Assembly (NCBI GenBank): GCA_902554355.1
Contig: CACDOC010000002.1
Span: forward strand, 21,626-85,625
Source of the DNA: an uncultured SAR86 cluster bacterium
GTDB lineage: Bacteria > Pseudomonadota > Gammaproteobacteria > Magnimaribacterales > Magnimaribacteraceae
Length of the DNA: 64,000 bases
Reading direction: 5' to 3'
Part shown: one piece after another, positions 1 through 64,000 of the stretch
Layout of the letters: every line of letters begins with the position of its first letter
Position numbering within the stretch: the first letter of the stretch is position 1
Made by a program: the position numbers and the translations under genes
The notes under the pieces: generated by a model
What the model was told of the DNA's origin: nothing
Databases searched by the model: none
The model's input: only the letters and a program-made list of their open reading frames with translations

Positions 1-2
1 AT

Positions 3-515
3 TGGGTAGAAGAGATTGGAAAAAGGGATTCAGATATCCTTGAACTTCATTGTGGATTAGGTACCTTTACGATTCCTCTGAGTAAGTTATTTAATAACGT
101 AATAGCTACTGAAAATAGTCGCCCTAGCCTTTTAGCTCTTGAGCATAATGTTAATCTAAATAAATGTCATAACATCAAATACGCAAGACTATCAGGTAAA
201 GAAACTCTTGAAGCTTTTGAAGGAAAGAGAGAATTTAGAAGGTTAAAAAATAAATGTATTTCTTTTAAAGATTTTAACATTAGATCAATATTTGTTGACC
301 CGCCTAGAGAAGGTATTGACGCCCATACCTTAAGAAAAATATCGCAATTTGATGAGATTATTTATATATCTTGTGGCTTTGAGTCTTTAAAAAGAGATCT
401 AGATATACTAAAGAAAACTCATAAGATAAAGAAAGTAGCGATGTTTGATCAATTTCCTTATACGGAACATATTGAATCTGGCGTCATCCTAGAAAGGATA
501 ACGCCATCAGATTAG
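3..515 (+). CDS. trmA: tRNA (uracil-5-)-methyltransferase, C-terminal part (5' truncated by window edge)
   Basis: Frame 3 is open from the window start: WVEEIGKRDSDILELHCGLGTFTIPLS...VDPPREGIDAHTL...IIYISCGFESLKRDL..., ending TAG at 513-515. Matches the TrmA-type SAM motif, DPPR and YISC motifs. Not in the ORF track because it has no start codon. Confidence 0.9.
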   Translation, partial: WVEEIGKRDSDILELHCGLGTFTIPLSKLFNNVIATENSRPSLLALEHNVNLNKCHNIKYARLSGKETLEAFEGKREFRRLKNKCISFKDFNIRSIFVDPPREGIDAHTLRKISQFDEIIYISCGFESLKRDLDILKKTHKIKKVAMFDQFPYTEHIESGVILERITPSD

Positions 516-521
516 ATATTT

Positions 522-1451
522 CTATAATTTAGATTCAAGTTCGGGTAGTGCATCAAATAAATCAGCTACTAACCCATAATCTGCAACTTGGAATATAGGA
601 GCTTCTTCATCTTTATTAATTGCTACAATTACTTTACTGTCTTTCATTCCGGCTAAATGCTGAATAGCACCTGAAATTCCTACAGCAATATATAAATCTG
701 GTGCAACTATCTTACCTGTTTGCCCAACTTGCATATCATTTGGAACAAATCCAGAGTCTACAGCTGCTCTAGAGGCACCAATTGCTGCTCCAAGCTTATC
801 AGCTATCCCATTTAGTAGACTAAAGTTATCCCCATTTTGCATACCTCTTCCACCTGAAATAACCACATCTGCTGCGGTCAATTCAGGTCGATCAGATTCT
901 GCTATCTCCTCTTTTACAAAAGACGAGATGCCTAGATCAGTATCATTATCTAACTCTTCTAGGTCAGCACTTCCGCCAGAAGATTCACAAGCATCAAACC
1001 CAGTGGTTCTAACAGTTATCACTTTAATGGAATCATTACTTTTAACTGTTGCAATACAATTTCCTGCATAAATAGGTCTTTCAAAGGTATCTTCCGATGT
1101 TACAGCACTGATATCAGATATTTGAGAAACGTCTAATAAGGCTGCGACCCTTGGCATAAAATTCTTTCCGTTTGTTGTTGCAGCTGCCAATATATGAGAA
1201 TAATTAGCCCCTAATTCAGCTACAAGATTACCTAAATTCTCTGCTAAAGCATTTTCATAACCTGTTTTGTTAGCTAATAGAACTTTGGAAACACATGGTA
1301 TTTGCTGAGCCGCTTCTGCTACTGTTCCGCATTCGCTTCCAGCTACAAGTAAATTAATATCGTTACCAATTTCTGTAGCGGCAGCTAGTGCATTTAAAGT
1401 AGAAGATTTTAGTTCTGAATTATCGTGTTCTGCTATTACTAATATACTCAT
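522..1451 (-). CDS. etfA: Electron transfer flavoprotein alpha subunit
   Basis: Conserved EtfA/FixB C-terminal FAD domain ([91 protein letters not shown]). Confidence 0.97.
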
Positions 1452-2200
1452 GAAATCACCTTTGCTTCATTTTTAAGTTTATCGACCAGTTCATCAATGC
1501 TTTCAACTATTATGCCTGCAGCCCTTTCAGGCGGAGGACTGACCTTTAAAGTTTCTGTTCTAGGGGACACATCCACACCTAGGTCTTCACAAGAGATAGT
1601 TTCTAAAGGTTTTTTCTTTGCTTTCATTATATTTGGTAAAGAAGCATATCTGGGCTCATTTAATCTCAAATCAGTTGTTATTATTGCAGGTAGATTTAAT
1701 GATACCGTCTGCAAACCTCCATCTATCTCTCTAGTTACTTCAACTTTGTTATCTTTAATGTCGACTTCAGAAGCAAAGGTGCCTTGTCCGTAGCCAAGCA
1801 ATGCGGCAAGCATCTGACCAGTTTGGTTAGCGTCATCATCTATTGCCTGTTTACCTAAAATTACTATTTCGGGACCCTCTTTCTCCACAATTGCCTTGAG
1901 AGCTTTTGCCACTCCTAAAGGCTCAGGAATTTCAGAGGTTTCAATTAAAATTGCTCTATCTGCTCCTAATGCTAAACAAGTTCTTAGCTGCTCTTGAGAA
2001 GCTGAATCTCCAACTGAAACAGCTACCACTTCTTCAGCTTTACCAGCTTCTTTCAATCTAACAGCTTCTTCTATAGCTATTTCACAAAATGGATTAATTG
2101 CCATTTTTGCATTACTCAGATCTGGGCCACTCTCGTCAGATTTAGCTCTAACTTTGACGTTATAATCAACTACTCTTTTAACGGGAACTAGAATCTTCAT
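1448..2200 (-). CDS. etfB: Electron transfer flavoprotein beta subunit
   Basis: [18 protein letters not shown]...[17 protein letters not shown]... EtfB; overlaps etfA by 4 bp. Confidence 0.97.
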
Positions 2201-2280
2201 ACTATTTTCCTTATATGGTAAAATTCAAAATCGTATTCTATAACTGCAGCCCATCTCAATACAAATAAATAATATCAATA

Positions 2281-3930
2281 ATGAAAAATACTGAAAGAGA
2301 ATCAATGGAGTATGACGTAGTTATAGTTGGCGCTGGTCCGGCCGGATTGTCTACTGCAATAAAGCTTAAACAATTATGCAACGATAATTCAAAAGAGATA
2401 TCGATTTGTGTAGTTGAGAAAGGTTCTGAAGTTGGAGCCCATATTCTTTCTGGTAATGTGTTTGATCCAAAAGCTCTTAATGAACTCATACCAGATTGGA
2501 AAGAACTAGGTGCACCGCTAAATACTCCAGTTAAAAAAGATTCTGTTAGATATTTAATCAATGAATCCAGTAACTTCTCCATACCTACATTATTCGCTAC
2601 AACTTTTAAAAATCATGGAAACTACATCATGAGTTTAGGTAATTTTTGTAGATGGTTAGGAGAATATGCGGAAGGACTTGAAATAGATATTTTTCCTGGA
2701 TTTACAGCCTCTCAACTTATATATGACAATGAAACAGTTATAGGAGTTTCTACAGGAGATATGGGTATAGACTCCTCTGGTGAGAAAAAACCTAGTTTTG
2801 AACCTGGAATTGACCTTTTAGCTAAATATACAGTTTTATCTGAAGGATGTAGAGGGCATTTAGGAAAGCAGGTTATTAATAGATTTAATCTTGATCAGGA
2901 TAGTGATCCGCAACACTATGGTATAGGCTTTAAGGAAGTTTGGAATATTAAACCTGATCTGCATGAAGAAGGACTGGTAGTTCATACAATGGGATGGCCG
3001 GCAGCAAAAGGTGTTCTGTCTGGTTCATATTTCTATCATGGTGAAAAAAATCAAGCATTTTTGGGTTATATAGTGCCACTAGATTATGACAATCCGCACA
3101 TAAGTCCTTTTGATGAGTTCCAGCAATGGAAGCACCAAACGTCCATCAAAAAATATTTAGAAGGTGGAACAAGAACCGCTTATGGCGCAAGAGCTCTTAT
3201 AAAAGGAGGTTACCAGTCGATACCGAAAATGCATTTTCCTGGAGGACTGCTTGTTGGAGATGATGCAGGAACTATGAATTTTCCTAGAATTAAAGGAACG
3301 CATACTGCTATGAAATCAGGAATGATTGGAGCTGAAAGTATTTATGAAGAGTTTTTTCAAGAAGAGTCAAAGAAAGACCTAGCTAATTTTAAAACAAATT
3401 TGGAGTCTTCATGGTTAGAAAAAGAATTACATAAAGCTAGGAATTTTTTACCATTTATACATAAATTTGGGACCCTATTAGGTGTTGCTTTTGCAGGAAT
3501 GGATCAACTCATATTCAGAGGAAAATTACCTTTTACTCTTCATCATGACGAGCCTGATCATCAATGTCTCAAAGAAGCAGATCAAATGCCAAAGATAGAA
3601 TACCCAAAACCAGATGGGGTAATTAGTTTTGATAAACTCTCTTCAGTATTTTTATCAAATACTAACCATGAAGAAGATCAACCCTGTCATTTAGTTTTGA
3701 AAGATCCTTCTATACCGATAGACGTTAATTTACCTAAATATGATGAGCCTGCTCAAAGATATTGTCCTGCTGGAGTTTATGAAATTGTAGAAAAAGATGG
3801 TGATAAAATCTTCCAGATAAATGCTCAAAATTGTGTTCATTGTAAGACTTGTGACATAAAAGACCCTTCTCAAAATATTAATTGGGTTACCCCTGAAGGG
3901 GCTGGAGGACCTAATTACCCAAATATGTAA
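2281..3930 (+). CDS. Electron transfer flavoprotein-ubiquinone oxidoreductase
   Basis: YDVVIVGAGPAGLSTAIKLKQ...CPAGVYEIVEKDGDKIFQINAQNCVHCKTCDIKDPSQNINWVTPEGAGGPNYPNM: FAD domain plus C-terminal 4Fe-4S motif of ETF-QO. An internal Met at 2308 may be the real start. Confidence 0.96.
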   Translation: MKNTERESMEYDVVIVGAGPAGLSTAIKLKQLCNDNSKEISICVVEKGSEVGAHILSGNVFDPKALNELIPDWKELGAPLNTPVKKDSVRYLINESSNFSIPTLFATTFKNHGNYIMSLGNFCRWLGEYAEGLEIDIFPGFTASQLIYDNETVIGVSTGDMGIDSSGEKKPSFEPGIDLLAKYTVLSEGCRGHLGKQVINRFNLDQDSDPQHYGIGFKEVWNIKPDLHEEGLVVHTMGWPAAKGVLSGSYFYHGEKNQAFLGYIVPLDYDNPHISPFDEFQQWKHQTSIKKYLEGGTRTAYGARALIKGGYQSIPKMHFPGGLLVGDDAGTMNFPRIKGTHTAMKSGMIGAESIYEEFFQEESKKDLANFKTNLESSWLEKELHKARNFLPFIHKFGTLLGVAFAGMDQLIFRGKLPFTLHHDEPDHQCLKEADQMPKIEYPKPDGVISFDKLSSVFLSNTNHEEDQPCHLVLKDPSIPIDVNLPKYDEPAQRYCPAGVYEIVEKDGDKIFQINAQNCVHCKTCDIKDPSQNINWVTPEGAGGPNYPNM

Positions 3931-3951
3931 TAAAATCAATACTTTACATTT

Positions 3952-3992
3952 AAAAAAAAAGTTAAAAAAAAGTTAAAAAAAAGTTAAAAAAA
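3952..3992 (+). promoter_or_regulatory. Phased A-tracts (curved DNA / UP-element-like) upstream of a promoter
   Basis: A-runs at 3952-3960, 3964-3971, 3975-3982 and 3986-3992 separated by GTT, with GTT/GTA at 3961, 3972, 3983 and 3993 (period 11, 11, 10). Confidence 0.75.
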
Positions 3993-3995
3993 GTA

Positions 3996-4023
3996 TTGAC
4001 CGATACTAAAAAAAGAGTATTAT
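3996..4023 (+). promoter_or_regulatory. Sigma70-like promoter for candidate ncRNA
   Basis: -35 TTGACC (3996-4001), 16-nt spacer, -10 TATTAT (4018-4023); predicted TSS about 4030. Confidence 0.75.
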
Positions 4024-4029
4024 TAACTT

Positions 4030-4244
4030 ACTTAATTATCCGATCTGGAAACAACTCGAGACGGTAGAAAGAAGAGATAAATAAGTTAGAGAACGAAAGT
4101 AGAAAGCTCTAATAAATAAAGGTACCAAAAAAATTTATTAGACCACCAAGATTAAAAGAGAAATTAATCAAGGCGCTAGAAAAAAAAACTCAAATCTAGA
4201 CACTTTCGAACTCGAACTAAACAGAGCTAAGGCTCTGTTTTTTT
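4030..4244 (+). ncRNA. Candidate structured small RNA, family unknown
   Basis: Intergenic, promoter at 5' end and intrinsic terminator at 3' end. Serial hairpins: 4030-4039/4077-4086 (9 of 10 pairs), 4086-4091/4107-4112, 4110-4117/4133-4140 (8 bp), 4150-4155/4164-4169, 4176-4180/4195-4199, terminator 4219-4240. No ATG on either strand in this interval. Confidence 0.7.
4219..4244 (+). terminator. Rho-independent terminator
   Basis: AAACAGAGC-TAAG-GCTCTGTTT followed by a T-run. Confidence 0.9.
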
Positions 4245-4250
4245 ATGCCC

Positions 4251-4796
4251 CTAATATAATTTAAAGAATGATTCTTGGCTTACAACCCCAAAATCTGCAC
4301 CCTTCTGTTCTCCTAAATCAATTAATTTATAGTAAACATTCCTCGATATTAGGGCTTCTAAGTTTTTCCTTACTAATACATATGGTGAAGGTTCTAAAGT
4401 TTCCTTATTAACTTCAACTCTTAGTGGATGATCTGAATTTAAAGAAAAGGTCTCATGAGTATTTGTTTTAAAATTTATTATTTGTTGTTCATCAGAGCTT
4501 AGAACCTCAAAATCAATAATTATGAATGGTTTGTCTTCTACAACAATCCTAATTTTTTCTATAGGAGTAACTAGATAGTAGAAACCATCAGAATCTAATC
4601 GCAGTACCCTGCTAAACAAATTAACCATTCTTTCTCTTCCTATTGGAGAATTCATAAAAAACCATCTACCAGATCTATCAATTCGCATTTCTACGTTCTC
4701 GCATAAGGGAGGGTCCCACTTCTCAACAGGTGGGAAAGTATCTTCATCTAGCTTTGATAGTTCTGAAAATATTGATGAGATTGATGGTTTATTCAT
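4251..4796 (-). CDS. DUF1285 family protein
   Basis: KWDPPLCENVEMRIDRSGRWFFMNSPIGRERMVNLFSRVLRLDSDGFYYLVTPIEKIRIVVEDKPF is typical of DUF1285. Confidence 0.85.
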   Translation of the reverse strand: MNKPSISSIFSELSKLDEDTFPPVEKWDPPLCENVEMRIDRSGRWFFMNSPIGRERMVNLFSRVLRLDSDGFYYLVTPIEKIRIVVEDKPFIIIDFEVLSSDEQQIINFKTNTHETFSLNSDHPLRVEVNKETLEPSPYVLVRKNLEALISRNVYYKLIDLGEQKGADFGVVSQESFFKLY

Positions 4797-5411
4797 TTAT
4801 ATAAATATTTGATAAATAAGAATCTGAAGGGATAAAAGAATTAAAACAAAACCTATAATTTTTTCAAATAAATCTAAGAACGAAGAAAATTTATTTTTAA
4901 AACCTTCATTAGTAAAAACATAGGAAATAATTGAAAACCATATGAATGTAGCCAAAGCCATATAGGCTCCATAAAGTAAAAGGTATAGATTATTTCCTGT
5001 ACCTATAACTACGCTAAAAACAGTTATGAAGAATAAGATAGCTTTAATGTTAGTAACATTTGTAATTAGACCTGCCAGAAATCCATTAAATTTATCTGTG
5101 TTCGTATTTTCCTTTTCAATATTACCCAAACCTTTACTGCCTAGAATGGAATTAACTCCCAAATATAATAAATAAAGCGATCCTATAATTTTGAGGATTG
5201 TTAAGAACAGTTCATTTGATGTTATTAATAAAACTAAACCTGTTATTGCTAGAAGAGAATGAAATAGTATTCCTACCCCTATTCCTAAGCTGGTCCAGAT
5301 TGCAACTTTTCGGTTATATCTTAAGCTTTGTCTAGTTACTAATGCGAAATCAGGACCTGGGCTTGCTACCGCAAATAAATGCAAAATTGCTACAGTAAAA
5401 AACTCCATCAT
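4797..5411 (-). CDS. LysE/RhtB family amino-acid exporter
   Basis: ASPGPDFALVTRQSLRYNRKVAIWTSLGIGVGILFHS signature, multi-TM. Confidence 0.92.
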   Translation of the reverse strand: MMEFFTVAILHLFAVASPGPDFALVTRQSLRYNRKVAIWTSLGIGVGILFHSLLAITGLVLLITSNELFLTILKIIGSLYLLYLGVNSILGSKGLGNIEKENTNTDKFNGFLAGLITNVTNIKAILFFITVFSVVIGTGNNLYLLLYGAYMALATFIWFSIISYVFTNEGFKNKFSSFLDLFEKIIGFVLILLSLQILIYQIFI

Positions 5412-5415
5412 TTAA

Positions 5416-6414
5416 TTAAATTAATGTAGGTTCTATTTCTAATTTAACTTTAAATTTGTCATAAATATCATCGATAATAGAATCAGCAAATCTAACTATT
5501 TCATTTCCATCTAAATTGCCATTTGTTGTTATGACTAAAGCATGCTGCTCTGATACCTTGACGTTCTTCATTCCATTTCCTTTCCATCCAGCTGCTTCTA
5601 TCAGGTAGCCTGAAGGTACTTTATATTTAGAATTTGCCTCATAATAAGGTACATTAATTATCTTAGTTAGATTTCTAAAATCACCCTCTTCCAGGATCAA
5701 GTTCTTAAAAAAACTGCCAACATTAAATTCTATATTATGATCAGGTAAAATAATCTTTCTTAGAGATGACACGCCGTCAAATACGTCTTTAGGCTTTAAA
5801 TTTTCTATATCCTTAGGGCTCGATCTAAAAAATTCTTCTAATGAAACATAAGAAATGTCTATGCAAGGTTCTAGATGAGTCTCAAAAACTACTGAGGTAA
5901 TAAAATATTCTTTCTTATTCTGGAATACACTGGATCTATAACCAAAATTGCACTCCTCTTTAGAGAATATTCTTTCTTCTGCAGTAAGTGTATTGATTGA
6001 TTTAACCTCTTTAATAAACGCAGAAACCTCTTTTCCATATGCTCCAATATTCTGTATTGGCGAGGCGCCCACAGTCCCAGGTATAAGAGCTAGGTTTTCT
6101 AGGCCGTACCTTTCATTAGATAAACTCCAATCAACAAATTTATGCCAGTTTTCACCCGAGAAAATTTCTACTATCCTTTCGTCGTGTTCAATCTTTCCAA
6201 GGATATTATTTTTGATCACCAATCCATCATAATCTTTAGTGAAAACAATATTTGATCCTTCTCCGATAAAAAGTATAGGGAGGTTCTTGAGCTTAGAAAA
6301 TTCTATCGCTTCTAGAAATTGCTCTACTGTTTCAATTGAACAGAAATATTTTGCCAGTTGATTGATTCTTAATGAATTAATATCTTTTATAGAATAGTTC
6401 TCTTCAATTTTCAT
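5416..6414 (-). CDS. murB: UDP-N-acetylenolpyruvoylglucosamine reductase
   Basis: SLRINQLAKYF...LFIGEGSNIVFT...GLENLALIPGTVGASPIQNIGAYGKEV...SGYLIEAAGWKG. Confidence 0.96.
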   Translation of the reverse strand: MKIEENYSIKDINSLRINQLAKYFCSIETVEQFLEAIEFSKLKNLPILFIGEGSNIVFTKDYDGLVIKNNILGKIEHDERIVEIFSGENWHKFVDWSLSNERYGLENLALIPGTVGASPIQNIGAYGKEVSAFIKEVKSINTLTAEERIFSKEECNFGYRSSVFQNKKEYFITSVVFETHLEPCIDISYVSLEEFFRSSPKDIENLKPKDVFDGVSSLRKIILPDHNIEFNVGSFFKNLILEEGDFRNLTKIINVPYYEANSKYKVPSGYLIEAAGWKGNGMKNVKVSEQHALVITTNGNLDGNEIVRFADSIIDDIYDKFKVKLEIEPTLI

Positions 6415-6415
6415 T

Positions 6416-7138
6416 TTATAAAGAACTGGCCACTTCTCTTGCTAATTCTAATTCTTCTTCAGTGTCTACTCCTAAATGAATATCACTTATAGATTCTTTT
6501 CCGTATATAACTTCTTTATGATCCATAGCTCTCATTTGTTCAAGTTTCGTATCCATCTCTCTTTCACTTTGAGACCATTTCACAAACTGCTTTAGAAAAC
6601 TAGCTCGATAAGCATAAATGCCAAGATGCATTTTAGCTTTATCAATATCATACTTATCATCTATATTTCGAGAGAAATTAGCTATACTTCCATCCTCTTT
6701 AATCCATAACTTAACGACACTTGTATTTGTTATATCTTTGGCATCTAAATTAGCGAATAAAGTTGCCATGTTTGAAGATTTTTGCACCATTAAATCGAAC
6801 AAATTATTGATATCTTCGGGATCTATAAAAGGCTCATCTCCCTGTACATTAACAACAATCTGATCCTCTTCTAAATCAAGAATATTTACAGCTTCAGCAA
6901 GTCTATCTGATCCTGTTAAATGACCTCGTCTAGTTAAAACAGTATCGATACTATTATTGGAACAGTGGGCAATAATCTCTTCAGAATCCGTAGCAACTAA
7001 AACTTTCTTAGCCTTGCTTTGTAGAGCTTGTTCATAAACTCTCTGTATTAATGTTTTATTACCTATTAATTTTAATGGTTTTCCTGGTAACCGAGTAGAT
7101 TCCATTCTAGATGGTATTAAAACGATAAAATCCTGCAT
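6416..7138 (-). CDS. kdsB: 3-deoxy-manno-octulosonate cytidylyltransferase
   Basis: IPSRMESTRLPGKPL...VVNVQGDEPFI...GIYAYRASFLKQFV. Confidence 0.97.
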   Translation of the reverse strand: MQDFIVLIPSRMESTRLPGKPLKLIGNKTLIQRVYEQALQSKAKKVLVATDSEEIIAHCSNNSIDTVLTRRGHLTGSDRLAEAVNILDLEEDQIVVNVQGDEPFIDPEDINNLFDLMVQKSSNMATLFANLDAKDITNTSVVKLWIKEDGSIANFSRNIDDKYDIDKAKMHLGIYAYRASFLKQFVKWSQSEREMDTKLEQMRAMDHKEVIYGKESISDIHLGVDTEEELELAREVASSL

Positions 7139-7306
7139 TTAATCTATTTTACGAGCTTCATCAGGAAGCATTACAGGTATTCCATCTTTAATTGGATAGG
7201 CTAATTTACTTTTTTTACAAATTAACTCATTTCCAACTTGCTCTAATGGCTCTTTGGATACAGGACAAACTAGTATATCTAGCAACTTCTTATCTAATGC
7301 AGTCAT
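7139..7306 (-). CDS. Trm112/UPF0434 family protein (YcaR-like), 55 aa, missing from ORF track
   Basis: Minus-strand translation [55 protein letters not shown]; sits between lpxK and kdsB as in E. coli msbA-lpxK-ycaR-kdsB. Confidence 0.93.
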
Positions 7307-10123
7307 TTAATCTCCAATTTCTTTAAGTTTGGCAAGTAATTCTGTTTTAAAAATATCATCCTTAATTTCTGCTTCAATTGATAAATACCAAAGATTTTTA
7401 TTCTTCATATCCATACATCTTACAGCGTCCTTTTCTGTCATTAAGATAGGATGATTATCTTCAAAATTTAAATCCTCTTCTTTAAATTGATAGTGATCTG
7501 GGAAACTGTGCTCTACAAGATTAAGACCTAAAGCATTTAATGTATTATAAAACTTAGAAGGGTTTCCTATTCCAGCAACAGCATGCACGTTTCTCGATAA
7601 AGGCCAATCATTTGCAGGAAACCTTCTATTGTCACTTAACCGAACCCATTCCAGTGGTTTGTAGATCATTAAACAATCCTCTTGTATCTCATCTAAATCT
7701 AATCTTTTAGAGGAACTAACGATAAAATCAACATCTTTTAGACGTTCAATAGGTTCTCTTAAAGGGCCAGCAGGCAAACAAAGATTATTTCCTATTCCTC
7801 TTATTCCATCAAAAACAACAATTTCCATATCTCTATCTAGTTTATAGTGCTGTAATCCATCATCACTTATAACTATGTCTGTATCTGTTTCTTCTAACAA
7901 TTTCTTAACAGCTTGAGTCCTGTTAGGAGAAATACAAATTGGTCTATTAGTATTTCTATGAATAATAAGTGGCTCATCTCCTGAATCATCTACTCTCGAG
8001 TTATCATCAATAATTAACGGGTATTGATTTGATTTGCTTCCATAACCTCTACTTACTATTCCTGGTTTATATCCTTGGTCCTCAAGAAGCTTAGATAACC
8101 AAATAACAAAAGGCGTTTTTCCAGAACCTCCTACAATAATATTTCCAACAACTATTACGGGAATATCTGGTTTCCAGGAAAGCTCTGAATTAAGTAAGAA
8201 TTTATTTCTTCTTCTTATTGCTATAGATTTAATAAGTCTAGAAATTGGCCAAAGGATCCACAACCAAAGTCTTTTCTTATACCAACTATCTTCAATAAAG
8301 CTAACTTGATTTATTTCCGTCTCTTCAGGCACAGTCAAATCTGTAATTTCATCTGTTTTAGTTATTTCCTGAGGCTCGTCTTTAAATTGATTCTTGTGGA
8401 GTTCAGCATAATAGCTACCTTTTTCAATAAGAGATGCATGGTCACCTACTTCTACAATCTTTCCATGATCCAATACAACAATCTTATCTGCAGATTCAAT
8501 TGTTGAAAGACGGTGAGCAATAACTAAAGTGGTCTTATTTTTAGATAATTCAACAAGCGCCTCTTGAATATAATTTTCTGATTCTGAATCTAGAGCTGAG
8601 GTTGCCTCATCAAGAATAAGTATAGATGCGTCTTTTAATATGGCTCTTGCTATAGCTATCCTTTGACGTTGACCTCCGGAGAGTAAGACACCATCATCGC
8701 CTGCTTGTGTCTCATATCCATCAGCCATTAATTCTATAAAAGAGTCTGCATTGGCTTTTCTTGCAGCTTCTTTTATTTTATCCAAATCATTATTTGAAGA
8801 TCCATAATTTATATTGTTGGCGATAGTGTCATTAAACAGGGTCACGTTTTGGCTAACCAAGGCTATGTGTGATCTTAAATTAGTTATTTCATATTCCCTT
8901 ATAGATATGTCATCTATCTTTATATCTCCTTCGTATCCATCATAAAACCTAGGAAGTAAGCTCATTAATGTTGTTTTACCAGCACCTGACTTTCCAACAA
9001 AAGCTATGGTTTCTCCTTTCTTAATTAGTAAATTAATATCTTCTAGCGTATTGTCTCCTTCTGCTCCTTCATAAGAGAAATTAAGATTTGAAAAACTTAT
9101 CTCTCCATTAATTTCTTCTGAAGTATAACTACCTTCATTTTTTTCAGGCGTTTCATCCAATTGACTAAATATATCTTCAGCTGCGGCTAGTCCTTTCTGT
9201 ATCTGACTATTAATTTCTGATAATTGTCTTACAGGCTTAGCAAGCATTCCTGCAGCGCTAAAAAAGGCTATAAAAGTACCAGGGGTCATATTAGAAACAA
9301 TAGAAGCATCAAGCGCTAACCATGTTATTAATGCTAAAGCTGCAGAAACAAAAAGCTGAATTAATGGGGAAGCAATTGAATTAGTAGCTTCTAATTTTAG
9401 ATTCTGCTTTCTATTATTGTCACTCGCATTTTTAAATCTGTTGATTTCATAATCTTCTCCACCAAAGGACTTAACTTCTTCATGTCCAGTTATGGTTTCG
9501 GAAGCTACATGTGTTACATCTCCCATCGCTGTCTGAATTCTTCCGCTAATCTTCCTAAGCCTTCTCGCAGCTATACCAACTATTATCGCTATGAAAGGAG
9601 CAGCTATAAAAAGAAACATAGCTAATTTCCAATTAAGAAACATTAAATAAGTAATTAAACCTATAACTAATAAACCTTCACGTATAAAAATTTTTAATGC
9701 ATTTGTAGCCGCACCGGTTACCTGCATTACATTAAAGGTTATTCTCGAGATTAAATGTCCAGAACTATGTTGATCGTAGTAAGAGCTTGGCAATACAGTA
9801 AGTTTATTAAAAAGTTCTGTTCTAATATTATGAACAAGCCTATTGGATATAGAGGAAAGAAGGTAATTTCCTACAAAAAAACCGATACCTCTTACTAACG
9901 CTATAACAATTAGAACTAAAGGCAGAATAAGACGCATGTCCCCAATGGGGTCATTGACGTAATCAATAACTCTCTTAAGCCATTCAGTGGCTGCAACTTG
10001 AGAACCTGAATAAACAGCAAATCCTATAATGCTGACAACAAATAATGGTATATAAGGCAATACATACGAAAGCAATCTACCGTAAAGGCGGATACCTGAT
10101 AGTTTTGTATTTTTACTAGCCAT
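7307..10123 (-). CDS. Fusion: lipid A export ABC transporter MsbA (N-terminal) + tetraacyldisaccharide 4'-kinase LpxK (C-terminal)
   Basis: N-terminal ABC exporter with GKSGAGKTT Walker A and LSGGQRQR signature; C-terminal WYKKRLWLWILWPISRL...IPVIVVGNIIVGGSGKTPFVIWLSKLL...SRGYG LpxK motifs, in one open frame of 938 aa. Confidence 0.92.
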   Translation of the reverse strand: MASKNTKLSGIRLYGRLLSYVLPYIPLFVVSIIGFAVYSGSQVAATEWLKRVIDYVNDPIGDMRLILPLVLIVIALVRGIGFFVGNYLLSSISNRLVHNIRTELFNKLTVLPSSYYDQHSSGHLISRITFNVMQVTGAATNALKIFIREGLLVIGLITYLMFLNWKLAMFLFIAAPFIAIIVGIAARRLRKISGRIQTAMGDVTHVASETITGHEEVKSFGGEDYEINRFKNASDNNRKQNLKLEATNSIASPLIQLFVSAALALITWLALDASIVSNMTPGTFIAFFSAAGMLAKPVRQLSEINSQIQKGLAAAEDIFSQLDETPEKNEGSYTSEEINGEISFSNLNFSYEGAEGDNTLEDINLLIKKGETIAFVGKSGAGKTTLMSLLPRFYDGYEGDIKIDDISIREYEITNLRSHIALVSQNVTLFNDTIANNINYGSSNNDLDKIKEAARKANADSFIELMADGYETQAGDDGVLLSGGQRQRIAIARAILKDASILILDEATSALDSESENYIQEALVELSKNKTTLVIAHRLSTIESADKIVVLDHGKIVEVGDHASLIEKGSYYAELHKNQFKDEPQEITKTDEITDLTVPEETEINQVSFIEDSWYKKRLWLWILWPISRLIKSIAIRRRNKFLLNSELSWKPDIPVIVVGNIIVGGSGKTPFVIWLSKLLEDQGYKPGIVSRGYGSKSNQYPLIIDDNSRVDDSGDEPLIIHRNTNRPICISPNRTQAVKKLLEETDTDIVISDDGLQHYKLDRDMEIVVFDGIRGIGNNLCLPAGPLREPIERLKDVDFIVSSSKRLDLDEIQEDCLMIYKPLEWVRLSDNRRFPANDWPLSRNVHAVAGIGNPSKFYNTLNALGLNLVEHSFPDHYQFKEEDLNFEDNHPILMTEKDAVRCMDMKNKNLWYLSIEAEIKDDIFKTELLAKLKEIGD

Positions 10124-10129
10124 AGGACT

Positions 10130-10813
10130 CTATTCTAGATTCAATAACCTATCCAGTCGACTTGAGACATTTTTATCGTGAGTTGCAATAATTAAGCTAA
10201 TATTGAGATCTTGACTTAAATCAATTACAAGATTCATAAAATTATCCACATTCTTCCTATCTAAACTTCCTGTTGGTTCATCCATTAATATTGATGATGG
10301 CTTATTTATGATTGACCTTGCAATTGCAACTCTTTGTCTTTCGCCTCCAGAAAGCTGATTAGGTTTACTGCCTTCTTTAGCTTTCAGATCAACTTTATCT
10401 AATATATCTTTAGCTTCTTTTAAACTATTTTCTTTAGATTTACCGGATAACCATAAAGGCAAGGCTACATTCTCGATGGCACTAAATTCTGGTAGTAAAT
10501 GATGAAATTGATAAACAAACCCAATATTCTTATTTCTAAATTTAGCTCTATCATCTCTATCTAATAAGACAATATCCTTTCCATTGAAATTAACTTCACC
10601 TGAATCAGGCAAGTCCAGTCCCGCTAGAATATGAAGAAGTGTTGATTTTCCACATCCTGAGACTCCAGTTAAACCTATACGTTCTCCCTCTTTAACTGAA
10701 AAACTCAAATTACTTAAGACAGTAAGTTGCTCATCAGCTTGGTCATAGGTTTTGTTTATATTGACACAATTGATTAAATCATTATTCATATTTAAGTGCC
10801 TCTGCTGGTTCAA
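10130..10813 (-). CDS. lolD: Lipoprotein-releasing system ATP-binding protein
   Basis: GVSGCGKSTLLHILAGLDLPDSGEV...LSGGERQRVAIARS; true start may be the internal Met (MNNDLIN). Confidence 0.95.
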   Translation of the reverse strand: MNQQRHLNMNNDLINCVNINKTYDQADEQLTVLSNLSFSVKEGERIGLTGVSGCGKSTLLHILAGLDLPDSGEVNFNGKDIVLLDRDDRAKFRNKNIGFVYQFHHLLPEFSAIENVALPLWLSGKSKENSLKEAKDILDKVDLKAKEGSKPNQLSGGERQRVAIARSIINKPSSILMDEPTGSLDRKNVDNFMNLVIDLSQDLNISLIIATHDKNVSSRLDRLLNLE

Positions 10814-12026
10814 CTTTCGAAGCTATCTTAGCTGGGTAAACACTAGCAATTGATGCTAAGAAAAAGGAAATAACACAAATAGAAAAAATCCAAATTCTTC
10901 TAATGTCTATAGGAAAATAATCTATGAAGTATACTTTCATAAAATGAATTCCAAATAGACTCTCAATAAAGCTAACGATTGATCCAAAGTAGGTTGTTAC
11001 AAGTAATCCCATTAACAACCCAATAATTACACCTACTAAACCTATTAGGAAACCAAAGAATAAAAAAATGTTCTTAATTAAACGATTCGTAGCCCCTAAA
11101 GAAATTAAGATAGCAATCTGAGATTCTTTCTCCTTAATTGTCATAATAAGCATAGACATTAAGTTATATGACGATATGAGAACTAATGTCATTAGCATAA
11201 AAGCAACTAAAAACCTTTCCATTTGAATAGCTTCAAACAGGGTTCCATAAGTTGTCTCCCAAGTGCTAGCTTTATAATTTTTTTTAAATTCTTTATTGAT
11301 CCTTACTAAATCTGATCTAATGTAATCTTTAGCGTTAAATAGATTTGAATATCTTATTCTAATTCCATGCACAGATTCCCCAGTTCTTAATAATTTAGAG
11401 GCTTTGTTCGTATTTAAATAAACATAACTCTGATCAATTTCTGGGGCGCCTAAACTAAAAATTCCAGTAATCTTAAATTTCTTTGTTCTAGGTAAAATTC
11501 CTGCCAGTCCTAAGGTTGTTTCAGGTACAAGTATATTTACTGAGTCTCCTACTGTTAAACCCAATTGAATAGCTAAAATATCTCCTATTACTAAGTTGTA
11601 GCCATTACCTTTTAATGAATCCATAGACCCTTCAATAAAGTGTTCTTCGATTGTTGAAACATTCTTTTCGTATTTCGGGTCTATTCCAAATATGTAAACT
11701 CCTTTTAGATAAGTTCCAGAACTTAACAAGCCTTGCGTTTCTATATAAGGTGCAATTCCTAAAACATTAGAATTGAGCATTAAAGATTCGCTTAAACCTT
11801 CGATCTCGGTCTTAGAAATATTTCCTTGTATAGAAGCATGAGGAATGGCCTGAAGTATTCTAGTTTTTAATTCTCGTTCAAAACCATTCATGACTGAAGT
11901 AACAAGTATCAAAATAGCTACTCCGATGGCAATTCCTGCAAGGGCCATTCCAGATTGGAATGAGATAAAACCTTGACCTTTGCTTTTGAAGTATCTTAGA
12001 GCAATAAAAAGAGATATATTTTTCAT
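10782..12026 (-). CDS. Lipoprotein-releasing system transmembrane protein (LolC/LolE type)
   Basis: FIALRYFKSKGQGFISFQSGMALAGIAIGVAILILVTSVMNGFERELKTRIL...SVYPAKIASKVEPAEALKYE. Confidence 0.95.
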   Translation of the reverse strand: MKNISLFIALRYFKSKGQGFISFQSGMALAGIAIGVAILILVTSVMNGFERELKTRILQAIPHASIQGNISKTEIEGLSESLMLNSNVLGIAPYIETQGLLSSGTYLKGVYIFGIDPKYEKNVSTIEEHFIEGSMDSLKGNGYNLVIGDILAIQLGLTVGDSVNILVPETTLGLAGILPRTKKFKITGIFSLGAPEIDQSYVYLNTNKASKLLRTGESVHGIRIRYSNLFNAKDYIRSDLVRINKEFKKNYKASTWETTYGTLFEAIQMERFLVAFMLMTLVLISSYNLMSMLIMTIKEKESQIAILISLGATNRLIKNIFLFFGFLIGLVGVIIGLLMGLLVTTYFGSIVSFIESLFGIHFMKVYFIDYFPIDIRRIWIFSICVISFFLASIASVYPAKIASKVEPAEALKYE

Positions 12027-12055
12027 AAGAACCCTATATCACTGTAAGGAAAGAA

Positions 12056-13492
12056 TTAGGCTGATTTTGGGTTATCTTCTTTCTTTTTGTATGGAGGCAC
12101 TAAACCTGCGAGTTTGTTTAGATTCAACCAAGACTGCTTATATACAGATTTAGCATGACTAAATTCTTTAAAGCCATCATGCCCATGATAAGAACCCATT
12201 CCACTAGGACCTACTCCACCAAATGGTAAATCCTCCATTGTTATATGGGAGATAACATCATTTACAGTAACACCACCAGAAGTAGTATTATCAAGAACAT
12301 AATCCTTTTCTCTAGAGTCTTCACCAAAATAATACAGCCCCAAAGGTCTATCCTTGCTATTAATATAATTTACTGTTTCAGAAACATCTTTGTATGTTTT
12401 TACTGGTAAAACAGGACCGAAAATCTCTTCCTGCATAACTTGCATATCTTCAGTAGGATTTAAAATAATGGTAGGGGGTATTTTATGGTGAGGTTGCTGA
12501 CTAAAATCTTCATTAGAAGGGTTAATCTCGACAACATCAGCTCCTTTTTCTTTTGCATCAGAAATGTAACCTTGAATACGATCATAATGCTTTTGATTAA
12601 TAATCGATGTGAAATCTTCATTATCTTTCATATCAGGATACATCTCTGAAGTCACTTCAACAGAGGCTTGAACAAATTCATCTACACTATCTTCAGGAAC
12701 TAGAGCATAATCAGGAGCTAAGCAAATTTGACCTGCATTCATTGTTTTGCCTTGCATAACTCTGGTAGCCGTCTCTTTAATTTTAGAAGATTTACCGACT
12801 ACAACTGGAGATTTTCCTCCAAGCTCTAGAGTCAGGGGCACTAAATTGTCTGAAGCTGCTTTCATTACATGTTTAGCAATAGCAGTGCCACCAGTAAAAA
12901 TTAAGTGATCAAAAGCTAGTCCACTAAATGCAGCTCCAACTTCAGGATCACCGGTAAATACTGCAATCTCTGATTCATCAAAAAACTCTTCTATCATAGA
13001 TTTTGTAAGATCAGAAGACGAAGGAGTAAGCTCAGAAGGCTTTAACATTACTCTATTGCCAGCTGATAAAATTCCACCCAGAGGAGCTAGAGCGAGGTTT
13101 AAAGGAAAATTCCAGGGACTAATTGCACCGACAACACCTTTAGGCTGATATCTTATTTCTGCTTTAGCTCCTAAAAGAGATAAAACTGGCCCTAAAGGAG
13201 CTATAGCAGCCTTTCTTTTCTCAGTTTTCATCCACTTCTTTAAGTTCTTTTTTGCGTGAAGCATAGGCCCTATCACAGACTGTACTTCTGTTGCTGCAGA
13301 CATTACTGGATCTCTATTTCCAAAATCATCTTGTAAAGCAGAAATTATTTCTTTCTCATATTTTGTAACCATAGATACCACTCTATCTAACCGATCAGCT
13401 CTCAGCTCTAAACTAGGAGCTCCTTCTTTAATATTTAAGCTCTTTTGAAGCTCCAATACACGATGCATATTTTGTATAGTTTCGTTACTCAT
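12056..13492 (-). CDS. Aldehyde dehydrogenase (coniferyl aldehyde dehydrogenase-like)
   Basis: GAISPWNFPLNLALAPLGGILSAGNRVMLKPSE...LELGGKSPVVV...NAGQICLAPDY. Confidence 0.9.
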   Translation of the reverse strand: MSNETIQNMHRVLELQKSLNIKEGAPSLELRADRLDRVVSMVTKYEKEIISALQDDFGNRDPVMSAATEVQSVIGPMLHAKKNLKKWMKTEKRKAAIAPLGPVLSLLGAKAEIRYQPKGVVGAISPWNFPLNLALAPLGGILSAGNRVMLKPSELTPSSSDLTKSMIEEFFDESEIAVFTGDPEVGAAFSGLAFDHLIFTGGTAIAKHVMKAASDNLVPLTLELGGKSPVVVGKSSKIKETATRVMQGKTMNAGQICLAPDYALVPEDSVDEFVQASVEVTSEMYPDMKDNEDFTSIINQKHYDRIQGYISDAKEKGADVVEINPSNEDFSQQPHHKIPPTIILNPTEDMQVMQEEIFGPVLPVKTYKDVSETVNYINSKDRPLGLYYFGEDSREKDYVLDNTTSGGVTVNDVISHITMEDLPFGGVGPSGMGSYHGHDGFKEFSHAKSVYKQSWLNLNKLAGLVPPYKKKEDNPKSA

Positions 13493-13506
13493 AAATTACC
13501 CCTTAT

Positions 13507-14400
13507 TTAAACTGATCTTTTAGCCTTGTCTTTTTCATTACTACTTTTAATCGTTTCACGTATTGCTTCCCAATCTTTGTCTTCAAGCGAAGCTAAGGCC
13601 CTATAAAAGGTTCCACCCGTTAAGTATTCTGCTCCATCAATAGCAATAGTTTGACCATTTAAATAGTTACAACCGTCAGACATAAGAAAAGTGGCTAAGT
13701 TCCCTAATTCTTCCATTTCACCTACTCTACCCATAGGGTTTTGACTATATGCACCACCTGAATCAGAAGCAGCCGCATCTGGATCTTGACCAGGAGATAA
13801 TCTAGCCCAGGCACCCTCTGTAGGAAAAGGCCCTGGAGCTATAGCGTTTATTCTTATACCTGTTTTACCCCATTCCGTTGCCAAAGATTGCGTCATAGCA
13901 TGAATGCCGCTCTTTGACATAGCAGAAGGCACTGTAAAAGCTGATCCTGTCCAAACCCAAGTAGCTAATATTGATATTATATTTCCTCCCATCCCAAGCT
14001 CTAACCACCTTCTTCCAACTGAGTGAGTTACATAAAATGTTCCATGAAAGACAATGCTAGCAATAGCATCAAAACCTCTATGAGAAAGATCTTGCGTTCT
14101 AGAAATGAAATTTCCAGCAGCATTATTGACTAAACCATGTATGGGGGCTTCTTCAAAAATTTCACTTATAGTGTTATCTACATCTTGAGGTCCTCTTATA
14201 TCTAAACCGTAACATTTAACAGAACCTCCTTGTTCATCCATAAGTTCTTTAGCAGTGTCTTCTAATACACCTACCCTTCTTCCACAAATTAGAACTTCTG
14301 CTCCGTATTTCAAAAAATATCTAGACATCTCTTTTCCCAGACCAGAACCGCCGCCAGTCACAAGAATTCTTTTTCCTTTAAGTAGATCGTCTTTAAACAT
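13507..14400 (-). CDS. SDR family oxidoreductase
   Basis: GKRILVTGGGSGLGKEMSRYFLKYGA...VNNAAGNF..., short-chain dehydrogenase fold. Confidence 0.9.
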   Translation of the reverse strand: MFKDDLLKGKRILVTGGGSGLGKEMSRYFLKYGAEVLICGRRVGVLEDTAKELMDEQGGSVKCYGLDIRGPQDVDNTISEIFEEAPIHGLVNNAAGNFISRTQDLSHRGFDAIASIVFHGTFYVTHSVGRRWLELGMGGNIISILATWVWTGSAFTVPSAMSKSGIHAMTQSLATEWGKTGIRINAIAPGPFPTEGAWARLSPGQDPDAAASDSGGAYSQNPMGRVGEMEELGNLATFLMSDGCNYLNGQTIAIDGAEYLTGGTFYRALASLEDKDWEAIRETIKSSNEKDKAKRSV

Positions 14401-14469
14401 GCTATCTCCTTTATTAATTTAGGCTTGATACTATATCAAATTAATGTATTTTAACGTTTATTTTATTAA

Positions 14470-15726
14470 CTATGGTAAGTCAGAAGTTTCTTCAGAATAA
14501 CTTTGATAATCATTTCTATAGTTTTTTTCTTTAATCCATTTATGCCTTCTATTTGTTAAAACAAAGAAAAGTGTAATCAGCATTAAAAATGAACTCAATA
14601 AATAAGGGTAACAAGGACTTAATACATATAAGGGCATTGAAATGATTGGTGAAATAACGTGCCCTACAGGTATTACCATACCTAAAAAGCCACTAGCTGA
14701 GCCTTGGTGTTCTTTACCAACTGATAGAGAAAGAGACGATGATACACCTGGACCTAGCATTCCACCGCCTAGACCATAGAAAAATAAAGAAATATAAATA
14801 TGAACCAAAGTAGTGCTATATGCTATTCCAAGTAAGGAAAAGAATATAAATAAGGCCCCTAATCGGATTAAAGATCCTGGAGAAGTCTGCAATCTGTCAG
14901 CTATGAGGAGTTGTCCGTTTAAAATACCAACGGCGGCTAACATAAAACCAACACTTGCCAGGGCAATGTAGTTTGAAGAATTAGGATCAATTACGTCTTG
15001 GAAGTAAAAAGAAGATGTTTGAACCAAAGCTGCATTGCAAATACCAAAAGCAGTAGAAACTATTAAAAATGGCCAAACACGGTAATCAAATAAAGAAATC
15101 TTAGTTGAATTATCTTTACTCTTAACTAAAGGTGGCGATTTTTCTTTAATTATTAAAAAGATAACAAATAGAGCCCCTAAAGCAAAAAGATAAAAAGGAG
15201 CTGTGTAAGAGATTAACAGCAAAACACCTGCTAAAGCTGGTCCTAGAATTCTTCCCATTGAAAAACCTGAATCTAGCCTTGCAAAGGCTCTACTTCTATC
15301 TTCAATTGAAGATATATCTGCTATCCAACCTCCAGAAGCTGGTCTAGTTGCGCTCCCAAACATTCCATTTAACAACCTTGCTGCCACCAATAGAACAAAA
15401 AGAATCAAACCGGTAAGCTTTTGGGCTTGACCTAAAGAAATAGTAAAACTGAATAGTATCAAAGAAATTGCAAATCCTGATAAACCAATAATAACTACTT
15501 TTTTTCTTCCTATTGAGTCGCTCAAGGAGCCCCAGAAAGGGCTAAAAAGCATCCAAAAAAAAGCTGAAGTCGCAAATATAGATCCAATTTGTATTTCAGT
15601 TAAACCTAAATCTCTAGCTAAAGGAGGAATAGTAATAAAGATTACTGATTGACCAGCGCCAACGCATAACAAACCTGCAGCTAAAATCCAAATGGTATTA
15701 GGTAATTTAGTTACTTCTCTACTCAT
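14470..15726 (-). CDS. MFS transporter
   Basis: 12-TM pattern; PFWGSLSDSIGRKKVVIIG MFS motif. Confidence 0.92.
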   Translation of the reverse strand: MSREVTKLPNTIWILAAGLLCVGAGQSVIFITIPPLARDLGLTEIQIGSIFATSAFFWMLFSPFWGSLSDSIGRKKVVIIGLSGFAISLILFSFTISLGQAQKLTGLILFVLLVAARLLNGMFGSATRPASGGWIADISSIEDRSRAFARLDSGFSMGRILGPALAGVLLLISYTAPFYLFALGALFVIFLIIKEKSPPLVKSKDNSTKISLFDYRVWPFLIVSTAFGICNAALVQTSSFYFQDVIDPNSSNYIALASVGFMLAAVGILNGQLLIADRLQTSPGSLIRLGALFIFFSLLGIAYSTTLVHIYISLFFYGLGGGMLGPGVSSSLSLSVGKEHQGSASGFLGMVIPVGHVISPIISMPLYVLSPCYPYLLSSFLMLITLFFVLTNRRHKWIKEKNYRNDYQSYSEETSDLP

Positions 15727-16282
15727 AAGTCATGATCAGCATATGAATCTTATTATTCTTGGGATCATGTACTAAATATTCGTAATAACTCGAAAGGTTA
15801 TGAGACCATTCATGTTCATACACTTGTGATTCATTAAATGATGAATTGAAGTCCCTGCATCTCTCTAAAAAATAACATATAGAGCCTTCAGTAATAAAAA
15901 CATCTAGTAATTTCTTAACATCCGTTAAAGCCACTTTAGAAATAGGTGGACAGGACCATTTAGGAGAAGAAACAATTTGTATGATTTCATTTTTAATATG
16001 CCCTTCAGAAAACTTTACAAAATCCTTTTCATTAAGGTTATTAATTAAAAAAGGTCCGTGCTTACCAGCACTTTTTTGAGTGTAATGATCAAAAAATAGC
16101 TCTTGATAAACAAAATTATTTAAAAGCGAGTGAAAAAAAATTCTTTTGGTAACTTGAGAGAATTCAGGTTCAGTTTGTAATGTAATTAATCTAAGTAAGC
16201 CATGTTCGTGAAGACGAATTAGATACTTATTTTCTACATTAAATTTATACCTATTTTCTAGTGATAAAATATTACTGCTCAA
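15719..16282 (-). CDS. Hypothetical protein, family not recognised
   Basis: 187-aa ORF overlapping both trpS (4 bp) and the MFS gene (8 bp); operon-like packing supports coding. Confidence 0.75.
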   Translation of the reverse strand: MSSNILSLENRYKFNVENKYLIRLHEHGLLRLITLQTEPEFSQVTKRIFFHSLLNNFVYQELFFDHYTQKSAGKHGPFLINNLNEKDFVKFSEGHIKNEIIQIVSSPKWSCPPISKVALTDVKKLLDVFITEGSICYFLERCRDFNSSFNESQVYEHEWSHNLSSYYEYLVHDPKNNKIHMLIMTYE

Positions 16283-17289
16283 AATCCTTTTATACCTAAT
16301 GCCTGTCTTACTTCTTTAATAATTGGCTCGGAAATTGATAAAGCCTTTTCTGAACCGTCTACTAATGTTTTTTCAACAAATGATGGATCTTTAATAATCT
16401 TGTTGTATTCATTTTTAAAGGGTTTTAAAAAGGAACTAAGTTCTTCAAATAAAACTTTTTTTGCTTCTCCCCACGCTATTCCTTCTTGATAAAGCTTCTG
16501 CATTTCGTCAATCTTATCTTTAGGGCTAATTGCCTTGTAAATGTCAAAAATATTAGAATCAGATACTTCTTTAGGCTCTCCGGGTTCAAGTGAATTAGTC
16601 TTAATTTTCATGACCAATTTTCTTAATGCTCCTTCTTCACTAAATATAGGAATAGTATTCTCATAAGATTTACTCATCTTTCTTCCATCAATACCAGGAA
16701 GTACTCCTGTATTTTTATCAATTATTGCTTCAGGTGCTGTGAGTATTTCTCCATAGTGATGATTAAATTTGAGAGCTATATCTCTAGTCATTTCTATATG
16801 TTGTTTCTGATCTTGACCAACTGGAACTGAGTCTGCTTTAAACATTAAAATATCAGCTGCCATCAGAATAGGATAGTTGAAAAGACCCATATTGATGCCC
16901 TTATCAATATCTTCAATTTTCTTTGCTTGATTATCAGATACTGCTGCTTTATAAGCATGTGCTCTATTTAACAACCCCTTTGAAGCTAAACAACTCAAAA
17001 TCCAGGCAAGTTCAAATATATAAGGTATGTCTGATTGTCTATAAAAAATAACTTTTTTCGGATCAAGACCACATGCAAGCCAGCATGCAGCAATATCAAA
17101 ACTAGATTGATGTCTTAATTGCGAATCTGAATTTTTAATTAAAGAGTGATAATCAGCTAAAAATAAAAAAGACATGGTATCTGTTTTTTCACTAGCCTTT
17201 ATAGCAGGCAATATTGCACCTACTAAATTCCCTAAATGAGGATCACCCGTGGTGGTGATTCCTGTTAAAACTCTATGTTCTTTACTCAC
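16279..17289 (-). CDS. trpS: Tryptophanyl-tRNA synthetase
   Basis: TGITTTGDPHLGNLVGAI...DGRKMSKSYENTIPIF (HIGH-like and KMSKS motifs). Confidence 0.97.
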   Translation of the reverse strand: MSKEHRVLTGITTTGDPHLGNLVGAILPAIKASEKTDTMSFLFLADYHSLIKNSDSQLRHQSSFDIAACWLACGLDPKKVIFYRQSDIPYIFELAWILSCLASKGLLNRAHAYKAAVSDNQAKKIEDIDKGINMGLFNYPILMAADILMFKADSVPVGQDQKQHIEMTRDIALKFNHHYGEILTAPEAIIDKNTGVLPGIDGRKMSKSYENTIPIFSEEGALRKLVMKIKTNSLEPGEPKEVSDSNIFDIYKAISPKDKIDEMQKLYQEGIAWGEAKKVLFEELSSFLKPFKNEYNKIIKDPSFVEKTLVDGSEKALSISEPIIKEVRQALGIKGF

Positions 17290-17375
17290 AAAAACTCCGG
17301 TAAGTATTCTAACTCATGTAAAAAATAAAGTACTTGATAAGTAACCTATTTGGATTATTATTTTAACAGTATTTT

Positions 17376-17921
17376 ATGGCAGGAATCTTTTTAGCGCTAA
17401 CTCTAGAAAAGGATCTAAATGATCGATTAATCCACATAAAAAAAGAACTTAAATCTGGCCAATTAGAAGATGCCAACATCTCTTGGATAAGAAATGATCA
17501 CCATCACCTAACAGTTTATTTTGTGGGTGAAATGGAGCCTGAACAAATAAGTCAAATGCATGAGGATATTGGTAAGATTAATCTAACAGGTATTTCTAGA
17601 TCTATAGATATAACTGCTATTTCTTTTTTCCCAAATGAAGATAGTCAGGTGTTGTCAGCTTTAGTTAAACCCAACTCTCACTTACAAGGCTTACATGAAG
17701 AGTTAAAGAATATTGTCGTGAATATAGGGCTAGGAAGTGATTTAAAAGCTTATAGACCTCATATAACATTAGGTCGTTTTAAAGAAAAACATAGACCTCA
17801 ATATGAATTTCAGATGTTTGATGAATCCTTGAAAGGAAAAGTTAACAAATTAGATGTTCTTGAAAGTAGATTTAGTGATGGAAAAACTGAATATAATCTT
17901 TTAAAAAGTTTTGAATTATAA
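17376..17921 (+). CDS. thpR: RNA 2',3'-cyclic phosphodiesterase (LigT/ThpR family)
   Basis: HHLTVYFVGE and RPHITLGRFK: two HxT motifs of the 2H phosphoesterases. Confidence 0.92.
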   Translation: MAGIFLALTLEKDLNDRLIHIKKELKSGQLEDANISWIRNDHHHLTVYFVGEMEPEQISQMHEDIGKINLTGISRSIDITAISFFPNEDSQVLSALVKPNSHLQGLHEELKNIVVNIGLGSDLKAYRPHITLGRFKEKHRPQYEFQMFDESLKGKVNKLDVLESRFSDGKTEYNLLKSFEL

Positions 17922-17925
17922 AATC

Positions 17926-18085
17926 GAAGTTGAAGGGGTCAGTGCGGGTTTATCACTGTGTGGCTAGTACCCTTTCTAACTCACAGATGGCTAACTTTCG
18001 TTAATCCTTTCACCCTTCTTCTTCTGTCCATTTTTTTCCTGATTCGGGTCTCGAGGTCCGATTCTTTCCAAAATATGTCCTAAGT
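17926..18085 (-). ncRNA. Candidate multibranched structured RNA, family unknown
   Basis: Promoter-like TTGCAA-N16-TAAATT on the minus strand (18115-18088). Long-range stem GAAG(AA)GAAGGG (18024-18013) / CCCTTC(AA)CTTC (17937-17926) encloses three hairpins (18007-17989 with C(GAAA)G tetraloop; 17986-17956; 17958-17940); a further hairpin lies at 18064-18041. Exact ends uncertain. Confidence 0.55.
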
Positions 18086-18087
18086 CC

Positions 18088-18115
18088 AATTTATCAAATT
18101 AATTTTTTATTGCAA
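18088..18115 (-). promoter_or_regulatory. Sigma70-like promoter for candidate minus-strand ncRNA
   Basis: -35 TTGCAA (18115-18110), 16-nt spacer, -10 TAAATT (18093-18088). Confidence 0.55.
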
Positions 18116-18140
18116 GAAAAAAAATAGAAAAATTGAATAA

Positions 18141-18722
18141 TCATCTCTCTAGTCTTTTGTACCAATCCTTACCGTCCTTCTTCTGAAAACTTGAAATGAA
18201 ATTAAAGATAACTTCTAAATCTTCAGAGATGAATAATTCTTCAAAAGTGCTCCTTGGTAAAAACCCTTCTTCAACAGCATCTTTTGAGAATTTATATAAA
18301 GATGAATAATAACCATCTACATTGAAAAGTATGATTGGTTTTGAATATAAACCTAATTGGTTCCAAGCTAAGGCTTCAAATAGTTCTTCCCAGGTTCCTA
18401 CTCCTCCAGGTAAAGAGATAATGGCATCAGATAATTCGGCCATTCTGGCTTTCCTTTCATGCATTGAAGAAACAATTTCAAGTTTTGTTAAGCCTTTGTG
18501 CCCAACTTCTATTGCATCCAATTGTTCAGTAATAATTCCTGTTACCTTGGCTCCTTTAGATAAAGCTGCATCTGCTGTAACACCCATTAAACCATTACTG
18601 CCACCTCCATAAACCATAGAAAATTTTTTTTCAGCTAGAGTTTGCCCTAACTTTTTAGCGCATTCTGTATATTCTTTTTTATTTCCAGAAGCTGAACCAG
18701 CATAAACACAAATGGATTTCAT
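18141..18722 (-). CDS. LOG family protein / TIGR00730 Rossmann fold protein
   Basis: VYGGGSNGLMG...SLPGGVGTWEELFEALAWNQLG: PGGxGTxxE motif. Confidence 0.94.
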   Translation of the reverse strand: MKSICVYAGSASGNKKEYTECAKKLGQTLAEKKFSMVYGGGSNGLMGVTADAALSKGAKVTGIITEQLDAIEVGHKGLTKLEIVSSMHERKARMAELSDAIISLPGGVGTWEELFEALAWNQLGLYSKPIILFNVDGYYSSLYKFSKDAVEEGFLPRSTFEELFISEDLEVIFNFISSFQKKDGKDWYKRLER

Positions 18723-18765
18723 AATTCATTCCTCAACAACAACTATATCACCTATAATTATTTAA

Positions 18766-19419
18766 ATGGATACCTTAAAGATAGATATTGTTTCAGATAT
18801 TGTTTGCCCTTGGTGTGTTATAGGGTTTCAAAATTTAAAGGCAGCTATGGATGAACTTCAATCAGAATTAAAGTTTGAAATATTTTGGAAACCCTATGAA
18901 TTACATCCTGAAATACCTCAAGAAGGTTATGACAAAAAACTATATATGCAGCAAAAGTTTGGTTCTTCTAATACAAGATCACCCTATGAAGAAATTACTA
19001 AAGTGGGTGAATCTATTGGTTTTGAGTTTAACTTTTCGAAAACTAAGAGAATACCAAATACTTTTATGGCTCATCGTCTTTTGTGGAAAGCTGAACAATG
19101 TAACTTGCAGACCGAATTATCTGAGGCTCTTTTTAAAGCATACTTTACTGATGGTTTAGATATAGGTACCAAAGAAATTCTCTCTAACATATCTCATTCA
19201 GTAGGCATGAATAAAGAAAATACAATTTCTTTCTTAGAATCAAAAGAAGGTGGACAAGAAGTAGCTGACCTTGAACTGGATTTTATTGAAAGAAGTATTG
19301 GGGCTGTTCCTACTTATTTTATAAATGACAAATACATCATTCAAGGTGGTCAAGAGCCTGAAACTTTTGTATCTTTTTTAAGAAAGATAATTCAAAAAGA
19401 AAATGCAGCTCATAAATAA
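18766..19419 (+). CDS. DsbA/FrnE-family oxidoreductase
   Basis: IDIVSDIVCPWCVIGFQNLKAAM...AVPTYFINDKYIIQGGQEPETF. Confidence 0.93.
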   Translation: MDTLKIDIVSDIVCPWCVIGFQNLKAAMDELQSELKFEIFWKPYELHPEIPQEGYDKKLYMQQKFGSSNTRSPYEEITKVGESIGFEFNFSKTKRIPNTFMAHRLLWKAEQCNLQTELSEALFKAYFTDGLDIGTKEILSNISHSVGMNKENTISFLESKEGGQEVADLELDFIERSIGAVPTYFINDKYIIQGGQEPETFVSFLRKIIQKENAAHK

Positions 19420-20029
19420 CAAGAAACTATCTAAGGCTAAAGTTAATAAGGAATTTTTTCCCTTTTTTCATGTAGACAATATATTCTTGGATAATATTGA
19501 TACTCAATCAGTTATTGATGATTTCCCAAGCATTACTGATGGAGGGAGTTTCCATGTAAGCGCAGTTCCTTCAGGAAAGTTAATCAAACAACTTGTTAAT
19601 GAATTAGAAAGTGATGAGATTAAAGCAATCTTAGAAACACAATTTAATGTTAATTTAGATGAAGCTAAAGTAGCTACGACGTTAAGAGGCTACTCTCGAA
19701 AAAAAGATGGAAAAATACATACTGACTCAAAAACAAAAATATTAACAATTCTCTTATATCTTAATAAGGATTGGGAGGAGAGTAATGGAAACCTTAGATT
19801 ATTAAAAGAAAACAATAACTTAAAAGATTATATTAAAGAAATTCCTTGTTCATTTGGGAGCTTAGTTGCTTTTAAAGTAACTGGTAATTGTTGGCACGGT
19901 TTTAAAGCTTATGAAGGTAAAAGGCTTTCTATTCAACTTAACTATATTTATCCAGAAGCTCTTAGGACCCATAACTTAAGACATAAATTTAGCTCTGGTT
20001 TAAAATCTATTTTTAAAAAGAAAACGTAG
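19403..20029 (+). CDS. 2OG-Fe(II) oxygenase-like protein
   Basis: GKIHTDSKTKILTILLYLNKDWEESNGNLRLL...WHGFKAYEGKRLSIQLNYIYP: HxD...H and R/K pattern of 2OG oxygenases. Confidence 0.75.
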   Translation: MQLINNKKLSKAKVNKEFFPFFHVDNIFLDNIDTQSVIDDFPSITDGGSFHVSAVPSGKLIKQLVNELESDEIKAILETQFNVNLDEAKVATTLRGYSRKKDGKIHTDSKTKILTILLYLNKDWEESNGNLRLLKENNNLKDYIKEIPCSFGSLVAFKVTGNCWHGFKAYEGKRLSIQLNYIYPEALRTHNLRHKFSSGLKSIFKKKT

Positions 20030-20037
20030 GAAAAATT

Positions 20038-21003
20038 CTGAAAGTACTGATTATTAAATTAACTTCTATGGGAGATCTCATGCATGCCCTGCCTGCTTTA
20101 ACAGAAGCAAAAGAGTATATAAAGGATATAAGTTTTGATTGGGTAGTAGATAAAAATTTTGCATCAGTTCCCTCTTGGCATCCTTTAGTTAATGAAATTA
20201 TTACTACTGATCATAGAAATTGGAAAAAACAATTATTTTCTAAAAACTCTAGAAAATCATTAAAGAGCGTAATTAATCATGTCAATGAAAATAGCTATGA
20301 TCTAGTTGTAGATATGCAAAACAATCTAAAAAGTGCTTTTATCTCATATTCAATTAACCATGATGTAGTCGGTATGGATGCAAAAAGTGCAAGAGAGTAC
20401 CCTGCCCACTTGGCCTATACTAGAAGAATTTATGTAGATAAAAAATTGCATGCAATCCAGAGACAAAAGAAACTTCTAGGAGAAGCCCTAAATTATGAGT
20501 CGAAAGATAGTTGCGTTGAATACGGAACCGAGTCTTATAAATTCAATAAACCAAAAATAGAATTACCTACTAAATATTATGTTCTGGTTCAAAATGCTAG
20601 TTGGCCTACAAAGCAGTGGTCAATAAGTAAGTGGCAACAATTAGTCAAATATCTTGAAGATCAAAATATACCTATGTTATTTCCTTCTGGAAACTTAGAA
20701 GAAATTAAAAGAGCTAAAGAAATTTGTTCCGTTTCTAGAATGGCTCAAGCAATTGACCTAATGCCTTTAAACGAAATAGCTTACATTATTAAAAATGCTA
20801 CTCTTTGTATTTGTTCTGATACTGGTTTAGCTCATTTATCTGCATTAACCGGAACACCTTCAATTACTCTCTATGGACCTACTAAGACCTCTTTAATAGG
20901 TACAACCGGAATTAACCAGAGGCACTTAGTTGGTGAAAATGAAGATATAAATTTAATATCAGTTACTGATGTTATAAATGAATTAGAAAATACAATAAAT
21001 TAG
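20038..21003 (+). CDS. LPS heptosyltransferase I-like (GT9), likely non-AUG start (CTG 20038 or ATT 20035)
   Basis: Frame upstream of the track's ATG 20068 encodes (M)KVLIIKLTSMGDLMHALPALTEA, the family N-terminus; stop TAA at 20014-20016; AGG at 20028-20030 is SD-like. Confidence 0.85.
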   Translation: MKVLIIKLTSMGDLMHALPALTEAKEYIKDISFDWVVDKNFASVPSWHPLVNEIITTDHRNWKKQLFSKNSRKSLKSVINHVNENSYDLVVDMQNNLKSAFISYSINHDVVGMDAKSAREYPAHLAYTRRIYVDKKLHAIQRQKKLLGEALNYESKDSCVEYGTESYKFNKPKIELPTKYYVLVQNASWPTKQWSISKWQQLVKYLEDQNIPMLFPSGNLEEIKRAKEICSVSRMAQAIDLMPLNEIAYIIKNATLCICSDTGLAHLSALTGTPSITLYGPTKTSLIGTTGINQRHLVGENEDINLISVTDVINELENTIN

Positions 21004-21012
21004 TTTGTAAGA

Positions 21013-21453
21013 TTACCAGACGTATTCGTCTTCCTTTAAGAACTTTAATATTTCTTTATATTTTGAGTGAGGTGTTTTTAAAAGAGTTTCAATTTGTTTA
21101 ATTCTAACTTCCCAAGTGGCTCTTATGTGCTTTTCTAGATCCTTCGAAGGATAATATCGTTTAATCCTTTTATCCTTACCTTTTTTTATATAGAAGAAAC
21201 CTTTATCTAAGAGTACCTTGATATATCTTTCAATAGACTTGTCGCTTAAATTTGTTTGGCTTTTTAAGTCAGATGCAATAAAAAAACCTTTTTTTCTAAA
21301 GGCAATCTCGCTAATAATAAATAGAACCGTGTATCTTTGATCAAATAAATATATCTCAGGTATACCTAACTTTTTTACATTTTCATCTAGAATTAGTCTA
21401 ACTTCAGTAGACTCTTTAATGTGAGTTAAATATTCATTGTAAATTGTACTCAT
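21013..21453 (-). CDS. Putative winged-helix transcriptional regulator
   Basis: RKKGFFIASDLKSQTNLSDKSIERYIKVLLDKGFFYIKKGKDKRIKRYYPSKDLE resembles a MarR-like wHTH. Confidence 0.6.
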   Translation of the reverse strand: MSTIYNEYLTHIKESTEVRLILDENVKKLGIPEIYLFDQRYTVLFIISEIAFRKKGFFIASDLKSQTNLSDKSIERYIKVLLDKGFFYIKKGKDKRIKRYYPSKDLEKHIRATWEVRIKQIETLLKTPHSKYKEILKFLKEDEYVW

Positions 21454-21525
21454 AATAAAATTTAAGATACAGATAGAGGTAAAAATTAATTTTAAATTTT
21501 AGCTTAAAGTGATCAATTTTTAAAC

Positions 21526-21544
21526 AAGAATGATTATTATTGTC
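21526..21544. promoter_or_regulatory. Fur-box-like sequence upstream of ferritin-like gene
   Basis: GACAATAATAATCATTCTT (minus strand) matches 15 of 19 positions of GATAATGATAATCATTATC. Confidence 0.5.
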
Positions 21545-21610
21545 TCCTACATTCTCAATAGAATTTATGTATCACATTTTTGATATTATTCGATCCTAAA
21601 GAGATCAAAA

Positions 21611-22051
21611 ATGGAAAATAATAAACTTAATACACTAAAAGTAACTGATATTCTTAATAAAATTATGGAATATGAATTAGCTGGAGTAGTTAGATATACA
21701 CACTACTCTCTAATGATTGCTGGCCCTCATCGTTTACCAATTGTTGAATTTTTAAAAGAACAGGCAAATGAATCCCTGCTTCACGCTCAACAAGCAGGTG
21801 AACTATTAACTGGTCTTGATGGTCACCCAAGTCAAAAGATTGCAGAGATAGTTGAAACAAATAACCATTCTATAAAAGATATTCTACAAGAAAGTTTAGC
21901 TCACGAATTAAATGCACTTGGTTTATATAAAGAGTTGTTAAATGAAGTTGAAGGATCTTCAGTTTATCTAGAAGAATACGCAAGAGGTTTAATTGGTCAA
22001 GAAGAACAGCACCAGTTAGAGCTTAAAAAGATGTTAAAAGATTTTAGCTAA
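21611..22051 (+). CDS. Bacterioferritin/ferritin-like diiron protein
   Basis: Two Glu...ExxH half-sites: YELAGVVRY...ESLLHAQQAGE and HELNALGLYKEL...GQEEQHQLELKKML. Confidence 0.85.
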   Translation: MENNKLNTLKVTDILNKIMEYELAGVVRYTHYSLMIAGPHRLPIVEFLKEQANESLLHAQQAGELLTGLDGHPSQKIAEIVETNNHSIKDILQESLAHELNALGLYKELLNEVEGSSVYLEEYARGLIGQEEQHQLELKKMLKDFS

Positions 22052-22057
22052 TTAAAG

Positions 22058-22149
22058 TGGCGGATAGTGAGGGATTCGAACCCCCGAAGGGTTTGACCCC
22101 TTGCCGGTTTTCAAGACCGGTGCATTCAACCAGACTCTGCCAACTATCC
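22058..22149 (-). tRNA. tRNA-Ser(UGA), CCA encoded
   Basis: GGATAGT...ACTATCC acceptor stem, anticodon arm CCGGT-CTTGAAA-ACCGG, long variable arm, GGTTCGAATCC T-arm, ...GCCA 3' end. Confidence 0.97.
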
Positions 22150-22207
22150 TTTCTTAAGTCTTAATTTCGAGCATTGTACTATAAAGCCTAATCAATTATT
22201 AAATTGA

Positions 22208-22981
22208 TTACTTTCTAGAAAAGTTAGGTTGTCTTCGCTCTAAAGAAGAAGCAATCCCTTCTTTAAAATCTTCAGTTTTCTGTAATCTAATTTGCTCAGA
22301 TAATTCCCAAGCTACAACCTTTTCTACTTGATCTGCAAGATCTCCTTTTACAGTAGATCTAATGGATTCTACTGCCATAGGTGCTGAACTAGCTATTTCT
22401 GAAGCAAATCTGATTGATTCTTCAAGCAATGAATCTTTAGTAGTAATTTTGTCTACTAATCCCATTTTAAAAGCTTCTTCTCCTTTTACCCTTCTAGCTG
22501 TGTAGAGCATGTCAGCGGAATGCTGGATACCAACGACTCTTGGTAAAGTTACTGAGCTACCAAAACCTTGATGGAAACCAAGTTTGGAAAAATTTGCGCT
22601 GAACTTAGCTTCTGGACAAGCTATTCTAAAGTCAGCAGACAAAGCAAGGCCCAACCCTCCCCCAACTGCAGCACCTTGGATTACTGCTATAACTGGTTTG
22701 TTTGTTCTGAATAATCTAACTGCTTGGTCATAGAGTTTTGAATAAGGATGAGATTTATCATGCATATCTTTATCTTCGCCAAAATTTGCACCTGCACAAA
22801 AATTCTTACCTTCAGAACATAATAAGATAACTCTGCATTCATCAACATTATCGAGTTCTTCGTATGCATCGGCAATTTGTTGAATTAGATACGAATCAAA
22901 AAAATTATTTGGAGGTCTATGAATTGTTATTTTTGCAATATAATTGCTAAGTTCAATCGAGATATCATCATAATCTTTCAT
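22208..22981 (-). CDS. Enoyl-CoA hydratase/isomerase family protein
   Basis: SEGKNFCAGANFG...IQGAAVGGGLGLALSADFRIACPEAKFS. Confidence 0.93.
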   Translation of the reverse strand: MKDYDDISIELSNYIAKITIHRPPNNFFDSYLIQQIADAYEELDNVDECRVILLCSEGKNFCAGANFGEDKDMHDKSHPYSKLYDQAVRLFRTNKPVIAVIQGAAVGGGLGLALSADFRIACPEAKFSANFSKLGFHQGFGSSVTLPRVVGIQHSADMLYTARRVKGEEAFKMGLVDKITTKDSLLEESIRFASEIASSAPMAVESIRSTVKGDLADQVEKVVAWELSEQIRLQKTEDFKEGIASSLERRQPNFSRK

Positions 22982-22983
22982 TT

Positions 22984-24687
22984 TTAGCTCCTTACACTTG
23001 AGAATAAAGACAATAAATCAGATTTACTGCCATTTACTTTAATAGAACCAGTTACCATAGAAATAGGTAGGCTTTTAAAACCAGTTAGCACGGCTTTCAT
23101 ATCTTCTTCTTTAGCTAAAACTTGTACACTTGAACCAGCCACCTCAAAAGGCTGAATCTCTAATACACCCTTTCTTAAAAACAATGAGAACTTTTTACCG
23201 GTATCAGTAAATTGGAATAAGAGTTGAATATCTTTTTCAATCGATTTCTCAGGTACAACACTTACCTTCAATATTTCTAACATGGCTTCAATGGGATACT
23301 TATTGATCGATTCTTGCGTAGGCGCTAATAAATTATTTTGCTTATAGTTCTCGTCTAATAATGCAGCACTACTTAAGTAGAAATATCTTGAATTGGGGTT
23401 ACTTTCTCTTTCTCCTAATGCCTGTAAACATGATTGTCTTAAAATATTTGTTTCTTTATTGTTTGGTTTAGTTAGTAGTAAATAATCAGTAAGTTGTAAG
23501 GCCCATTGGTATTGTTCTTTCTTAAAAGATTCTTCTGCAATACTGAATAACTTTTCCCATCCCCCAGCAAGGGCAATAATATTATTAGCTTCTTCCATTC
23601 GTGGTAACGGCTTTAGGGTAGATGGATTGCCGTCAAACCAGCCTAAGTAGCCTGAAAAAACATTTCTTGCAGACCATTCTGGAGAACCATAAAACTCCTT
23701 TAAGAAAGGGGAATCACCTAAATGTTTTGGTAAAGAAATTTTTTCAGCTATTTCATCAGGACCCATACCAAGATTCATCATCCTTATGGTCTGATCATGG
23801 ACATATTGAATACCATCCCTGTAAGTGGTTAATGTTTTATAAATCTCTTCTTTTCCAGAAATAGGTCTTGTGTGGCTTGGAATGAGGTGCTCAGGTTCAA
23901 GATATCTCATCATATCTATACTATTTACCCAACCTGCCAGATCTCTATAAGGAGTGCCTCTAATTGTATAAAGATTAGGAAAAGTCTTATAAAAGTTATC
24001 ACCAGGAAATAAAGCTTTTTTATCTGGCAACCAAACAAACAACTGATCATTTGTCTCTCCTGGAGCATGGTATAAGACTACTTTTATACCCGAAACTTCG
24101 AACTCTAATTTATCTTCAAAAACTTTAGTGGGGTAAAGTAAACCAGGCGTCCTTCCATCCTTTCCAATCTCTAAAAAGGGTCCAATACCATTGTTTTCTA
24201 CATCTTCGTTAGGCAGAACATTTCCAAACATCTTTCCAGATCTTGAAGAAATTATTGGCCTTAATATTCCTATTACTCTTGAAATATATTTTTCTGTTGA
24301 AGAATGCGCATATATTTCAGGATCTGAATCTTCAGCAAATACAGAAGCTCCATAAACATGATCACCATGATTATGTGTGTATATAATTGCAGAAATAGGG
24401 TTAGGGTTGATCAATTCAAAAATTTCTTTGACTTCTCTTGCCGTTTCTACTGTTCCAGTTGTATCTATGATTATGTTGGAATCTTCTCCTTCAACCATCA
24501 TTGCGTTAGCTAAAGCAAAACCTATCGCCATGTGTACGCCATCCGTAACTTCGATTACTTCTTTTTGGAATTCAGAGGTATGTTGTATTAAGTCTTCTGG
24601 TGTTGAGGGAAGAGAAGTTTCTATTTCTATTTCTTCACTGCAACTAATTAAGATAAAAAAGAATAGTAAATAGATATAAATTTTCAT
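22984..24687 (-). CDS. Alkyl sulfatase-like metallo-beta-lactamase fold hydrolase, predicted lipoprotein
   Basis: YTHNHGDHVYGASVF metal site, AWNxxxGYLGWFDGNPSTLKPLP alkyl-sulfatase signature, C-terminal SCP2-like domain; lipobox-like LISC after signal. Confidence 0.88.
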   Translation of the reverse strand: MKIYIYLLFFFILISCSEEIEIETSLPSTPEDLIQHTSEFQKEVIEVTDGVHMAIGFALANAMMVEGEDSNIIIDTTGTVETAREVKEIFELINPNPISAIIYTHNHGDHVYGASVFAEDSDPEIYAHSSTEKYISRVIGILRPIISSRSGKMFGNVLPNEDVENNGIGPFLEIGKDGRTPGLLYPTKVFEDKLEFEVSGIKVVLYHAPGETNDQLFVWLPDKKALFPGDNFYKTFPNLYTIRGTPYRDLAGWVNSIDMMRYLEPEHLIPSHTRPISGKEEIYKTLTTYRDGIQYVHDQTIRMMNLGMGPDEIAEKISLPKHLGDSPFLKEFYGSPEWSARNVFSGYLGWFDGNPSTLKPLPRMEEANNIIALAGGWEKLFSIAEESFKKEQYQWALQLTDYLLLTKPNNKETNILRQSCLQALGERESNPNSRYFYLSSAALLDENYKQNNLLAPTQESINKYPIEAMLEILKVSVVPEKSIEKDIQLLFQFTDTGKKFSLFLRKGVLEIQPFEVAGSSVQVLAKEEDMKAVLTGFKSLPISMVTGSIKVNGSKSDLLSLFSSVRS

Positions 24688-24700
24688 TAATTGAATTATA

Positions 24701-26074
24701 TCAATTTTGTAAAGCCTTCATCCATCTTCTGGACCTATACCTAATAACTAATAACATGCCTTTTATAAAATAATCAGCTATTAAAGTTGCGTAAATCCAT
24801 TCAATTGACAAACCTAATTTATACACTAAAAAGGCAAGAGGAACTCTAATTAAAACTAAACCAATCAAGGTAATTATTAAAGGAGATTTGGTATCTCCTG
24901 CCCCTCTAACGGCACCGCCTATAGAAAACTCTATTGCCATAAAGGGTTGCATAATTCCAAGTATCCATACAAAAACTACTGCCTTATTCACTACATCAAT
25001 ATCATTAATAAAGAAAGTAGATAATTCTCTAGAAAAGAGAGCTAAGATTATGCCTAGACTTCCCATTGAAAAAACGGTCATGGTTGCTGCTCGAAAGCCA
25101 GAATCATAAGCTTTATCAGGATTCGAAGCCCCTAAATACTGTCCAGTTAAAGTAGCGCCTGCTATAGCGAAACCATTACCAACAGTGAAAGATAACATGA
25201 GTACATTTACCCCTATGTTGTATGCAGCTACTGCGTTTGTACCGTATAAAGCTACAATCCAAAAAAAAGAAAGCATCCCAAATTGAAATACAAATGACTC
25301 TAAGCCAGCTGGATAACTGATTGTAATCAATTGTTTTAATCTATTAGAAGTCATTGAGCCGGCCTTACCAATACCTACAGCTAGTTTCTTGCCATACCAC
25401 AGACCAAGAACCAATAACGAATTAAAGGTAAAAGCTAATCCTCCAGCCAAGGCTGCGCCTACAACACCCATTTCCGGTAAACCAAACCTTCCTTCAACAA
25501 GTCCTATTAAAAGAAAAATATTGATAATATTGGTTACTAATCCTATATATAAAGGTGTCCTAGCATCTCCAGCAGCTCTTTGAGCAGTTCCTAAAACCAT
25601 TGATATAGCGAATACAGGCGTAAAAAAAACCAGTATCGTTGTATAGGTTACGGATAGCTCTTGAGATGCTTCATTTAAACCAAACAAACCAATAATAGAA
25701 TCTGCACCTATCCATAACAAAAAGACTGTTACAAAAGAAATGATTAGACATAATCCAATTGAAGCCCTAGTCACTTGAGCTGCTTCTATGACATCACCTG
25801 AACCAACTGCCCTAGCAACCAAAGCTGTTGTTCCTGCCATAATTGCCATCAACAAAGCTTGGAATACCCAGAAAATTCTTTGTCCAGTTCCTACAGCTGC
25901 AACAGCTTCAGCTCCCAAAGACCCAACTGCTTTTATAGCCACAAGTCCTACAGTTGCAAAAAGTAAATTACTTAAAATGGATGGCCAAGCTAAACCCCAA
26001 ACACTAAGGGATTCAGGATGAGTTATTTCTGCAGACTCTTCTATGATCTGATTTTTATCTACTTCCGTGGACAT
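24701..26074 (-). CDS. MATE family efflux transporter
   Basis: AWPSILSNLLFATVGLVAIKAVGSLGAEAVAAVGTGQRIF..., 12-TM pattern. Confidence 0.93.
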   Translation of the reverse strand: MSTEVDKNQIIEESAEITHPESLSVWGLAWPSILSNLLFATVGLVAIKAVGSLGAEAVAAVGTGQRIFWVFQALLMAIMAGTTALVARAVGSGDVIEAAQVTRASIGLCLIISFVTVFLLWIGADSIIGLFGLNEASQELSVTYTTILVFFTPVFAISMVLGTAQRAAGDARTPLYIGLVTNIINIFLLIGLVEGRFGLPEMGVVGAALAGGLAFTFNSLLVLGLWYGKKLAVGIGKAGSMTSNRLKQLITISYPAGLESFVFQFGMLSFFWIVALYGTNAVAAYNIGVNVLMLSFTVGNGFAIAGATLTGQYLGASNPDKAYDSGFRAATMTVFSMGSLGIILALFSRELSTFFINDIDVVNKAVVFVWILGIMQPFMAIEFSIGGAVRGAGDTKSPLIITLIGLVLIRVPLAFLVYKLGLSIEWIYATLIADYFIKGMLLVIRYRSRRWMKALQN

Positions 26075-26114
26075 AAGAAAGACTGTTATAGTAACACATA
26101 ACTTATTTCATCTT

Positions 26115-26702
26115 ATGGCGAAACTTTACTTCAACTACTCTTCTATGAATGCTGGTAAATCAACGATGTTGTTACAAGCAAATCATAACTATAAGGAAAG
26201 AGGAATGAATACAGTTATCTATACTTCTAGCATAGATAATCGATATGGAAAGAAAGAGATTGTTTCTAGAATAGGCCTAAAAGCAGAATCAAATATTTTT
26301 TCTGATAGTACAGACATTTACAAAGAAATTATAAATTTTAATAAAGAAAAAAAAGTTGATTGTGTTTTGATAGATGAAGCGCAATTTCTTAATAAGGATC
26401 AAGTTACTCAACTAGGTCAAATAGTAGATGAATTAGACATACCTGTTCTTACATTTGGAATAAGGACTGATTTTAAAGGTAATTTATTTGAAGGTAGTGA
26501 ATATTTATTAGCTTGGGCAGATAACTTAAAAGAGATTAAGACAGTATGTCATTGTGGCAGAAAAGCTACCATGGTTCTAAGATTAGATAAAAGCGGAAAT
26601 GTTATTGAAGAAGGGGATCAGATAGAAGTAGGCGGAAATGAGAAATACGTTTCCATATGTAGGAAACATTTCTATGAAAAAAATATTGGTAAATCTAAAT
26701 AA
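26115..26702 (+). CDS. tdk: Thymidine kinase
   Basis: MAKLYFNYSSMNAGKSTMLLQANHNYKERGM...DCVLIDEAQFL...CHCGRKATMVLR; start set at 26115 rather than the track's 26067. Confidence 0.95.
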   Translation: MAKLYFNYSSMNAGKSTMLLQANHNYKERGMNTVIYTSSIDNRYGKKEIVSRIGLKAESNIFSDSTDIYKEIINFNKEKKVDCVLIDEAQFLNKDQVTQLGQIVDELDIPVLTFGIRTDFKGNLFEGSEYLLAWADNLKEIKTVCHCGRKATMVLRLDKSGNVIEEGDQIEVGGNEKYVSICRKHFYEKNIGKSK

Positions 26703-27951
26703 TACCTACAATAAATCCAGTCATACACGAGGCTAAAAGAGCAGCCCAAAGTGCTTTTCCAGTTACTGATATTAGATCATCTCTCCTTTCTGGAATCATG
26801 GCACTCATACCACTTAATAGAATACCTACACTGCTAAAATTAGCAAAACCACAAAGAGCGTATAACATAATGAGTCTGCTCTTATCTGATAAATTGTAAG
26901 TTTCAAAATCTGATAAGTACAAATAAGCTACAAACTCGTTAAGAGCTGTTTTAACACCTAATAATTGACCTGCCATTAATGACTCTTCCCAAGGAATCCC
27001 CATAAACCAAGCTAAAGGTGCAAAAATAAATCCTAGTATCCTTTCTATTGTAATTTGTGAACCGTTTATATCCGGAAAAAAACCTAAAATAGAATTGACT
27101 AAAAACACTAGTGCCATAACTACAATCAGCATAGCTATAACGCTTAAGAAGATTTCTAATCCGTTTTTAGTTCCTTGAGTTAACGCGTCGACCGTACTTG
27201 TGTACATCTTAGAAGAATCTCCTTCTGGAAAATCTGTTTTAACTTCACTAGGAATCATCATGTTGGCGAACATAATACCTGCAGGTACAGATATCAAAGA
27301 GGCTGTTAGGAAATGACCAATTAAGCCAATGCCATATATAGGCGTTAACATGGTTGTATAAACAACCATAACTGAGCCAGCAATAGTGGACATACCTACC
27401 GTCATTAATATCAGGAGTTCATGTCTTGTCATTGACGATAAATATGGTCTGACTAACAAAGGAGCTTCCACTTGACCTAAAAATACATTAGCTGTTGCAC
27501 CTAAACCAATTGGACCACCAACATTCAGTGGTTTCTTAAATAGTACTGAGAGCGCGTTAACAATGATAGGAATTATCCTCCAATGCCATAGTAAGGCTGA
27601 AATTGCAGACATTAGGATAATTAGAGTCAAACCACCAAAGGCAAAGATAAAGGTTCCTCCAGGATTCGTGATATCGAAAGGTGCATTAGGTGCTCCGTCA
27701 GCTAAATAACCAAAAACAAAACCAGTTCCATAATCATTTGCAGCTTTCAACACCATGACTCCATCCGAAAGATATTCGAAGAAAGAGCCCACTAAATCTA
27801 CCCTTAATAATAAAAGAGCAAGTATTAATTGAATTAAAACTCCACTTACAATGTATTTAAGCTTTATAGCTTTTATATTCTCACTAAATATCGCCCCTAA
27901 AAAGAGTAGAGCAAAAAAACCTATGGTTGGTTGTAAATATTCCATAATCAA
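26695..27951 (-). CDS. Concentrative nucleoside transporter (NupC/CNT family)
   Basis: NVFLGQVEAPLLVRPYLSSMTRHELLILMTVGMSTIAGSVMVVY; internal Met (MEYLQPT) likely start. Confidence 0.95.
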   Translation of the reverse strand: MIMEYLQPTIGFFALLFLGAIFSENIKAIKLKYIVSGVLIQLILALLLLRVDLVGSFFEYLSDGVMVLKAANDYGTGFVFGYLADGAPNAPFDITNPGGTFIFAFGGLTLIILMSAISALLWHWRIIPIIVNALSVLFKKPLNVGGPIGLGATANVFLGQVEAPLLVRPYLSSMTRHELLILMTVGMSTIAGSVMVVYTTMLTPIYGIGLIGHFLTASLISVPAGIMFANMMIPSEVKTDFPEGDSSKMYTSTVDALTQGTKNGLEIFLSVIAMLIVVMALVFLVNSILGFFPDINGSQITIERILGFIFAPLAWFMGIPWEESLMAGQLLGVKTALNEFVAYLYLSDFETYNLSDKSRLIMLYALCGFANFSSVGILLSGMSAMIPERRDDLISVTGKALWAALLASCMTGFIVGII

Positions 27952-28880
27952 ATTAACTTAATTTCTTTTAGTCTCTCCTGTAAATAATCTTCAGCCAATA
28001 TGCTTTCTCTATATAAATTAGGTCTCTCTTCATCGCAACAACTAGGTAAAGTGGTTATCATCCAATCGGGATTAGGATGAACAAAAAAAGGAATAGAGTA
28101 TCTTGAAGAATCAGACTGAAGTGAAGATGCTGAAACTCTATGGGTAGTTGAACATAAATAATTATTAGTTAGCCTTTGGAGCATATCACCAATATTACAA
28201 ATAATTACATCTTCTTCAACAGTGGCATCTTTCCATTCTCCATTTTGAGTTAGGATTTCTAATCCTGATTTATGTCCACCTATTAGTAAAGTAATTAAAT
28301 TTATATCTTCATGGGCGCCTGCCCTTTCACCGATCTCATCTTTTTTGATAGGGGGATAATGAATAGCTCTCATCACACTATTGCCTTTATTAACTACATT
28401 AGAAAAATAACTATCTTCAAGATTAAGATATATAGCTATAGATTCTAATAGTTCACGACCAAGGTTATCGAATTGTGTGTAGAGATTATTTGCTTTTTTA
28501 GATAACTCAGGTATTTCTTTAATGATCAAATTATCATGCATCCATTTCTTGTAAGGATCATCTTGATTTAAACTTCTGCCAACGTGCCAAAATTCTTTTA
28601 TATCAGGGTTCTCTCCTCCCTTTGGGGTTTCTATTTTAATTGGAGTATATCCTCTGGAACCTCCTAAATCAGGCTTGTAATAATTATCTTTGATTTCGGG
28701 AGATAGGCTGAAGAATTCTGAAAATAAAGATATTACATCCCTAACAAGATCCTTATCTATATTATGATCTTTAATACCTGCAAAACCCCACTGCTTAAAA
28801 CTCTCTCCAAGCTCTTTGGAAAAATTAAGCTTATCTTTTTGCTTTTCTTGAAAAGATAAGATTTTAAAGGGCGTACTCAC
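27948..28880 (-). CDS. Isopenicillin-N-synthase-like 2OG-Fe(II) oxygenase
   Basis: GERAGAHEDINLITLLIGGHKSGLEIL...TTHRVSASSLQSDSSRYSIPFFVHPNPD. Confidence 0.92.
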   Translation of the reverse strand: MSTPFKILSFQEKQKDKLNFSKELGESFKQWGFAGIKDHNIDKDLVRDVISLFSEFFSLSPEIKDNYYKPDLGGSRGYTPIKIETPKGGENPDIKEFWHVGRSLNQDDPYKKWMHDNLIIKEIPELSKKANNLYTQFDNLGRELLESIAIYLNLEDSYFSNVVNKGNSVMRAIHYPPIKKDEIGERAGAHEDINLITLLIGGHKSGLEILTQNGEWKDATVEEDVIICNIGDMLQRLTNNYLCSTTHRVSASSLQSDSSRYSIPFFVHPNPDWMITTLPSCCDEERPNLYRESILAEDYLQERLKEIKLI

Positions 28881-28934
28881 TTATTTTTTGTTTAAGGTGT
28901 AAAAAATGCAAGTTTACGTCAAAATAAGTATTAC

Positions 28935-29828
28935 ATGTCAAAAATTTATGGTTTTGGGAATGCATTAATTGATATTGAAATTCAAATTAATGAAGATCAG
29001 CTAGCTTCCATTGGTATACCTAAAGGAAGTATGCAACATATCAATAAAGATAAAAAAGACATTCTTTTACATGAATATAAAGATTTAATTAGATCAAAGA
29101 ATCCAGGAGGCTCTATAGCGAATAGTCTTTTTGCAGCAGAGAATTTTGGAGCTTCAACGTGCTTTTCTTGTTCTATAGGAGATGATGAAGATGGACATTT
29201 ATTTTTAGACTCTTACTCTAAAAAACAAAAGGTTTTCTATAATTTTTCAGAAGAACCTACTGGAGTTTGCTTAGTTTTTATAACTCCTGATGGAGAAAGA
29301 ACTATGGCATCTAATCTATCAGCTAATTACCAATTAAACCCTCAATGCATAAATTCAGAACTTTTAGAAAGTTGTAACTATCTATTGTTTGATAATTTTA
29401 GTCTAGCTACCGACTCAGGCAATAAAACAGCTCACTACTGTTTAGGTAATATAAAAAATGAAGTTAAAGTTTGTTTTGGATTGGCAGATTCAAAACTTGT
29501 CAGTGAAAACTTGGATAAAATAAGAGACCTAAGCAATAAAGTAATTCATTGTCTTTCAGGTAATAAACTAGAGCATGATGAATTGGACAAGAATATATCT
29601 TTAAGCTTTCAGAATAGATTGATTTCTCATGGAGTTAATGGCGCATCTATAAATGGAATACAAATTAGTGCTCCAAAAATAAAATTGGTAAACACAAATG
29701 GAGCGGGAGATTCTTTGATAGGTGCTTACATAGCATTAGAGGAAGAAATTGGACAGGAAAAAGCTTTAGAAGAAGCCGTTAATTATTCCTCAAAAGTTTG
29801 CTCTGTTAATGGTCCAAGGCTTAGATAA
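28935..29828 (+). CDS. PfkB family sugar/adenosine kinase
   Basis: GFGNALIDIEI...NPGGSIANSLFAAENFGA...NTNGAGDSLIGAYIAL. Confidence 0.92.
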   Translation: MSKIYGFGNALIDIEIQINEDQLASIGIPKGSMQHINKDKKDILLHEYKDLIRSKNPGGSIANSLFAAENFGASTCFSCSIGDDEDGHLFLDSYSKKQKVFYNFSEEPTGVCLVFITPDGERTMASNLSANYQLNPQCINSELLESCNYLLFDNFSLATDSGNKTAHYCLGNIKNEVKVCFGLADSKLVSENLDKIRDLSNKVIHCLSGNKLEHDELDKNISLSFQNRLISHGVNGASINGIQISAPKIKLVNTNGAGDSLIGAYIALEEEIGQEKALEEAVNYSSKVCSVNGPRLR

Positions 29829-29829
29829 A

Positions 29830-29860
29830 AAAAAACGCCACTCCGTGGTGGCGTTTTTTC
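29830..29860. terminator. Bidirectional intrinsic terminator between convergent genes
   Basis: AAAAAAACGCCAC-TCCGTG-GTGGCGTTTTTT. Confidence 0.92.
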
Positions 29861-29872
29861 TAAATAACAGAA

Positions 29873-32800
29873 TTAGAATTCGTATTTAAATCCTAGATTC
29901 CACTGATAAGAAGACTGACCGTCTTTGTTATAGACGTACAATCCATCATCAGGGTCTACACCCACGATATTATATCTTCCTTGAGAATCATAAGGATTAT
30001 CTTCATCTAAGATAATCTGTCTGCTTCTGTTGCTGTACTCTCTTACAATTCCTCTGTCATCATTCAACAGGTTAAGAATATTCGTTACGTCTAGGTAAAG
30101 GATAACTTTTCCAATTCCTGTATTTATGTCTTGAGTTATTCTTAAGTCTAAAGATGAGTTCCAAGGGCTATTGAAAGCATTTCTTGGAGCTATTCCACCT
30201 TTGTACTGAGAAAGGCCAGTGTTGTTAACGTGAGCCATTACAGCATTTGCTACTGCATCACTTGCAAAGACAACGTTAGGATCATTTACACCAGAAGGAA
30301 CGTAAGCAGCATCATATCCACCATCACTTCTACTATTAGCAAAAGCATCATCATATCCATCGAATGTAACACTGTAAGGTTCACCTGATTTTCTAACGTA
30401 AACCAGTGAGAATCTTGTGTCGTTTTCACCAATTAATTGAGTGGTGTAATCCAATGTTGAGATTAGTTTATGTTCAACCATAAAATTCGATCGTTGAGCG
30501 GTGATGTTTTCGCCATCAGCCCTAACAGACCTTCCGTATGAACTTTCACTTTGAGCACTAGTTAATTCGAAAATATCTGTAGCTCTCATATTGGTATAAC
30601 CTGCGTACCACTTAATATTATTATCAAACTCTTTGAAAGCAGAAATAGTCCAAGCTTCAGTTGTGCCCTGTTCAGTATTAGTTAGGTTGTAATCACCTCT
30701 GCCACCATAAACACCTCTGCCATCAGCTAGAGTAGTTTTCTTATAGTGACCTAAGTCTCTAAAGAATACTGCCTGTCTAACTTGATCAAGGTTGTACTCT
30801 AAAGTTACATCCCATCCGCTTTGAGTAATCACATCTAAGGCTAAACTTGTTCTCCATGATGAAGGTGCTTCAAAATGAGGATCAGTACTTTGAGCCACTC
30901 CGTAAGGGTTATTTCCATCAGGAACAACGTACTTAGAAGGAGGGGTTAGCCAGAAAGCTGTCGGATCACTTCCAACAGGCATGTATCCAGGGAAATTACT
31001 TGCTGTCTCATCAAATGAGAACCAACCCCTGTAATCACCTGTAGCTCCTGTTCTAGAATAAGCATTACCATACCAAACTCGAGGTATTCTACCCATGAAT
31101 AGGCCTCGTCCACCTCTTAATGTCGCAGCTACAACTCTATCGCTATTTCCGAATAACGAATCAGAAACATTCATGTTAAATGAAAATCTAGGTTGCAATA
31201 CATCAAAATCAAACTTTGAAGCATTTGAAAAACCATATTCTTTTACAAAATTAACATTTGTATCAGGAGCGATTGGAGTTAAAACAGAGTCATATCTTAC
31301 TCCGTATTGAACAGTAAGATCGCTATTTACGAACCATCTGTCTTGAATATATAAAGATTGCTTTTCAACTTCAAAGTCCGCAGCCATGCTTTGTACATTA
31401 GTATGACCAGCATAAGGTTCATGTATTCTTAGACGACTCCATTTACCGATTTTATAGTCATCAAAGCTATTAAATCTAACTTCAGCGTTATACCTAGCGA
31501 TAAATAGATTAACAACATCAGAATCATCTCTTTCATATCCTATGGTGTAAACATGGTCGTCCATATTGTAATCGGCTTTAAAAGTTAAGAATTCACTTTC
31601 TACGTTAATTAAGTTAGCTCCTCTATATCTATCTCCACCTAAAAATACATTATCCCTATCTCCAGTATCAGGATCTCTTACTGTAATGTTCATTTCCGGG
31701 AATAAATCATCTCCGTAAGAGGCATCATCTTCTTCCATCTCGTAAGAGGTGTACTTAAATTTAGTTGATAATCTATCAGACCAATCACTGTATAAAGTGA
31801 ACGAAGCTCTATCTATTTCAGGCGGCTTGTAATACCAGTTATTACTGAATACAACTCTAGACCAGTTATTGTATCTTTGAGGAGTTAAATCTTCAGAGTG
31901 AGAAAGGTTTAATGTTGCCCTGTGATCGTCACTAAGAACAGCATCTAATTTAACTGTCCATTCTTCATGAGTTTCTGGGAAAGTTACTAAATTAACGTAA
32001 CCAGCATCATATCCTCCATAGTTGGCAATAGTAAACTGACGTATTTCTTCAGCTAAAGCTGTTGTTACGACACTAGCTGGGTTTTGAGCCCCGCTATCTT
32101 TGGTTCCATAAAGACCTGGAAGTGATTTTTCATTTTCTTCATATCCTACAAAGAAAAATAATTTATCTTTGATAATAGGACCAGACGCTGTAAATGCTTT
32201 AACTTCATCTTCAAACTCTGGGAAATCTTGATCATTATAATCCCCAACATTTCCTTCATCTCTTTTTTGGTAGAAAGCTGAAGCATGGAATTCATTAGAA
32301 CCTGATTTAGTCACAACGGCAATTGAACCACCTGTTGTGTTTCCTCTTGATACGTCAAATGGAGTAATGTCTATTGAGATCTGATCAACAAAATCCATAC
32401 TGACAGGGTTTCTCATAGTTCCGAAACCATTGTCATTTAGTCCGAATGGGTCGTTAAAACTTACTCCATCAATAGTAAAGTCATTAAATCTAGTGTTAGC
32501 TCCCATTACACTAATCTCAGCATCTCTACCTACTCCACCATTAACAGATACACGAGGATCCATTTTCGCAAAGTCAGCAACGGATCTATTAATTGTAGGC
32601 ACAGCATCCATATCAGCTCTTGTCATGAGTGTGCTTGTTCCCATCTTGAAGGCCGATGCAGGCTTGGCAGTTACTATCACTTCATCGGCTTGCGTGCTGC
32701 TAGTTAGAGTAACTCCAAAACTTAAAGGATCACCAAGAGATAGATAAAGACCGTCTATCGACTCGGAGTCATATCCAGGAGCTGATACTTTAACGGTATA

Positions 32801-33019
32801 AGGACCACCTATTGGTAAAAAAGATAAAGAAAAACTTCCTGAACTTCCTGCATTTGTAGTCTTAGTGATACCGGTAGGCGTATGCTCAACAACTATTGTT
32901 GCACCACCAACATTAACACTTCCTCTCATACCAGAAGTTGTATCAACATCTGAATAAAAAGGTAGACTAAAAAGTGCGACTGAAAACAAGAAAATTATTT
33001 GTTTTTTGATTGATTTCAT
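29873..33019 (-). CDS. TonB-dependent receptor, Oar-like, with carboxypeptidase-regulatory-like N-terminal domain
   Basis: Signal peptide, CarboxypepD_reg-like repeat, plug domain (VMGANTRFNDFTIDGVSFNDPFGL), large beta barrel ending YKFEF-like (NLGFKYEF). Confidence 0.93.
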   Translation of the reverse strand: MKSIKKQIIFLFSVALFSLPFYSDVDTTSGMRGSVNVGGATIVVEHTPTGITKTTNAGSSGSFSLSFLPIGGPYTVKVSAPGYDSESIDGLYLSLGDPLSFGVTLTSSTQADEVIVTAKPASAFKMGTSTLMTRADMDAVPTINRSVADFAKMDPRVSVNGGVGRDAEISVMGANTRFNDFTIDGVSFNDPFGLNDNGFGTMRNPVSMDFVDQISIDITPFDVSRGNTTGGSIAVVTKSGSNEFHASAFYQKRDEGNVGDYNDQDFPEFEDEVKAFTASGPIIKDKLFFFVGYEENEKSLPGLYGTKDSGAQNPASVVTTALAEEIRQFTIANYGGYDAGYVNLVTFPETHEEWTVKLDAVLSDDHRATLNLSHSEDLTPQRYNNWSRVVFSNNWYYKPPEIDRASFTLYSDWSDRLSTKFKYTSYEMEEDDASYGDDLFPEMNITVRDPDTGDRDNVFLGGDRYRGANLINVESEFLTFKADYNMDDHVYTIGYERDDSDVVNLFIARYNAEVRFNSFDDYKIGKWSRLRIHEPYAGHTNVQSMAADFEVEKQSLYIQDRWFVNSDLTVQYGVRYDSVLTPIAPDTNVNFVKEYGFSNASKFDFDVLQPRFSFNMNVSDSLFGNSDRVVAATLRGGRGLFMGRIPRVWYGNAYSRTGATGDYRGWFSFDETASNFPGYMPVGSDPTAFWLTPPSKYVVPDGNNPYGVAQSTDPHFEAPSSWRTSLALDVITQSGWDVTLEYNLDQVRQAVFFRDLGHYKKTTLADGRGVYGGRGDYNLTNTEQGTTEAWTISAFKEFDNNIKWYAGYTNMRATDIFELTSAQSESSYGRSVRADGENITAQRSNFMVEHKLISTLDYTTQLIGENDTRFSLVYVRKSGEPYSVTFDGYDDAFANSRSDGGYDAAYVPSGVNDPNVVFASDAVANAVMAHVNNTGLSQYKGGIAPRNAFNSPWNSSLDLRITQDINTGIGKVILYLDVTNILNLLNDDRGIVREYSNRSRQIILDEDNPYDSQGRYNIVGVDPDDGLYVYNKDGQSSYQWNLGFKYEF

Positions 33020-33142
33020 TATTTAACCCCAAAAAAATTAATTAGATACATGGTTAAGAATATTCTATCACCATATAAGCTTAATAATACATAAAAGTTA
33101 TGTAAAAATTTACTAGAAAAGGATTGTTAAAAAAGTTTAAAT

Positions 33143-34417
33143 CTAGTGTTTAATTTTATCCGATCCAAAGTAGTCTCTTAAAACTTCTGGAATAGCTATA
33201 GATCCATCTTTTTGTTGGAAATTTTCCATAATGGCTAAAAGGGTTCTGCTTAAAGCAAGACCTGAACCATTTAGCGTATTTAAAAGTTCAGTTTTGTTGG
33301 TTGAAGGGTTTTTCCATCTAGCTTTCATTCTTCTAGCCTGGAAATCACGAAAATTAGAACAAGACGAAATTTCTCTGTACCTTTCTTGAGAAGGGATCCA
33401 AACTTCAAGATCGTAAGTTTTAGCTGCTGAAAAACCAATATCTCCAGAACATAAAGAAACAACCCGATAAGGAAGTTCAAGTCTTTTCAGAATCTCTTCT
33501 GCATGCCTAGTTAGTTCTTCTAATGCTTTGTCAGAATCTTTCTCTTCTACTGCTTGCACCAGTTCAACTTTTTCAAATTGATGCAACCTCATTATGCCCT
33601 TCGTATCTAGACCATAGCTACCTGCTTCACTTCTAAAACATGGTGTGTGGCAAACTAACTTAGCAGGAAGAATGTCGGAATTAAGAATTTCATCTCTAAA
33701 TAAATTTGTTACAGGCACTTCTGCAGTAGATGCTAGATAAAAGTTTTCCTTACCTTCTAATTTAAAAAGGTCCTCTTCAAATTTAGGTAGCTGCCCTGTA
33801 CCAAATAAAGACTCTTTATTTACTAAATAAGGAACATAAACTTCTTGATAATTATGTTCCTTAGTATGAATATCAAGCATAAAATTAATCAGAGATCTTT
33901 GAAGTCTTGCTAATTCTCCGTTAAGTACTGCGAATCTAGCTCCTGTTATTTTTACTCCGGATTCCATATCTATACTTTTCAGATGTGAACCCAGCTCTAA
34001 GTGATCTTTGGGAGTAAAATCAAAGTCTCTAATCTTTCCATAGGTTCTTAGTTCAAGATTGTCCTCTTCATCTTTACCTTGAGGAACATCATCATCAATT
34101 AAATTTGGTACAGAAGAAATAAATGAGTCTATTTCTTTTAGTAAAGATGTAAGCTCTTTTGACTGAGATTTTATTGCAGAAGTTAATACACCAGCTTTCT
34201 TTTCTAATTTAGAAGAATCTGTACCCTCTTTTTTAGAAATTCCTATTTCTTTGGAAATGTCATTGAGTTCAGCTTGCAAATTTTCAGTATCAGACTGAAG
34301 AGATTTTCTGGCAGATTCCAGACTTATCCATTGATCTAGATCAAACTCAAATCCACGTCTTTTTAGATTATCAACTATAATCTCAGGATCTTTCTTTAAT
34401 CTTTTTACATCTAACAT
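33143..34417 (-). CDS. serS: Seryl-tRNA synthetase
   Basis: MLDVKRLKKDPEIIVDNLKRRGF...EISSCSNFRDFQARRMKARW...LNGSGLALSRTLLAIMENFQ. Confidence 0.98.
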   Translation of the reverse strand: MLDVKRLKKDPEIIVDNLKRRGFEFDLDQWISLESARKSLQSDTENLQAELNDISKEIGISKKEGTDSSKLEKKAGVLTSAIKSQSKELTSLLKEIDSFISSVPNLIDDDVPQGKDEEDNLELRTYGKIRDFDFTPKDHLELGSHLKSIDMESGVKITGARFAVLNGELARLQRSLINFMLDIHTKEHNYQEVYVPYLVNKESLFGTGQLPKFEEDLFKLEGKENFYLASTAEVPVTNLFRDEILNSDILPAKLVCHTPCFRSEAGSYGLDTKGIMRLHQFEKVELVQAVEEKDSDKALEELTRHAEEILKRLELPYRVVSLCSGDIGFSAAKTYDLEVWIPSQERYREISSCSNFRDFQARRMKARWKNPSTNKTELLNTLNGSGLALSRTLLAIMENFQQKDGSIAIPEVLRDYFGSDKIKH

Positions 34418-34437
34418 AATTGTAAGTTTAAATAATT

Positions 34438-35049
34438 TTAGTGCTTAACGACATCTATTCCTTCTGGAATCTCTAGTAAAAATTCTGAATCTGGCATCTC
34501 GTCCCAACTTATGTATGTGAAATCTAAAATAACTTTTTGTTCAAAAGTATCTACATAACTCAATGATCTAAGTTCGTCATTGTTCAACTGAAGGGTAACT
34601 CTCTTTAAAAAACTCTCTTCAACCTTTGGCTCTATAGAGCAGATAACTTGTTGTTTGCTAATTGTACATTCAGTCACCTCGAACAATTGTTCTAGCTCTT
34701 CTTTTTTTGAGCTAAAAATACCTATAGGACTTTCAGATAAAGTTGTATCTATTTGCGAAACATCTAATTGCTCAATTTCCTTATCCAATCTATAAAGTTG
34801 TATTCCATCTGAAGAAATTATTTCATTTAAAGGTTCTTGATATACAACCTTAAACATACCTTTTCTATTGGCTTTTATCTCTCCTTTAATCTGTCTATTT
34901 TGGCCATCTTTAAAGGTCGTTTGTGAGAATTCTGCAGAAAGGAATTCTTTATCGGTTAAAAAATCTAGAAAATTAGATTCATCAATATTAGTCGCACCTA
35001 GATTATTTAAAAAGATTAAGGCAAAAAGACAATAGATTGTGTTTCTCAT
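34438..35049 (-). CDS. lolA: Outer membrane lipoprotein carrier protein
   Basis: LTDKEFLSAEFSQTTFKDGQNRQIKGEIKANRKGMFKVVYQEPLNEIISSDGIQLYRLDKEIEQ, LolA fold, adjacent to serS. Confidence 0.9.
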   Translation of the reverse strand: MRNTIYCLFALIFLNNLGATNIDESNFLDFLTDKEFLSAEFSQTTFKDGQNRQIKGEIKANRKGMFKVVYQEPLNEIISSDGIQLYRLDKEIEQLDVSQIDTTLSESPIGIFSSKKEELEQLFEVTECTISKQQVICSIEPKVEESFLKRVTLQLNNDELRSLSYVDTFEQKVILDFTYISWDEMPDSEFLLEIPEGIDVVKH

Positions 35050-35050
35050 T

Positions 35051-36211
35051 CTAATTTAGATCTATTTTTTTTCCTTCCATGTATTTTGGGATTTCTACAT
35101 TCAGTATACTTAATATAGTTGGAGCTACGTCTACTTGATGAACTTTACCTATCTGGAGAGGCTTAATTTTATTTCCATAGGCAAAAAAGATCCCTTCCAT
35201 GTCTTTATTTACTTCAGGATTATAACCGTGCATGCCGATTGGGGGGTTGTTATTCTTTCTTGAAACCAACATGTTTGGACTTTTAGTTAGAACTACGATA
35301 TCTCCTGTTCTGGTTGGATGTAGTAAATTTAACGATTTATGTATTTCATTTTTTCTTTTTACCTCTATAAATTTATTTTGTTTTAATGCTTTCATGGCTT
35401 TCTGTAAGTCACTCTGATCTTCTAAAAAAATATGACCTATTGCAGGACCTATGGATGACTTAGCTTTTATCTTAGAAGTCTTTAACAATTCATTGATGTT
35501 AATTAGATTTGATATATCAGTCATTCCATGATCGCTTACAACAATCAGAGTTACATTTTTCCATAGATCTTTATCTTTTATTTGATTTATTAGATCTAAT
35601 AGATGTTGGTCTTGCTGAATAAGGCTTTGCATGGTCTTTTTGTTATTAATGCCGTACTTGTGAGCTGTAGAATCAATTCCATGCCACCAAGTCATAATCA
35701 ATCTTGGCCTTTCGTCATCTGGTAAAGATAACCAATCTAATATTTGTTTAATTTTTTCTTCTTCTGACACCCTAGAGCTAAAAGGAAATTTACTGTAAGT
35801 AATTTCAATTCCGTTCCAATCGGTTTCAGATCCTACCCAGAAATAGGTTGCTGTTTTAATGCCTCGTTCTTCTAGATAAGCCCAAACTGGTTTTGCTTCG
35901 ATCCAGCTGGCATCCGGGCTATAACTAAAAGAACCCTTTTTTTTATCATAAAAAGAATTATGCAAAATGCCATGTTTATCTGGATGCACACCCGTAGCAA
36001 TAGAAACATGACCTGGATAAGTTGTTGATTGATAAACTGGAACTAATGATTCAGCTTTTAGACCTTTTGAAGATATGAGACTGAATCCACCTGTTTGCAA
36101 CTTTTCAGGAAAATCATGTCTCAATCCATCCATAGAAATAACTAACACAATATTGTCTTCTGGAAAAACAGAAATTGAGAATACAAGTAAAGCAAGAAGG
36201 ATGGATTTCAA
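35051..36211 (-). CDS. Alkaline-phosphatase superfamily nucleotide pyrophosphatase/phosphodiesterase (ENPP-like)
   Basis: SMDGLRHDFPEKL...PVYQSTTYPGHVSIATGVHPDKHGILHN...VSDHGMTDIS. Confidence 0.92.
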   Translation of the reverse strand: MKSILLALLVFSISVFPEDNIVLVISMDGLRHDFPEKLQTGGFSLISSKGLKAESLVPVYQSTTYPGHVSIATGVHPDKHGILHNSFYDKKKGSFSYSPDASWIEAKPVWAYLEERGIKTATYFWVGSETDWNGIEITYSKFPFSSRVSEEEKIKQILDWLSLPDDERPRLIMTWWHGIDSTAHKYGINNKKTMQSLIQQDQHLLDLINQIKDKDLWKNVTLIVVSDHGMTDISNLININELLKTSKIKAKSSIGPAIGHIFLEDQSDLQKAMKALKQNKFIEVKRKNEIHKSLNLLHPTRTGDIVVLTKSPNMLVSRKNNNPPIGMHGYNPEVNKDMEGIFFAYGNKIKPLQIGKVHQVDVAPTILSILNVEIPKYMEGKKIDLN

Positions 36212-36212
36212 A

Positions 36213-38579
36213 TTAATCCTCTGGAGGTGGTGGTATTAAAACTTCTCTATTTCCATTTGTAGCCATAGGACTTACAACACCAGCTTCTTCCATAGTTTCT
36301 ATTATTCTTGCTGCCCTGTTGTAGCCCACCCTTAACCTTCTTTGCACTGCAGAAATTGAAGCTCTTCTAGACTGAGCTACAAATGCCACTGCCTCGTCGT
36401 ATAGCTCATCCTTTTCTCCATCATCGTCTTCATCAGAAGTTATTCCAGGCATACCAGTTACAGCGCCCTCTTCTTTGGTTACTTCATCTAAGTATTCGGC
36501 CTTACCTCTTTGACGCCAATCGTCAGCAACTCTCTGAACTTCATCATCTCCAACAAAAGCACCGTGTACTCTTTGAGGAATTGAGGTACCAGGAGCTAAA
36601 TACAGCATATCTCCCTTGCCTAATAGTTGTTCTGCTCCTCCTTGATCTAGTATGACCCTAGAATCCATCTTTGAAGCTACTTGAAATGCTACTCTTGAGG
36701 ATATATTTGCCTTAATTAGACCTGTAATGACATCTACTGAAGGTCTCTGGGTGGCAAGGAGCATATGAATTCCAGCAGCACGAGCTTTTTGTGCAATTCT
36801 CGCAATTAACTGTTCTGCAGTTTTGCCTACAACCATCATTAGATCTGCTAATTCATCTACTGCTAATACAATCAAAGGAAGCTCTTCAAGATCAGGTGCC
36901 TCTTCACCTTCTTCAGCTTCATTTATTTTCCAAGTTGGATCTTTAACGGGTGAACCTGAAGAATTAGCTTCAGCAATTTTCTTGTTATATCCATTTAAAT
37001 TTCTGACTCCAAGATGTGCCATCAATTTATACCTTCTTTCCATCTCATTAACACACCATCGCAATCCACTAGAGGCTTCTTTCATGTCTGTTATTACTGG
37101 TGCAAGTAAATGGGGTATATCTTCATAAACAGATAATTCCAACATCTTTGGATCAATCAATATTAAACGCACTTGTTCGGGACTAGCTTTGTACAAAATA
37201 CTTATAAGCATCGAATTTATTGCTACTGACTTTCCTGATCCTGTAGTTCCCGCTACTAATAGATGAGGCATAGAAGCTAGATCAGCAACTATTGCTTCCC
37301 CGCTTATATCTTTTCCAAGTGCTACTGTTATGGGGCTCTTCGAATCGTCATAGACTTTACTAGATAAGACTTCACTCAATAAAACTGGTTGTCTATCTTC
37401 TCTAGGTACCTCAATTCCTATAGTATCTCTGCCTTCTATGACTTCAACGATTCTTACGCTAGTTTTGGCTAAAGATCGAGCAAGATCTTTGCTGATATTA
37501 GATACTTGATTTACTTTTAGTCCGCTGGGTAATTTTAATTCTAGACGTATAACTACTGGACCAGGTTGAATTGATTCTACGGTTACGTCATTAATGTTAT
37601 ATTCAGAAAGTTTCGATATCACTAATTCACCTAATTGTCTTAATGAGTTTTCAGAAGTCTCATCAGATGATTCTTGAGATTTCTCATCCAATAAAGAAAG
37701 TTTAGGCGGTTGAGATGGTTCCTTATATTCAAATAATTCCGTTTGTTTTTCAACTTCCGCACGCTTACTTGTTTCTAAAACTGGTTTAGTCTTAATTACT
37801 TCAGCTGGTTTTGATTTAGCCTTTTCCTTCGTTTTTACAACAACCTTTTCTTGCCTTTCAGCTTTCTCTTTTTTTAATTGTTGTTTTTCCTTTAAGGCAT
37901 TTAAAAAATTCGAAATACTTTCACCGAACGTAGATCCAGAAGAAATTAAAACCTCTTGAGTTTTAGAAATTAGAGCAACCCAAGACACTTCTAAAGAAAG
38001 CGTAAGGCCCAACAACAATAAGGCAATGAATAATAATAAGCTTCCTATGAAGCTAAGTGGCGTAATAAAAATTGAAGATAATTTTAAACCAATTAACCCT
38101 CCTCCTTCTTCAGGAAGAAAACTAATACCTGGTTCTAGGATTAAAGAAAAAAGAGTACATCCTGCTAAAACAACTAAGACCCACCCGAATATCTTTATAC
38201 CTAATAAGCCAGTATAAATATCAGAAAAAGGAACCCTGTGCTTAGAAATGAAAAAATGTCTAATTAAAGGCCACAACAACCAATAAACAACAATAAATGA
38301 CATGTAACCAAGAAAAGTGAACAAGAAGTCGCTTATGTAGGCACCCCAGCTACCCACGGCATTAGTTACTTGATATTCTTCAGACGAACTACTAGTAAAT
38401 AGTTGAGTATTCCATCCTATGTCCTTAGTAGAAAAAGTAGATAAAGCCAACAAAATAAAAATGCCAAAAAAACCTTGGATGATTAACCAAGAATCTAATA
38501 TGAGTTTATTTAAACGGATGCGGGACACTGAAACCGCCTGATTGACCGGTTTCTTTGTTGCTTGAGATTTTTTTACCAC
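36213..38579 (-). CDS. ftsK: DNA translocase FtsK
   Basis: GTTGSGKSVAINSMLISILYKASPEQVRLILIDPKMLELSVYEDIPHLLAPVITDM, N-terminal TM segments and C-terminal gamma domain. Confidence 0.97.
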   Translation of the reverse strand: MVKKSQATKKPVNQAVSVSRIRLNKLILDSWLIIQGFFGIFILLALSTFSTKDIGWNTQLFTSSSSEEYQVTNAVGSWGAYISDFLFTFLGYMSFIVVYWLLWPLIRHFFISKHRVPFSDIYTGLLGIKIFGWVLVVLAGCTLFSLILEPGISFLPEEGGGLIGLKLSSIFITPLSFIGSLLLFIALLLLGLTLSLEVSWVALISKTQEVLISSGSTFGESISNFLNALKEKQQLKKEKAERQEKVVVKTKEKAKSKPAEVIKTKPVLETSKRAEVEKQTELFEYKEPSQPPKLSLLDEKSQESSDETSENSLRQLGELVISKLSEYNINDVTVESIQPGPVVIRLELKLPSGLKVNQVSNISKDLARSLAKTSVRIVEVIEGRDTIGIEVPREDRQPVLLSEVLSSKVYDDSKSPITVALGKDISGEAIVADLASMPHLLVAGTTGSGKSVAINSMLISILYKASPEQVRLILIDPKMLELSVYEDIPHLLAPVITDMKEASSGLRWCVNEMERRYKLMAHLGVRNLNGYNKKIAEANSSGSPVKDPTWKINEAEEGEEAPDLEELPLIVLAVDELADLMMVVGKTAEQLIARIAQKARAAGIHMLLATQRPSVDVITGLIKANISSRVAFQVASKMDSRVILDQGGAEQLLGKGDMLYLAPGTSIPQRVHGAFVGDDEVQRVADDWRQRGKAEYLDEVTKEEGAVTGMPGITSDEDDDGEKDELYDEAVAFVAQSRRASISAVQRRLRVGYNRAARIIETMEEAGVVSPMATNGNREVLIPPPPED

Positions 38580-38660
38580 TAAGAACTATAAGTTTTACTT
38601 ATTGTATAGATAATTTCAAAGATGTTCTAATCTAGAATGCCTAATTTAGATAGTCCAAGC

Positions 38661-40395
<1,735 letters not shown>

Positions 40396-41376
40396 TTAAG
40401 CTGATTTACTGTTTAAAGCCTTTTTAGCTTCTTGATATTCCTCAACTAAAGCATCCACTGCTTCTTTTACAGTAGGTACATCATGAAGATTGCCAATGCC
40501 CTGGCCAGATCCCCATATATCTTTCCATGCTTTTTTTTGGTTGTCTCCACCTGCTCCTGAAGATCCAAAATTCATATCATGTTTGTCCGCGTAAGGTAGA
40601 TTATCAGGATCAAGACCTGCATTAACTACACTGGGTTTGAGATAGTTTCCATGCACGCCTGTAAAGGTTGGAGTGTACATAATGTCATTTGCCTGACTAT
40701 CTACAATCATGTCTTTGTACCCTTGAGAAGCATTAGCCTCTTGGGTAGCTATAAACCTAGTACCAATATAAGCAAAATCTGCACCCATAGCTTGTGCTGA
40801 TAAAACAGATGCTCCGTGAGAAATACTTCCTGAAAGAGCAACCGGTCCATCAAAAAATTCTCTAACTTCTCTAACAAGCGCAAAAGGACTTAATGCTCCA
40901 GCGTGACCACCTGCTCCAGCACAAACTAATATCAGACCATCTGCTCCTTCATCTATAGCTTTTTTAGCGTGCCTTATATTAATTACATCATGCATAACAG
41001 CACCGCCGTAACTATGCACAGCATCAACAACAAATTTAGGTGCTCTTAAGCTAGTAATAACTATAGGAACTTCATGTTCCACACATATACCCATATCATG
41101 CTCTAATCGATTGTTAGAGTGATGACAAATCTGATTGACAGCGTAAGGAGCAATAACTGCATCTGGATTTTCTGTTCTGAAATCTTCTAATTCCTTTTTC
41201 ATCATAGTAAGCCATTCTGAAAGTTTTTCTTCTGGTCTTGCATTCAATGCAGGAAATGAGCCCACCACTCCAGCCTTACACTGAGCTAATACTAGTTCCG
41301 GATAAGAGACGGTGAATAAAGGAGCTCCTATTACAGGTACTCTGGTTTTGTCTTTTAAAAAATTAACAACATCCAT
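40396..41376 (-). CDS. Nitronate monooxygenase family FMN protein (NMO-A)
   Basis: VPVIGAPLFTVSYPELVLAQCKAGVVGSFPALNARP...GAGGHAGALSPFALVREVREF...GADFAYIGTRFIAT. Confidence 0.92.
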   Translation of the reverse strand: MDVVNFLKDKTRVPVIGAPLFTVSYPELVLAQCKAGVVGSFPALNARPEEKLSEWLTMMKKELEDFRTENPDAVIAPYAVNQICHHSNNRLEHDMGICVEHEVPIVITSLRAPKFVVDAVHSYGGAVMHDVINIRHAKKAIDEGADGLILVCAGAGGHAGALSPFALVREVREFFDGPVALSGSISHGASVLSAQAMGADFAYIGTRFIATQEANASQGYKDMIVDSQANDIMYTPTFTGVHGNYLKPSVVNAGLDPDNLPYADKHDMNFGSSGAGGDNQKKAWKDIWGSGQGIGNLHDVPTVKEAVDALVEEYQEAKKALNSKSA

Positions 41377-41389
41377 ATTTTTTCCTATT

Positions 41390-41518
41390 TTATTGACTTG
41401 ATACCCAAAAAACTGCCATAGCAGTTAAAGTTAAGATAATTCCTACGGCAGCAAAAGCATCTACCTTACTATCCTGTTCTTTCATAAGTTCCTTTTCTTG
41501 CTCTGAATGCTCTTCCAT
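41390..41518 (-). CDS. Small single-TM protein, 42 aa, unannotated
   Basis: MEEHSEQEKELMKEQDSKVDAFAAVGIILTLTAMAVFWVSSQ*, 13 nt upstream of NMO-A and 8 nt after the preceding quinone-oxidoreductase gene; hydrophilic charged N-terminus plus one TM helix. Confidence 0.75.
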   Translation of the reverse strand: MEEHSEQEKELMKEQDSKVDAFAAVGIILTLTAMAVFWVSSQ

Positions 41519-41526
41519 TTTTTCTC

Positions 41527-42519
41527 CTAAGCTAAATTAACAACTATGCGTCCGACCTGACCACCTTGTAATATTGTTTGAATTTCGTCCTCCAACCCAT
41601 CTAAAGATACTTCCTTAGTAAGATTGCTTAAATCCAGTTTCCAATCGGAACTAAATTTTTGCCATATTTCAGATTTTTGCTCTAGAGGAATTTCAACAGA
41701 ATCTATTCCAATTAAAGCATTCCCTCTTAGTATAAAAGGAAAAATTGAACTTTCAAAAGAAGGTCCTCCAACTAGACCACTACATGCAACTGCTCCACCA
41801 GGAGTTAGTGAAGTTAGAAGTAAAGTTAGGATGTCTCCGCTCGCTACGTCTACCCCTAAATCCCAGATACTTTTGCCTATAGGTTTTCTAGCTATTTCCT
41901 CTAAGTCCTCCCTTAAAATTACTTCTGATGCTCCTAAGCCGTTTAGAAATTCTTTTTGTGTCTCCTTTCCAGTAACAGCTGTAACTTCGGAATTTAATTT
42001 AGTTAACAACATTAAGGCTATAGAGCCAACTCCTCCCGTTGATCCAGTAACAATTGATTTAGTTCCTTCAAAGCCCTTATTTCCCCTAAACGAATCTAAA
42101 GCATTAACTGAAAGACCGGCAGTCAATCCAGCAGTTCCAAGAGACATTGATTCTATTTCTGAGAGACCATTTGGAAGAGGAGTAGCCCATGTAGAAGGAA
42201 CTCTAATATATTGCCCAAAACCTCCAGCAGTATTCATGCCAAGGTCATATCCAGTTACTATGACTTTATCTCCTTCTTTAAAAGCTTTACTAGAAGTCTG
42301 TTGAATTTCACCTACAGCATCTATGCCTGGTGTGTGGGGATAATTTCTAGTTACGCCTGGCATGCCAGAAGCAGACATTGCATCCTTGTAATTTAATGAA
42401 GAATAGCTAACTTTAATAAGTAGATCGCCTTCTGGTAAATCATCAATATTCTTTTCTACTACAGAAAGTTTATTTCCTTCTTCAGTTTTAACAGACTCAA
42501 GCGCTTGATAAGTTGTCAT
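41527..42519 (-). CDS. MDR family zinc-independent quinone oxidoreductase, YhdH/AcuI-like (acryloyl-CoA reductase family)
   Basis: SSLNYKDAMSASGMPGVTRNYPHTPGIDAVGEI...VTGSTGGVGSIALMLL...GRIVVNL. Confidence 0.9.
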   Translation of the reverse strand: MTTYQALESVKTEEGNKLSVVEKNIDDLPEGDLLIKVSYSSLNYKDAMSASGMPGVTRNYPHTPGIDAVGEIQQTSSKAFKEGDKVIVTGYDLGMNTAGGFGQYIRVPSTWATPLPNGLSEIESMSLGTAGLTAGLSVNALDSFRGNKGFEGTKSIVTGSTGGVGSIALMLLTKLNSEVTAVTGKETQKEFLNGLGASEVILREDLEEIARKPIGKSIWDLGVDVASGDILTLLLTSLTPGGAVACSGLVGGPSFESSIFPFILRGNALIGIDSVEIPLEQKSEIWQKFSSDWKLDLSNLTKEVSLDGLEDEIQTILQGGQVGRIVVNLA

Positions 42520-43538
42520 GATATAAATCTATCCCTATTTACAATGTCATAAAATTTCAAAATTGATTTCTCAATAATCAGCTGAGTTGAAAAGGCAAAT
42601 TTCTCTGCTAAATTCTTTTTCTCAACATACTCAATTTCAAAGAGTTTCAATTTCTTTGAAAGACCTACTAAATAATCATCAGAAGTTCCTAAAGCATCTA
42701 TTAGCCCCACTTCGATGGCCCTTTCGCCTTGCCACACTTCACCAGTTGCTACTATTTTCGTATCAACTTGCGGTCTTTGTTCTTTCACAAAATCTTTAAA
42801 AATAAGATGTAAGTCTTCAAGCTCGGATTTAAATTTCTTTCTTCCAGCTTCGGTATTTTCTCCTAAGGTAGTTAAAGTTCTTTTAAATTCTCCTGCCGTG
42901 TGCATTTCAAAATCAATAGAATTCTTTTTTAGAAGACGGTGAAAATTAGGAAGTTGTGCAATAACTCCTATGGATCCAACTACAGCCCATGGGGCAGCAA
43001 TAATCTTAGTGGCAACACAAGACATTAGATAGCCTCCGCTAGCAGCAACTTTGTCAATACAAACGGTTAGCTTGATTTTGTTATCCACAAGACGTTTTAA
43101 TTCTGCAGCGCATAATCCATATGCGTATGCTGACCCTCCCCCGCTCTCTACTTTAATAACAACTTCTTTGCATTTAGTGTCAGAAAGTAAAATAGCATTT
43201 ATCTCATGTTTTAATTTAGCTACTTCTGATGCCTGTATATCTCCATTGAAATTTAAAACATAAACTGAATCTTCTTTAGAAGGTTTTTTATTATCTCTCT
43301 TCTGCTTTTTTTGAAGTTCTTTATTGTATTTTTTTAATTCCTTTGGGTTTAACTGAGAACTTCTTATAGAACTTCCCATTTCCTCATATTTTTTAGATAG
43401 ATTCTTAACAACTAAAGCACCTTTCGACGGAGTTTTGGATTTGGAAGATCCAATAATAATTAATAAAGGCAAAGTTATAGCTAAGGCTATAGTTATAACT
43501 TTTAAAAGGAAAACTCCGTAATCGGTTAAAAATTCCAT
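42516..43538 (-). CDS. sohB: Probable periplasmic/inner-membrane serine protease SohB
   Basis: VYVLNFNGDIQASEVAKLKHEINAIL...SGGGSAYAYGLCAAELKRL...DKVAASGGYLMSCVA peptidase S49. Confidence 0.93.
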   Translation of the reverse strand: MEFLTDYGVFLLKVITIALAITLPLLIIIGSSKSKTPSKGALVVKNLSKKYEEMGSSIRSSQLNPKELKKYNKELQKKQKRDNKKPSKEDSVYVLNFNGDIQASEVAKLKHEINAILLSDTKCKEVVIKVESGGGSAYAYGLCAAELKRLVDNKIKLTVCIDKVAASGGYLMSCVATKIIAAPWAVVGSIGVIAQLPNFHRLLKKNSIDFEMHTAGEFKRTLTTLGENTEAGRKKFKSELEDLHLIFKDFVKEQRPQVDTKIVATGEVWQGERAIEVGLIDALGTSDDYLVGLSKKLKLFEIEYVEKKNLAEKFAFSTQLIIEKSILKFYDIVNRDRFIS

Positions 43539-44306
43539 TTATTTGGGTTGCATTCTTATAGCACCATCCAATCTAATTGTTTCTCCATTCAAAAATGCGT
43601 TTTCTATTATGTGCTTAGATAATGCAGCGTATTCTTTTGGAATGCCAAGTCTCTTAGGAAACTGTGTCATTTCTATTAAAGGATTCTTAACTGTATCAGG
43701 CGCCATACTAAAAAGTGGGGTATCAAAAATTCCAGGAGCAATCGTATTAATTCTAATTCCCATTCTTGCTAAATCTCTGGCTATAGGTAAGGTCATTCCA
43801 ACTACTCCACCTTTACTTGCACTATAAGCAGCTTGTCCTATTTGACCATCATAAGCTGCTACCGATGCAGTATTGATAATAACACCGCATTCTCCATCAG
43901 CACTCGGTTCATTATTGCCCATTTCAACTGCAGCTAGCCTAAGAACGTTAAAAGTACCATTTAAATTAATATCAACCACTGTTTTAAAATAATCTAGAGG
44001 ATGGGCTCCATCACGTCCAACTGTCTTACTTGCGCTACCAATACCTGCGCAGTTAACAACTATATGAATCCCGCCAAACTTTTTAACAGTTTCATTAACG
44101 GCATTTTGTACTGAATCTTCGTCAGTAACATTTGCCACAACATAACTGCATTTATCTCCCAAACTCTCAGCAGCTTTCTTAGCGTTATCTTCATTGAGAT
44201 CTAGAAGCATTACATTGGCTCCCGATTCTACTAGCGTTTCAGCCGTAGCCATGCCTAAGCCGGAAGCTCCTCCGGTAATAAGTGCAACTTTATTTGAAAT
44301 TTCCAT
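43539..44306 (-). CDS. SDR family 3-hydroxyacyl-CoA dehydrogenase (type 2-like)
   Basis: ALITGGASGLGMATAETLVESGANVMLLDLNE...AAYDGQIGQAAYSASKGGVVGMTLPIARDLA. Confidence 0.93.
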   Translation of the reverse strand: MEISNKVALITGGASGLGMATAETLVESGANVMLLDLNEDNAKKAAESLGDKCSYVVANVTDEDSVQNAVNETVKKFGGIHIVVNCAGIGSASKTVGRDGAHPLDYFKTVVDINLNGTFNVLRLAAVEMGNNEPSADGECGVIINTASVAAYDGQIGQAAYSASKGGVVGMTLPIARDLARMGIRINTIAPGIFDTPLFSMAPDTVKNPLIEMTQFPKRLGIPKEYAALSKHIIENAFLNGETIRLDGAIRMQPK

Positions 44307-44408
44307 CTTGTCTCCTAATAATTAAAGCTTCAAAGGGGCGAAATATTACACGATATATAACCAGATAGACATACTTTAAGTCTAATTTGGATATGAATTT
44401 TTTCTAAT

Positions 44409-44425
44409 TGCACCACTATCGTGCA
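44409..44425. promoter_or_regulatory. NtrC-type enhancer site
   Basis: TGCACCACTATCGTGCA inside a perfect 8-bp-arm inverted repeat AATTGCAC-N7-GTGCAATT (44406-44428); close to TGCACC-N5-GGTGCA. Confidence 0.75.
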
Positions 44426-44452
44426 ATTCTCTCTATTACTTATTTATTTAAA

Positions 44453-44470
44453 TTGGCACAGGAGTTGCAT
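44453..44470 (+). promoter_or_regulatory. Sigma54 (-24/-12) promoter
   Basis: TTGGCACAGGAGTTGCAT = TGGCAC-N5-TTGCA, GG to GC spacing of 10 nt. Confidence 0.88.
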
Positions 44471-44518
44471 ATTAAGAATTGTAACTTAATTATTTTTTTT
44501 AAAATTGAAGGAGTACAA

Positions 44519-45139
44519 ATGAATAAATTTATAAAAATTGGGTTTCTTGCTTTACTTTCAAGTGTTGCAACCCTTCAAGCAGCAGAGTTTGAAAGTAATG
44601 TTGCTATGTCTAGTGATTATGTTTGGAGAGGTATGACTCAAACCTCTGAAGAACCCGCTATATCAGGTGGCTTTGATATTGCTGGTGAAAATGGTCTTTA
44701 TTTTGGAACTTGGGCTTCTAATGTCGAATTTGGCGATGGAGCTGCCCTAGAACTAGATTGGTATGCCGGTTATGCAGGTGAAACTGAAGCTGGACTAAGC
44801 TATGACGTAGGCTATCTTGCATTTACTTATCCTGGTGAAGATTCACTTGATTTTGAAGAGATATATCTTGGGCTCGGATACAGCTACTTCGGTTTAACAT
44901 TCTCATCAGGTCAAGATAGTGCGCCAGATAATACGGAGTTCTCTGTTGCATTAGGTGATACTGGACTCGGAGTAACTTACGGAGACTATGACGAATACGG
45001 TGAATACACAATCTTAAGCTATGATCTACCAGTCAGCTTTGCTGGTCTTAGTGTTTCACTATCTTGGAATGATTTTAGTGCTGCAGACTCTAGCGGTCTT
45101 GTAGATGAAGATACTTTCGTTATTACTTTCTCAATGTAA
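44519..45139 (+). CDS. TorF/Gcw_chp family putative porin
   Basis: Signal peptide MNKFIKIGFLALLSSVATLQAAEFE..., SSDYVWRGMTQTSEEPAISGGFDIAGENGLYFGTWASNV; SD GGAG at start. Track start (44408) is upstream of the predicted TSS. Confidence 0.93.
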   Translation: MNKFIKIGFLALLSSVATLQAAEFESNVAMSSDYVWRGMTQTSEEPAISGGFDIAGENGLYFGTWASNVEFGDGAALELDWYAGYAGETEAGLSYDVGYLAFTYPGEDSLDFEEIYLGLGYSYFGLTFSSGQDSAPDNTEFSVALGDTGLGVTYGDYDEYGEYTILSYDLPVSFAGLSVSLSWNDFSAADSSGLVDEDTFVITFSM

Positions 45140-45215
45140 ATGGACTTAACTCAATTTAAAAGGACTTAACTCCCCGTTAAGAAAGCATCTTTTACCCCCA
45201 TTTAGGATGCTAAAT

Positions 45216-45245
45216 AAAAGGTCAGAGCTCCCCTCTGACCTTTTT
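45216..45245 (+). terminator. Intrinsic terminator overlapping 3' end of the convergent CDS
   Basis: GGTCAGAG (45220-45227) / CTCTGACC (45233-45240) + TTTTT. Confidence 0.9.
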
Positions 45246-46358
45246 CTTATTAAACATCGGCCTAACGTATGTCTCTAAACATTCATTTCTTACTCTTTCT
45301 TCAATTCCATCAAAGCGCTTAAGGAATTTATTTTCTTGATCAGAATCTATTTGACTCTCATCAAAGTAATTAAAGGTGGGGTCTGTGAAGGATAATGCTT
45401 TTGCAGCAATATGGGAGGTCGGCCAGATTTTATAGTTAGTCAATATATCTTGTTCAATCTTTGCAGAAAGGTCTTCAACAACGTCCCCTTCAAAATCTAT
45501 AGGTTCACAAATATGTAAATGTACTCTTCCTTTATTTCCAAATAAACCTTTAGCTAATTCCTCTAAATCACTTTTATTAATTTCTTCTAAAGTCATCGTT
45601 TCATGATGATCCCACCCCGTTGCTTTAATTATATCCAGAGGATCATATTCATATGAGATTGATATAGGTATGATATTTGTTGTCTTTACCCATTCGGAAA
45701 AACTTAATTCTTTTCTTTTACATAGATAAAGCATTTTAAGAATAGCCACGTCACTAAAATCATTTCCATCATTCGCTCTTCCTTCTTTCTGAGCTATCCA
45801 AATGCTTTCCTTATCTTTAAATAATGAATGATCAATATATTTAGATAATTTAGTTAATCTCTTTAAAGTCTCTTTAATTCCATGTATATCTCTATGAACT
45901 ACAAAACTTTTATTTAACCTCATCAAAATTTCTGCAAAATTCCCATCAAGGAGATTATCACCGATAGCAATTCTTACAGTTTCTTTATTCTCTTGATAAA
46001 GAAGAAAATTTAAAAAGGCTGCATCTAAAGCAATATCTCTATGGTTTCCAATATAAATAGATGGGTCGGTAGAAAGATTCTCTTCTCCAGAAAAAGTAAA
46101 GCCGTCAGTGGTACGGTTTATCATTTCTTCTACGTATGGTGCCAAACTTGATTGGAACTCTTTAATGCTTTTTGCAGATTGAAAAGACGTTTTGAATTTA
46201 CTCTTAATAAATATCTCAATTAATCCAGAAAAGATCTTTGAAGAAGAAGGATACAAGAAATGAGCTAATGTCTTAAAAAATAATTTATTGCTGATAAGGT
46301 TATCAATTTGGTAGCTAACCTCTTTATCTGTATAAGGACTTATATCTCTAAAATCCAT
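45222..46358 (-). CDS. Glycerolipid acyltransferase-like protein
   Basis: YIGNHRDIALDAAFLNFLL (NHxxxxD-like motif) ...WIAQKEGRANDGNDFSDVAILKM. Confidence 0.8.
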   Translation of the reverse strand: MDFRDISPYTDKEVSYQIDNLISNKLFFKTLAHFLYPSSSKIFSGLIEIFIKSKFKTSFQSAKSIKEFQSSLAPYVEEMINRTTDGFTFSGEENLSTDPSIYIGNHRDIALDAAFLNFLLYQENKETVRIAIGDNLLDGNFAEILMRLNKSFVVHRDIHGIKETLKRLTKLSKYIDHSLFKDKESIWIAQKEGRANDGNDFSDVAILKMLYLCKRKELSFSEWVKTTNIIPISISYEYDPLDIIKATGWDHHETMTLEEINKSDLEELAKGLFGNKGRVHLHICEPIDFEGDVVEDLSAKIEQDILTNYKIWPTSHIAAKALSFTDPTFNYFDESQIDSDQENKFLKRFDGIEERVRNECLETYVRPMFNKKKVRGEL

Positions 46359-47314
46359 TAAATATTCTTTATGAGAAAGTTAATGATTGCGCTTCCTACC
46401 TCTGTAGGTTGTCTATACGTAATATCGTGAGTTCCTTCTTCTATTGTTAATAATTCCGAGTGAGGTATACATTCTTTTAGGTTCTTACTCGAATTATAAG
46501 GAACAATTCCATCAATTTTTCCCCAGGCAACAAAAGTAGGAATGTTTAAGTTTCCTACATCTTTGTACATTCTTCTACAATCTAATAAATTAAAGTGTCT
46601 AACCGTTGAAAGCAATGATTCCGTAAAACCTTTGAACAATAACTGTTTATTGAAGTTCTCTAAAAATTCTTTTTCATTTATTGATAAAGGGTCATCGCTA
46701 TAGGAAGTCTCTGACATCCTGCCCACTCCATAAATTCTGTTATTAAAAACATGCCAAAACCATTCTCCTATTATCGGTTTAATGGTCCAACTATTAACAC
46801 CAGACATTGCCTGTTGAAAACCTGCAGGGGCAATTAAAGACATTGATTTTGTTAGTTTGGGATATTTTTCTGCAAAATAGCCAACTATAGGCCCACCCAT
46901 AGAGTAACCGATTAAGTGCACCTTGCTTTCTATTTCCTGATCGTCAATTAATTCTTTTAAAGACCTTACATATAATTCTTTATCGTAATTAGTGCTTGGC
47001 CTTTCAGAAAAACCTCTTCCAAAATGATCATAAACAAGAACTTTGAAGCCTGCATTGCAGAAATTATCAATTAAACCTCCCCAAACAAAACTAGGAGTAG
47101 AAAAGCCATGAACTAATACAATGGATTCTCCGTTTGAATCTTCTTTCTTAGGATGAAACCATCTGTAAAAAATATTACCGTCTGATAGTTTGGCCCAATC
47201 ACCTTCTTCGGGTATATCAGATCTTTTAATTTTTTTTAGTCCGACCGTCTTAAAGAAATACGGTAGGTATAAAACCAATAATAAAACAACTGTTGTTATT
47301 AATAATGACTCCAT
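46358..47314 (-). CDS. Alpha/beta hydrolase
   Basis: IVLVHGFSTPSFVWGGLIDNFCNAGFKVLVYDHFGRGFSERP...HLIGYSMGGPIVGYFAEKYP. Confidence 0.93.
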   Translation of the reverse strand: MESLLITTVVLLLVLYLPYFFKTVGLKKIKRSDIPEEGDWAKLSDGNIFYRWFHPKKEDSNGESIVLVHGFSTPSFVWGGLIDNFCNAGFKVLVYDHFGRGFSERPSTNYDKELYVRSLKELIDDQEIESKVHLIGYSMGGPIVGYFAEKYPKLTKSMSLIAPAGFQQAMSGVNSWTIKPIIGEWFWHVFNNRIYGVGRMSETSYSDDPLSINEKEFLENFNKQLLFKGFTESLLSTVRHFNLLDCRRMYKDVGNLNIPTFVAWGKIDGIVPYNSSKNLKECIPHSELLTIEEGTHDITYRQPTEVGSAIINFLIKNI

Positions 47315-47371
47315 AACAAATAAGAATAACTAATTGAAAACACTTGAGATAGTGTTATTTTACTTCTTGAT

Positions 47372-48118
47372 ATGCATCCATTTTTTGAAGGTTATAACTT
47401 TTACGCTTTTGTCCATAGAGGTGGAGACGAAGAAAAGACAGAAAACACACTAGAGGCTTTCCAATACTCTTCAGACTTAGGTTTTGTTTTTATGGAAACA
47501 GACGTCCAATCTACTGCTGACGGTAAAGTTGTAATATTTCATGATAGCGATCTAAAGAGAGTAGCAGGAATTAATAAAAAAGTTAGTGAACTAACTTTTA
47601 AAGAAATTAAAGAAATAAATCTAATTAATGGAGGAAAAATTCCTTCGCTTGAAGAGACCCTCTCCTCTTTTCCAAGTCTTCGATTTAATATAGATATAAA
47701 AGTTGATTCAGCGGTAGATGAGACAATTAAGATAGTTAAAGAGCATAATGCCTTGGATAGAGTATGTCTTGCAGCCTTTTCTTCTAATAGATTAAGTCGT
47801 ATCAGAAAAATATCTGGCGTGGGTTTGTGTTCATCTATGGGCCAAGCTGAAATAGTTAGATTGCTCATAAGCTCTTTTGGCTTAAACCAAAAAATATCTC
47901 CAGGGTTATGTGCTCAAGTTCCTGTGTCACAATTTGGAATACCGATTGTTACAGAAAGGTTTATTACGAAAATTCATAACCTTAATAAATTAATCCATGT
48001 ATGGACTATTGATGAAACTAAAGAAATGTTTAGATTGATAGATTTAGGCGTAGATGGCTTGATGACAGACAAGCCAACTGTCTTAAAAGAGGCATTGCTA
48101 GAAAGAGGTTTATTTTAG
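47372..48118 (+). CDS. Glycerophosphodiester phosphodiesterase
   Basis: VHRGGDEEKTENTLEAFQYSSDLGFVFMETDVQSTADGKVVIFHDSDLKRV. Confidence 0.94.
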   Translation: MHPFFEGYNFYAFVHRGGDEEKTENTLEAFQYSSDLGFVFMETDVQSTADGKVVIFHDSDLKRVAGINKKVSELTFKEIKEINLINGGKIPSLEETLSSFPSLRFNIDIKVDSAVDETIKIVKEHNALDRVCLAAFSSNRLSRIRKISGVGLCSSMGQAEIVRLLISSFGLNQKISPGLCAQVPVSQFGIPIVTERFITKIHNLNKLIHVWTIDETKEMFRLIDLGVDGLMTDKPTVLKEALLERGLF

Positions 48119-49365
48119 TTATCAGGGACTTTCCAAAGAAGGATTAAACCTGGAATAAACAAAATCAATAAACTTAAAATGCCAATGCTTGGGCTTCCAG
48201 TTAATAAAGCAATACCAGAAACCATAAATGGTCCTAAAAATACTGAAGATTTACCTATAAAATTATAAAAACCAAAAAACTCTGCTGCTTTATCTTGTGG
48301 AATTAAATTACTAAAATAGGATCTGCTAATCGCCTGAACCCCTCCCTGTACTAGACCTATTATTCCAGCAACTATAAAAAATTCAGTAGCTGTGTCCATT
48401 TGAGAGCTAAATAAAACCACACAAATATAAACAACAATGGCAAATGTAAGTGACTCTTTATAGCCAAACTTATCTGCATAAAAGCCAAATATTAAAGTGG
48501 CAGGAAAACCGACAAACTGAGTTAATAACAGTGCGCTTATCATAGAAGAAGCAGATAACCCGATATCAGATCCATAAGAAGTTGCCATCCTAATAATTGT
48601 GTCTACACCATCCATATACAAGAAATAGGCCAATAGAAAGATTACTACCTTCTTGTAGTTTCTAACTGATTTAGCTGTATTTAGTAGGTTAGTAAATGCA
48701 GCAGTAACGACATTATTTTTATTCGTATTTAGTAAATCGTCCTTTTCTTTTACATGTAAAAGTAATGGCAAAGAAAAGATAAACCACCAAATCGCTACAC
48801 TCATAAATGACCAAAGCACAGCGTCAGCAGGACCTGAAAGTCCAAACCACTGAGGGTATAAGTACATCAATACATTGATCAAAAATAAAAGACCTCCGCC
48901 TAAATAACCTAAAGAGAATCCTAGTGAAGAAGTCCTGTTTCTTTCATCTGGAGAAGAAACTGAAACTATTAAAGCGTCATAAAAAATATTACCTCCTGAA
49001 AACCCTATTACACCTAAACCATAAAACGCCACGGCTAATTTCCACGAACTTTCAGGGATAAAAAATAGGTAACCTGTAGCTAATATCCCTAGAGAGGCAA
49101 AAATAAATAAGAATTTCTTTTTTGTCTTTCCTGCGTCAGCGATAGCTCCTAGTATTGGAGCACTTATAGCTATCAATAAGCCAATTAGAGAATTTATAGA
49201 ACCTATAACAAATGTACTTTCAGCAGCATCTAAATCACCTGCCCAAAAGGATTTAAAAAAGATAGGGAAAAAACCTGCCATGACAGTAGTTGCAAACCCA
49301 GAATTAGCCCAATCATAAAAGGCCCACTTCCACGCATTTTTAGATAATTTTCTTTGACGATTCAT
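48115..49365 (-). CDS. MFS transporter, UMF1/Atg22-like family
   Basis: WAFYDWANSGFATTVMAGFFPIFFKSFWAG N-terminal signature. Confidence 0.92.
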   Translation of the reverse strand: MNRQRKLSKNAWKWAFYDWANSGFATTVMAGFFPIFFKSFWAGDLDAAESTFVIGSINSLIGLLIAISAPILGAIADAGKTKKKFLFIFASLGILATGYLFFIPESSWKLAVAFYGLGVIGFSGGNIFYDALIVSVSSPDERNRTSSLGFSLGYLGGGLLFLINVLMYLYPQWFGLSGPADAVLWSFMSVAIWWFIFSLPLLLHVKEKDDLLNTNKNNVVTAAFTNLLNTAKSVRNYKKVVIFLLAYFLYMDGVDTIIRMATSYGSDIGLSASSMISALLLTQFVGFPATLIFGFYADKFGYKESLTFAIVVYICVVLFSSQMDTATEFFIVAGIIGLVQGGVQAISRSYFSNLIPQDKAAEFFGFYNFIGKSSVFLGPFMVSGIALLTGSPSIGILSLLILFIPGLILLWKVPDN

Positions 49366-49407
49366 ACAATAATAAAGAATAATAACCTTTTTAAAGGGAG
49401 TAATTAA

Positions 49408-49518
49408 ATGGAAGAAGATAAAAAGACCTATAAATACATGGCTCTATTCGCAATAATCATTGGTGTGGTAGTTATTGGCCAAATTATTTTAGCTAATTAC
49501 TTACAATCAATTTATTGA
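49408..49518 (+). CDS. Small single-TM protein, 36 aa, unannotated
   Basis: MEEDKKTYKYMALFAIIIGVVVIGQIILANYLQSIY*, strong SD AAAGGGAG at 49394-49400, 22 nt upstream of NMO-B. Confidence 0.8.
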   Translation: MEEDKKTYKYMALFAIIIGVVVIGQIILANYLQSIY

Positions 49519-49540
49519 TAATTAACAAAGAGGTTTAAAA

Positions 49541-50680
49541 ATGAATTCAAAAATATGTGAAATGTTGGATATAGAATTTCCTCTAGTGGCTTTTACTCAC
49601 TGCAGGGACGTTGTGGTTGCAGTTTCAAAAGCTGGAGGGTGTGGAGTTCTTGGAGCTGTGGGAATGTCACCTGAGCAACTAGAACAAGAATTGAAATGGA
49701 TAGATGAGCATATAGACGGTAAGCCATATGGAGTTGACGTCCTAATACCCAACAAAATGGTTGGTAAAGATGAGAAATTTGATGCGGAAAAATTAGTAGG
49801 AATGATTCCTCAAGAATATGCTGATTTTAGAGCAGACGTATTAGAAAACCATGACATCCCTTCCCCTGAACTAAGAACTATAGATACTGGCGGATCAGGT
49901 TTTGCTGCTAATACACAATCAGGCGGAGCTAAAGCACTTCTAGATGTTGCTTTTAATCATCCTATAAAACTGATTGCTAATGCACTTGGTGTTCCACCAG
50001 ATTGGATGCTTAAAATGGGGAAAGATAACGATGTAAAAGTAGCTGCCTTATTGGGAACAGCACAACATGCTATAAATCAAGTGGAGGCTGGCGTAGATAT
50101 TCTGGTGGTTTCAGGAACCGAAGCAGGAGGTCATTGTGGAAGTGTATCAACTATGGTGCTTATACCAGAAGTTTATGAAGCTATACAACCTTATGGTGAC
50201 GTGCCTATTTTAGCAGCTGGAGGTATTGTTACGGGAAAACAAATGGCAGCGGCTATGACAATGGGAGCTTCAGGAGCATGGTGTGGCTCAGTTTGGCTAA
50301 CTACAGTTGAATCAGAGATTCATCCAATAGTTAAAGAAAAAATGATAGCAGCCAATTCAAGTCAGACCGTTAGATCCAGAAGCAGAACTGGAAAACATTC
50401 TAGACAATTAGTTTCGCCTTGGACCGAAGCTTGGGAATCAGATAAAGCCCCTGATCCTCTACCCATGCCATTACAGCCTATGGTAGCTGAACCTGCTTTA
50501 GCAAAGGTTAATAAACTAGCTGAAGGCGGACATGATGGAGCTAAAGGCTTAGCTACACACTGGGTAGGACAAGGTGTGGGTTTAATGAATGCCAGTATTT
50601 CAGCTAGTGATGTAGTCCAAGAGTTTAAGGAAGACTTTATTACAGCTTATGAAAGATTAAACGGATTCATGGAAGACTAA
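49541..50680 (+). CDS. Nitronate monooxygenase family FMN protein (NMO-B)
   Basis: GGCGVLGAVGMSPEQLEQELKWI...DILVVSGTEAGGHCGSVSTMVLIPEV...PILAAGGIVTGKQMAAAMTMGASGAWCGSVWL. Confidence 0.92.
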   Translation: MNSKICEMLDIEFPLVAFTHCRDVVVAVSKAGGCGVLGAVGMSPEQLEQELKWIDEHIDGKPYGVDVLIPNKMVGKDEKFDAEKLVGMIPQEYADFRADVLENHDIPSPELRTIDTGGSGFAANTQSGGAKALLDVAFNHPIKLIANALGVPPDWMLKMGKDNDVKVAALLGTAQHAINQVEAGVDILVVSGTEAGGHCGSVSTMVLIPEVYEAIQPYGDVPILAAGGIVTGKQMAAAMTMGASGAWCGSVWLTTVESEIHPIVKEKMIAANSSQTVRSRSRTGKHSRQLVSPWTEAWESDKAPDPLPMPLQPMVAEPALAKVNKLAEGGHDGAKGLATHWVGQGVGLMNASISASDVVQEFKEDFITAYERLNGFMED

Positions 50681-51489
50681 ACTTTAGAACCGTTTTTAAG
50701 TACAAAATATTGACGTGATTCCTCGTTCACTTCTTCAGTGAGTGAATGTGATATTAATCTCCTAGACCCTTCAGGTGCATACTGAAGAATGTACGCTTTC
50801 CTTATATCTTTATTTAAATTAGGGCCAGTTCTATGTGGTGTTAAAGAAGAAAAAACAGCAATACTTCCAGCCTTTAAAGGAAGAACTACAGAATCTGATG
50901 GATCTAAAGGTATTTCATAACCTATATCAGTCATTTCATGGTGCAAAGTTCCCCTCCTATGTAAACCTGGCATGACGCAAGGACAACCATTGGTTTCATC
51001 AGTATCTGTCAACGCCACCCAACAAGTTAAGTAAGCTTGAGGTTCAATAAACGTATAACCGTTATCCTGATGCCAAGGAAACTCATCTTTAGTTCCAGGT
51101 TTTTTATACACCGCCTGATCCCAATATAACCTTACATTATCTCCAATGAGGTCCTTGCAGATCCCTGTAAAAACTTCATGCTTACTGAATTCTTTTAATT
51201 CTTCAGACTGAGTCACTAAATGAGTAGTAAACGTAATCTCTTCAGCACGACTTATAAAGAACTTACCACCATCTAGTCCCTTCAAAGCCTCAGTTACATT
51301 GAATTCAAAAGGGTCTATTTTTTCCAACACCTTTTCTATTTCTTCAGGATTAAAAGCATCTTCTATTACTGTATATCCATTTTCATCAAAACTTTTAATC
51401 TGTTCAGGATTTAAAAATTCATACGGACCATCCGGCATAGACCATTCAAAGCCTTTGTTATTTTCATGCATTTTAACTTCTTGTGTCAT
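50677..51489 (-). CDS. Phytanoyl-CoA dioxygenase family protein
   Basis: YWDQAVYKKPGTKDEFPWHQDNGYTFIEPQAYLTCWVALTDTDETNGCPCVMPGLHRRG. Confidence 0.94.
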   Translation of the reverse strand: MTQEVKMHENNKGFEWSMPDGPYEFLNPEQIKSFDENGYTVIEDAFNPEEIEKVLEKIDPFEFNVTEALKGLDGGKFFISRAEEITFTTHLVTQSEELKEFSKHEVFTGICKDLIGDNVRLYWDQAVYKKPGTKDEFPWHQDNGYTFIEPQAYLTCWVALTDTDETNGCPCVMPGLHRRGTLHHEMTDIGYEIPLDPSDSVVLPLKAGSIAVFSSLTPHRTGPNLNKDIRKAYILQYAPEGSRRLISHSLTEEVNEESRQYFVLKNGSKV

Positions 51490-51491
51490 AA

Positions 51492-52823
51492 CTACCTGTC
51501 AAACTCCAACTGTACTCCTTGATTGGATTCTAGAATTCTACCTTCACTATAAACTAAATTACCATTTACAAAGGTGCTAACAACTTTTGAATTGAAAGTA
51601 TCTCCTTCAAACGGAGACCATCCGCAAAAATAACTGACATTTTCTCTGGAAGCAGAATGAGGTGAATCAAGATCAACCAGAACTAAATCAGCCCAATAAC
51701 CTTCCCTAATATAACCTCTATCTATTATTTTAAATCTATCAGCAACTTTATGAGATAAGTAATACGGTAAATCTTTTAACGAATAAACACCTTCTCTGAC
51801 AAGCTCCAGAAGTACCAATAATGTGTGTTGAACGCTGGGCATTCCGGAAGGACATTCCATATAGTCATTTGATTTTCCTTCTAGTAAGTGTGGTGCATGA
51901 TCAGTCGCCACATAATCAATATAACCTTCAAGTAGGGCTTTTCTTAATGCTTCTCTGTCTGACATTTCTTTTATGGATGGATTGCATTTAATTAAAGTAC
52001 CTTTCTGTTCATAGTCTTCTCTCGAGAAGTACAAGTGAGGTACGCAGACTTCCGCTGTTATTAATTTTTCATTGATAGGTTTATTAGAAAATAATGAAAT
52101 CTCTTCTTTAGTTGAGATATGCAATATATGTAAGTTGGCTTGATGTTTCTCTGCCAACTCAATAGCCTTTTTAGAAGATTTTAAGCAACAGTCACGAGAC
52201 CTAATATCTGCGTGCATATCTACAGGAATTTCTGGTCCAAATTCATTGAGATACTTTTCTTCTAAGTCTTTTATCATAGGGGTATCTTCACAATGAGTGG
52301 TAATAATGACTGGGGATTCCTTGAAAAGATTATTAAGACTTTCTTCATTATCAACAAGTAGGTTTCCAGTCGAAGCTCCCATGAAAATCTTAATTCCACA
52401 AACCTCTTTAGGGTCAATCGCCTTGATTTCATCTATATTTGTATTGGAAGTGCCCATATAAAAAGAAAAATTAGCAGAAGCGTTTTGCTCGGCGATTGAT
52501 ATTTTTTCTCTCCACAGATCTAAACTTAGTGTTGGAGGCAAAACATTTGGCATATCCATAAATGAAGTAGTCCCTCCCGCAATAGCTGATAAAGATTCAG
52601 TCTTTATACTTCCCCTTTCGGTTAATCCAGGTTCTCTAAAATGAACTTGGTCATCTATAACGCCAGGCATTAAATATAAACCCTTAGCGTCAATGACATC
52701 ACCTTGAGTTTCTATAGAAGAATCAATTTTGGAAATCCTTCCGTCTTCTATGAGTAAGTCAGACTCAAATATTTCTCCTTCATTAATAACTTGGCAATTT
52801 TTAATTGTAATTTTCTTAGTCAA
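51492..52823 (-). CDS. Dihydroorotase-like amidohydrolase
   Basis: PGVIDDQVHFREPGLTERGSIKTESLSAIAGGTTSFMDMPN...ATDHAPHLLEGK...GYWADLVLVD. Confidence 0.88.
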   Translation of the reverse strand: MTKKITIKNCQVINEGEIFESDLLIEDGRISKIDSSIETQGDVIDAKGLYLMPGVIDDQVHFREPGLTERGSIKTESLSAIAGGTTSFMDMPNVLPPTLSLDLWREKISIAEQNASANFSFYMGTSNTNIDEIKAIDPKEVCGIKIFMGASTGNLLVDNEESLNNLFKESPVIITTHCEDTPMIKDLEEKYLNEFGPEIPVDMHADIRSRDCCLKSSKKAIELAEKHQANLHILHISTKEEISLFSNKPINEKLITAEVCVPHLYFSREDYEQKGTLIKCNPSIKEMSDREALRKALLEGYIDYVATDHAPHLLEGKSNDYMECPSGMPSVQHTLLVLLELVREGVYSLKDLPYYLSHKVADRFKIIDRGYIREGYWADLVLVDLDSPHSASRENVSYFCGWSPFEGDTFNSKVVSTFVNGNLVYSEGRILESNQGVQLEFDR

Positions 52824-53605
52824 AATGGTTTGCTCCCTGCAGTTGTAATCCTATGCATAGTTCTATTTTGGTCTCCATATCCATGTTCAGCATAATGGAG
52901 AACACATCTATTATCCCACACTACTAAATCTCCCTTAGTCCATTTATGTCTATAAACATAATTTTTATCCGAAGAATGTTTGTATAGTTTACTTAAAGTC
53001 TCTTGAGAAATTTCAGATTCTACATCTTTTATTTGCTTAACAAAGGCTTCAGTAACATAAAGAGCTTTTCTTCCAGTTTCTGGATGAGTTCTAAAAATGG
53101 GGTGTTCTACTTCCTTAGCATCTTTAGCCTCTCCTCCAGCTAGAATTAAAACACCCAAATTGCTATGGATGGCTACTTTATTATCCAAATATTCTTTATA
53201 ACTTTCAGATAAATCCTCGTACGCTAAGTATTGATTAGAAAATAAAGTGTCTCCGCCTGTATCAGGAATCTCAATTGAATAAAGCAAAGTCGCATTTGGC
53301 GGTTCCTCTTCAAAGGTAACGTCAGAATGCCAATGTGCATTTGTGTGGTATTTTTCTCCTAGATTCTTAATTTTAATGATCTCAGGATAATCCTCCATTC
53401 CTTTAAATACAGGATGAATTAAAGGCTCTCCCCAAACTAATGAAACATTTTTTAAATCTTTTGGAGATAACTCCTGATTTTTAAAAACCAAAACTGAATA
53501 CTTCAAAAAAGCTTCTTTAATAGCCTCTGCAGGAATTCTATCAGTAATACTTAAGTCTATATCAGTTATTTCTGCTCCAACCGGACCAATCTGCTCTATA
53601 TTCAT
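52820..53605 (-). CDS. TauD/TfdA family dioxygenase
   Basis: AHWHSDVTFEEEPPNATLLYSIEIPDTGGDTLFSNQY...LVVWDNRCVLHYAEHGYGDQNRTMHRITTAG. Confidence 0.95.
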   Translation of the reverse strand: MNIEQIGPVGAEITDIDLSITDRIPAEAIKEAFLKYSVLVFKNQELSPKDLKNVSLVWGEPLIHPVFKGMEDYPEIIKIKNLGEKYHTNAHWHSDVTFEEEPPNATLLYSIEIPDTGGDTLFSNQYLAYEDLSESYKEYLDNKVAIHSNLGVLILAGGEAKDAKEVEHPIFRTHPETGRKALYVTEAFVKQIKDVESEISQETLSKLYKHSSDKNYVYRHKWTKGDLVVWDNRCVLHYAEHGYGDQNRTMHRITTAGSKPF

Positions 53606-53611
53606 GAATAG

Positions 53612-53836
53612 TTATAGTTTAAATACCTTAATTTGGCCGTATTCACTACCTTGACCTTCTCTATATTCTGAATGAGACCTTTCAAGAACTTCTTTTACAA
53701 TTGAAATCATCTTACTACTGTTGCCACAAATTATTGTTAAGGGCATCTCTTCTTGATTTAGATATATAAAATTTTCTACCATCAAATCAACTTCATGGTG
53801 CCTAATTCCATGAAGATCGAGAATATGTGAATTCAC
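53612..53836 (-). CDS. Stand-alone Smr-like domain protein, 74 aa
   Basis: LDLHGIRHHEVDLMVENFIYLNQEEMPLTIICGNSSKMISIVKEVLE: LDLHG and CGNSS (TGxGxH-like position) pattern. Confidence 0.65.
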   Translation of the reverse strand: MNSHILDLHGIRHHEVDLMVENFIYLNQEEMPLTIICGNSSKMISIVKEVLERSHSEYREGQGSEYGQIKVFKL

Positions 53837-55552
53837 TTAATGCAGGTTCCTGATAAGCTTTCCATTTAAAGCTCCAGTCGGCTCTCCATTTCTAAAGGCA
53901 ACTTCTCCAGAAACAATTGTGTACTCATAACCAGATGCTTTCTGAACTAATCTTCTTCCACCGGCCGGAAGGTCATTAATAATTTCTGGTTCATGCAAGG
54001 TCAAATTATCATAATCAATAACATTAATATCGGCCTTAAATCCTTCTTCAAGAATACCCCTATCGTCAATACCGAGAAGCTGCGCGGTCTCAGAAGTTTG
54101 CATTTTTATTGTAGTTTCTAGAGGAATCTTAGATCCTCTTTCTCTGTCTCTTGACCAGTGTTGAATTAAAGTTGTAGGGAAGCTTGCATCACTAATTGCT
54201 CCACAATGCGCACCAGCATCACCTAAACCAGAAATAGTAAATGGATGCTTTAACATTTTTTCTACAAAACTGAGATCTCCAGGTTGATAATTAAAAAGAG
54301 GATGATAAATAAGAGCTCTTCCATCCTTTTCAAGCATCATGTCGTAAGCAACTTCTTGAGGAGATTTACCTTCTCTTTTTGCCTCCGAAAGGAATGAATC
54401 TTCAGGATCAGGTTCATAATTAGCAGGGTCTCCTAGTCTGAACATTTTGTTATAGGAAGTTACAATCTCATCAACTAGAGGATTAATAGAAACAGGCTCT
54501 TCTGACAAAATCTTTTCTTTCATCTCAGGATTGCTCAGTGCTTTAACCTTTTCTTCAAGCGTAAGAGTCGCTAGTTGTTGAAATGACGGGTAAAAGAGGA
54601 ACGGATTTAGTGTAGCAGTTAAACCCATGAGGATACCTGTTGCTCTAGGCGGAACTTGACCATACATATCAATACCCTCAGCTTGCGCTGCTTCAATACC
54701 ATCAAGCAATTGGTGCCACCAATCTGGTCTCGCATCCTGTTGTTCTACTGTAATTGAAATAGGTCTTTTAGATTCTTTAGACATGGATTTAAAAATATCA
54801 AATTCTTCTTCAAAGTTATAAAAGTCAGATATTCCTTGCAAAACACCTTGCTCTAATTCTCCTAAAGATTTTGCTATCTCAACTAATTCTTTTTTATGCG
54901 CAGTTATACTTGGAGTTAATTTGCCATCTACATCACTGTGTTTTTCAGTTCTTGAAGTAGTAAACCCATATGCACCTGCTTTTATAGCCTCTTTTACTAT
55001 TTCTTTCATTTTTGATATTTCTTCATCGGTAGCCGGTTCGTGGTTAATGCCTCTTTCACCCATAACATAAGCCCTTACTGCGCCGTGTGGAATTTGAGTT
55101 CCAACATCAATTGCTAAAGGTTTTTTTTCTAAAACATCTAAGTATTCTGGAAAAGTTTCCCAGTCCCACTCGATACCTTCATGCAAAGCAGTTCCTGGTA
55201 TATCTTCTACTCCTTCCATCAAACCAATAAGCCAATCTCTTTGTTCTGGTTTACAAGGCGAGAAACCTACTCCGCAGTTTCCAGTTACTATTGTCGTAAC
55301 ACCATGGTAAGTGGACGATCTTAAATAAGGATCCCAAGTTACTTGTCCGTCAAAATGAGTATGAATATCAACAAATCCAGGAGTAACTATTTTGCCTTTT
55401 GCATCAATAACTTTCTTGGCCTTTTCATCTATGCTTCCAATTTTGGATATCTTTTCACCCTTCACAGCAACGTCTGCTACGTAAGCATCGCCACCTTTTC
55501 CGTCGTAAACAAGGCCATTTTTTATAAGTAAGTCATACATAATGAAATCCAA
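53837..55552 (-). CDS. D-aminoacylase-like amidohydrolase
   Basis: KIVTPGFVDIHTHFDGQVTWDPYLRSSTYHGVTTIVTGNCGVGFSPC...SGLGDAGAHCGAISDASFPTTLIQHW. Confidence 0.94.
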   Translation of the reverse strand: MDFIMYDLLIKNGLVYDGKGGDAYVADVAVKGEKISKIGSIDEKAKKVIDAKGKIVTPGFVDIHTHFDGQVTWDPYLRSSTYHGVTTIVTGNCGVGFSPCKPEQRDWLIGLMEGVEDIPGTALHEGIEWDWETFPEYLDVLEKKPLAIDVGTQIPHGAVRAYVMGERGINHEPATDEEISKMKEIVKEAIKAGAYGFTTSRTEKHSDVDGKLTPSITAHKKELVEIAKSLGELEQGVLQGISDFYNFEEEFDIFKSMSKESKRPISITVEQQDARPDWWHQLLDGIEAAQAEGIDMYGQVPPRATGILMGLTATLNPFLFYPSFQQLATLTLEEKVKALSNPEMKEKILSEEPVSINPLVDEIVTSYNKMFRLGDPANYEPDPEDSFLSEAKREGKSPQEVAYDMMLEKDGRALIYHPLFNYQPGDLSFVEKMLKHPFTISGLGDAGAHCGAISDASFPTTLIQHWSRDRERGSKIPLETTIKMQTSETAQLLGIDDRGILEEGFKADINVIDYDNLTLHEPEIINDLPAGGRRLVQKASGYEYTIVSGEVAFRNGEPTGALNGKLIRNLH

Positions 55553-55638
55553 TTATTAAATCTGATATAGTATCGCACCCTAAATTCTATTATATAAAGA
55601 GTTTATGAGGAAAAATACTAAATCAGAATTATAACCAT

Positions 55639-58125
55639 ATGAATCATTTCAAAACATATTCTAATAAAGCCGTTTTAATAATTTTTTTATTTCTAAGCCC
55701 TTACCTTTTAACAAATGAAGAATCACCTGATTCAGAGAAAGAAGAAGAAAAGGAAGTTTATATTGAAGAAATAGTAAAGGAGTTTGAAGAGTTAAAAGGT
55801 TTTTTTGTAACCTATAGAGACCCTAAAACTAATGATATTTACTTAAAAATCAAACAAGATCAGCTAAATGAAGAGTTCATTTATTTTGCTCATGTTATGA
55901 ACGGAATAGTTTCAGCTGGTTTAATCAAGGGTAGTTACTTAGATAACGGTGTCTTTAAAATAGAAAAAGATAGAGATAATTTAAGATTCATTAGAGTCCT
56001 TACTAATTATTCATTTGATCAAGATACTCCTCTAGCTAAATCAGAAGGCGCAAATATTTCTGATTCTACGTTTAAAGTTATAGCCATCTCAGGTAAAAAT
56101 GAAAAAGAAGATGAATTCTTAGTTAATATTACACCCCTTTTACTTTCTGAAGATTTATCTTCCCTTAAGCCTATAAGACCAAATGACGATTACGATCCTG
56201 CAGGTTGTAGATGGGGTCAATTAAGCCCTACTAAATCTAGAGTATTAAATGCTCATAACTATGAAGAAAATACTGATTTTGAAATTGAATATGTCGTAGA
56301 AAATGCTCCTTGCAGATATGAAGGTGAAGACGTTGCAGACGTAAGAAATATAAGCATTAACGTAAGGTATAGTTTCATAAAAATGCCTGAAAATAATTTT
56401 GAACCTAGGATCGAAGATCAGGCTATTGGTTATTTTTCAGATAGAATAACTGATCTTTCTTCTAAAGACGTCACGCCCTATATGGATTTAATCTCAAAAT
56501 GGGATCTACAAAAGAAATACCCAGAAAAAGAACTGTCAGAGCCAATTAAGCCTATTCTATTTTGGATAGAAAATACAACCCCTACTGAACTTAGAGAATA
56601 TATTAAAAGAGGTGTTCTAGCTTGGAATATCGCTTTCGAAGAAGCAGGCTTTAAAAATGCTTTAGAAGTAAAAGTCCAACCTGATGATGCTGAATGGGAT
56701 GCCGGAGATATTAGATATAACGTCTTAAGGTGGACCTCATCACCCAACCCTCCTTTCGGAGGATATGGTCCAAGATTTACCAACCCAAGAACAGGAGAAA
56801 TTATTGGTGCGGATATTATGCTGGAATGGGTTTACCTGACAAACAGATTGTATGTTGATGGAATCTTTAATAGCAATCATGAACAAGATTGTTCAGCTGG
56901 TAGCATAATACATGAAGGAATGATGTTTGCTAATTCATTGAATGTTAATGACCCGAAAATAGTAGAAGAAAGTATTATTAGGCTTACTTTGCACGAAGTT
57001 GGCCATACGTTAGGATTAAATCATAATTTTAAAGGTAGCTTTCTTCACAATACTGAAGATGTCCATAAAACAGAAATTACTGGAAAAATAGGAGTAACTT
57101 CATCTGTTATGGAATACCCAGCTATAAACTTAGCTCCGATAGGTTATAAACAAGGTCATTATTACGACATAGTACCCGGGCCATATGATAGATGGGCAAT
57201 AAAATTTGGTTACACTCCAAATATGTCAGAAGAAGAAAGAAGATCTCTTTTAAGTGAATCAATTAAACCAGAGCACATGTTTGCTAATGATGCAGAAGAT
57301 ATGAGATCAGCTGGATATGGAATTGACCCTAGAGCTATGATCAATGATCTTACAAATGACCCAATAACTTATTCCATACAAAGAATTCAATTGGTGAATG
57401 ATGCACAACAAAAGCTGCCAGTTAAATTGATAGATAAAGCTAATAGCTGGGAAGAATATAGAAATGCTCATAAAATTCTCATGAGAGAACATCAACGAGC
57501 TCTTGAAGTAATTTCCAGATATATAGGGGGAGTTTACGTAGAAAGGTCAAACCCTCAGGATCCTGATAGAAAAGAACCTTATACCCCAACACCTTCAGAA
57601 GAGCAGAGAAGAGCGATGTCAGTTCTCTCCGAATATGCTTTTTCAAGCGGAGCTTTCCCGATTAACTCGTCATTGCTTAGCAAGGTTCAAGTAGAAAGAA
57701 GAATGTTTGATCTAAGAAGAGAACATGAAGATCCTCAAATGCATAAGATTATTCTTGGAATACAAAACAAGGTTTTAGATCATGTTTTAAGTGCTTGGAC
57801 GCTCTCTAGGATCACTGACACACAATTATATGGAAACAATTACAGCGTTTACGAAGTTATAAATGATTTGACTGAAGCTATATTTTTAGAGGATATAAAT
57901 TCAGAGGTTTCTTCAATTAGGAGAAATTTACAAACCAGTTATGTCAGAAGGCTGATAGACATCCTGGCTCAAGATTATTACGATGAGTTTGCAACAGCAG
58001 CTGCTTATAATTCACTAAGAGATATAGAAAAGCTGATGAAGAAATCTTCGTCGCATGAGCCTACCAAGGCTCACAGGAAACTAATCCACTGGATTATTGA
58101 TTCAGGTTTAAATAGAGCAAATTAA
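55639..58125 (+). CDS. Zinc-dependent metalloprotease (DUF5117-type)
   Basis: Signal peptide; LHEVGHTLGLNHNFKGSFLHN (HExxHxxxxxH), SVMEYPAINLAP Met-turn. Confidence 0.92.
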   Translation: MNHFKTYSNKAVLIIFLFLSPYLLTNEESPDSEKEEEKEVYIEEIVKEFEELKGFFVTYRDPKTNDIYLKIKQDQLNEEFIYFAHVMNGIVSAGLIKGSYLDNGVFKIEKDRDNLRFIRVLTNYSFDQDTPLAKSEGANISDSTFKVIAISGKNEKEDEFLVNITPLLLSEDLSSLKPIRPNDDYDPAGCRWGQLSPTKSRVLNAHNYEENTDFEIEYVVENAPCRYEGEDVADVRNISINVRYSFIKMPENNFEPRIEDQAIGYFSDRITDLSSKDVTPYMDLISKWDLQKKYPEKELSEPIKPILFWIENTTPTELREYIKRGVLAWNIAFEEAGFKNALEVKVQPDDAEWDAGDIRYNVLRWTSSPNPPFGGYGPRFTNPRTGEIIGADIMLEWVYLTNRLYVDGIFNSNHEQDCSAGSIIHEGMMFANSLNVNDPKIVEESIIRLTLHEVGHTLGLNHNFKGSFLHNTEDVHKTEITGKIGVTSSVMEYPAINLAPIGYKQGHYYDIVPGPYDRWAIKFGYTPNMSEEERRSLLSESIKPEHMFANDAEDMRSAGYGIDPRAMINDLTNDPITYSIQRIQLVNDAQQKLPVKLIDKANSWEEYRNAHKILMREHQRALEVISRYIGGVYVERSNPQDPDRKEPYTPTPSEEQRRAMSVLSEYAFSSGAFPINSSLLSKVQVERRMFDLRREHEDPQMHKIILGIQNKVLDHVLSAWTLSRITDTQLYGNNYSVYEVINDLTEAIFLEDINSEVSSIRRNLQTSYVRRLIDILAQDYYDEFATAAAYNSLRDIEKLMKKSSSHEPTKAHRKLIHWIIDSGLNRAN

Positions 58126-59111
58126 GAAACCCTATTTAAGAAATCTATAATAAAAGAATTAACTTCTTCAGGTGCTTCTTGTTGAGTCCAGTGTCCGATA
58201 CCTTCTAACTCTTCTGCAAATAGTAAGTTTTTATAGTTAGGTTTTATCCTGTCAGTTAAAGATTGATCACTCGGAACAAAGAAATTGACTGGATCTAAGG
58301 TGCCTGTAATAAAGAAGGCTGGTTGTTCAAGTATTTTTCCTTCTAGTTCTGGTATTTCATGCCAATCAATATTTTGAGCTCTATACCTATTAAACGGCCC
58401 TCTTAATCCGCTTATTTCAAATTGACTAACAAAATAGTCCAAATCTTCTTTAGTGAACCAATTAGGAAAATCTTCAAACATTTCCATTCCTTCTAAGAAA
58501 GTCGAATCTTTAGTTTTTTCTGGAACTGAGCCGCTTTGGCTTTTCTCAAAATTAAACTTCATACCTCTGCCATCGCTATTTGTATAAGTCATAAATAAAG
58601 ATCTAGATAGATCAGATTCAAATTCTTCCTCCGCAACACCTTCTTTTTGAAAATATAGTTGGTAAAAGAAACGATCTTTGTATATTTCTTTCCATAAATC
58701 TAAAGTTGGCATAGGTCCTCTGCCCGTAAAAGGAACAGAAAGAGTTCCAGTTGCCGAAATCCTATCTTCATTTAGTGCTGCTGTGTTCAAAGCTATTGGT
58801 CCACCCCAGTCATGACCAATAGTTATAGCAGTATCATAGCCAAGGGCATCAATAATCCCTACAACATCATTAGTCATATTTCTCATTGTGTACGCTTCGA
58901 TTTCATGGGGTTTATCTGACTCACCATAACCCCTAACGTCATAAGCAACTGCTTTGAAACCTGCATCAGCTACTGCTGGCAATTGATACCTATAACTGTA
59001 CCAACTCTCAGGCCAACCATGACAAAAGATAACTAAAGGGCCTTCGCCCATCATCGCAAGCCTGATGTTTATTCCATTACTTTTTACAATTTTAAATTCT
59101 ACGTTTTCCAT
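58122..59111 (-). CDS. Alpha/beta hydrolase, epoxide-hydrolase-like
   Basis: VIFCHGWPESWYSYRYQLPAVADAGFKAVAYDVRGYGESDKP...TIGHDWGGPIALNTA. Confidence 0.94.
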   Translation of the reverse strand: MENVEFKIVKSNGINIRLAMMGEGPLVIFCHGWPESWYSYRYQLPAVADAGFKAVAYDVRGYGESDKPHEIEAYTMRNMTNDVVGIIDALGYDTAITIGHDWGGPIALNTAALNEDRISATGTLSVPFTGRGPMPTLDLWKEIYKDRFFYQLYFQKEGVAEEEFESDLSRSLFMTYTNSDGRGMKFNFEKSQSGSVPEKTKDSTFLEGMEMFEDFPNWFTKEDLDYFVSQFEISGLRGPFNRYRAQNIDWHEIPELEGKILEQPAFFITGTLDPVNFFVPSDQSLTDRIKPNYKNLLFAEELEGIGHWTQQEAPEEVNSFIIDFLNRVS

Positions 59112-59135
59112 ATGTCTTACTTTAACAAATTACAA

Positions 59136-60089
59136 TTACAATGCTAACACCCTCTCAATTAACCAGAAAGAACCAAGCCCTCCAATAAAATAAGAGGCAT
59201 ATTGGTTAATCCCTTTCTTAAATAAATTTCTTGAAAGAAGCCAGATCAAGAATCCAAATAAAGGTAGCACTAAGAGTTGCCCAACTTCAATGCCTACATT
59301 AAAAAAGAGTAAAGAGAATAGAAGGTCATCATTATTAATACCAATATCATTTAATGCGCCTGCAAATCCAAGGCCATGAAGTAAACCAAATCCAAAAGCT
59401 ACAACCCATGGAGTCGATTCATATTTATGTTTTTCACTTACTTCCAAAGCTAAATAAATTAGAGTCAATGCAATGAAAGCTTCGGTTGAAGCTTGAGGAA
59501 CTTCGATCAACTCTAAAACTGATAATCCCAAAGTAATGCTGTGGGCAATTGTAAATGCAGTTATGGTTTTGAATAAGTTGGCAGCTCCAGAAACTATAAA
59601 AAGAAGACCAAAAACAAAAAGCATGTGATCTATTCCACCTAATAAATGCTCTACCCCCAACCAAAAATAACCTGTTGGATAAATACTAACTTCTTGGGGA
59701 ACAGTTATCTTAGAGTTACTAACAGTAGCTAAACCTTCAAATTTTGTTCCATCTTTAAAATTTATACTGATCAAAGCATCAGTAATTCTAGAAAGACCTT
59801 TAAGATTAATCTCTTTTCCTTTTATAGAGTCTTCACAATTTATAGACAATTGAGAAACTAAATACTTCCCTTCTATTCTTGGTAAGTTTCTTTTTCCTTC
59901 GTTACAACCCGTAAAACTAACTTCAGCAGGAAGCCCAACTGCATTAGAGGGGAACATCCAATTTCCTGAGTAAGTGCCATCCTCTTGTTCTTCGAGCAAT
60001 AATCTTGCTGGATTCATTTCATGACAAAAAGTGTTGCCAAAAAAAAGGAATAAAATAGTTATAAGAAAAGGTTTAATTGGATTGGGCAT
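59136..60089 (-). CDS. HupE/UreJ family membrane protein
   Basis: YFWLGVEHLLGGIDHMLFVFGLLFIV...TAFTIAHSITLGLSVL...FGFGLLHGLGFAGAL. Confidence 0.93.
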   Translation of the reverse strand: MPNPIKPFLITILFLFFGNTFCHEMNPARLLLEEQEDGTYSGNWMFPSNAVGLPAEVSFTGCNEGKRNLPRIEGKYLVSQLSINCEDSIKGKEINLKGLSRITDALISINFKDGTKFEGLATVSNSKITVPQEVSIYPTGYFWLGVEHLLGGIDHMLFVFGLLFIVSGAANLFKTITAFTIAHSITLGLSVLELIEVPQASTEAFIALTLIYLALEVSEKHKYESTPWVVAFGFGLLHGLGFAGALNDIGINNDDLLFSLLFFNVGIEVGQLLVLPLFGFLIWLLSRNLFKKGINQYASYFIGGLGSFWLIERVLAL

Positions 60090-60882
60090 TTATATCTGAA
60101 AATATTTCTACTTCATATTCTTTTCTAAGTTCTTTTAAATAATTTTCTGTAGATTGACTTTGGTCTCTAGCCAAAATATCACTTACTACCAATTCCTTAA
60201 TCTTCGAAAGATCAGGTAAATAAGAATCAGAATAAGAGTTTATGAAGATAAGATGTTCACCATATTCAGAAGAAATAGGACCAGACCATTTTTTAACTGA
60301 TAAATTTTGAATAGATTGCGAAAATTGATCTCCAAACGACCTTTGCAACTCTCTTATAGTCTTACTTGAGAAATTCTTTCCTAGTAGAAATGGATCTCCA
60401 AATATATTTGATTCTTGGCCCTCTTCTATTAATTCTAGGGCTTTAATTGATCTAGACTCTGCTTGATCGTCTTTACTAAAATAAATATGAGAGAAGGTAT
60501 AAGTGCTTTCTACAAAGTAATCTTCTTTATTTTCCTTGTAATAACTCAGTATTTCTTCTTCTGTAGGGTTTCGAACACTTGATTCTTGTTTTAAGAAGCT
60601 TATTTTCTGAGCCATTCTTCTTTTTATAATGATGTCATTTTTATCTAAGCCTAACTTTAAAGCTTCTCGGTACAGTATCTCTTCATCAATTAATTGTTTA
60701 ATAATGCCGTCAATTTCATCATTTGTAGGCTCTCTACCAACTTGAGTTACCCAAGTATTAATTAATGAATCAAGCTCAGATTCATAAATAGTAATTTTAT
60801 TTGAACTATCCTCATTAAAAGTTATATCTATCAAAAAGATAAATATCCCTATCAGAAAGAAAATAAGTAGTTTTTGCTTCAC
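60073..60882 (-). CDS. Peptidylprolyl isomerase, parvulin/SurA-like
   Basis: IDEEILYREALKLGLDKNDIIIKRRMAQKISFL...FGDQFSQSIQNLSVKKWSGPISSEYGEHLIFINSY. Confidence 0.9.
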   Translation of the reverse strand: MKQKLLIFFLIGIFIFLIDITFNEDSSNKITIYESELDSLINTWVTQVGREPTNDEIDGIIKQLIDEEILYREALKLGLDKNDIIIKRRMAQKISFLKQESSVRNPTEEEILSYYKENKEDYFVESTYTFSHIYFSKDDQAESRSIKALELIEEGQESNIFGDPFLLGKNFSSKTIRELQRSFGDQFSQSIQNLSVKKWSGPISSEYGEHLIFINSYSDSYLPDLSKIKELVVSDILARDQSQSTENYLKELRKEYEVEIFSDINAQSN

Positions 60883-60948
60883 TATTAATTAGATTAATTT
60901 TTAAAAATTATAATAAATTCAATAATTTATATGAGATATATCAAGTTT

Positions 60949-63900
60949 TTACCAAGTATCTACATTTGGTCTTTTCTTAGAAGCTCTATCCCTTCTAGGA
61001 GGCAATGATTTAAGCGCACCCATTATCCAATTTCTTGTTTCGGCAGGGTCAATAACATCATCCAGCTCAAAGTGAGAAGCCATGTTGACTGCTCTGCCTC
61101 TATGGTAACTATCTGCAACCATTTTTTCATAAGCTTCTATTCTTTTTTTAGGGTCCTTAATTGCCTCAAGTTCTTTTCTATAACCTAACTTAACAGCTCC
61201 CTCTAGACCCATTCCTCCAAATTCACCTGTTGGCCAAGTTACTGTAAATAAAGGTATTTTGAAACTTCCTCCAGCCATTGCTTGTGCCCCTAGCCCATAA
61301 GCTTTTCTAATAACTACAGACATTAAAGGAGTTTCAATATTTGCTCCAACTACGAACATTCTAGCTGCGTGCCTAACTAAAGCTGTTTTTTCGCTCTCTG
61401 GACCTACCATAATTCCTGGACAATCAATAAGCGAAAGAATAGGAATATCGAAAGCGTCGCAAAGTTGGATAAATCTAGACCCTTTATCTGCTCCAGGAGA
61501 ATCAATAGCACCAGATAAATGACCTGGATTATTAGCCACAACGCCTACTGGTCTTCCTTCTACCCTAATGAAAGAAGTAATTATTCCCGGAGCCCAGTCC
61601 TTTCTGATCTCTAAGATGGACCCTATATCAGCTATACCTTCAATTACCTCTCTCATGTTGTAGTACCTAAGTCTATTCTCAGGAACCACAAATCTTAACT
61701 TTCTTGGATCGGGCGCTTTCCAATCCTTTACAGTGCCTTGGAAGTAAGATAAGTATTTCTTTGCAACTTCAACAGCTTCTTTCTCATCCTTTACAGAAAA
61801 ATCGACAACTCCATTTGGAACTTGTACATCCATAGGACCAACCTCTTCAGGTGTAAAAACTCCTAATCCACCTCCTTCAATCATTGCCGGTCCACCGATA
61901 CCAATGTTTGAATCCTCAGTCGCAATAATCACATCACAACAACCTAGCAATACTGCATTGCCTGCAAAACATCTTCCAGTAGTTATTCCTATTACAGGAA
62001 CTAATCCAGACAATTGGGCAAAGTAAGTAAAGGCTAAGCAGTCTAATCCAGCTACTCCTGAGGTGTCCGTATCACCAGGTCTTCCTCCTCCACCTTCAGC
62101 AAATAGGATTGTGGGAAGTTGATTTTGTTCAGCGATTTCAAACATTCTATCTTTCTTTGCGTGGTTCATTTTTCCCTGAGTGCCAGCTAAAACCATATAG
62201 TCATAAGACATAGCCATCACACGAGAGTCGCTTTCTTCAAATAAATGACCATTAACATGACCTAGGCCACAAACCATTCCATCGCCTGTTGTGTTTTTAA
62301 TTAAGTCTTCTTCTGCCCTTCTTCTTCTTTGGGCAGCTATAACTACTGATCCGTATTCAACAAAAGAACCTTCATCACATAGGTCTTCAATATTTTCTCT
62401 AGCCGTTCTATGACCTGTTGCATATCTTTTCTTAACAGCCTCCGGTCTGTTTGCATCATGACTTGCTCCCTTTCTTTCTAGTGCTTCTTTCAGGTCAGGT
62501 CTGATCCAATCTAAATCTACGTCTTTAGTTTTTTTAGTATCTTTTTGTTTAACTTCAGCTAATTGTATTGTCATCAAAGAATGACCTTCAAACACGGTAT
62601 CTTGAGGCTGGACTTTAATTTCTTTAACGATGCCACTTATGCTTGATAGAACTTCATGTTCCATCTTCATTGCTTCCATAATAAGTAGAGGCTTTCCTTT
62701 CCATATCTCATCACCTTTTTTGACTTCAAACTTAACGATCATTCCTTGCATAGGAGCAAGAATGCTTGAGAGACCTTCACTTAATTCTTCGCTCTCTAAT
62801 TGAAGTATATTCTCTGATTCATCAACAAAGACGCCACCACTTTTTCCGTGATCTAACACTGCTAAAGGGTCTAAATCTTCTATCTTCCCTCTTTTAGGAG
62901 TGTTCTTTTTAAGGCTTCTATTTATATCTGATAAATCTGCATGATTTCCTTTAGAAAGAAGATTCTTTATGTTCTGATCTAAAAAATTGGTGTGTAATTC
63001 ATTGTTTCTAAATTTAGAGTCTGTAAGAATATTTTTTAATAATTCTAAATTGGTAGGAACGCCTTCAATTTTGAACTCACACAAAGATCTGTAATTTCTT
63101 TTTAGCGCTTGTTTAAAGTTATCTTCTGGAGAATGCGTAATTACTTTTGCAATAAGAGAATCAAAAGCAGGATTTGTTTCGTACCCACTATACCCATAAC
63201 TATCAGATCTAACTCCTGGTCCGGAAGGTAAATCAAAGGATGTAAATTTGCCTCCTGAAGGTTTCGTTTCTCCTTCAGAATCTATAACTTCCATGTTGAC
63301 TCGGGATTGAATTGCAAAGCCATTCGGCTCACTTATGTTCTCTTGTTCTAATTTAAGTTGTTTTAAGGTTTTGCCTGAAGCAATTTGAATTTGGGCTTTA
63401 ACTAAATCCAAACCTAATATAGCCTCAGTCACAGTATGCTCCACTTGCAACCTAGCATTGCATTCAATAAATCTGAAATCTTCTTTTGCATAATCAACTA
63501 GAAATTCTACAGTGGCTAAACCTTCATATTTTGAGTCTTGAATTAATGCTACCGAAGCATCAAGCATCTTCTCTTTTAGTCCTTTATTAATTCCAGGAGC
63601 AGGAGCTATTTCTAAGATTTTTTGATGTCTTCTTTGAGTAGAACATTCCCTCTCGTGAAAATGAGTTGCTAGTCCTTTACCATCACCCAAAACTTGAATT
63701 TCAATATGTCTATAGTTTTCTAGATATTCTTCAACATAAAGGTCAGATGAATCAAATGCTGATTTAGCTTCTGATGCAGCTCTATTCATTGCATCTTTTA
63801 AATCAGATTGCGTATTGACTACCCTCATACCTCTTCCACCGCCTCCTGCAATAGCTTTTATGACCACAGAAGAATTCTTTTTTAAACCTTTAAAGAAGTC

Positions 63901-64000
63901 AGTTGCTTGTTTTAAAGATGTCTTGCCTTCAGTTCCAGCTATAACGGGTACATTTAGCTTGCTAGCTAGTTGCTTCGCTTCAGATTTATTTCCAAAAATC
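60949..64000 (-). CDS. Single-chain acyl-CoA carboxylase (biotin carboxylase + biotinyl domain + carboxyltransferase), 5' truncated by window edge
   Basis: Frame continues past the track's Met at 63867 to the window edge (IFGNKSEAKQLASKLNVPVIAGTEGKTSLKQATDFF...). BC (AGGGGRGMR, ERECSTQRRHQKI), AMKM biotin site, CT domain (GGGGRPGDTD, APGIITSFIRVEGRPVGVVANNP). Confidence 0.95.
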   Translation of the reverse strand, partial: IFGNKSEAKQLASKLNVPVIAGTEGKTSLKQATDFFKGLKKNSSVVIKAIAGGGGRGMRVVNTQSDLKDAMNRAASEAKSAFDSSDLYVEEYLENYRHIEIQVLGDGKGLATHFHERECSTQRRHQKILEIAPAPGINKGLKEKMLDASVALIQDSKYEGLATVEFLVDYAKEDFRFIECNARLQVEHTVTEAILGLDLVKAQIQIASGKTLKQLKLEQENISEPNGFAIQSRVNMEVIDSEGETKPSGGKFTSFDLPSGPGVRSDSYGYSGYETNPAFDSLIAKVITHSPEDNFKQALKRNYRSLCEFKIEGVPTNLELLKNILTDSKFRNNELHTNFLDQNIKNLLSKGNHADLSDINRSLKKNTPKRGKIEDLDPLAVLDHGKSGGVFVDESENILQLESEELSEGLSSILAPMQGMIVKFEVKKGDEIWKGKPLLIMEAMKMEHEVLSSISGIVKEIKVQPQDTVFEGHSLMTIQLAEVKQKDTKKTKDVDLDWIRPDLKEALERKGASHDANRPEAVKKRYATGHRTARENIEDLCDEGSFVEYGSVVIAAQRRRRAEEDLIKNTTGDGMVCGLGHVNGHLFEESDSRVMAMSYDYMVLAGTQGKMNHAKKDRMFEIAEQNQLPTILFAEGGGGRPGDTDTSGVAGLDCLAFTYFAQLSGLVPVIGITTGRCFAGNAVLLGCCDVIIATEDSNIGIGGPAMIEGGGLGVFTPEEVGPMDVQVPNGVVDFSVKDEKEAVEVAKKYLSYFQGTVKDWKAPDPRKLRFVVPENRLRYYNMREVIEGIADIGSILEIRKDWAPGIITSFIRVEGRPVGVVANNPGHLSGAIDSPGADKGSRFIQLCDAFDIPILSLIDCPGIMVGPESEKTALVRHAARMFVVGANIETPLMSVVIRKAYGLGAQAMAGGSFKIPLFTVTWPTGEFGGMGLEGAVKLGYRKELEAIKDPKKRIEAYEKMVADSYHRGRAVNMASHFELDDVIDPAETRNWIMGALKSLPPRRDRASKKRPNVDTW

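Follow-up and report, generated by a model that had tools for sequence, protein, structure and literature searches.

Covarying self-complementary words in the loops of the OLE and GOLLD RNAs have been taken as evidence of symmetric intermolecular kissing, and the homo-oligomers of both RNAs have been resolved by cryo-EM (PMC12286853). Loop words of the same kind are found in IMES-1; OLE and GOLLD differ from it in being large RNAs whose multimers have been resolved, whereas IMES-1 measures about 215 nucleotides and its dimer is predicted from sequence. A second parallel is the HIV-1 DIS kissing loop, in which a six-nucleotide palindrome occupies an apical loop with purine flanks, an arrangement also seen in IMES-1 (PMC7357161). 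Nonetheless, the DIS serves the dimerization of a viral genome and has no relationship to IMES-1, whose loop is larger (15-19 nucleotides in the copies folded).

Identity and limits of the IMES-1 gene

In the window (the whole stretch of 64,000 nucleotides that was analysed), positions 4034-4225 of the forward strand match the Rfam family RF02034, IMES-1, over model positions 1-191, with 127.6 bits in Infernal versus a gathering threshold of 81. The initial annotation had presented this locus as a candidate novel sRNA, to be given up as novel if an Rfam/Infernal scan returned a known family. That scan has now been run, and the full-length match to RF02034 takes the novelty away. IMES-1 is the sole family reported at 4034-4225, even at E values up to 1, and IMES-5 (RF02995) was not reported there. 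IMES-1 is reportedly an abundant transcript in marine metatranscriptomes, as Weinberg and co-workers are said to have described in 2009. The literature searches returned no paper naming IMES-1, its founding description lying outside the literature covered, and no earlier proposal of a mechanism was found in the literature searched.

The same annotation had correctly set the locus apart from 6S and RNase P RNA. The 6S model (RF00013) has no match at the IMES-1 locus and the 6S RNA of this genome lies on contig C24 at 12057-12234, while the RNase P RNA (RF00010) was found elsewhere in the genome and not at this locus. Given that the genome has a 6S RNA, IMES-1 as a 6S substitute was rejected. 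An origin from RNase P RNA, prompted by the motif GGGUGAAA..AAGAG, was also rejected, as local alignments of IMES-1 with SAR86 RNase P RNAs fell mostly inside the range of dinucleotide shuffles, one of the eight standing at 0.03 against them.

Positions 4030-4247 of the forward strand are the SAR86 IMES-1 gene, present once in the (incomplete) source genome and predicted from its sequence to give an RNA of about 215 nucleotides from its own promoter to its own terminator. The 5' stem reaches 4 nucleotides further upstream than the Rfam model, and no ATG occurs on either strand in 4030-4244, as had been observed before. The sigma-70 type promoter previously proposed, TTGACC-N16-TATTAT, is present at 3996-4023 (forward strand) with 10 of 12 matches. 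Its weight comes from relatives, because in this region 2.0 sites with such a score are expected by chance and 2 were found: TTGAC[C/G]-N16-TATTAT is kept in four congeners with differing spacer letters, a promoter of at least 9/12 stands just upstream of 104 of the 131 IMES-1 copies, and the 16-nucleotide spacing recurs in nearly all the copies read. The intrinsic terminator at 4219-4247 (forward strand) has the 9-bp stem already noted (4219-4240), a 4-nucleotide loop and a T-run, and is kept in 130 of 131 copies, the lone exception being a run of N. With promoter, terminator and stems all kept in relatives, the earlier view of a structured and, presumably, separately transcribed RNA is well supported. 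Upstream of the promoter, A-tracts at 3951-3992 (forward strand) are phased at 11 nucleotides (GTT at 3961, 3972 and 3983), and the same A-rich repeats precede the promoter in four congeners (L150-L153). They may constitute an UP element or bent DNA, and may mark a strong promoter.

Fold and self-complementary loops

The strand at 4028-4247 has a folding energy of -47.5 kcal/mol, with z = -4.96 versus dinucleotide shuffles. In the model, the IMES-1 fold is a 5' hairpin followed by a three-hairpin domain that is closed by a long-range stem, approximately 4084-4100 with 4202-4218, and this layout is found at the window locus. The stems that had been described as standing in series are confirmed and conserved, but not all of them are serial, since hairpins 2 to 4 are enclosed by the closing stem.

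The 5' hairpin (4030-4086) has the stem 4030-4039/4077-4086, kept in relatives, which had been proposed as the first stem of the RNA. It pairs at 9 of its 10 positions and is supported in the SAR86 family f1, where hairpin-1 stems have a mean of 8.09 pairs versus 6.43 (maximum 6.96) for shuffled strands; the single-sequence fold favours an alternative pairing at these positions. Both strands of the closing stem come from the fold, the unpaired probability of 4094-4100 being 0.01, and its GAG/CUC is invariant in 40 of 40 aligned copies. Hairpin 2 (4108-4142, from the fold) has the stem 4108-4117/4133-4142 around a loop at 4118-4132, hairpin 3 (4150-4169) has a covarying stem and the loop GAG at 4158-4160, and hairpin 4 (4176-4199) has CUC in its loop at 4189-4191; all these elements are on the forward strand. 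Covariation across homologues, suggested by the initial annotation as a check, was found. Both-side changes occur in 12 of 18 predicted pairs of the 40-copy alignment; these 12 all belong to hairpin 2 or hairpin 3, and hairpin 2 has such changes at each of its 7 predicted pairs. Used by itself, RNAalifold finds hairpins 2 and 3 together with three pairs of the closing stem, and misses hairpins 1 and 4.

The loop of hairpin 2 consists of a six-nucleotide word between A-rich flanks. In the window this word is GGUACC (4121-4126, forward strand), self-complementary and with an unpaired probability of 0.98, and we propose it as a homodimer kissing loop. Because MAFFT shifts the word between families, it was scored not from the alignment but from family-specific anchors, which do not require self-complementarity and were picked family by family after the sequences had been seen. 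The word so located is self-complementary in all 133 copies (87 distinct hairpins), with Watson-Crick pairs only in 59 of the 87 and G-U pairs used in the remainder, while shifting the register by 1-6 nucleotides leaves 0-3 of the 87 self-complementary. Twelve words occur (GGUACC, GCUAGC, GUUAAC, GUUGAC, GCAUGC, GUCGAC, GCCGGC, GUCGAU, GUCGGC, GUAUAC, GUGCAU and GUGCGC). When their right halves are swapped, a mean of 3.8 of 12 remain self-complementary and 12 of 12 was reached in none of 300,000 trials, a permutation that overstates independence given that the copies are related. Along a tree from which the loop was left out, quickly made and with many weak forks, at least 26 changes of the word are counted, and at the central pair the left and the right side each change 13 times. 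Of shuffled versions of the window's own loop, 0.3% have a Watson-Crick palindrome. Duplex energies of the words range from -5.6 to -14.7 kcal/mol, and weak pairing is expected where a word contains G-U pairs or is built mostly of A-U pairs (GUUGAC, GUUAAC). Two copies fetched later bring the rule to 134 of 135 copies: L307 has the self-complementary GCCGGC, and L306 is a partial exception, its CCCGGU (read by eye) being self-complementary only in the central CCGG.

Since bases next to each other are unable to pair in the same chain, a self-complementary word points to a loop-loop homodimer. The loop-2 palindrome thus suggests that two IMES-1 molecules pair with each other, and IMES-1 has a covarying self-complementary loop of the sort used to argue for homo-oligomers of OLE and GOLLD. 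Palindromes are also typical of the binding sites of dimeric proteins, on DNA or RNA, but the 12 words, with inner letters from UUAA to CCGG, offer no common sequence to recognise, and such a site is very improbable here. It is also unlikely that IMES-1 is a housekeeping monomer, a protein scaffold whose palindrome has a use different from homodimerization, for example to pair with some other RNA. The invariant single-stranded AGAG, GAAAG and CCACC.AG do resemble protein or RNA contact sites; what loop 2 keeps, however, is self-complementarity per se, and hairpin 2 of IMES-5 has mostly a GAAA loop and no such word.

In each of the 133 copies loops 3 and 4 are complementary to each other, by GAG/CUC or a longer match, and the sole two departures from GAG/CUC are compensated (AAGA/UCUU in L263, GAAGA/UCUUC in L161). 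A kiss of these loops inside a single molecule is simpler to envisage than one between molecules. The loop of hairpin 1 holds a further self-complementary word, CUCGAG (4055-4060, forward strand), partly paired in the single-sequence fold. CUCGAG occurs in 29 f1 copies of IMES-1 and in the IMES-5 copies read, and CUGCAG in 87 f3 and 16 f4 copies of IMES-1. Loop 1 may add a second contact, common to IMES-5; this is suggestive only, there being two words separated by one CG/GC swap.

IMES-1 is therefore viewed here as probably a self-assembling structural RNA, in which the GGUACC of one molecule would pair with the GGUACC of another to form a dimer and loops 3 and 4 would kiss inside the closed three-hairpin domain. 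The Rfam structure line for IMES-1, which otherwise has the same architecture as the window RNA, shows no self-pairing of loop 2 and no kiss between loops 3 and 4. The IMES-1 family itself was already known; what appears new, as read from 133 copies, is the covarying self-complementary word. It gives a concrete and cheap prediction, namely that IMES-1 dimerizes and that swapping the palindrome changes the partner. If true, the small set of natural RNAs believed to act as homo-oligomers would gain a short member in IMES-1.

Several f3 genomes hold two nearby IMES-1 copies (L012 at 1176-1367 and 1501-1692, L014, L027, and those of G067, G079, G081 and others), and in the paired copies compared the loop-2 words are identical or cross-pairing.

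Distribution, gene neighbours and mode of action

Matches to the IMES-1 model occur in 131 of 204 genomes of the order, and by family, as counted from the table, in 26 of 35 genomes of f1, 86 of 108 of f3 and 15 of 21 of f4; four f2 matches score below the threshold and fall on IMES-5 loci. IMES-5 is found in 50 of the 204 genomes (21 of 35 in f1 and 29 of 40 in f2), and the order-wide search found none in f3 or f4. The families of SAR86, a marine group of gammaproteobacteria, have IMES-1, IMES-5 or both. An evenly drawn set of 365 other gammaproteobacteria gave no match to either RNA. Because many genomes are incomplete, absences in general are soft. In the family of a Porticoccaceae-labelled MAG, IMES-1 was found in 3 of 113 genomes (L303, L306 and L307, in G569, G571 and G570, respectively), so that its range is not strictly limited to SAR86; transfer, misnaming or misbinning may account for these copies.

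The main IMES-1 copy of f1 is flanked by the ETF-QO gene on one side and a DUF1285 gene on the other; in f3 and f4 it has other neighbours. Since IMES-1 stands directly 3' of ETF-QO in almost every primary locus of f1, it could be taken for a cis element or the 3' UTR of that gene; this is highly unlikely, given that its own conserved promoter separates it from ETF-QO and that the neighbouring genes in f3 and f4 are quite different. Indeed, no single protein gene accompanies IMES-1 across families.

The search for Hfq (PF17209) gave no match in six SAR86 genomes (G000, G006, G090, G094, G177 and G191), five of which are 92-97% complete, while five control genomes match. This bears on whether IMES-1 is an ordinary trans-acting antisense sRNA, with open A/G-rich loops that pair with mRNAs with the help of a chaperone such as Hfq. 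Its own promoter and U-tailed terminator are those of many sRNAs, but a fixed mRNA target would not select self-complementarity of a loop over its sequence, and together with the lack of an Hfq match this makes an antisense role improbable. The lack of a constant protein-gene neighbour and of Hfq favours a self-assembling, trans-acting structural RNA over an antisense RNA of the Hfq type, and the assembled IMES-1 would carry a trans-acting, Hfq-independent role. IMES-1 is retained by a widespread ocean lineage whose genomes are small and have no detectable Hfq.

Elsewhere in the window, a 938-aa open reading frame at 7307-10123 (reverse strand) joins an MsbA-kind ABC transporter (ABC_membrane, ABC_tran) to LpxK; judged from its domains, two genes for lipid A appear to be fused here.

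Relationship of IMES-1 with IMES-5

The window also contains an IMES-5 RNA (RF02995), located by its Rfam model at 17925-18075 on the reverse strand and proposed here as a paralogue of IMES-1. In the all-family search, the IMES-1 model spans this IMES-5 end to end with 25 bits and E 0.0028. For four f2 genomes that have no IMES-1 (G001, G002, G006 and G007), the best genome-wide match of the IMES-1 model is the IMES-5 locus, with E from 2.5e-6 to 4.2e-5, the next match having E 0.025 or worse. The reverse search, with the IMES-5 model, gave no match at the IMES-1 locus of the window. The two RNAs share the order of their elements, the ACU..AGAC loop, AGAAG/AGAG, GGGUGAAAG, CCACC, the CGA end and the complementarity of loops 3 and 4, which in IMES-5 is GGGU/ACCC (AGGU/ACCU in L203). 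IMES-5 differs in its length, 150 model positions versus 191, and in a short hairpin 2 that lacks the palindrome. On these likenesses, IMES-1 and IMES-5 look homologous, with a cross-match that runs in one direction only. Rfam has no clan for RF02034 or RF02995, and joining them would turn two orphan families into one question.

A wider proposal, which we favour only slightly over its negation, is that covarying palindromic loops let IMES-1 assemble with itself, perhaps at two sites and perhaps with IMES-5 as well, and that both belong to one superfamily with at least one member in most SAR86 lineages. A candidate third paralogue in G071 (L237, E 5e-4) lacks the motifs and was taken as a chance match.

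In several f1 genomes the IMES-1 and IMES-5 genes are approximately 13-14 kb apart on opposite strands. The f1 copies of IMES-5 have no clear T-run terminator of the kind that follows the f2 copies. In three loci (L094, L190 and L304) IMES-5 begins about 120-130 nucleotides after a tRNA gene, and in the window a tRNA-Ser(UGA) gene at 22058-22149 (reverse strand) lies about 4 kb from IMES-5 on the same strand.
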